From the IMG/VR virus record IMGVR_UViG_3300025466_000130, positions 1 to 30,644 of that record: 30,644 nucleotides of DNA, one strand, 5' to 3'. Shown piece after piece: positions 1 to 30,644 of this stretch. The DNA comes from a virus. Both the position numbers and the translations under genes were made by a program. Numbering within the stretch: the first letter of the stretch is position 1; every line of letters starts with the position of its first letter. The notes below the pieces were generated by a model. That model made no database searches and was not told the origin of the DNA. It saw only the letters and a list, made by a program, of their open reading frames with translations.

Positions 1-305
1 TCAGGCTCGGTTGGCATCCAAAAGTTTGCTTTAACTTTGTCAACTAATTTTTTCTGTTCAGGACTTATCATTTGAACTTCAGGTCCAAACAAGGTAGAAA
101 CTTCTTCTACTGGATATCGTTCTTTTACTTCACACCATTTTTGGTACAAGGTATATTCACGAACATCCATTTGTGAAGCATAAGTTAAATCCTTAATAAC
201 AATTTCAATAAGTTCATCTTTGTTAATGTGTTTAAACTTTTCGACAGGATTAGCCTCAGACCAAGCTTGCCATTGTTTTTCTACAAATTCTGGAGGTGTT
301 GCCAT
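1..305 (-). CDS. Hypothetical protein, 3' end outside window
   Basis: The frame opens with ATG at 305-303 and runs without a stop to the window edge, giving at least 101 residues. The product starts MATPPEFVEKQWQAW and is acidic, rich in Glu, Lys and aromatic residues, with no signal peptide or membrane segment. I do not recognise the family. The start lies one base after the stop of the upstream deformylase gene (TAA-T-ATG), which suggests translational coupling in the same operon as gp46, heme oxygenase and deformylase. It is real by length, frame and spacing; its function is unknown. Confidence 0.7.
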   Translation of the reverse strand, partial: MATPPEFVEKQWQAWSEANPVEKFKHINKDELIEIVIKDLTYASQMDVREYTLYQKWCEVKERYPVEEVSTLFGPEVQMISPEQKKLVDKVKANFWMPTEP

Positions 306-306
306 A

Positions 307-882
307 TTATCGTATTCTCAAATTTTTCATAATTTTATTTCGTTTTTTTATACCAGACTCTAGAGCCATTGGTTTACAACGATTAGTATACACTATTCCG
401 TTCAAATGATCAAGCTCATGTTGAAAACATCGAGCAGATATACCAGAAAACGTGGTACCTTTCCATTCTCCATTGAAATCTTGATATCGAACACCAATCT
501 CAGAAGGTCGAGTAATTCTTATTCCCAAAAATGGAAAAGATAAACAACCTTCAACCATATGCGATTCATCTTTAGACAAATTGATAATTTCCGGATTAAA
601 AAATGCCACATAATTATCTTCGGAACCCATCACAAAAACACGATGTTTAAATCCACATTGATTGGCAGATAATCCATAACCTCGATGTAATTTACAGGTC
701 TCCACTAGGGAGGAAGCAAATTCAATTGGATTTACCGGTGAATTAATAAAATCAAAATCCGGTAATGCTTCGGTTAAAACTGGATGTTCTTCGGATACCA
801 ACTGAAAAACAGGAATCTGTTGTGTTACTATTCCAGTAGAATTTAAAGCATCTTCTGTATTAAATGTAATTAGTTCACTCAT
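307..882 (-). CDS. def: Peptide deformylase
   Basis: It removes the N-terminal formyl group from nascent proteins in the cytoplasm and is a metal-dependent hydrolase. All three family motifs are present: GYGLSANQ at residues 68-75 (motif 1), EGCLS at 111-115 with the metal-binding Cys113 (motif 2), and QHELDH at 154-159 with metal ligands His155 and His159 and catalytic Glu156 (motif 3). The 191 residues include about 25-30 extra N-terminal residues before the usual beginning of the domain. The ATG overlaps the end of the heme oxygenase gene by 8 bases, so the two are probably translationally coupled. Phage-borne deformylases are known in aquatic T4-like phages, where they are thought to keep nascent-protein processing going during infection. 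The identification rests on visible motifs and is firm; the reason for carriage is inference. Confidence 0.93.
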   Translation of the reverse strand: MSELITFNTEDALNSTGIVTQQIPVFQLVSEEHPVLTEALPDFDFINSPVNPIEFASSLVETCKLHRGYGLSANQCGFKHRVFVMGSEDNYVAFFNPEIINLSKDESHMVEGCLSFPFLGIRITRPSEIGVRYQDFNGEWKGTTFSGISARCFQHELDHLNGIVYTNRCKPMALESGIKKRNKIMKNLRIR

Positions 883-1420
883 TGTTTATTTCTTCCATTA
901 GTTCATTAAATACGGCATGGGCCAAATCAAATGCTACTAATGATTCTGGTAATATATCCATAGTTAATTTAGCGTTTAAATTTTTAATCAAGGTTGGTCG
1001 TTCTTCAAATTGATAAAACATACCTGAACCAGGAACTCTTTTTGCAATTACCTTACCGCCATATAGATCACCCATATGTCTTACATAAACGTGGGCTAAT
1101 AATTTTGATTTGTCTGAATAATATAATTCAATAATTCTAGCACGCCAAGCTTCAGTAGATTTCATTCGTAATACGCCTGGTCCACTACCCAATTCAACCA
1201 AATCTGTAATAATATTTTCTGATCGTTTAATGCCAGGCAAATCTGATAATATACCGGACATTTCTGCAAAATATTCTATGTTACTATAAACTACAAACAT
1301 TTCTTGTAAGAACCTAATATACTGTTCTTTGGTTATATACTTGTTTAAAATATGTTGAATGTACGGACTATTTTCTACCGCAACGTGTTTTTCTTTTGTG
1401 TGTTCGTTTAAGATACTCAT
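875..1420 (-). CDS. ho1: Heme oxygenase
   Basis: It is predicted to cleave heme to biliverdin, iron and CO, using a reductant such as ferredoxin. The N-terminal stretch TKEKHVAVENS places the proximal heme ligand at His12, matching the KEVHTQAEN-type context of the family. The distal-helix signature HMGDLYGG (residues 115-122) matches the family GDLSGG, with Asp118 corresponding to the catalytic Asp140 of human HO-1. At 181 residues it is shorter than most cellular heme oxygenases (about 210-240). The start is backed by a strong Shine-Dalgarno sequence, AGGAGAT, about 7 bases upstream. It follows gp46 after a 36-base gap and overlaps the deformylase. Cyanophages carry ho1 for bilin synthesis, but no bilin reductase gene is visible here, so its role (bilin or iron release) is open. 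Confidence 0.88.
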   Translation of the reverse strand: MSILNEHTKEKHVAVENSPYIQHILNKYITKEQYIRFLQEMFVVYSNIEYFAEMSGILSDLPGIKRSENIITDLVELGSGPGVLRMKSTEAWRARIIELYYSDKSKLLAHVYVRHMGDLYGGKVIAKRVPGSGMFYQFEERPTLIKNLNAKLTMDILPESLVAFDLAHAVFNELMEEINNE

Positions 1421-1456
1421 TTTGCTATCTCCTATTTAAAAAATTAACACCTAAAC

Positions 1457-3172
1457 TTATTTTTCTATCTGACTGAAATTATTGACCTTTTTGAATTTAA
1501 TAATTGACCTAAATTTATCATACAACTGATCACCTTTATGAGAAATAACAAATACATTAGTATCTTTACCCATTTCATAAATTAACTTCAAAAACTCATC
1601 GGTACCAACACCATCCAATGACGAATCAAATACTTCATCCAAAATCAACAAGTTGGTGTTTGTTGAATTCTTTAATTTAGCAATTTGACGCCATGTGAAT
1701 AATAAGGCCAAATCGATACGCATTTTTTCACCTTCAGAAAAATTAGCATAACTAAATTCATCACGGTGACGGGACTTAATTGTTTCTTCAAAAGATTCAT
1801 TAATGTTGAAATTTACAAAGAAATCCATTGCTGTCAAATACTTATTAATCAATTTATTCATAATTGGTAAGTATTGACGAATAATCTTGGTTTTAATACC
1901 AGTATCTTTTAACAAAGCACTGGCAAATTCATAATACTGTTTCTCGGTGGACAACGTTTGTTGCTTTTCTAACAACACATTTAATTCAACTTTAAGTGTT
2001 CTGAGTTTATCATTTTCACTTTCGATGGAATCCTTGTGTGTAGACAAGGCTTCAATTTCTTGTTGTAACTTAGTAATAAAAGCGTGTACAGCTGATATCG
2101 TTGAAGTGTGTTTGACAATTTCATTATTATGGCCAGAAATATGTTTAATAATTACATTTATCTGTTCTATTCTGTCGTTTGCTTGAGTAATTTGTGTTGC
2201 AATTTCCGTAAGGCCTTGGCGTTGTGTAGTAACTTTGGATTTACTTTCTTCAACTTGACCCGATTTAAATTCTCCGTCAATGGTTTGTTTGCAAGTTGGA
2301 CAGTTATCGTGTTCTTCATAGAAAGCAATATCTTTTTCATTTTTTTTGATATTGGTTTCTATTTTAGATTCTAGTTGTAATAACTTTTTACTTTTCTTTT
2401 CAATTGAAAGTTTATCTTCAATTTGTTTCTGAAGAATGTTAATGTGTTTTTGAATTAACTCAATATCTCTTTGTAAAGTAAAGGTTCGATCTATATTTGC
2501 CGTTACTTCTTTACGTTTCTTTTCAATTTCTTCATCATTACGGTTTTTATGTTCAGCGATACTCTGTTTCTGGAATCCAATTCTTTCGGAAGTTAAATCC
2601 AATTGATATTTGGTTTTAATATTTCCATCTTTAAGTTCGGACATTTTCTCTTTGACAAGGCCATTCATCGATGAAAAAATACCAATATCTAACAAGTCCT
2701 CAATGATACTTCTTCTATCTGATGGAGATAATTGCATAAATGGAACAAATGATGCAGAACCTAAAATAACCACTTGAGTAAATGACTTAAAACTTAATTT
2801 AAGAATATTCTTTTCCAATACTTCTTGGTAATCTCTTGAGGCTGCGTCCTGATTCATCAAAACATCATTACAATAAATTTCAAACACATTAGGTTTAATA
2901 CCACGAATAACCTTGTAATATTTTTTACCAATGGAGAATTCAATCTCCACAACAGCGGCTTGATTGTTAATTGAGTTTACGAGTTGTGGTTTATTAATTT
3001 TACGAAATGGTTTGCCAAATAAACCAAAACATAACGCATCCAGTATGGTGGATTTACCTGCTCCATTGTTGCCAATAATTAATGTGTTTTGGGATTTAAT
3101 AAAATTAATTTCGGTAAAGCTGGCGCCAGTAGATAGGAAATTACACCATCGAACTTTTTGAAATGTTATCAT
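1457..3172 (-). CDS. 46: Recombination endonuclease subunit gp46 (Rad50/SbcC-like ATPase)
   Basis: This is the ATPase half of the gp46/gp47 nuclease, which resects double-strand ends for recombination-dependent replication and host DNA breakdown. The Walker A motif GNNGAGKS lies at residues 34-41. A long charged coiled coil follows, interrupted near residue 291 by the CPTC zinc hook, and then a second coiled coil. The ABC signature FSEGEKMRIDLAL comes before Walker B LLILDE (about 507-512) and the switch histidine in VISHK. Its 571 residues compare with about 560 in T4. The start ATG overlaps the stop of the preceding 60-codon gene by one base (TAATG). The identification is firm. Confidence 0.96.
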   Translation of the reverse strand: MITFQKVRWCNFLSTGASFTEINFIKSQNTLIIGNNGAGKSTILDALCFGLFGKPFRKINKPQLVNSINNQAAVVEIEFSIGKKYYKVIRGIKPNVFEIYCNDVLMNQDAASRDYQEVLEKNILKLSFKSFTQVVILGSASFVPFMQLSPSDRRSIIEDLLDIGIFSSMNGLVKEKMSELKDGNIKTKYQLDLTSERIGFQKQSIAEHKNRNDEEIEKKRKEVTANIDRTFTLQRDIELIQKHINILQKQIEDKLSIEKKSKKLLQLESKIETNIKKNEKDIAFYEEHDNCPTCKQTIDGEFKSGQVEESKSKVTTQRQGLTEIATQITQANDRIEQINVIIKHISGHNNEIVKHTSTISAVHAFITKLQQEIEALSTHKDSIESENDKLRTLKVELNVLLEKQQTLSTEKQYYEFASALLKDTGIKTKIIRQYLPIMNKLINKYLTAMDFFVNFNINESFEETIKSRHRDEFSYANFSEGEKMRIDLALLFTWRQIAKLKNSTNTNLLILDEVFDSSLDGVGTDEFLKLIYEMGKDTNVFVISHKGDQLYDKFRSIIKFKKVNNFSQIEK

Positions 3173-3354
3173 TATTTAATTTTAACCCAACGATTGCCTA
3201 AGATAAGATATTGCATTTTGCGCCAAAAACAATTTGGTACTTTACCTTTACTCGGAGACCAAATAATACCTTCATCATTTTCAGCACCAAAACAATGGCA
3301 TTCCCATTCTGAATTTTCTGTTGGTATTTCTGGTTCAATTAAATGGATACTCAT
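3172..3354 (-). CDS. Small hypothetical protein between gp47 and gp46
   Basis: This 60-codon gene starts MSIHLIEPEIPTE and ends in a basic stretch, ILGNRWVKIK. I do not recognise a family. It has three Cys residues (CHC near residue 19 and NCF near 42) and several Trp, so a small metal-binding or compact fold is possible but unproven. The context argues strongly that it is real. Its ATG overlaps the gp47 stop as ATGA and its stop overlaps the gp46 start as TAATG, so all three genes are translationally coupled. Being made in step with both nuclease subunits makes a link to the gp46/gp47 complex a reasonable inference, but nothing in the sequence proves it. Confidence 0.75.
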   Translation of the reverse strand: MSIHLIEPEIPTENSEWECHCFGAENDEGIIWSPSKGKVPNCFWRKMQYLILGNRWVKIK

Positions 3355-4421
3355 GCTTGCTCCTGATTTAAGGCTTCCACATACAATTCTTTTAAGACCG
3401 ATTTGAGTTTATCATTATCGATGTGTTCTTCTTTAATACCATCCACAAACTTATTGATAATTGTGATTGTATCTTCAGCTTCATTAATCATATCATCTTC
3501 TACACCTTCTGTCAAGTCAGTAAGGTCCTCGGCAATGGTAACATCTAAAGGATTAACGGCATACAAGTTACTCATAAACTTATCAAACAAATAAGGATTG
3601 GTTTTATTAATTACCACAACCTTAACATAGGTATTGGTATACTTTGTTAAATCTTTACTATTAATTTCGGTAATTGAGTTTTCTTTATCATCATAAGTGA
3701 TACGATGAAACATGACATTAGGATTTTCAATGAAAGTTAATTTACGGGATTCTAAATCAAAAAAATGAAATCCACGTGGATCATTATAATCTTGCCAAGT
3801 AATTTCATATGGATTACCAAGATAATAGATGTTATCACTAGTAGACCTATGGTGAAAATGGCCAGAAAATACCATATCAAAACGATTAAATATTGAACGA
3901 TCTAATCCATCAGTTGATGACATGCCACGGTGCATTTGGAATCCAGCAATATCAAAATGTCCCATCACAATATCTGCTTTGGTATTTTTTAACTCAGCCA
4001 TACTATCAATAAAGTTTTCAGCACAAATCCAAGGCATCATACAAATTGAGGTTCCGTCAACCTCAATTGTTGTAGGATTATCGATAACAGTAATGTTAGT
4101 ATATTCCTGTAACAATAGACTAACAGAATTTACTTCATTGGTATTTTTAAAATAGGTATCGTGGTTGCCTGCCAACATATGTACTTTGATGTTCCGTTCG
4201 GCCAACTTATCAAAAAACATTTCCCTTGTACGTTTGTAAGAAAAGAAGTTGATGTACTTTCTACGATCAAAAGTATCTCCAAGAACGAGAACAGTATCAA
4301 TGGACTCAGCATCCAAAGCAGTAAAAAATGTTTCCGAATAAAACTTTTCAAAGTAATCTAAAAAGTGTGTAGAATCATTCCTTGCTCCGAAATGTTGATC
4401 TGTTATTATTGCTACCTTCAT
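3351..4421 (-). CDS. 47: Recombination endonuclease subunit gp47 (Mre11/SbcD-like)
   Basis: This is the metallophosphoesterase nuclease subunit that pairs with gp46. The metal-binding motifs appear in order: TDQHFG (Asp8, His10), GDTFDRR (Asp49), GNHD (Asn86, His87, Asp88), GHFD (His155) and SGHFHHRS (His188, His190). Its 356 residues compare with about 339 in T4. The gene overlaps the 60-codon gene downstream by four bases (ATGA), and its 5' end overlaps the 3' end of the 56-codon gene upstream, so the cluster is one tightly packed operon. The identification is firm. Confidence 0.96.
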   Translation of the reverse strand: MKVAIITDQHFGARNDSTHFLDYFEKFYSETFFTALDAESIDTVLVLGDTFDRRKYINFFSYKRTREMFFDKLAERNIKVHMLAGNHDTYFKNTNEVNSVSLLLQEYTNITVIDNPTTIEVDGTSICMMPWICAENFIDSMAELKNTKADIVMGHFDIAGFQMHRGMSSTDGLDRSIFNRFDMVFSGHFHHRSTSDNIYYLGNPYEITWQDYNDPRGFHFFDLESRKLTFIENPNVMFHRITYDDKENSITEINSKDLTKYTNTYVKVVVINKTNPYLFDKFMSNLYAVNPLDVTIAEDLTDLTEGVEDDMINEAEDTITIINKFVDGIKEEHIDNDKLKSVLKELYVEALNQEQA

Positions 4422-4545
4422 AATGTGTTATCTCAATTATTGATTCAATAGGTTGTTTGTTCGACCAGGTTGTTGCTTCATTTAAGGTCTCAAATGATTT
4501 AAACCGAATTGCCGAACTATGTAAATAGTATTTAACTTTGTACAT
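4375..4545 (-). CDS. Small hypothetical protein between gp55 and gp47
   Basis: This 56-codon gene starts MYKVKYYLHSSAIRFKSF and contains ETLNEATTWSNKQP. It has no recognised domain; the beginning looks like one short beta hairpin followed by a helix. It is supported by a strong Shine-Dalgarno sequence (AGGAG, about 9 bases before the ATG) placed inside the last codons of gp55. Its 3' end overlaps the start of gp47 by 47 bases in another frame. Such micro-genes next to gp47 are common in T4-like phages, but their function is unknown. Confidence 0.72.
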   Translation of the reverse strand: MYKVKYYLHSSAIRFKSFETLNEATTWSNKQPIESIIEITHYEGSNNNRSTFRSKE

Positions 4546-4549
4546 TATA

Positions 4550-5116
4550 TCACTCTCCTAGAAACTTTTCAATCCCTTTTGGCTTGTTTACCGCTTTTTT
4601 ATTCTCTTTTGCCGTTTCATATGTTTCAATAAACTCGGCAATATTGTCGTACATTTGAAACTGCATTGAGGTACCATCTTCCAGTTCTAACATTTCAAAC
4701 TCATCCAAAATACCCATCTGTTCGGTGGCTTTGTATTTTACATAAGTCTGTTTCTTTTCTTTTTGGATCCTTCGTAAAAAGGCATAGTAGATAATTTGGG
4801 TAAAGTAAGCAAAAGGATTTTTGGATTTGGTAGGATCAAAATTATTGAAATACATTAGACAGTTTTCAATACCATCTGCCATCATTTCATCACGATATGT
4901 ATAATTAATAAAATTAGGTTTATGTGATAACCCTTCAGCAATCTTCATAAAACACTCTCCAATGTAATTTGGAATAGCAGGAAGTTGTGTTTTATTCTTT
5001 GAGGCAAGTTTACTTGCTTCTTTGTAATCAATTAGTGCTTTAAGAAAATCTGCATTATTCACATATTGCTTGGGTTTCTTTTTAGTTATAGGTACTACTG
5101 GTACTGGTGTTGTCAT
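4550..5116 (-). CDS. 55: Late-transcription sigma factor gp55
   Basis: This divergent sigma70-family protein binds host RNA polymerase core and directs it to TATAAATA late promoters, normally with the sliding clamp and gp33. The 188 residues match T4 gp55 (about 185). The centre carries a sigma region-2-like block: YRDEMMADGIENCLMYF, then FDPTKSKNPFAYFTQIIYYA and the basic helix RRIQKEKKQTY. The first 25 residues are Pro- and Lys-rich and the tail is charged. The gene is preceded by a sigma70-like promoter (5134-5162) rather than a late octamer, as expected for a regulator needed before late transcription. Late octamers are present elsewhere in the window, consistent with its role. Confidence 0.93.
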   Translation of the reverse strand: MTTPVPVVPITKKKPKQYVNNADFLKALIDYKEASKLASKNKTQLPAIPNYIGECFMKIAEGLSHKPNFINYTYRDEMMADGIENCLMYFNNFDPTKSKNPFAYFTQIIYYAFLRRIQKEKKQTYVKYKATEQMGILDEFEMLELEDGTSMQFQMYDNIAEFIETYETAKENKKAVNKPKGIEKFLGE

Positions 5117-5133
5117 TTTATTTCTTTCATATT

Positions 5134-5162
5134 ATTATGTTTACCATTTTATTACTTGACAA
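5134..5162 (-). promoter_or_regulatory. Sigma70-like promoter for gp55 operon
   Basis: Reading the minus strand, TTGTCA (5162-5157) matches the -35 consensus at 5 of 6 bases. A 17-base spacer follows, then CATAAT (5139-5134), matching the -10 consensus at 5 of 6. The expected start of transcription is near 5127, giving a leader of about 10 bases before gp55. It sits in one of the few intergenic gaps of the left arm. Confidence 0.55.
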
Positions 5163-5219
5163 ATGCTTGACAGACCTTTAGAATTCACTATGTCCCGGTT
5201 TGAAACAGTATAACCAATC

Positions 5220-5597
5220 CTAATGTAACGTATCTCCATGAGTTTTAAAATCTTCATAAGCTTCCATAATTTCATCAATCTCACCATCTTCAAGACCATT
5301 CACAAGGTCTTTTGCAGCGAGTAAATCTTTAATCTTTTCCACAGTATTTAAATAATACTCACAGAATTCATCATTAGGTTCCAAAACACAAAGAATATCT
5401 TTCTGTTCTAAAGTGATTTCATTCTTTTTAATTAATTGAACGGGTAACCAATGATGCATTAGTAAGCCTGCTTCTTTACCACGATACTCTAATCCAACCG
5501 TCATTGGTTCTTCAACAATATAATTACCTGTATCATAAAGGTCTGTCAAATTGCCAATAATATCTTCACCATTCTGTAATCTGACTATCTTAATCAT
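5220..5597 (-). CDS. Conserved hypothetical protein, Sm-like fold candidate
   Basis: This 125-residue acidic protein begins MIKIVRLQNGEDIIGNLTD. A strand-turn-strand pattern with a NGEDIIG turn is typical of small Sm/LSm-like barrels, and an Sm-like protein of putative cyanophage origin has been described structurally; assignment here is by pattern only. The first 65 or so residues look all-beta (IVEEPMTVGLEY, LLMHHWLPVQLI). The C-terminal half is helical and very acidic (GLEDGEIDEIMEAYEDF). Its ATG overlaps the uvsW stop by 8 bases, so it is co-translated with the helicase. An RNA-binding or assembly role is possible, but the function is unknown. Confidence 0.8.
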   Translation of the reverse strand: MIKIVRLQNGEDIIGNLTDLYDTGNYIVEEPMTVGLEYRGKEAGLLMHHWLPVQLIKKNEITLEQKDILCVLEPNDEFCEYYLNTVEKIKDLLAAKDLVNGLEDGEIDEIMEAYEDFKTHGDTLH

Positions 5598-7077
5598 TTT
5601 TTAGTCCTATCTTATACATCTTGAATGGAAACTGCTCTTCATTATATATACGGGTTCTTTCCACAAAATGCCGCAAGGTAAAGTTGATATGTTTCTTATA
5701 CCGCATATCGTCAGCAATATCATACAGAGTGGCTACTTCTTTTCCTTCTGATTGTCTAAGTCCACGGCCAATAGACTGAAGTGTTCTAATAGTTGATTTA
5801 GTTGGCATTGCAAATATAATATTGTGCAAATTCCTAATATTAATACCAGTACTAAAAGTACCAAAAGAAGCCACAATAATAGCGTCATTTTCAATCTCCA
5901 TAATCCGTCTAATATCTTCTCTATCGGAAGTTTCTGTTCCACCGTGAACAAAGAACACTTTTCTTTCACCAATTTTCTCGGTGTTCTTAATCATATCATA
6001 CAGTATTTTGCCATGTTTGTCAACCATTTGATATAGTACCAAAGTGTTTTTTCCTAAGCTAACTGCAAGATTCTTAATGAATTTATTTCTTGCCTCATTT
6101 GCAATCAGGTATTGAATTTCTTCCGGATAAGTGCTGTCTTTCATTCTCAAACAGATTTCATCCGAATGCTTTAACACCAAACATTTAATTTCAAAGTTGG
6201 ATACTTGTTGATTATCAATTAACTCTTTAGTGGTAATTACTTTTTTAACAGGACCAAATAAACCTTCTAATACCAGTTTATGTGTTTTGGTACCATCAAG
6301 TGTGCCGGTAAGACCAATTCGGTATTTGGCATTAACACAAGAGGTAAGAATTGTAGTAAGTGATTGTGCTTTGAATAAATGAGCTTCATCACCAATCACA
6401 TAGTCAAACTGTTCAAAATATTCTTTTGGCATTTTATACAAGGACTGCCAAGTGGATATTGTCAACGGTTTGTCTGTTACTTTATCTTTGCCTTGGTAAA
6501 TACGGTGTAACCAAGGTTCCATATTTTCATTATTATAATCGGCAAAGTCGGAATAAAGTTGTTCCACAAGAGATGTGGTAGGAACAATTACAAGGCCTTT
6601 TAGATTTTGATATTGGTGGAGTTGGCGAAACAGAAGGTAAATAATAAGTGATTTACCAGAGGCGGTAGGTGATACTAGTAACGCTCGGCGTTTTTGCATA
6701 GCATGAATGTATGCATTGATTTGATGTTCTCTTACTTCTATGGGTTCTCCACGAGCATGAATATCTAATTCTTTAATAAACTTTTTGGCATGATATAATG
6801 AATACTCATCTTCAATATTCAATTCATTTTCTAATGTGTAACCTCTCGATTCACAAAAAGTTTCAACGTAATCCAGTAAACCAAGATATAACTGTGAAGT
6901 TTGAAGATTATACAAACGAATCTTACCATCCCAAATTCTGTTTCGAAATGCCGGAACAAACTGATAACCAGGAACAAAGAAACAGAAAAATTCTGATAAT
7001 TCTTGTGCTATATGTTTTTCACAAGTTATTTTGGCATATACCTCATTTAACTTGGAGATTACTATATCATTGTCCAC
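5590..7077 (-). CDS. uvsW: UvsW RNA-DNA/DNA helicase
   Basis: This superfamily 2 helicase unwinds R-loops and branched DNA and helps switch T4-type replication from origin-dependent to recombination-dependent mode. Residue numbers count from the chosen start. An N-terminal region with RNRIWDGKIRLYN matches the UvsW substrate-binding domain. Walker A SPTASGKS follows at about 136-143, DEAH at about 230-233, GLTGTLDG (motif III) and SIGRGLRQ (motif VI). I chose GTG at 7077-7075 because GGGAGAG lies 8 bases upstream. A longer GTG start at 7107 lacks a ribosome site and would add ten residues. With the chosen start it is 495 residues (T4 about 502) and overlaps uvsY by 11 bases. Confidence 0.95.
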   Translation of the reverse strand: MDNDIVISKLNEVYAKITCEKHIAQELSEFFCFFVPGYQFVPAFRNRIWDGKIRLYNLQTSQLYLGLLDYVETFCESRGYTLENELNIEDEYSLYHAKKFIKELDIHARGEPIEVREHQINAYIHAMQKRRALLVSPTASGKSLIIYLLFRQLHQYQNLKGLVIVPTTSLVEQLYSDFADYNNENMEPWLHRIYQGKDKVTDKPLTISTWQSLYKMPKEYFEQFDYVIGDEAHLFKAQSLTTILTSCVNAKYRIGLTGTLDGTKTHKLVLEGLFGPVKKVITTKELIDNQQVSNFEIKCLVLKHSDEICLRMKDSTYPEEIQYLIANEARNKFIKNLAVSLGKNTLVLYQMVDKHGKILYDMIKNTEKIGERKVFFVHGGTETSDREDIRRIMEIENDAIIVASFGTFSTGINIRNLHNIIFAMPTKSTIRTLQSIGRGLRQSEGKEVATLYDIADDMRYKKHINFTLRHFVERTRIYNEEQFPFKMYKIGLKND

Positions 7078-7501
7078 CAATAAATCTCTCCCAAGAAATA
7101 AATTCACGGAGTTGCCAAGTCCGTTGTTTCAGTTCATTCATAATAGATTCCAAAACACCAACAGTTTCTTCATGATATACTTTCTTCTCCAACAGTTTAA
7201 TCAGGTTGGCATCGGCTTCAAGATAGGCATTAATGTCTGTTTTAAGAACAAACTGAAAAGGTTCCCATCCATATTCTTCCAATTCTTCTTGACCCATTCT
7301 TCCGCCATAATAATCTAAACGAATTTTACGCATACGGAGATAATCAAAATGTGCCTTTTTAGAGGCAATCTTGTGCTTGATGAGTATACCAAGGTATTTA
7401 CTGTGGAGTTTGGGAATCTTTAACAGTTCTTTTCCAGGTTCTGTCTGGTCAATATCTGCATCCGATTCCCAAGTTTTTAATATTTGCTCTAAATTTTCCA
7501 T
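7067..7501 (-). CDS. uvsY: UvsY recombination mediator
   Basis: It loads the UvsX recombinase onto gp32-coated single-stranded DNA. The 144-residue length agrees with T4 UvsY (137). The basic helical block (KLHSKYLGILIKHKIASKKA, followed by FDYLRMRKIRLDYYGG) is the family core, and the C-terminal helix (ESIMNELKQRTWQLREFISW) fits the oligomerisation region. Its position directly before uvsW is the same as in T4 and its aquatic relatives. A sigma70-like promoter lies just upstream, so it heads the uvsY-uvsW-Sm-like unit. No strong Shine-Dalgarno sequence precedes the ATG. Confidence 0.92.
   Translation of the reverse strand: MENLEQILKTWESDADIDQTEPGKELLKIPKLHSKYLGILIKHKIASKKAHFDYLRMRKIRLDYYGGRMGQEELEEYGWEPFQFVLKTDINAYLEADANLIKLLEKKVYHEETVGVLESIMNELKQRTWQLREFISWERFIGGQ
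7086..7092 (-). promoter_or_regulatory. Ribosome binding site deciding the uvsW start
   Basis: GGGAGAG on the minus strand lies 8 bases before the GTG at 7077-7075 and inside the end of uvsY. It supports the shorter uvsW start over the upstream GTG at 7107. Confidence 0.6.
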
Positions 7502-7532
7502 AATAAATTCAAAAAAAGGTTTATAAAACCAT

Positions 7533-7561
7533 AGGATACTACACTATTAGTTAATTGTCAA
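7533..7561 (-). promoter_or_regulatory. Sigma70-like promoter for uvsY-uvsW operon
   Basis: On the minus strand a perfect -35, TTGACA (7561-7556), is followed by a 17-base spacer and TATCCT (7538-7533), a 4 of 6 match to the -10. The expected start is near 7526, leaving about 25 bases of leader before uvsY. The pair falls exactly in the gap between the late virion gene at 7570 and the replication genes. Confidence 0.6.
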
Positions 7562-7569
7562 GCGTTTAT

Positions 7570-8103
7570 TTAAACTTTTTCAAAGTCAAAATAGTCAAAA
7601 GTGAATACACAATCGGCCGTTACAATATTATCAGCTGATTGTGTGGTATCGAATATAATATCCGATAAAGTGATTGGAAATACGTTAATAAATTTAACCC
7701 GAAGAATTGGATTATTCAATGCCGAAAGTACCGTAAGTGTGGCATCCGAATATGAATCCAAAGAACTAGAGGTCTTGTTTGCGTTCTGAAGCGCCGTCAA
7801 CCTGTTTCTTTCTTCAAAACTTACTGGTGATGCGATGGATCGAAACCAATCGTGTAATTGGCGCCATCCGTTTAATGATTCATCAATTGTAAAATGTATT
7901 GAAAATGGGTTATAAATCATCTTTCGGTCAGGTACAAAAAAATCCAGTAAAGGTGTATTAATTGGTGCTTGACCTAAGTTAACACCTGGAATATTTACTG
8001 TTTGACAAAAATATTGAACATCACCTAAACGATCAAAAGTTAATAAAAACTTTGTCGGTTGTAAGTAATTAGTATTTTGGGGTAGTCTTGTGAGTGCATT
8101 CAT
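7570..8103 (-). CDS. Tail tube-fold structural protein (second gp19-like protein)
   Basis: This 177-residue virion protein begins MNALTRLPQNTNYLQPTKFLL. It shares the layout of the tail tube monomer in this window: a strand, then a CQTVNIPGVNLG segment parallel to the tube's AKSAQLPGSSLG, an acidic-Asn strand (FSIHFTIDESLNGWRQLHDW, against LQIINDESFTVRTAIESW) and a closing beta pair. It is probably a tube-like tail component such as a tube initiator or terminator. The length also fits T4 gp3 (about 176), the tail completion protein, and I cannot separate these options by eye. It lies directly behind the gp23 terminator and a late octamer that ends only five bases before the ATG, with no Shine-Dalgarno sequence. 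Confidence 0.78.
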   Translation of the reverse strand: MNALTRLPQNTNYLQPTKFLLTFDRLGDVQYFCQTVNIPGVNLGQAPINTPLLDFFVPDRKMIYNPFSIHFTIDESLNGWRQLHDWFRSIASPVSFEERNRLTALQNANKTSSSLDSYSDATLTVLSALNNPILRVKFINVFPITLSDIIFDTTQSADNIVTADCVFTFDYFDFEKV

Positions 8104-8108
8104 ATGAG

Positions 8109-8116
8109 TATTTATA
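8109..8116 (-). promoter_or_regulatory. T4-type late promoter octamer
   Basis: An exact TATAAATA on the minus strand is followed by CTCAT and the ATG at 8103. T4 late transcripts start about six bases after the octamer, so the RNA would begin at or next to the initiation codon. It lies immediately after the gp23 terminator. Confidence 0.75.
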
Positions 8117-8120
8117 ATGC

Positions 8121-8152
8121 AAAAAAAGAGGACCTTTTTAGGGGTCCTCTTT
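8121..8152 (-). terminator. Rho-independent terminator after gp23
   Basis: A perfect 10-bp stem (8125-8134 with 8143-8152, centred on GAGGACC/GGTCCTC) encloses an 8-base loop. On the minus strand the stem ends in a run of seven Ts (8127-8121). It lies 36 bases past the gp23 stop and just before the next late promoter, so it separates the capsid transcript from the downstream gene. Confidence 0.9.
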
Positions 8153-8187
8153 AAAGTATCACTCTGAGGTGATTTAAACTTTTTTGA

Positions 8188-9522
8188 TTACATGAGGTTT
8201 TTTACCCCGAAAATACGGTAGTAAACGTTTTGACGTGGATTGATAACACCGTTGCTAGCATTTAAGCCTTGAGCAAATGGGTTAGCGACCATACCGTAAC
8301 GAGTTTTGAAACCGATTTTAGGTTGGAATGTAAATTGGTCTACAGCACGAACCATTTGCAATGGAACGTAAGGGCAATAGAACAAACCAGCATCGTAAGG
8401 TGAAGAACCTTTGTAGCCTACGGTTACCAATTCTTGGTTAGATGTATATCCACCAAAGTATGGGTCGATGTAAACTTTAATACGACCATGCAACATACCA
8501 GCAAATGTATTACCTGTGTCATCTACTTGTAAGTCAGCTTGAAGAGCAGGTGTATACGAAAGAACACCAGCCATAGCCATTGCTGAAGCTACGTCAGAAG
8601 AAACAATCAATACGTTACCTTTTCCACGACGTGTTTGCTTAGCAATTACGTTAGCATCACGTTCGATTTGGAAAATCAAACCTTTAAAGCGTTCTACTGA
8701 CCAACGACCGTTTGAATCTGTATCCAAGTCGAAATAACCAGCAGTAGTTGTACCGTACTGAGCACCAAGAACAGCAGTGGTGTAGATTGTACGAATAACT
8801 TCACGGTTAATTTCAGCAAGAATTTCAGTAGACAGAATGTTAGACAATTCTGTTTCAGCGTCAAGACCATGAATTGCTTTCAAGTCTTGTGCCAACTCTA
8901 ATGAGTATTCAGCTTTCAAGGCACGGGATTGTGCAGTAACAGTAACTTTCTCGATTGAGAAGGCCATTTGTTGGAATGCATTAGCGCCGTCAGCACCCAA
9001 GAACTCAGCGGAACCAGTTTGAATACCGATACCTGCAGTAAATGCGTTAGATGCTTCGTTACCAACTGCTGTGTTCGATGTATCAGTACTTGGAGTACCT
9101 ACGAAACCGTAGTTGTTAAATCCGCTATTAGCAGATGACTGACCGGAGAACATTGTGTTTGCTTCGTTAAAGAAAGCTTCTGAACCGGCTTGATTGCCGT
9201 AACGAGCACGCATTGCAAAGATCAATCCTGTTGGACCTGTCATTGGTTGAACACCAGCAACATCATAGGCGATCAAATTAGGCAATGAACGGCGAACCAA
9301 AGAAATCAAGATTGGGTCAAAGTTTTGAACACCACCAGTAACGTTTGTAGGACCTGTATCGCTGGTCTCCATCAAAGCTTGGCGATCTTTTGCCATTGCT
9401 TGGTGTTGGTTTTCCAAAACAAGAGCTGTAACAGCCTTTTTGTATGGGTCTTTAATGGCTTCTAATTCTGGATGATTCAGAACTGGATCCCATTTTTTTT
9501 GTAATTCTTCTGTTAAATACAT
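8188..9522 (-). CDS. 23: Major capsid protein gp23
   Basis: This protein forms the hexameric lattice of the head. The diagnostic T4-family segment FDPILISLVRRSLPNLIAYD is followed by GVQPMTGPTGLIFAMR. The C-terminal half has LIFQIERDANVIAKQTRRGKG and SPYDAGLFYCPYVPLQMV, also typical. It is 444 residues, shorter than T4 gp23 (521) and similar to aquatic relatives. A candidate gp21 cleavage site (L-x-E) is LME at residues 50-52, just before the conserved domain, which would remove a basic/acidic 52-residue pro-segment; this is inference. AAGGAT precedes the ATG. The gene follows the scaffold gene by 31 bases and is ended by a strong terminator. Confidence 0.97.
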   Translation of the reverse strand: MYLTEELQKKWDPVLNHPELEAIKDPYKKAVTALVLENQHQAMAKDRQALMETSDTGPTNVTGGVQNFDPILISLVRRSLPNLIAYDVAGVQPMTGPTGLIFAMRARYGNQAGSEAFFNEANTMFSGQSSANSGFNNYGFVGTPSTDTSNTAVGNEASNAFTAGIGIQTGSAEFLGADGANAFQQMAFSIEKVTVTAQSRALKAEYSLELAQDLKAIHGLDAETELSNILSTEILAEINREVIRTIYTTAVLGAQYGTTTAGYFDLDTDSNGRWSVERFKGLIFQIERDANVIAKQTRRGKGNVLIVSSDVASAMAMAGVLSYTPALQADLQVDDTGNTFAGMLHGRIKVYIDPYFGGYTSNQELVTVGYKGSSPYDAGLFYCPYVPLQMVRAVDQFTFQPKIGFKTRYGMVANPFAQGLNASNGVINPRQNVYYRIFGVKNLM

Positions 9523-9553
9523 TTTGTATCCTTTTTTTTAATAATTCGGTTAA

Positions 9554-10747
9554 TTACTTAACCAATGTTTGTGAAATGGTTTTAGCATAGAGGTCCATTG
9601 AAGGATCGGCAGACTTAAATACTTTCTTTTCTTCTTCAATATCAACTTCTTCATCTAAAGCAAGTTTAGTTGCTACTTTAACGTCTGACTTGAAATATGA
9701 TTCTTTCAAAGTTGTTAGTTTAGTATCAAAATCTTCCTCAGTATTAAATTCTACGTTCTCTGCGAGCGATTTTAATTTTTCTACTTGAGTTTGCGATAGG
9801 CCTTCACACGCTGTGTAGATAGCCTCAATTTTTTTCTGTTCGTTTAATTCTTTTGTAAGTTCAACTGATTTGCTGATCTGTTCGTTTAAAGAAGATTCAA
9901 GTTCTTCAACTTTAGTCATCAATTCTTCAACAACATCAACTTTTTCGGTAGGAATGTCAATGTATGATTCAACAAACAAGTCACGCAATTTAGCCATAAA
10001 TTCTTCAACAACTTCAGCACGTAGGCCTTTTTCAATAGCGATTTCGTTTTCTTTCATCCATTCTTCTACCATATAGTTGAGATAATCATCAACTTTAGCA
10101 GCCAAATCTTCTTTAATTTCTTCTACGGCAATTTCAAACTGTTCTGTCAATTGAGCTTCAACTTCTTCTACAATTGATTCAACACGGGACATAACAGCAG
10201 CTTCATAGATTGTAGAAGCTTTAGTTTTAAATTCTTCTGAAAGATTTTCACCTTGCATCAAGGCTTCAATATCTTCACCGTAGGATTGAAATGTAGCACC
10301 TGGATTGGCTTGCATCATTTGTGGAGCAATTTTGCCAGCAATACGATCACGAATAGCAGAGTAATCAGTAGCAGCTGCTTGAACAGGAGTCATAACATCA
10401 GTACGACCCATTGTTGATTGTGGTTGACCTTTTGGAACAGATGCGCCAACACCGTCACCTTGAGCGCCGACAGGTGGAGTTGCACCAGGAGGAGTTGCAG
10501 ATGCGGTACCTTTTAAGTAACTTGGAAGTGCATCATTAATTTCTTCTGGAGATTGACCAATTTCACCCACATCGGTTGTACCATAAGCAGTTTTACCTGA
10601 AAGTTTATCAGCACCAACTTCACCGTCAGGGTGTTTGTCTGAACCACGAGCACCTTTTTTAGATGCAATATTTGCATCAAATGTTTCTTTTGAACCTTCA
10701 CCAACTAATACTTGCTTAGCGGCTTCGGACAGATTAAATTTTCCCAT
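9554..10747 (-). CDS. 22: Prohead core scaffolding protein gp22
   Basis: It forms the internal scaffold on which gp23 assembles and is later degraded by gp21. The first 150 residues are Gly/Pro/Ala-rich and probably disordered. Residues 150-330 are strongly helical and acidic, with YGEDIEALMQGENLSEEFK followed by TKASTIYEAAVMSRV, the conserved gp22 signature, and coiled coil (VVEELMTKVEELESSLNEQ). At 397 residues it is clearly longer than T4 gp22 (about 269), mostly because of the N-terminal region. The start has AAGGAGAT upstream and an exact late octamer at 10776-10783. It lies between protease and capsid, as in T4. Confidence 0.92.
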   Translation of the reverse strand: MGKFNLSEAAKQVLVGEGSKETFDANIASKKGARGSDKHPDGEVGADKLSGKTAYGTTDVGEIGQSPEEINDALPSYLKGTASATPPGATPPVGAQGDGVGASVPKGQPQSTMGRTDVMTPVQAAATDYSAIRDRIAGKIAPQMMQANPGATFQSYGEDIEALMQGENLSEEFKTKASTIYEAAVMSRVESIVEEVEAQLTEQFEIAVEEIKEDLAAKVDDYLNYMVEEWMKENEIAIEKGLRAEVVEEFMAKLRDLFVESYIDIPTEKVDVVEELMTKVEELESSLNEQISKSVELTKELNEQKKIEAIYTACEGLSQTQVEKLKSLAENVEFNTEEDFDTKLTTLKESYFKSDVKVATKLALDEEVDIEEEKKVFKSADPSMDLYAKTISQTLVK

Positions 10748-10775
10748 TTTGAAAATCTCCTTGATTTATTGGATA

Positions 10776-10783
10776 TATTTATA
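10776..10783 (-). promoter_or_regulatory. T4-type late promoter octamer for gp22-gp23
   Basis: An exact TATAAATA on the minus strand lies between the gp21 stop and the gp22 ATG. Transcription would start near 10770, giving a leader of about 22 bases that contains AAGGAGAT. It allows scaffold and capsid to be made in excess of the upstream protease. Confidence 0.85.
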
Positions 10784-10785
10784 TA

Positions 10786-11430
10786 TTAAAGTTTTTTCAT
10801 GAAGTTTTCAAATATATTTAGACTTACCTGTTCAATCTCTTTTCGTGTTGCCTGACGAATCTGTTGAATCGCCTGAGATTGATCTTGTTCAGTCCAAATA
10901 CCATTGACTAACATCCATTCTTTGCCTTCCATGATACCTTGTACAAAGGCACCAGGTGCGGAAGGGTCTGCTACAATATCAGCCGCTGTGGCTAGATAAA
11001 AATCGTTCTGAACAATATTAACACCGTTAACATTTTTCAACGAACCCATACCTCTTGATGATACACCTAATTGAGCGCCACCTTCAATTAATTTACGAGC
11101 AATTTGGCCCATTGGTGTATCGAGAATTTTTGCTTTACCGATCCATTGATTACCATCTTCTCTAAGACTTGTGATCATATGTGATACACGGTCTAGATTA
11201 ATGGATGGTGTTTCTGGATGACCCAGTTCACCAAATGCACGGTGTTTGTTTATATATTCTTCTGTGTAACGATGAACTTCTTTTTTCATCGTATTGAATT
11301 CGTACAGTCGACCATTCTTATTTTTCTTTTCGGAAACAAGAAAAGGACCTTCAATGTAAAGTTCTTTTTTTCCGTCATTACCTTCAACAACGTAACTTAC
11401 GGATTCATTAATTTCTTTGATTAATTTCAT
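10786..11430 (-). CDS. 21: Prohead core maturation protease gp21
   Basis: This serine protease cleaves scaffold and capsid precursors during head maturation, usually after L/I-x-E. The 214 residues match T4 gp21 (212). Catalytic residues are visible: His71 in ELGHPETP and the serine in GVSSRGMG (residues 122-129, Ser124 or Ser125, the second being the better match). Acidic residues in ATAADIVADPSAPGA (Asp151, Asp155) lie where the family has its Asp. The N-terminal EGPFLVSEKKNKNGRLY strand pattern is typical. The ATG overlaps the stop of the gp68-like gene by four bases (ATGA). Confidence 0.96.
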   Translation of the reverse strand: MKLIKEINESVSYVVEGNDGKKELYIEGPFLVSEKKNKNGRLYEFNTMKKEVHRYTEEYINKHRAFGELGHPETPSINLDRVSHMITSLREDGNQWIGKAKILDTPMGQIARKLIEGGAQLGVSSRGMGSLKNVNGVNIVQNDFYLATAADIVADPSAPGAFVQGIMEGKEWMLVNGIWTEQDQSQAIQQIRQATRKEIEQVSLNIFENFMKKL

Positions 11431-11873
11431 AATCCTACCGACCTTCTTTTTCTAAGTGAAATTCTTCTTTTTCTAATTGATACGTTTAGCTTAGCACGCT
11501 TTTTAAATTTTGATTTAATTGCAGCAATATGACGATGCCTACGTTCTGCTGGCATCATTCTAGTCATTTTACCACCTCTAATCGTATAACCTTTTACTGT
11601 TGAAAACTTTTTTCGGCGTTGAATTTTGCCTTTACGAACCCTAAATTTAATTACTTTAGTTCTTCCTATTTTCTGAACATTAGATTTCTGTACAGTATTA
11701 TCGGTAGATTCTTTAAAATACATTTCAATGTTAACATCTTTATACATTTCTGCAACCAACCGCATTTTAATTTGGCTAAGTTTTTCATTAACCAAATTTC
11801 TAATACTTACATTTAATAGTTCTTTGGCCTCTACAACCTTATTAGATAAAAGTTTAGAAACTAATTCTTTCAT
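11427..11873 (-). CDS. 68: Prohead core protein, gp68-like
   Basis: This is a 148-residue, extremely basic protein. The first 50 residues form an amphipathic helix (SIRNLVNEKLSQIKMRLVAEM). The second half is almost a polycation, with MMPAERRHRHIAAIKSKFKKR and a final KRRISLRKRRSVGL. T4 encodes core protein gp68 (141 residues) immediately before gp21, and basic proteins of this type occupy the same place in aquatic relatives. Assignment rests on position, length and charge, because detailed similarity cannot be judged by eye. It starts within the stop of the preceding gene (TAATG) and couples to gp21. A role in the head core, perhaps DNA or scaffold contact, is inferred. Confidence 0.78.
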   Translation of the reverse strand: MKELVSKLLSNKVVEAKELLNVSIRNLVNEKLSQIKMRLVAEMYKDVNIEMYFKESTDNTVQKSNVQKIGRTKVIKFRVRKGKIQRRKKFSTVKGYTIRGGKMTRMMPAERRHRHIAAIKSKFKKRAKLNVSIRKRRISLRKRRSVGL

Positions 11874-12478
11874 TACTGTTTGTTACCAGTTATTGCATAT
11901 TGGCCAAAGTTAAATGCTGCAGGATCATTAAACTGACCACGTTGATAGAATGTGTTATTTTTACGAATTGAAATAATTAATGTGTAAGAACAATTTGCAG
12001 CAGCACCCCAAGTATAAAGACCAATATCACCCGAAGCTGTATTTGATGTGGAAATTGAAGTATTGTTATAAAGGTTATTGGTGTTGTTTATAATGGATGG
12101 TAATTGTTCACCCAAACCAAATTCACCAGAACTATTTAAATGAAATATTGTTGCTGAATTAGCATATTGTGTACTGGCATTTGAACCAAAACCATTCCAA
12201 AAAATTTCAACTGAACCTATACTGGTTGCCGTAGGCATATTAACATAATATTTTAAACCGGTAATTTGTATGTCGTAATAAGGCAATGTAGTGTTTGCAG
12301 AACCGCCATTTGTATTAGCAACAAGAAATCCGTTGGTTGCAAGAGCATTAGATAAAGAATTAGCGGTAATTCGAGAATTGTTTAATTCTTGACCTGAACC
12401 ATCAAAAATTCCTGTTAATTTAATAACGGAATCTGTTGTAGTATCTCTTAGCACTTGATATGTAAATTTGTTTGACAT
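11873..12478 (-). CDS. Putative virion structural protein
   Basis: This 201-residue protein begins MSNKFTYQVLRDTTTDSVIKL and looks all-beta with many Asn, Thr and Ser, as in virion surface proteins. DTTTDSVIKLTGIFDGSGQE resembles a conserved N-terminus found in hypothetical virion proteins of aquatic T4-like phages, recalled from memory. The middle has SVEIFWNGFGSNAS and the C-terminus YTLIISIRKN. There are no catalytic motifs, signal peptide or membrane helix. It lies inside the prohead operon between a 191-residue unknown and the gp68-like gene, overlapping the latter by one base, so a head protein (decoration or core) is plausible but unproven. Confidence 0.8.
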   Translation of the reverse strand: MSNKFTYQVLRDTTTDSVIKLTGIFDGSGQELNNSRITANSLSNALATNGFLVANTNGGSANTTLPYYDIQITGLKYYVNMPTATSIGSVEIFWNGFGSNASTQYANSATIFHLNSSGEFGLGEQLPSIINNTNNLYNNTSISTSNTASGDIGLYTWGAAANCSYTLIISIRKNNTFYQRGQFNDPAAFNFGQYAITGNKQ

Positions 12479-12486
12479 TTTCTATC

Positions 12487-13062
12487 CTAGTTTATATTTT
12501 TCAAGGCAAAGTCAATAACTCTACCAAAATGTTCTTTGTTTCTATTTGCCATATCGGCCAGTTGTTGTTTATTACTTTCGTTTAATACACCATATACTTT
12601 TAATATTGCTTCGGCCAGTTCAACCGTCACCAACATTCTTTTACCATCTTCAAATTGAACACGGTCGTATGAATTATCTTCTACAATGTTTTTTAATTGT
12701 GAAATTACACCTTCACCAATAATTTCACCAGAATACTGAACTTCTTCTGGTGTCGAAGCAGACCATTGCATTGCTGTGTATGGTACTGTTACATATTTAT
12801 CTATTTTGTCCACATAGTATAAAGCCACTCTTTGGCCATTTGGAAATTGCCTAACCGACTTTCTCCGCATAATTAAAACATTAGGTGGATCGATTGGCAA
12901 ATGATGAACCTGTTTCTCTTTTTCTACACCAAGGTGAAAAGTAGGTTCTTCTAAAACCATCAAAACATCAGGTTCAACTACTCCTTCTACCTCCTCCGGC
13001 AGAATAATTTCTTTACCTTTTAAGAAATTATTAAGTGTTTTCAACTGAAGATTCCTGTGCAA
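12487..13062 (-). CDS. Hypothetical protein of prohead operon, non-ATG start
   Basis: I do not recognise the family. Up to 191 residues: an N-terminal third with EEVEGVVEPDVLMVLEE, a beta-rich centre (GQRVALYYVDKIDKYVTVPY) and a helical C-terminus (LAEAILKVYGVLNESNKQQ). No ATG is available near the 5' end. TTG at 13062 is the longest option. TTG at 13044 is better placed, with AGGAA seven bases upstream, and would give 185 residues. A GGAGGAGG stretch farther in is not followed by an in-frame start at good spacing. The 5' end overlaps the gp67-like gene by 14-32 bases. The position between core genes 67 and 68 suggests a head-assembly role. Confidence 0.78.
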   Translation of the reverse strand: MHRNLQLKTLNNFLKGKEIILPEEVEGVVEPDVLMVLEEPTFHLGVEKEKQVHHLPIDPPNVLIMRRKSVRQFPNGQRVALYYVDKIDKYVTVPYTAMQWSASTPEEVQYSGEIIGEGVISQLKNIVEDNSYDRVQFEDGKRMLVTVELAEAILKVYGVLNESNKQQLADMANRNKEHFGRVIDFALKNIN

Positions 13063-13222
13063 TTTCTAATGGAGCAATTAAATTCTGTGCAACAGATTGT
13101 TTAGCTACAGCAATGTGTGCAGATACCTTGTCGTGAATTGAAGCATACAAAGCTTCTCTAAACTTTACACCATCATCATCCATAGCGTAATCAATAACAT
13201 TGCGGGTTGAGTAATCGGACAT
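13031..13222 (-). CDS. 67: Prohead core protein, gp67-like
   Basis: This 63-residue, mostly helical protein begins MSDYSTRNVIDYAMDDDGVK and continues FREALYASIHDKVSAHI. T4 encodes a small core protein, gp67 (80 residues), directly after portal gene 20, and small proteins of this pattern take the same place in aquatic T4-like phages. Assignment is by size, position and helix pattern. The ATG is preceded by AGGAGAA and an exact late octamer at 13241-13248, so it heads the prohead operon. Confidence 0.75.
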   Translation of the reverse strand: MSDYSTRNVIDYAMDDDGVKFREALYASIHDKVSAHIAVAKQSVAQNLIAPLEIAQESSVENT

Positions 13223-13240
13223 ATTGTTCTCCTAATTTAA

Positions 13241-13248
13241 TATTTATA
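13241..13248 (-). promoter_or_regulatory. T4-type late promoter octamer for prohead operon
   Basis: An exact TATAAATA on the minus strand overlaps the last codons of gene 20 (stop at 13244) and lies 18 bases before the gp67-like ATG, with AGGAGAA between. Confidence 0.82.
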
Positions 13249-14896
13249 ATAAACGTTTCAGTTTTGTGACGGATGACTCATATTGTGCTTGTTCTCCGTC
13301 ATCATTATCTTCCACATCTGAAGGGTGCTGTGGTTGTTGTGGAACTTGGGACATCATTTGTTGTTGTGCCACATCGTTCATTACAGCAACTGGTAATCCA
13401 AGGCCTTCTGCTTTTTCTTCATCGATTTGTTGTTGCATTTCTATAATTTCATCGTCAGACAAACGCAATACATTTCGTTGAATCCAAGATTGTGAGAAAT
13501 AACGACCTGTGTATGGGTCAACATTAGACAATAAAGATAACCGTTCTTTCATCAATTCTGCTTCTTTTAATTCGGTAAAGTTATTGTCTTTAATAAAGTC
13601 ATAATAGATATGTTCTTTAAATTCGTCCCATTCTTCATTGGTACAAATACCTTTGAGTACACATTGAACTCGCATTGCTTGGTCGAATAAATCGGAAAAC
13701 TTATTACGCATCCGAGAAACAAACTTAGCAAACTTTAACTCATCACGGGTAATTTCATTGGTACGACCTAATGAGAAACCAGAACTCTCTGGATTCAACC
13801 TGGAGACTGGAACATTAAGAGCCTTATACAACTTCTTCTCAAAGTATTTAACGTCCTCCAACTCACCTAGGTTCTGTCCACCAGGCAGTGTTGCAATCTC
13901 TGTACCTTTTCCACCTTCACGGCGTGGCAACCAGAAATCTTCCATCATTGATAAAAATTTACGGTCATCACGAACTTCACCTGTATTGGCATCATAGACA
14001 AGTTTATTTTTATACTTGACCATAATATCACGAAGGTATTGTTCCGCTTTTAATTTCGGTAAGTTACCCACATCAATATAGAAAATACGGCGCTCGGGAG
14101 CACGACTGATACGATAAATGACGGTAGCATCTTCAATCATCCTTAATTGGTTTAGTGGTTTGATTGCTTTATGTAAATAAGACAATACCACGGCACGGCG
14201 AGAATCCATGAGGCCAGAAACAACAGATACAATGGAGTCTGGGGTAATACGGACACCAACAGGGCCAAAATTGCTACTAGAACCAGTAGTAACCTTATCA
14301 TTGAAGATATAGTATTCGTTGATAACATTCATTACCTCCACGCCAGTACGTTCATCTTTCTTCTTCTTAACCTCACGCACTTTACGAAGTTTGCGTGGAT
14401 CGACATATCTAAGTTCTTTGATACCTTCAAGTGGATTTTCACGATCAATAATAATGTGGTAATACATTCTACCATCAACATAGTATCTACGAAAAATATC
14501 TTGAGCTAAATTGTTATAATTTAATAATTTTAAAAGTGTAGCAAATTCTGTACGAATTGCCGTTTTGATTTTTTCTGGTTGTTTTAGGGAATCCAAAACA
14601 ATTTTAATGTTTTTTCCGTCATCATCTTGGCAAATAGCTTCATTGACAATATCATCAATAGCAGCTTCAATTTCTGGCTGCATAGCCATTTCACGATAAC
14701 GAGAAATAAGTTCTACTTCATTTTTAGCAGTGCCGTCTAGGTCAACATAAGTTCCATAATAAGCGGCCGATGTAATGGTAAGTGCACCATCATCATTGGT
14801 TGGTGGTGTAAACGATTGTTGTACCGCAGCATCTTCTTCCGATTTTGCCCGAGCAATCGTAAAACCAAAAAGTGAGAATTTATTTAATGATGCCAT
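13244..14896 (-). CDS. 20: Portal vertex protein gp20
   Basis: Twelve copies form the unique head vertex through which DNA is packaged and to which the neck binds. The 550 residues compare with 524 in T4. Conserved blocks include EVELISRYREMAMQPEIE, IDDIVNEAI, YYVDGRMYYHIIIDRENP, GIKELRYVDPRKLRKVREV, ERRIFYIDVGNLPK and SRLNPESSGFSLGR followed by ITRDELKFAKFVSRMR. The C-terminus is Gln/Asp-rich. The gene is preceded by a hairpin (14929-14950) rather than a late octamer, and its ribosome site (GGAA) is weak, so expression may depend partly on readthrough from the tube gene. Confidence 0.97.
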   Translation of the reverse strand: MASLNKFSLFGFTIARAKSEEDAAVQQSFTPPTNDDGALTITSAAYYGTYVDLDGTAKNEVELISRYREMAMQPEIEAAIDDIVNEAICQDDDGKNIKIVLDSLKQPEKIKTAIRTEFATLLKLLNYNNLAQDIFRRYYVDGRMYYHIIIDRENPLEGIKELRYVDPRKLRKVREVKKKKDERTGVEVMNVINEYYIFNDKVTTGSSSNFGPVGVRITPDSIVSVVSGLMDSRRAVVLSYLHKAIKPLNQLRMIEDATVIYRISRAPERRIFYIDVGNLPKLKAEQYLRDIMVKYKNKLVYDANTGEVRDDRKFLSMMEDFWLPRREGGKGTEIATLPGGQNLGELEDVKYFEKKLYKALNVPVSRLNPESSGFSLGRTNEITRDELKFAKFVSRMRNKFSDLFDQAMRVQCVLKGICTNEEWDEFKEHIYYDFIKDNNFTELKEAELMKERLSLLSNVDPYTGRYFSQSWIQRNVLRLSDDEIIEMQQQIDEEKAEGLGLPVAVMNDVAQQQMMSQVPQQPQHPSDVEDNDDGEQAQYESSVTKLKRLL

Positions 14897-14928
14897 ATTG
14901 TTTTATTCCAATTCAAAAGAAACATAAT

Positions 14929-14950
14929 GAAAGGGACCGAAGTCCCTTTC
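14929..14950 (-). terminator. C(UUCG)G hairpin after tail tube gene
   Basis: A perfect 9-bp stem (14929-14937 with 14942-14950) has the loop TTCG closed by C-G when read on the minus strand, the extra-stable tetraloop frequent in T4 terminators. The downstream bases (ATTATGTTTC) are T-rich but lack a clean run, so termination may be partial. It separates the tube gene from the portal gene. Confidence 0.65.
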
Positions 14951-14964
14951 GTAAAATTATAAAA

Positions 14965-15513
14965 TTAACTATCTGTACTATTTAGGTTGGTCCAATATTG
15001 GTAAGCAAAGGTAACACCATATTCTTCAATGGTATCATTTGAACCCCAATCTAAATCAATTGGCGCCAAATCAACAGGAAACAAACCAACAAAATTGTAG
15101 GATTGTAAAGCTGCACCTGTTTTACCATATTGTGTAACAACAGCATCAACCGAATAACCTGAAGGACTTGCAGCTGCTGAATTACGAATATTTCCAGCAT
15201 GACTGTTCATACCATTCATCCAAGATTCTATTGCTGTACGAACTGTAAAACTCTCATCATTGATGATCTGTAAAGACCAATCACTAAATGAACGATTGCC
15301 GGTAAATTTCTGTTCACGACCAAAATAGTACAACGGAACTGTACCTAGTGATGAACCTGGTAATTGAGCTGATTTAGCTAAAAACTGAACTTGTTGTCCT
15401 GCTGCCGTACTATTTCCAACAAATGTTGGAAAAGTAAGAGTAACTTGAAACAGGTTTGGTCTAGCGCCATCACCAATTAGATTTGCTCTGAAAGCCGCTA
15501 CGTTAAATGCCAT
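14965..15513 (-). CDS. 19: Tail tube protein gp19
   Basis: It polymerises into the inner tail tube. The 182 residues compare with 163 in T4. ARPNLFQVTLTFP near residue 17 corresponds to T4 ARPNLFQVEISY. The QFLAKSAQLPGSSLGTVPLYY segment matches FQCKATALPAG, followed by TGNRSFSDWSLQIINDESF (T4 AGDRTFDDWTVTVMNDEA). The C-terminal VGLFPVDLAPIDLDWGSND matches the T4 GLWPTNVGELQLDWDSNN region. AGGAGAA precedes the ATG, and an exact late octamer lies at 15536-15543. A hairpin ends the unit. Confidence 0.96.
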   Translation of the reverse strand: MAFNVAAFRANLIGDGARPNLFQVTLTFPTFVGNSTAAGQQVQFLAKSAQLPGSSLGTVPLYYFGREQKFTGNRSFSDWSLQIINDESFTVRTAIESWMNGMNSHAGNIRNSAAASPSGYSVDAVVTQYGKTGAALQSYNFVGLFPVDLAPIDLDWGSNDTIEEYGVTFAYQYWTNLNSTDS

Positions 15514-15535
15514 TTTTTTCTCCTGATCGTTGAAT

Positions 15536-15543
15536 TATTTATA
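15536..15543 (-). promoter_or_regulatory. T4-type late promoter octamer for tail tube
   Basis: An exact TATAAATA on the minus strand overlaps the gp18 stop region and lies 22 bases before the tail tube ATG, with AGGAGAA between. It would boost tube protein over the upstream sheath transcript. Confidence 0.83.
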
Positions 15544-17293
15544 CGCCTGAATTACCAAGCGCAACTTCATTGAAATTAACACTAGTTCCGACAGCAGTAA
15601 AGTTTAACTGAATAAAGTTAATGGAACGAGCAGGCTGAATATAAATGTCACCAACAAACTGATTTGAATTAACAACTTGTTGTGTGTTATTTGTGTTATC
15701 ACAAACAACTTTAAACGAAGTAATACCACGTCTACCTTGTACATCCCTTAGGTATGGTGTTACTAAAGCAACAAATTGTGCTTGTGTGAATGTATCATTA
15801 AATTCAAACAATGAATACTGAGCAGCCAAAGCGATTGTCTTTTCTAAAACAATAAACAATCTACGAACATTAATACGATCAAAAGCAGAAGGCTTAGATT
15901 GTAATGTTTTGTCGCCAAATAATACTGTTCCTTGACCTGGGAAGGTTACAACAGGATTAATACCTTGTGCATAAAGTGTATCCCGGAAAGATTTGTTTGG
16001 ATTCCATGCTAACTTAACAACATTCTTTAAGTTACCACGATTGAAACCAGCAGGAGACCACCAAGGATCACGAACGTCATCAGTATTAACACATAAACCA
16101 GCCATGTCAGCATTTAAAGGTACCCAACGATATACGTTGTTATACTTGTCAAACATGTATTTCCAACCAGTATCAGCAAAAGCGTATGAGGTTGAACGAG
16201 CTAATGTGTTATTCCAAGCCAAAATATTTGCCGCTTCTGAACCTGCTTGATTAATAACAGCAGAAGAAGGAGGTGAAACAAAGGCTATACAATCTTTACG
16301 AGTATTGACAATATTATCAATTACATATTGTTGAACGGTTGTATCGGCTGCACCAGTTATAACCAACGAAATATTAACATAATCACCTTGAAACAAACTA
16401 TAAGCATTTATTAAATCTGCATCGGTTGGTTGTGCATCAGTACCATTACCAAGAGTAATAAAGTTTGGTCCGGTTTGAATATTATTTTGTAATACTGTAA
16501 AATTGGTGTTGGCCAAAGTAGAACCCCATGTACTCGAGGTATTTGAAAGTTGTGGATGATCTACTGCATAAAGATATTTTGAATTATTGTAAACATAATT
16601 TTTATAATAATTTGAATTTCCTAAATGATCAACCGAGTCTATGCCTTTGGACAAATATCCAAAAGTTTCTAGAACTGTATTTTTAGTACCAGTAAATACA
16701 CCTAAAGAATCCATAACTACAATGTGAACTTCATCATTAGCAGCGCCAACTGAAGTTGCTTGAGCTGATGTTCCTGGTGCTCCATTAAAATAGGAAGATA
16801 CACCAACACCGTTAACATTCCAAGTAGAAAATGGTAAACCAGCATCAAGCATTGAAATGGTTAATGAGTTACCAAGAGCGCCTGGATATCTAGCAACAAA
16901 TGGACCATAAGCATTATTGTTTGTTGCGTTCTGTAAAAGACTTGCTTGAAATACGTCTTTATTTGGAATTTGTATTGTACTTTGTACTAAACCTGTAATT
17001 GCACTTACGTTAGAAGATGCGTTATATGCTTTAGTGTTAGCCGCACGAACCAATTGAAGGTTATTACCATAAGCTAAGAAAGAAGCTGCGGTAAAAAACG
17101 ATTGATATGTGTTACTGTCTGGAGCTCGATAAGTTTGTAGCAAAGTATTTTCGCTAGTAATTTGAGTAATTTTATTTACTGGACCCCATACAAAGGCTCC
17201 AGCAAAAGCACCGGCTGTAGTCAATACCGAAGGAACGACTGTGGTTAAGTCAGTTTCGGATACTGTTACGCCTGGAGAGATTGAAAACGCCAT
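15539..17293 (-). CDS. 18: Tail sheath protein gp18
   Basis: It forms the contractile sheath around the tube. N-terminal SPGVTVSETDLTTVVPSV and GAFAGAFVWGPVNKITQIT match the T4 family start. The C-terminal domain, the most conserved part, contains WNPNKSFRDTLYAQGINPVV, LFGDKTLQSKPSAFDRINVR, RLFIVLEKTIALAAQYSLFE and PYLRDVQGRRGITSFKVVCD. The 584 residues compare with 659 in T4; the variable middle domain accounts for the difference. AAGGAGAT lies just before the ATG. A late-like octamer with one mismatch (CATAAATA) lies upstream. Confidence 0.96.
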   Translation of the reverse strand: MAFSISPGVTVSETDLTTVVPSVLTTAGAFAGAFVWGPVNKITQITSENTLLQTYRAPDSNTYQSFFTAASFLAYGNNLQLVRAANTKAYNASSNVSAITGLVQSTIQIPNKDVFQASLLQNATNNNAYGPFVARYPGALGNSLTISMLDAGLPFSTWNVNGVGVSSYFNGAPGTSAQATSVGAANDEVHIVVMDSLGVFTGTKNTVLETFGYLSKGIDSVDHLGNSNYYKNYVYNNSKYLYAVDHPQLSNTSSTWGSTLANTNFTVLQNNIQTGPNFITLGNGTDAQPTDADLINAYSLFQGDYVNISLVITGAADTTVQQYVIDNIVNTRKDCIAFVSPPSSAVINQAGSEAANILAWNNTLARSTSYAFADTGWKYMFDKYNNVYRWVPLNADMAGLCVNTDDVRDPWWSPAGFNRGNLKNVVKLAWNPNKSFRDTLYAQGINPVVTFPGQGTVLFGDKTLQSKPSAFDRINVRRLFIVLEKTIALAAQYSLFEFNDTFTQAQFVALVTPYLRDVQGRRGITSFKVVCDNTNNTQQVVNSNQFVGDIYIQPARSINFIQLNFTAVGTSVNFNEVALGNSGV

Positions 17294-17343
17294 TTGTTAT
17301 CTCCTTGAATATTGTTGTATTGGCAATTATAATACCATTATCA

Positions 17344-17351
17344 TATTTATG
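17344..17351 (-). promoter_or_regulatory. Possible late promoter for tail sheath (7 of 8)
   Basis: CATAAATA on the minus strand differs from the late octamer only at its first base. It lies 50 bases upstream of the sheath ATG, in the gap after the terminase gene, where a strong virion gene would be expected to have a promoter. Confidence 0.4.
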
Positions 17352-17370
17352 TAACGTAAAATTTAGAGTT

Positions 17371-19041
17371 TTACCTCTGAATTTCCCTAAAGTAAGCAGA
17401 ATACGTTTCTCTACCATCTGCTTTTTCCCACACATCACCGTCTGAAACGTCAAAACTATGTTCTTGACCATCATCGATGACTGGTGCCGGTGGTGTTAAT
17501 TCATCAACCTGATTCATATTTTCAAGTTGAAGTTGTTTTCTAATATCGTGGTTAACAATCTCTTTGAAATACTTTTGAGTTGAAATCCATCCAAACATGA
17601 CTAAACCCATAACCATATCATCATTAGCATCAGATTCAGCAGCAAACGAATTCTTTTGCGCCACAAATGTGGTTAATTCAGAAATAGTATCAAAGTCATT
17701 AATAATTAACTTGTCACCTTCAATTAAGGTTTTCAGGTTAGAACAACCAATTCTTTTAACCTGTGGTGACATTTTAAGTCCCAATTGAACACCTCTAGCA
17801 AAGCCGGCACTCAATTGTTGTGGTTTCTTATTACCTGTAAATACTTTCCACAAATTTTCATATTCCAAATCTTGATGTAGAATATCTGCAACCTGTGGTG
17901 TGTTATTTATCTCAACTAAAACATAGGCATCATTATACAACTTTGCCGCATTAAAAATTTCGGTTGGAAATAACATTGGTGAAACGGAGGAACTCTTATA
18001 TGTTGCAACTTGTTCGTATGGTGTTGCTGAAATATCAATAACGGAAAATGTAGAACAATCTAATCCTTTACCTTCAGCCACGTCAACTACAAGAGCATAC
18101 AGGTGGTCTTTAACATTTTCATCATCACCTTTGACTGGTGCTTTGTAAATTTTAACCTTGTCATATTCCGCAATAGGCTGTTTATATGATAATTGTTGTA
18201 GTTTGAGTCCAGACACCAAAGTATTTGATGATCCCAAGAATTCCGTTTCAAACTCCTGCCGGAACTGGTGCTCAGAAGTATTCTTAATTGTTTCTTCTTT
18301 CCAAGCCTCATCACGACCAGGAACCTGTGACCAATGAATTTCAAATGGTACATAATTATTTCGTTTGTGTACTGCATCATTCCAATACTTGTAAAACAAA
18401 TTCATACCATTTGGTGTAGACACCATCAGAATCTTAGTTTTAGTACCAGCAGTAATAACCGGATAAACGGAAGTAATGAATTCTGCAGCAATATTTGACG
18501 GTACGAAAGCAAACTCATCCAAGAATACAATATTAAAAGAACCGGAACGTGAAGCAGCAGAAGATGTTGAGTCGGCAATAATAACTGAACCATTTTCTAA
18601 TTCAATTCGAGCTTTATTCCATTCAACAACACCTTGTTGTAACCATTGTGGAAGATTTTCGTAGGCTAATTGAAGTTTACCGAGAATACCAATGGCGGTT
18701 TTATTTCTGTTAGCAAGAACTGCAATTGATTGTGAGTCTTTGAATAAAATTGTCCAAAGTAAATATGCTACTGCTGTTGTTGTTTTACCAACCTGACGAG
18801 GACATTTGGTAATAACAAAACGATTTTCATGAAAAGTTCTAATCATATCTTTTTGAAAATCGTACATATCAAAAGGTACTAAACCATCATCTAGTGTAAT
18901 AATTTTAATCCATTTAGTAAAATAAATTGGATCTTGAGAACATTTGACATACTCATCAAATTGTTCTTGTGTGTAATTGTATTTTACCCCAACTCGTTTT
19001 AAGAGTGGATTATCACGGTATGATTGTTTATTTGTGGCCAT
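17371..19041 (-). CDS. 17: Terminase large subunit gp17
   Basis: It is the ATP-driven packaging motor and headful nuclease that docks on the portal. The N-terminal ATPase has PFDMYDFQKDMIRTF (adenine-binding region), Walker A PRQVGKTT at residues 81-88, Walker B IVFLDEFAF (Asp175, Glu176) and coupling motif MVSTPNGMN. The C-terminal RNase H-like nuclease has acidic residues in VVDVAEGKGLD and VLVEINN. The 556 residues compare with 610 in T4. The ATG overlaps gene 16 by 14 bases. The identification is firm. Confidence 0.97.
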   Translation of the reverse strand: MATNKQSYRDNPLLKRVGVKYNYTQEQFDEYVKCSQDPIYFTKWIKIITLDDGLVPFDMYDFQKDMIRTFHENRFVITKCPRQVGKTTTAVAYLLWTILFKDSQSIAVLANRNKTAIGILGKLQLAYENLPQWLQQGVVEWNKARIELENGSVIIADSTSSAASRSGSFNIVFLDEFAFVPSNIAAEFITSVYPVITAGTKTKILMVSTPNGMNLFYKYWNDAVHKRNNYVPFEIHWSQVPGRDEAWKEETIKNTSEHQFRQEFETEFLGSSNTLVSGLKLQQLSYKQPIAEYDKVKIYKAPVKGDDENVKDHLYALVVDVAEGKGLDCSTFSVIDISATPYEQVATYKSSSVSPMLFPTEIFNAAKLYNDAYVLVEINNTPQVADILHQDLEYENLWKVFTGNKKPQQLSAGFARGVQLGLKMSPQVKRIGCSNLKTLIEGDKLIINDFDTISELTTFVAQKNSFAAESDANDDMVMGLVMFGWISTQKYFKEIVNHDIRKQLQLENMNQVDELTPPAPVIDDGQEHSFDVSDGDVWEKADGRETYSAYFREIQR

Positions 19042-19450
19042 TATCTTTTAACAATTTTCCAAGGTCAGCTGTAGAACCAACAAATATTGCTTTATCTATT
19101 GTTGTGTTGTTTACTTCTTTTTTACCATCCATATCACGCATTGTTTTTTGAATGTTTAATAATTCCTTGTTTGCATCCACCATATTTTTAAGTAATGTTC
19201 CGTAGACTTCAAATGCTCTAGGGTGCTGTCCGGCTTTAGCAATATTAAGAATTTCTTCCATAGCTTCTTTGCCTTGATCAATAATACCCTGAAGGTTCTC
19301 TTTAGATTGTTGGTAAGCATCAGTTAAATCTTCCTCTATGTCGGGTTTATCATATTTAACAGATACTACAGGTAAAGATTCTTTTTTTTCTTCTTTGACT
19401 GTAGGTGTTATATCAAATATTTCTTCCATACTCTTTTCAAATTTATTCAT
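19028..19450 (-). CDS. 16: Terminase small subunit gp16
   Basis: It recognises viral DNA and stimulates gp17. It has 140 residues (T4 164), almost entirely helical. A variable acidic N-terminus (MNKFEKSMEEIFDITP) precedes a central coiled coil (ENLQGIIDQGKEAMEEILNI), the typical AGQHPRAFEVYGTLLKNMVD and ANKELLNIQKTMRDM. Its 14-base overlap with gene 17 is the usual arrangement. No clear Shine-Dalgarno sequence is seen before the ATG, which follows the fibre-like gene by nine bases. Confidence 0.93.
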   Translation of the reverse strand: MNKFEKSMEEIFDITPTVKEEKKESLPVVSVKYDKPDIEEDLTDAYQQSKENLQGIIDQGKEAMEEILNIAKAGQHPRAFEVYGTLLKNMVDANKELLNIQKTMRDMDGKKEVNNTTIDKAIFVGSTADLGKLLKDNGHK

Positions 19451-19459
19451 ATTATTTTA

Positions 19460-20644
19460 TTATGAAGCCGCACCTTTTATAATAACATATTGTAATATTG
19501 GAGATTCCGTTGCAACTGTACTAAAGCTTCGAATGGTGACATTTGCTTGACCAGCAGAAGTATTAGAAGCAAAATGATAATTACCCAAAGTGCCACCGGA
19601 CCAATGATTGATCATCAAAAAATCATTTGCTGATATTGTGGAATTTGTAAGTACAAAAGTATTTGATGTATTATTTGCCATTGCTTGTGAAAATAATGTG
19701 ATTTGTCCTGAGGGTTTATTTAAAGTTACACCAGTTACTCTGGATGTAATCTGTGCAATCGTACCACCAGAACCAGTTGCATATCCAATACCATTGCCTG
19801 TTGTTGTAATTAAACCTGACGTTGATACATTTGTTGTTGTAATTGTTCCATTACTATACAAATTAACTATAGGTGTTGTGTTTGGACCACCAGTATAAAA
19901 AGTAATTTGATCTGAAGGTCCAACCGAAATTCTTCCAATTCCTGATACATAATCAACAACAATGCCATCTGCGTATGTACCTGTAAAATTATTTGTTACA
20001 TATAAACCGTTATTACTTGTAAGTGTATTACCTGTGGCAAGTGCACCTGTAAATGATCCACCAATTGTGGTATTTGTAATAGATGACACACGACCATTAG
20101 CAGTTAATGTAATAACGGGAATATTTGTTGAATTTCCATAAACACCAGCCGAAACAATTAGTGTTGTATAGTCTGTGTTTGCTAATGCTTGAACTGAAAC
20201 CATATTAGCATTTTGAATTTGATCTACTGTATTTTGCCAAGCATTTACACCAATAATATATGATATATTGGCATTAGCTGTATTTAAACCACCTTGTAGA
20301 TAATTAGTATTTCCTGAAACTGTATTTGCAATAGCACTAGCAATGTTTGCTTGGCCATAAGCGGCAGTTGTAAATGACAAAGAAGCTTCAACTAAAGCTT
20401 GTGCATTACTTTGATTAAATGCTGTTTGAGCTAAAATAATTGCAATATTTGCTTGACGAATAGCTGAATTGGCTAAAGTTCTTGCAACATTATCTGTACT
20501 ACCTATTGGATAACCACCAGGAGTTAAACCATCATGAATGGTTAAAATATGATTAGTGTTATCAATAATTAATTCGCCAGGTGCTCCTGTTGTAGTAGCA
20601 ACTACTGTATTAGCATAACGTTTAAGTTGTAATGTTCTTGACAT
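19460..20644 (-). CDS. Fibre-like virion protein inserted between gp15 and gp16
   Basis: This 394-residue protein has three parts. Residues 1-50 (LQLKRYANTVVATTTGAPGE and IIDNTNHILTIHDG) resemble the small N-terminal module of phage tropism/fibre proteins. Residues 50-190 carry Asn/Ala-rich helical repeats (NTNYLQGGLNTANANISYI, GVNAWQNTVDQIQNAN) of the same kind as the giant fibre gene at the right end of the window. The C-terminus is beta-rich, with ITSRVTGVTLNKPSGQITLF and ILQYVIIKGAAS, a tail common to many phage structural proteins. It probably forms a trimeric appendage such as a neck whisker or short fibre, though its exact place is unknown. AGGAT precedes the ATG, which is two bases from the gp15 stop. 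Confidence 0.82.
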   Translation of the reverse strand: MSRTLQLKRYANTVVATTTGAPGELIIDNTNHILTIHDGLTPGGYPIGSTDNVARTLANSAIRQANIAIILAQTAFNQSNAQALVEASLSFTTAAYGQANIASAIANTVSGNTNYLQGGLNTANANISYIIGVNAWQNTVDQIQNANMVSVQALANTDYTTLIVSAGVYGNSTNIPVITLTANGRVSSITNTTIGGSFTGALATGNTLTSNNGLYVTNNFTGTYADGIVVDYVSGIGRISVGPSDQITFYTGGPNTTPIVNLYSNGTITTTNVSTSGLITTTGNGIGYATGSGGTIAQITSRVTGVTLNKPSGQITLFSQAMANNTSNTFVLTNSTISANDFLMINHWSGGTLGNYHFASNTSAGQANVTIRSFSTVATESPILQYVIIKGAAS

Positions 20645-20645
20645 T

Positions 20646-21737
20646 TTAGGATCCTAAATCTATTGGGTTTTCTAGTTCGGTTGATAAATCATCTATACCA
20701 AAAGTATTTAAACTCAAATCACCTAAGAAATTATTTTGAGATATAACATTCGTATCAATATTTGGTGTTTCTGTTACCGTATCTGTATATGTATATAAAG
20801 TATTGGCATTAGCATCGGTTGGTGTAGGTGTAATAACAATCTGCGCAAGATTGTTTGGTTGTAATTGATATGAATTAAACAAATAACTTGCACCACTATT
20901 AATACCAATAATGTGTTGCGAAGAAACAAAATTACCATCAATATTAGTAAGTATTAGTTTATTATTTACCCAAGAAGAAACTTGGCCGGTAGCTGTTGCT
21001 GAATTAACCGAATAACCTTGATAAACAATTTCACCTATTTGATATGTTCCAACACCTGTATTTGACATATTAAATGCAACAGAATCAGAACCAGTTATAT
21101 TATTGAGAATATTAGTAATTGATGTTTTAATTAATCCAACAGTAGAAGTTTGGCCAAACACATAGCCTTTAACTGTAAAGTTTAATGTCCAAACAATCAT
21201 TCTAGGATCAGTATCTCTAGGACCTTCATAAGACACTTCTTGGCTTGTTGAATTTAATACAACCGGTATTTCTTTAATCATACCCATTTCAGGAACCAAA
21301 TTTATTTTGATTGTATAATCTGGAGCAAAATAGGGAAGTATATGTTCAATGATTTGAGTGCCATCTTCAATATTGCGAACATAGATACACAAATCAAAAT
21401 CGAAATTGTATGGTACTGGATTATATTGAGCAAGAACACCATTTTTGGTTTGAGAAAATGCTTTAAAATTGGTATTTTGTTTTCTTGTGGTATCGTATGT
21501 TAGGCCATTCATTTCAAATGACATACGAGGTAAAGTCATTTGAACTTTTTTGTCTAAATTGGCATCACCTTGTAATCGTTGAACATATAATTCTTTGGCT
21601 GCATAAGCAATAGGAACAATAAACCGTTGGGCTTCTGTTTCATCCTTATTATATCGAACTAGTGTAATGTTGTTAAAAATGTTTCCAAATCCAACAACAA
21701 GTTTACGAATAATTCTATTGTATGTGGTATTGGCCAT
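20646..21737 (-). CDS. 15: Tail sheath stabiliser / tail terminator gp15
   Basis: It caps the tail and joins it to the neck. Residues 1-210 match the T4 family, with FNNITLVRYNKDETEAQRFI, VPIAYAAKELYVQRLQGDA, TLPRMSFEMNGLTYDTTRK, YNFDFDLCIYVRNIEDGTQI and YEGPRDTDPRMIVWTLNFTV. The 363 residues exceed T4 gp15 (272), and the excess is a C-terminal extension. That extension holds a beta module (about 228-290, with QIGEIVYQGYSV, SSWVNNKLILTNIDGNF and IIGINSGASY) also present in gp14. The ATG overlaps the gp14 stop (TAATG). Confidence 0.95.
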   Translation of the reverse strand: MANTTYNRIIRKLVVGFGNIFNNITLVRYNKDETEAQRFIVPIAYAAKELYVQRLQGDANLDKKVQMTLPRMSFEMNGLTYDTTRKQNTNFKAFSQTKNGVLAQYNPVPYNFDFDLCIYVRNIEDGTQIIEHILPYFAPDYTIKINLVPEMGMIKEIPVVLNSTSQEVSYEGPRDTDPRMIVWTLNFTVKGYVFGQTSTVGLIKTSITNILNNITGSDSVAFNMSNTGVGTYQIGEIVYQGYSVNSATATGQVSSWVNNKLILTNIDGNFVSSQHIIGINSGASYLFNSYQLQPNNLAQIVITPTPTDANANTLYTYTDTVTETPNIDTNVISQNNFLGDLSLNTFGIDDLSTELENPIDLGS

Positions 21738-22618
21738 TAAATAGTTCCGAATGGATTTTCTTCAGTAAAATCTAAAATTGTATCAGCAGAAGTATTAATA
21801 TATGAATTATCATATACTTCTTTCTTAGCAGGATTATTTAACGGATCAAATGAAGCTAATGTATATTCTGATCCGCTGGCTTGACCAATAATTGACTGAC
21901 CATCAACAAACTCACCGGCAATATTGGACACAGACAAAGTGTTAGAAGAAGGAATCCAGGATTGAACAACGGCAACAGTAGTAGCATTTGCATATGTTTC
22001 GTCTGCTGATTGGTATACGATTTCATTAATTTTATATATTCCTGTTCCTGTGCCAATATTTAAATGTAGTGTGTATGCTGAATCTGTTACAACAGAATCT
22101 ATATCAGCAACACCAGTAGCAATAACTTCTTGTGAATATTTGAATTTTTCAAGTTCCAATTCATAGAAATAAGGAACTTTACGGCCTAACATAAAGAAAT
22201 CTTTAGTTTGATTTGTAAATTTAATTTCAAACAATTCACCCGTACCATTTAAAAATGGTATATAAACCAAATCACCCTCACGGGGTCTAGTAAATGTATT
22301 TTGTGGAACTCGTTCTGTAAATGATCTTTTAGAAAGTATTACTTGAACCGTGTTTTTAATTTCAAGTCCAAATTTAGAGAAGAATTCTTTTTCACCACCA
22401 TATTCGAGTGAATTGGAAAGATACATTTCAACCATAAAGGCAGTTTCAAAACTTTTAACCGGATCTTCACCAAAAAGAAGATCACGAGCAGCATCATTAT
22501 CGTTAGGTAAATAATATGCTTCAAAGCCTTGAACTTTGATTGATTCTACGATAATATCTTCAATTACACGTTGCTCAGGAAGACTTCCGTAATTATTAAA
22601 GTATTGTGAAATAGCCAT
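21737..22618 (-). CDS. 14: Neck protein gp14
   Basis: With gp13 it seals the filled head and joins it to the tail. N-terminal NNYGSLPEQRVIEDIIVESI followed by KVQGFEAYYLPND matches the family. FGEDPVKSFETAFMVEMYL, FSKFGLEIKNTVQVILSKR and RPREGDLVYIPFLNGTGELF are further conserved blocks. The 293 residues compare with 256 in T4. The extra part is mostly a beta module at 191-258 (KINEIVYQS, VVQSWIPSSNTLSVSNIAGE, IIGQASGSEY) shared with gp15. It follows gp13 by a single base and overlaps gp15 by one. Confidence 0.95.
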   Translation of the reverse strand: MAISQYFNNYGSLPEQRVIEDIIVESIKVQGFEAYYLPNDNDAARDLLFGEDPVKSFETAFMVEMYLSNSLEYGGEKEFFSKFGLEIKNTVQVILSKRSFTERVPQNTFTRPREGDLVYIPFLNGTGELFEIKFTNQTKDFFMLGRKVPYFYELELEKFKYSQEVIATGVADIDSVVTDSAYTLHLNIGTGTGIYKINEIVYQSADETYANATTVAVVQSWIPSSNTLSVSNIAGEFVDGQSIIGQASGSEYTLASFDPLNNPAKKEVYDNSYINTSADTILDFTEENPFGTI

Positions 22619-22619
22619 A

Positions 22620-23615
22620 TTAGTTCATGTACCATTCTAATGGGCCAAAATAGTTTGTAGCCATTTCAGATTCTAAACGTTCAATTTCAGTACAAGCTTC
22701 AGTATATAAAGTTTTTCCATCTAATGTAACGCCACCGGGTAATTGAAGTCCGGCAAATTTAGAAAGGTTATTTCCCCATGTTCTTTTGATAAGTGCTGTG
22801 GCATATTCTTTGAGCCAACGGTCATTATATACTCTGGTATAAACATCAGGATTAATTGCCGCATAACATTCTGCAATTGCAACTTGGCCAACTGGAGCTT
22901 CATTTGGGCCCCAATTCCAATCAATATACAACCTTTGCATATGTCTTTGGAATCGAATAGGAACTTCACCTGTAAACATAAGTTCCAGTGAACGTATGTG
23001 TTGTTGTGTAAGTGTATAATTGATGTATGATGCGGAGGTAAAGTCGTATAACTCGTTTAATCGTAGTTGATATCTAAGGTCAAACATATTAACATTAGAT
23101 TGCGAATCTGAAAGTGGAAATACACGGGTAACACCAACAATTTCCATTGGAAAACCTTGTGCGTCCGTAGAAGTACTTAAATCTAAGTATCTTTGATCAA
23201 CGTCACCCATTTTGTAAGCGGTAATTGTGGTACCTGTAGTTTGTACATTACCGGTTGTATCGTAATAATTTAAAGTTTCACCAACAGTAAAGGTTTGGTT
23301 TCCTTTAATTTGAACAACATTATTACCTGAAAATCCAGTGATTGTTGCAGTAGCACCTGAAGTGGCACCAATCAAGCTTGAAACGTTTGGAATATAAGGA
23401 GCAAGAGTGTTATTGGCACTTAATACTGATCCAGTTAATGCTTTAATGTAATAAACTTTTTGTAGTCCATCAAAGTGATAATCTGTCCAATATTGAAGTG
23501 CATCATCGATACGATCTTCTACTTGATCGTCATCTACGTTAATTTCGATTACAGGAAATCCGAGCCTGCGCAAACAATAAGTTTTAAAGTCATCTCGGTT
23601 TGTAATTGTTGCCAT
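22620..23615 (-). CDS. 13: Neck protein gp13
   Basis: This head completion protein forms the ring under the portal. The start RDDFKTYCLRRLGFPVIEIN and DDQVEDRIDDALQYWTDYHF are the family signature. C-terminal blocks include PIRFQRHMQRLYIDWNWG, YNDRWLKEYATALIKRTWGN and FAGLQLPGGVTLDG. The 331 residues compare with 309 in T4, with an inserted beta segment at about 80-120 (SLIGATSGATATITGF, FTVGETLNYY) akin to the modules of gp14 and gp15. AGGAG precedes the ATG; a weak late-like octamer lies upstream. Confidence 0.95.
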   Translation of the reverse strand: MATITNRDDFKTYCLRRLGFPVIEINVDDDQVEDRIDDALQYWTDYHFDGLQKVYYIKALTGSVLSANNTLAPYIPNVSSLIGATSGATATITGFSGNNVVQIKGNQTFTVGETLNYYDTTGNVQTTGTTITAYKMGDVDQRYLDLSTSTDAQGFPMEIVGVTRVFPLSDSQSNVNMFDLRYQLRLNELYDFTSASYINYTLTQQHIRSLELMFTGEVPIRFQRHMQRLYIDWNWGPNEAPVGQVAIAECYAAINPDVYTRVYNDRWLKEYATALIKRTWGNNLSKFAGLQLPGGVTLDGKTLYTEACTEIERLESEMATNYFGPLEWYMN

Positions 23616-23634
23616 GTTTTTCTCCTATAGGGAA

Positions 23635-23642
23635 TATTTAGG
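23635..23642 (-). promoter_or_regulatory. Weak late-like octamer before gp13
   Basis: CCTAAATA on the minus strand keeps the last six bases of TATAAATA and overlaps the stop of the upstream adhesin gene, the same placement as the exact octamer before the tube gene. The first two bases are wrong, so this is tentative. Confidence 0.3.
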
Positions 23643-24837
23643 CGACATAGGTTCCACCTGGATATGTCCAAGTGATAATTGAATTTGCACTATTAGTAAG
23701 ACCACCGGCAAAAAATTGAGTAAATGTTCCGGTTGGACCTTTAGCTGTAGATACTGCCGCATTATAGTTAGATGAAGGAACGCTCAATACAATAACGCCA
23801 TTTGCACCTCTTCCACCAGTTCCAACACCGGCTCCATAAGTAACTTGACAAGCACCTCCACCACCCGCACCGGTGTTTGCTAAACCATCTTGTGCATTTA
23901 TAGAAATTGCGTAGTTAGGTCCAACATAACCACCATTGCCTCCGCCGCCTTTACCACCTAATGCTCCGGTTTGTCCGTTAGAGTTTTGGCCGCCACCTCC
24001 TCCACCACAGACCCAATAAGACCCGGACACAAGTTGACCCTGTGTAGAACCAACAATGGGATTTAAAATTCCATCTCCACCGTTAGCACTTGCACCTGTG
24101 CCTAATCCACCTTTTTGACTTGCACCACCGCCACCAGCACTTACACCAGCTTGAGCCGGATTGACTCCACCACCATCAAATCCTTGGCCTGTGATTCCGT
24201 AACCATATGAACCGTATTGACCATAACCTTGTCCGCCACCGGATCCTCCCAATTGGCCTGACATGGCCACACCACTTTGGCCAGAACCACCACCGCCACC
24301 GCCGTAAGCATAAAAACTATTTGTGCCTGCAATACCAAAAGTAGTTACTTTACCGGATGCTCCGTTTTGACTTGCACCAGCATCACCGCCTTTGCCGCCC
24401 ATACCAACGTTGGCATAATAAATTGTTCCTGGATTTAAAGCAATTGATCCATTTATGTAACCTCCGGCACCACCACCACCACCTTGAAAAGATCCTGAAC
24501 CTCCACCGCCACCACCACCAGCAACAGATAGTACATATCCGGAATATGAAGTTGTAACTACCAACCAACTACCACTAACATAAGCTTCCATACCAGAACT
24601 GAAGCTATTAAATCTCATCATTCCATTTACTGGATTGACTGGCCGTTGAATAGTATTACCCACCGGTAATACCATGGCGGAAGTACCATTAAAAAATATA
24701 GTTGAATTGGAATCAATCGTTATTACATTTGCAGTATTGGATTGAAATTGTAATGTGTTGGGACTACTAGAAATTACACATACATTTATAGCACTGCTTG
24801 GATTAAATAGAGAATTTGCGCTGAGTTGTATTGTCAT
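23638..24837 (-). CDS. Glycine-rich adhesin-like tail fibre protein A
   Basis: This 399-residue protein has an N-terminal virion-type module (residues 1-95, with VLPVGNTIQRPVNPVNGMMR followed by FNSFSSGMEAYVSGSW). A long glycine-rich domain follows, with repeated GGGG runs (VAGGGGGGGSG, AYGGGGGGSGQ, VCGGGGGGQ, GAGGGGACQ), and the end is IITWTYPGGTYVA. Poly-Gly blocks separated by variable segments recall the receptor-binding gp38 adhesins of T-even phages, so a host-recognition role is likely but inferred. I chose ATG at 24837 because it overlaps the stop of the 91-codon gene as ATGA, with AGGATGG about ten bases upstream; an ATG at 24852 would add five residues. Confidence 0.82.
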   Translation of the reverse strand: MTIQLSANSLFNPSSAINVCVISSSPNTLQFQSNTANVITIDSNSTIFFNGTSAMVLPVGNTIQRPVNPVNGMMRFNSFSSGMEAYVSGSWLVVTTSYSGYVLSVAGGGGGGGSGSFQGGGGGAGGYINGSIALNPGTIYYANVGMGGKGGDAGASQNGASGKVTTFGIAGTNSFYAYGGGGGGSGQSGVAMSGQLGGSGGGQGYGQYGSYGYGITGQGFDGGGVNPAQAGVSAGGGGASQKGGLGTGASANGGDGILNPIVGSTQGQLVSGSYWVCGGGGGGQNSNGQTGALGGKGGGGNGGYVGPNYAISINAQDGLANTGAGGGGACQVTYGAGVGTGGRGANGVIVLSVPSSNYNAAVSTAKGPTGTFTQFFAGGLTNSANSIITWTYPGGTYVA

Positions 24838-25109
24838 ATGAAAGTTGACCATCCTGTGGTTTTATAAACCCAAATATGTCCGTTAACTGAATCATAATGT
24901 AACATTCCAACGGACGGGATTATAGGCAAAGTTTGATTTGCATAAGGTAATATAATAGCACCAGTTGAATTAAAATTTGCTGTAGGATATCCTCCAGCAA
25001 GTTGAGATATCAATAAACAATTTGATGTATTTGTTTGTATTTGTAGTGAGTTTGAACTATCGGGAGTTATAAGTATTCCCATACTATTTGCATTAATTAT
25101 AGTTGTCAT
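24834..25109 (-). CDS. Adhesin N-terminal module stub
   Basis: This 91-residue protein (MTTIINANSMGILITPD at the start) consists only of the N-terminal module found in its two neighbours. It has a beta stretch SLQIQTNTSNCLLI, then AIILPYANQTLPIIPSVGML followed by HYDSVNGHIWVYKTTGW. It stops exactly where the neighbours enter their poly-Gly domain. It could be a stand-alone fibre base, a remnant of an adhesin that lost its Gly-rich part, or a docking subunit. Its frame is intact, and it is coupled by ATGA to the downstream adhesin, with a 6-base gap after the upstream one. No clear ribosome site precedes it, so coupling to the upstream gene is likely. Confidence 0.75.
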   Translation of the reverse strand: MTTIINANSMGILITPDSSNSLQIQTNTSNCLLISQLAGGYPTANFNSTGAIILPYANQTLPIIPSVGMLHYDSVNGHIWVYKTTGWSTFI

Positions 25110-25115
25110 GATATA

Positions 25116-26690
25116 TTATGCCACATAAAATCCACCAGGATAAGTCCAAGTGACGATTGTGTTAGTGCCGCTTACTGTTGTGTAATAACTTCCTTTAACA
25201 GTCGCTAATTGAAATCTATCTGTAGGAACAGAAAGTATTACACAACCACTTCCACCAATTCCACCATTACTAGCCCCTTGTCCGCTTCCGCCACCTCCAC
25301 CACCAGTACTTGGCATTGCTGCTGATCCGGGATAATATAAATTGCTAAATAAATTATAATCAGAATAAAAATATCCGCCTTGGCCGCCGCCACCAAGACC
25401 ACCTGGTGATCCAGGTCCTAAAAGGCCGCCTTGACCGCTTTGGGTTGGTGCCTGATTTTGATTGCCATTGGCTGCACCACCTCCACCAGATAACCAATAA
25501 GCTATAGCACTATTTGTTTTATAAAAACCTAATCCAGTAGGCAGTGTTGTTGATGATAATGCTGAATATACAGGCCTTGTTGCATAAGTTCCCCCATTGC
25601 TATTATTTAACATACCTGGCCCATAAAAATTGGCAGTAGTTAGTTGCGATAAAACTAATGAAGTATCGTTTGTAATTGATTGAATGGTTCCTACAATTAC
25701 ATTAGCACCACCGTAATAGGATGTTGCTACTAAGTTAGAACCTACATTCAACTGAGTTGTAAATGATGTTCCTGTACCGGTCACAGTATTACTTGGTACC
25801 AGTATTCCATTATAATTACCAAATACTGTATTGAAAGATATTGTTCCGCTTGCAACAGCAAATTGAGGTTGCCCTGTATTTGATCCAGGAATTGGATTTA
25901 TAATTCCTTTACCACCACTTATAGTATATGGTGCAGTTTGAGTAGCTTGGCCTGAAGTACCAGCACCTCCACCCGAACAATAATATCCAGCACCTAGGGC
26001 ATATCCTCCGTCATTTCCTTGTCCGGGAATTCCTCGTCCCCATGCACCATAAGCTGCATTACCGGCATTGTACTGCACTCCTCCACCGGAACCACCCAAT
26101 CCACCTGCAAGTTGGCTTATAGTACCATTATAACCGCCATAACCACCACCAAGTGCAACAAATAATCCGGCCCAAGAACTGTTGCCTCCATTAGTAGCGG
26201 CAGTTGAAGTTGCTGTACCACCAACACCCACAACGACTGCAGTATTTGTACCTGGAGATATTTGAACTGTTGTCGATATCACACCTCCGGCACCACCGCC
26301 GCCACCAGGATTTGGTCCACCACCACCTCCACCAGCAACTATAACAAGTTGACCAAAATAATAAGCAAGCAAATCGCCCCACAGGGTGCCATCAAAAACT
26401 TCGACACCACCACCACCTTGTAAATCTGTATTGAATCTGATCATTCCATTTGCTGCAGGCACAGGCCGTTGAGCTGTATTACCAACAGGTAAACAGATTG
26501 CGTTGCTGGATCCTATAAAACTTGTTGTTTGGTTGGCATTAAAAACTATAGCCGTGTTTGAATTTAAATTGATGTTTAGTGTATTGGTATTATCTGCAAC
26601 AATCTCCATTAGCTGAGGATAAATTGCTTTTGCGCCATTGGCTAAACTAACTTCTGGTTTGGAAAACGTATTCGCATTAATAAAAGACAT
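25116..26690 (-). CDS. Glycine-rich adhesin-like tail fibre protein B
   Basis: This is a 524-residue paralogue of the downstream adhesin. The N-terminal module (AICLPVGNTAQRPVPAANGM, then IRFNTDLQGG) is followed by a poly-Gly region (VAGGGGGGPNPGGGGGAGG, YYCSGGGAGTSG). A beta-type insertion lies at about 275-365 (TVTGTGTSFTTQLNVGSNLV, VGTIQSITNDTSLVLSQL), and then a second Gly-rich part (WLSGGGGAANG, GGGGGGSGQGASNGG). The C-terminus, GCVILSVPTDRF and IVTWTYPGGFYVA, is nearly the same as in the paralogue. The insertion distinguishes it from adhesin A. Receptor binding is the likely role by analogy with Gly-rich phage adhesins. The gene starts 14 bases after the giant fibre gene. Confidence 0.82.
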   Translation of the reverse strand: MSFINANTFSKPEVSLANGAKAIYPQLMEIVADNTNTLNINLNSNTAIVFNANQTTSFIGSSNAICLPVGNTAQRPVPAANGMIRFNTDLQGGGGVEVFDGTLWGDLLAYYFGQLVIVAGGGGGGPNPGGGGGAGGVISTTVQISPGTNTAVVVGVGGTATSTAATNGGNSSWAGLFVALGGGYGGYNGTISQLAGGLGGSGGGVQYNAGNAAYGAWGRGIPGQGNDGGYALGAGYYCSGGGAGTSGQATQTAPYTISGGKGIINPIPGSNTGQPQFAVASGTISFNTVFGNYNGILVPSNTVTGTGTSFTTQLNVGSNLVATSYYGGANVIVGTIQSITNDTSLVLSQLTTANFYGPGMLNNSNGGTYATRPVYSALSSTTLPTGLGFYKTNSAIAYWLSGGGGAANGNQNQAPTQSGQGGLLGPGSPGGLGGGGQGGYFYSDYNLFSNLYYPGSAAMPSTGGGGGGSGQGASNGGIGGSGCVILSVPTDRFQLATVKGSYYTTVSGTNTIVTWTYPGGFYVA

Positions 26691-26704
26691 ATTATATGAT
26701 CACT

Positions 26705-29700
26705 TTAAAGGATTACCCATCGACTTCCTGCCGGTACGGTTATTGTTCCTGTTGCTGTAAATGGACCAACAGATAAAGCATTATATCCCACAGGTATTAA
26801 AAATGGAGCAGAAGATGTATTAGCGTTTACAAATATACCATTGTTAGCAACAACTTCAGCTCCTGTTACTATTCCATTACTATATATGTTGCCACTAGCA
26901 CCAATACCACCAGTAACAATAATTGTACCTGTATTTGCATTTGTTGTATTATTTGATCCTGTTGCTGTAATATATTGAACAACAAGTGAAGAAGAAGTTA
27001 TTCCTCCTGTAGTACCACCACCAGTAATTGTAACACCACCAACATTCAAAGTGCCTTGAATATTTACATTACCTGTTACACCAAGACCACCGCCATTAGT
27101 AATAGTCAATGCGCCTGTTGTATTACTTATTGATGGGTTTCCACTACTAATAACTACTTGACCCGGAACTGTACCTCCAGCAAAGGCAAAGTTGAATGGT
27201 AATCCTGTAGCAGAATTATATAGAGCAGTTGTATAAACAAGATTAGCATATACGTTTCCACCTACACCTAATCCACCAGCAACAATAATAGCACCAGTAC
27301 CAAAAGAGCTAGAAACATTACTAGATGTAACATTAATTGTTTGTACAGTTAATGTATTAGAACTTAATGCTCCTGAACCTGTAATTCCAACACCATTAAC
27401 ATTTAGTAATCCTTGAATGTTTACATTACCTGTTATACCAAGACCACCAGCAACAATTAAAGCGCCAGTAGAATTGGATATTGAAGGTTGTGTATTAGAA
27501 ACAAATAATTGTGATACTGAATTTACGGTAATTAATGTACCGGTATTGGGTAAAGCGTTATTTGCTTGATTAAAGGCTGCTTGTGTGAATAAATTTTGTG
27601 TAGCATTAACACTCGTAAGAAATACTATATTAGCATTTTGAGTAGCATCAACACCTTGAGTAAACGCTATATTAGCATTTGCGGTATTAAGACCACCTTG
27701 TAGATAAGCGGTATTTGCATTTGCTTGATTTAATCCACCTTGAAGCATCGATATATTAGCATTTGTTGAAAGCTCAACTCCTGACATAAAGATTGTATTA
27801 GCAGCTGCACTATTTGCCTGAAGAAAAGCTCCATTGGTAGATGCTTGTGTAATTTGTACCCAAGTATTTTGCCAATTATCAATACCTTGAGTAGCTACTG
27901 TATTAGCATTTGCCGTTGCAAGACCACCAGTAATAAAGACTGTATTAGCACCAGCAGAATTGGCTTGAAGTGAAGCCGCATTTGTAGAAGCATAAACTAC
28001 TTTAGTTAAATTATTTTGAAAAGTGTCTACTGTTTGAGTAAATGCTATATTAGCATTTGCTGAGTTTAATCCACCTTGTATTTGTGCAATAGATAATGAA
28101 TCACCATAAGCAAGACTATATGCCGTATTAGCTTGATCATCTGTTGATTGTATCCAAGCATTTTGCCAATTATCAATACCTCTAGTAAAGGCAATATTTG
28201 CATTAGCAGTATTTAAACCACCAGTAATAAAGACTGTATTGGCAGCTGCACTATTTGCCTGAACAAATGCCGCATTAGCTTGATTATTAGTTACTTGAAT
28301 CCAAGTATTTTGCCAAGTATCTATTCCTTGAGTCCAAGCATTTTGCCAAACATCAACACCTTGAATAAAAGAAATATTAGAATTGGTTGTATTTTCAACA
28401 CCCTGGAAATAAGATACAATATCCATTCCATTAGCATATACCGAACCTGTTGAATATACTGCGTTAGCATAAAGACTGTCACCAATACCTACACCACCAG
28501 CAACAATTAAAGCACCACTAACTTGATTTGAACTTGGAAACGTATTAGAAATAACAACTTTACCTGGAATATTAATAACTCCATTGGCTTGAATTGTCAT
28601 TGCATCCGTAGCGCCATTGCCAACTACAAAATGAATTGGATTAGCTGTGTTTGTACCGAGCGTTAAATCTGAACTTGCTGAAAACACATAAACCATGTTT
28701 GGTTGATTTAATGATCCTGGTTGTCCATTATTATAACCTGGACCATTCATACCAAAATCGCCGTAATAGGTTGTATCGGTACTTAATGCTGTAGAAACAA
28801 TAAAATCAGCAGAAGCTTGTGAACCATAATTTGAATTTTGTAAAATTACTTGTTGATATTGATTTGTATTTGAAGCAAATTGTGCAAATACTCCTGGAGA
28901 ATAATATGTCAAATTTCCAATAAGAACTGAAGTGGTGTTGATAGTAGTTACATTAATTGTCGTTACATTAATTGTTGTTGCACTTAAATTTGATAAAGTG
29001 GCACCAGAAAAATTAACGGTACCTGAAAAAGTTGGACTAACATTTAGAACAACTGAACCTGTACCTGTACTGGTTTTTACTCCAGTTCCACCATCAAGTA
29101 CACCAATTGAATTTGCAAGGCCATAAATTTGACCACCAGATAAATTAGCAATTAAAGTTGCTGTTGTTGCTGAAGCATATGATATTGTATGATTGGTCGG
29201 ATTTCCAGCAAGATTTTTAAATAAGTAAAACATACCAGCCGAAGGACCGCCAGAACCTTCACGAATTAAACCGTGAAATACATTCGATGAAACAAGTCCT
29301 GGATTGATATTGGACATACCATAAAAACCAATGTCTACAACATCACCTACAGAATTATTTGATGCCAACTCAATCAAAGATTCTTTTGTTAAAAAGGTGC
29401 TTGTGTTTACAAAAGTTTGATATCCAGCAACAATTAAATTTCCAGCAATAGTTAAATCAGTAGAAATATATTGTGGTCCGGTTGTTGTAATATTTGAACG
29501 AACAATCGTACTATCTGTTAAAATTGAAATTGTTGGACCTAAACCTGTAGCAGAAATATTTGTTGAAATACCAGAACCGCCACTACCTTGAATTGTGAAT
29601 GTATTTCCACCAAAGAATTGGGTTGTTGTTCCTGTATTTGCTGCAATGTTAAGTGATGCGCTTACTGTGCTTATAGCTGAAGTAATTTTTCCATTGGCAG

Positions 29701-30644
29701 CAATTGTAATTACAGGAGTAAATGATGTTGATCCATAAGTTCCTGGAACTACACCTGATGATGATATATCAAGACCAGCAAAACTTCCGTAAATGTTACC
29801 TGTGGTAATTATTGTATTTGCTAATATATTGTTTGCTGTAAATGTATCTGTTGTTATGGAATTTGCTTTTAGGTTTCCATTGGAATCTATTCCAGTTCCA
29901 TTGATACTAAATGCTCCTACTATACTCATAGTACCATTTACAAGAACATTACCTGTAATAGATAAAGCATTTTGACCTGGTCCTGTACTAATAACACTAA
30001 TTTGATTTGCTGTCAATTGGTTTAATGTATATTGGCCAGAAATACCAACACCACCAACGGTTAAGGTACCTGTAATGTTTACGTTACCACCAACACCCAT
30101 ACCACCCGCAGTAACTAAGGAACCTGTAATATTACTTACGCTTGGAGTTGTATTAGAAACAAATAATTGTGATACTGAATTTATGGTAATTAATGTACCA
30201 GTATTGGGTAAAGCGTTAGTAGCTAATACAAAAGCAGCATTTGCATGTATAAAACTTGCATTTGCGTAAGTGTTTTGTGTAGCATCAACACCTTGAGTAA
30301 AGGCTATGTTGGCATTAGCTGTATTTAAACCACCAGTAATAAAGACTGTATTAGCACCGGCACTATTTGCTTGGTTAAAAGCCGCATTGGTAAATGTATT
30401 CTGCCAAGCATCAACACCTTGAGTAAACGCTATATTAGCATTAGCTGTATTTAAACCACCAGTAATGAAAATTGTATTAGCTGCTGCTGAATTGGCTTGG
30501 TTAAAAGCCGCATTGGTAAATGTATTTTGCCAAGCTTCAATACCAATCAACATTGATATATTAGCATTAGCAGTATTTAAACCACCAGTAATAAAGACTG
30601 TATTGGCAGCTGCTGAATTGGCTTGGTTAAAAGCCGCATTGGTA
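26705..30644 (-). CDS. Giant fibre-like structural protein, 5' end outside window
   Basis: The frame is open from the right edge to TAA at 26705-26707, giving at least 1312 residues. An internal ATG at 30553 is unlikely to be the start because the 42-residue repeat continues upstream of it in frame. The visible N-terminal part and a central block hold Asn/Ala-rich repeats (GGLNTANANIAFTQGVDAWQ, then NAAFNQANSAAANTVF). The rest is beta-structured, with at least five copies of a TGALIVAGGLGVTGNV-type motif. The C-terminus is FTATGTITVPAGSRWVIL, a fibre end seen in many aquatic phages. It is probably a trimeric long fibre or whisker. It lies directly upstream of the adhesin genes, as fibre shafts often do. 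Confidence 0.85.
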   Translation of the reverse strand, partial: TNAAFNQANSAAANTVFITGGLNTANANISMLIGIEAWQNTFTNAAFNQANSAAANTIFITGGLNTANANIAFTQGVDAWQNTFTNAAFNQANSAGANTVFITGGLNTANANIAFTQGVDATQNTYANASFIHANAAFVLATNALPNTGTLITINSVSQLFVSNTTPSVSNITGSLVTAGGMGVGGNVNITGTLTVGGVGISGQYTLNQLTANQISVISTGPGQNALSITGNVLVNGTMSIVGAFSINGTGIDSNGNLKANSITTDTFTANNILANTIITTGNIYGSFAGLDISSSGVVPGTYGSTSFTPVITIAANGKITSAISTVSASLNIAANTGTTTQFFGGNTFTIQGSGGSGISTNISATGLGPTISILTDSTIVRSNITTTGPQYISTDLTIAGNLIVAGYQTFVNTSTFLTKESLIELASNNSVGDVVDIGFYGMSNINPGLVSSNVFHGLIREGSGGPSAGMFYLFKNLAGNPTNHTISYASATTATLIANLSGGQIYGLANSIGVLDGGTGVKTSTGTGSVVLNVSPTFSGTVNFSGATLSNLSATTINVTTINVTTINTTSVLIGNLTYYSPGVFAQFASNTNQYQQVILQNSNYGSQASADFIVSTALSTDTTYYGDFGMNGPGYNNGQPGSLNQPNMVYVFSASSDLTLGTNTANPIHFVVGNGATDAMTIQANGVINIPGKVVISNTFPSSNQVSGALIVAGGVGIGDSLYANAVYSTGSVYANGMDIVSYFQGVENTTNSNISFIQGVDVWQNAWTQGIDTWQNTWIQVTNNQANAAFVQANSAAANTVFITGGLNTANANIAFTRGIDNWQNAWIQSTDDQANTAYSLAYGDSLSIAQIQGGLNSANANIAFTQTVDTFQNNLTKVVYASTNAASLQANSAGANTVFITGGLATANANTVATQGIDNWQNTWVQITQASTNGAFLQANSAAANTIFMSGVELSTNANISMLQGGLNQANANTAYLQGGLNTANANIAFTQGVDATQNANIVFLTSVNATQNLFTQAAFNQANNALPNTGTLITVNSVSQLFVSNTQPSISNSTGALIVAGGLGITGNVNIQGLLNVNGVGITGSGALSSNTLTVQTINVTSSNVSSSFGTGAIIVAGGLGVGGNVYANLVYTTALYNSATGLPFNFAFAGGTVPGQVVISSGNPSISNTTGALTITNGGGLGVTGNVNIQGTLNVGGVTITGGGTTGGITSSSLVVQYITATGSNNTTNANTGTIIVTGGIGASGNIYSNGIVTGAEVVANNGIFVNANTSSAPFLIPVGYNALSVGPFTATGTITVPAGSRWVIL
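27491..27560 (-). repeat. 70-bp direct repeat, copy 1
   Basis: It matches 30149-30218 at 68 of 70 bases by eye and lies 2658 bases from it, a multiple of three. It encodes the LPNTGTLITVNSVSQLFVSN segment of the giant fibre. Confidence 0.85.
27560..28410 (-). repeat. Degenerate fibre repeats, second block
   Basis: Diverged copies of the same coiled repeat (GIDNWQNTW, NTVFITGGLNTANANIAF and variants) fill this block with irregular unit length. Some units are shortened to NQANANTAYLQGGLNTANAN. It is older or less homogenised than the block at the right edge. Confidence 0.75.
30149..30218 (-). repeat. 70-bp direct repeat, copy 2
   Basis: This is the partner of the copy at 27491-27560, in the same frame of the same gene. 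The two differences are single-base changes (c/t and g/a). Confidence 0.85.
30266..30644 (-). repeat. 126-bp tandem repeat in fibre gene
   Basis: Three adjacent copies of a 126-bp unit (42 codons) are visible and run off the right edge. The marker caccagtaat/a recurs at 30331, 30457 and 30583, exactly 126 bases apart. Copies differ by few bases, suggesting recent expansion or gene conversion. Confidence 0.88.

Follow-up and report, generated by a model that had tools for sequence, protein, structure and literature searches.

A tiny headless copy of an adhesin gene, encoded before a full copy, is found in many environmental phages and is probably a real building block of their attachment apparatus. 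Here, we analysed one such 91-aa stub gene, which annotation could easily dismiss as a fragment, together with the two headed paralogues that flank it. Our preferred reading, to which we assign about an even chance, is that the stub is a conserved headless structural subunit that co-assembles with its headed neighbour into a composite base or fibre segment. We regard it as a real subunit and not as debris because it is under selection, ends at an exact point, recurs, keeps its place in the gene order, overlaps the next gene through ATGA, and belongs to a family in which the headed and headless states have switched repeatedly.

Organization of the adhesin cassette

The window, i.e., the whole 30.6-kb IMG/VR virus record under study, contains T4-like neck, sheath-stabiliser and terminase genes, comprising a gp13-like adaptor, the neck protein gp14, gp15, and the small and large terminase subunits. 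Three consecutive genes on the minus strand (C, stub B and A) lie between a long repetitive fibre gene, whose complete product of 1632 aa is found in L004/L054, and the gp13-like gene (Table 1). The original prediction described the middle gene as stopping after the module with an intact frame and ATGA coupling. We confirm the frame, the module-only content and the overlap of the stub with gene A, but gene C and the stub do not share an ATGA and are separated by a 6-base gap after TAA. The longest open reading frame of gene A encodes 404 aa and opens at 24852 (24852-23638); since the ATG of this 15-base 5′ extension is present only through the conserved Trp codon of the stub, the ATGA at 24837 is the likely start (399 aa).

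Table 1 Positions of the cassette genes, their parts and the flanking genes in the window.
Feature	Position	Strand	Basis
Gene C, headed adhesin-like, 524 aa: module (residues 1-110) and Gly-rich head	25116..26690	-	ORF
N-terminal module of gene C	26361..26690	-	Alignments
Stub gene B, module only, 91 aa	24834..25109	-	ORF, profile match
ATGA stop/start overlap of stub and gene A	24834..24837	-	Sequence
Gene A, headed adhesin-like, 399 aa from ATGA start	23638..24837	-	ORF and comparative junctions
N-terminal module of gene A	24541..24837	-	Profile match, alignment
Head of gene A, predicted TNF-like/Gly-rich fold as in Pam3 gp24	23641..24540	-	Predicted model, VIA-align
gp13-like head-tail adaptor, directly 3′ of cassette	22620..23615	-	PHROG 211, 1.6e-38
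Long repetitive fibre protein, directly 5′ of cassette, open at contig end	26705..30553	-	ORF

Among the neighbouring genes, the gp14-like (21737-22618) and gp15-like (20646-21737) proteins have a similar extra C-terminal segment (GxGxYxIxEIVYQ ... VxSW ... IIGxxSGxxY), and residues 220-295 of gp15 weakly match PHROG 460 (head closure). The gp13-like protein is ~74 residues longer than its homologue in the related contig L169 (IMGVR_UViG_3300034198_015152; 331 vs 257 aa). Between gp15 and the terminase small subunit, a further fibre-like protein is encoded (19460-20644), whose N-terminus weakly matches Mtd_N (0.012, below the cut-off). Near-identical DNA repeats are abundant near the 5′ end of the long fibre gene (26705-30644; L004/L054). 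The last ~45 residues of its product (NGIFVNANTS...YNALSVGPFT...GSRWVIL) recur as the C-terminus of a 114-aa protein of L169 (L169 3199-3543), and in other loci many small fibre genes terminate in SRWVI/QRWVVI-like sequences.

One N-terminal module in three genes

That C, stub B and A share one N-terminal module of ~90-110 aa, as originally proposed, was borne out by a profile of 124 modules, all taken from other contigs and none from the window, which matched A (6.6e-21), C (3.6e-17) and the stub (9e-13); the best E among 400 shuffled modules with any of four profiles was 0.96. The stub and A are also related by tblastn (31% identity, E 9e-9). The literal motif proposed for all three genes, LPxGNTxQRPVxxxNGMxRFN, is present in A and C but not in the stub, which has LPYANQTLPIIPSVGMLHYD. 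The stub is a diverged copy, homologous by profile, that has lost the QRP box, a motif nearly invariant in modules elsewhere, and it ends 4 residues past the conserved Trp. In terms of module type, gene C scores as the first-position type (type I; 60.5 vs 52.7 bits) and the stub of the last-position type (type II; 58.6 vs 38.6 bits).

A sequence search of solved structures with the module and full-length profiles gave no significant match. The C-terminal half of the module (PVGTTAQRP..NGMIRYN..W) occurs in 248 phage records, mostly Synechococcus and Prochlorococcus phages, as part of cyanophage and pelagic-phage proteins; its carriers in S-RIM2 and S-CAM8 are larger proteins, unlike the stub, and none of the phage records covers 80% of the L046 stub, a relative from another contig. 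Among isolated phages, tblastn returned no match to C (E up to 1e-5) or to the stub (E up to 1); matches there were to the half-module only, or weak and full-length (<41%) in larger proteins, with no full-stub isolate. Bacterial genomes likewise held the half-module only and no further stub.

Gly-rich heads of genes A and C

Pfam PF21722 (Gly_rich_2) was recovered in A (1.5e-12, 48.5 bits) and C (4.3e-8, 33.9 bits), in both cases above the curated cut-off of 24.3 bits, and both proteins have the expected C-termini, TWTYPGGTYVA and TWTYPGGFYVA. The earlier description of two genes continuing into Gly-rich domains with matching ends is therefore correct. No Pfam family, Gly_rich_2 included, was found in the stub at E up to 1. 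The gene C head contains an insert (~25640-25820, residues ~290-350) that matches the tail-fibre PHROG 1980 (residues 300-349, 2.5e-4), with none in A.

In the single-chain model of gene A (pLDDT 84.2), VIA-align superposed the predicted head on Pam3 gp24 (7ypx_A; Z 13.4, 2.5 A, 173 aligned, 28% identity, model residues about 95-359) and on a Bxb1 tail-tip chain (9d93_Qb; Z 14.8, 3.2 A, 178 aligned), while S16 gp38 (6F45) was absent among the Foldseek and VIA-align matches listed for gene A. These models weaken the parallel drawn originally with the Gly-rich adhesins of T-even phages: because the predicted head aligns with Pam3 gp24 and the Bxb1 chain, a Pam3 gp24-type likeness would rank above gp38, which becomes the second-best analogy. 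The heads presumably bind host receptors, and by analogy a host-range function of the cassette is plausible.

Predicted structure of the stub

The AlphaFold2 single-chain model of the stub (pLDDT 87.8) is compact and all-beta with zero helices, and the C-terminal alpha-helical trimerisation domain of the Tfa/gp25 type is missing. Of the structure predictions originally suggested, of trimers of all three proteins, the single-chain folds of the stub and gene A were obtained. Foldseek found no match to the module at E <=0.001 and none below 0.16, and likeness of the module to trimer domains was weak (best Z 3.0). Residues 52-91 of the stub weakly match the collagen XV/XVIII trimerisation domain, the Mtd N-terminus and CBA120 TSP3, with values of 1.1-1.3 A over about 26 columns for collagen XVIII (weak E 0.8-1.8) and Z 2.7, 2.4 A over 40 for Mtd. 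Further weak matches of the stub were to HylP2 and the P22 tailspike, and a module fragment weakly resembles segments of CBA120 TSP3/TSP4. Many of the weak stub matches are trimer-forming segments, which may hint at trimerisation.

Conservation of the stub and variability of the slot

A contig 99.97% identical over 11.3 kb carries the same three genes and encodes the complete 1632-aa version of the long fibre protein. The more diverged L169 has a cassette with 78% DNA identity to the window and the same order of headed gene (522 aa), stub (90 aa), headed gene (407 aa) and gp13. Comparison across related phages had been proposed as a check, and the stub is neither absent nor frameshifted in all close relatives, its frame and ATGA overlap being intact in L169. 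Protein identity between the two phages is 80% for gene C and 68% for the stub. The stub shows pS 0.40 and pN 0.19, with a pN/pS of 0.47 (bootstrap 95% 0.31-0.74), against 0.20 and 0.32 in the modules of C and A, respectively; hence the stub evolves faster than the neighbouring modules and is nevertheless constrained by purifying selection. In other stub pairs close enough for comparison, dN/dS (simple Nei-Gojobori count) was 0.10-0.35.

In further T4-like contigs whose gp13/gp15 are related, the cassette slot is occupied by quite different fibre genes. Consequently, the slot between the long fibre gene and gp13 is hypervariable, in agreement with the suggestion that this is the most variable part of the window, and its three genes seem to be swapped together.

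Recurrence of stubs before headed genes

Searches with the stub and module alignments recovered loci with 127 distinct N-terminal modules. Sampling started from stubs and modules, and the frequencies given here are therefore not population estimates; likewise, counts refer to distinct sequences from metagenomic contigs and not to independent events. Stubs were first (24) or middle (2) in adjacent arrays and never last or alone, while headed genes were last (49), first (27), middle (6) or alone (18), in addition to one cut gene (not-last vs last: Fisher 6e-9, with no correction for relatedness). Once identical proteins and near-duplicate loci had been grouped, 24 distinct stub proteins remained; all 24 are encoded directly 5′ of a headed gene, and 0 are last. 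The stub ends exactly 4 residues after its last Trp in 22/24 and 3 after in 2/24. An in-frame ATGA overlap is present at 43 of the 56 distinct array junctions, and most of the overlaps that look 19 bases long are ATGA junctions read from an earlier start codon, located within the conserved Trp codon or close to it. Among the loci recovered by the stub searches are the contractile-tailed phage L045 (tail sheath and adaptor) and contigs, such as L052, with flanking proteins that match other families. Many arrays have a head on every gene and no stub.

An assembly frameshift was ruled out as the origin of the stubs by their fixed end, which adjoins the next start without any intervening head remnant. 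Among the junctions inspected by eye for programmed -1 frameshifting, a classical slippery heptamer was seen in L108 only.

Switching between headed and headless states

In the module tree, which is based on only 91 columns and has many open forks, first- and last-position modules fall into largely separate clades, and a third group has stub-headed pairs of its own (L124, L127 and L133). At least 7 changes of the headless state are forced by starred branches, and parsimony gives 11. The first slot is headless in L045, L046, L051 and L071, which have four closely related stubs, and holds a protein with a Gly-rich head in L050, L066, L081 and others. In L048, the module of the first-slot headed gene (8682-9983) shares 79% identity with the L046 stub and is followed, where others have a Gly-rich head, by a head whose BNR-like match is weak and below the cut-off. 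The window stub and, by tree placement, the middle stub of L115 are of the last-position type, so that the loss or gain of heads extends to more than one lineage. Head loss or gain is thus repeated and takes place at the exact boundary, and the stub is conserved afterwards. The original prediction left a choice between duplication with domain loss and a base-plus-adhesin arrangement; since the stub is kept in the diverged L169 and the same arrangement recurs in many phages, the latter is favoured over domain loss as mere decay.

A candidate function for the stub and competing explanations

We infer that translation of the two genes is coupled by their overlap, that the module forms trimers, and that the stub and the headed protein enter one assembly. 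In the composite-segment reading, the stub would be a genuine virion or virion-assembly subunit, consisting of the attachment/oligomerisation module of the adhesin family minus the receptor-binding head, and its translation would be coupled to that of the headed paralogue that follows it. Two modules (three in the window phage) would assemble into one composite base/fibre segment with heads on some subunits only, so that the stub would complete the base and set the number and spacing of displayed heads, and the module/head boundary might be where heads are acquired, dropped or swapped. Stub homotrimers could form a stack of beads tipped by the headed trimer, similar to the A-1(L) neck fibre, or stub and headed chains could share one trimer, where headless chains would leave fewer heads per trimer. 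A stricter form of the latter appears rather doubtful to us, namely that headless paralogues are obligate subunits of mixed trimers, forming an asymmetric base in which one or two headless chains set the heads per site, with heads switched at an exact boundary across unrelated phages. The heads of neighbouring paralogues were not clearly more alike than expected, and concerted evolution of heads within a phage, a weak candidate at a mean percentile of 0.56, therefore lends no real support to shared trimers. Counting against a composite subunit in general, a stub is not a necessary part of an array, since many arrays are fully headed, the structural matches of the module are weak, and the QRP motif is missing in the window stub.

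Stub homotrimers might instead fill the docking sites of the headed proteins and so lower or space adhesin density without direct contact. The shared module, hence plausibly a shared docking partner, and the interchange of headed and headless states in one slot are in line with such site filling, which we nonetheless consider unlikely, as it leaves unexplained why no stub is last and why each lies directly before, and nearly always overlaps, a headed paralogue. Chaperone pairs typically consist of a fibre gene and a small gene coupled to it. In Pam3, the chaperone was undetected in virions (PMC9608196). The stub could be a transient chaperone or nucleation partner of the headed protein, absent from the virion, as gp25 is for gp24 in Pam3. 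Such a role seems quite improbable: gp25/Tfa-type chaperones are not paralogous to the attachment module of their client, whereas the stub is homologous to its client's N-terminus, its gene precedes the client gene, its model is without helix, unlike gp25, and its slot can hold a headed protein.

Given that heads are clearly lost and gained and that the slot is hypervariable among gp13-15 relatives, one could also regard the stub as a duplicate that lost its head and persists through drift or as a substrate for recombination. This is very improbable and already largely refuted by the purifying selection seen in L169 and other stub pairs, the exact endpoint and the recurrence beside headed genes; decay of the stub as such is rejected in view of selection and recurrence. 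Finally, the frequency of ATGA junctions would suit an incidental stub peptide whose reading frame serves mainly to bring ribosomes to the headed gene. This explanation hardly seems credible, however, given that the amino-acid sequence of the stub is conserved and that headed-headed junctions have the ATGA overlap too, without any leader.

Comparison with known systems

The usual interpretation of a phage adhesin cassette is a set of receptor-binding proteins that compete with or add to one another. The conservation and fixed endpoint of the headless partner point to a composite adhesin base, where gene content would set the number of heads, and the stub defines an exact natural boundary for head exchange. 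In the open-licence literature, which is part of the whole, we found no description of a headless adhesin partner.

Pam3 gp24 (7YPX / 7YFW) resembles the predicted model of gene A in combining a short N-terminal attachment part with a TNF-like/Gly-rich head. It is a homotrimer with most of its trimer contacts at the N-terminal domain and loose ones between the heads, and host binding has been proposed for the distal loops (PMC9608196). Its N-terminus is an alpha-helical bundle, in contrast to the beta module here, and Pam3 has one fibre gene with a non-homologous chaperone, gp25, a headless paralogue not being described (PMC9608196).

The A-1(L) neck fibre is a head-to-tail chain of small trimers, terminated by a larger one (PMC10966104). 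Like the cassette, gp82-gp81-gp80 are several small proteins from one operon, which there stack as trimers, one protein recurring as a bead and a larger one forming the terminus; the record of Nostoc phage A1 has, in gene order, products of 241, 168 and 201 aa, which we take as base, bead and tip. hhalign of gp80-gp82 against the module and head gave no sequence homology (probability 0.1-0.3%, with single sequences on the A-1(L) side), and the likeness is an analogy only.

T-even gp37/gp38 (T2, S16, PP01) present a Gly-rich receptor-binding tip with hypervariable loops, encoded by a separate gene after the fibre gene. We know of no stub paralogue in that system. There, gp38 sits on the tip of the gp37 trimer (PMC12892980). 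In DT57C/DT571-2, the adjacent fibre genes LtfA and LtfB are inferred to build one branched structure, and LtfA can serve purely as the attachment site of LtfB (PMC4728585). The partners in LtfA-LtfB and in CBA120-type branched tailspikes are large multi-domain fibres, whereas the partner here is a 91-aa, module-only paralogue.
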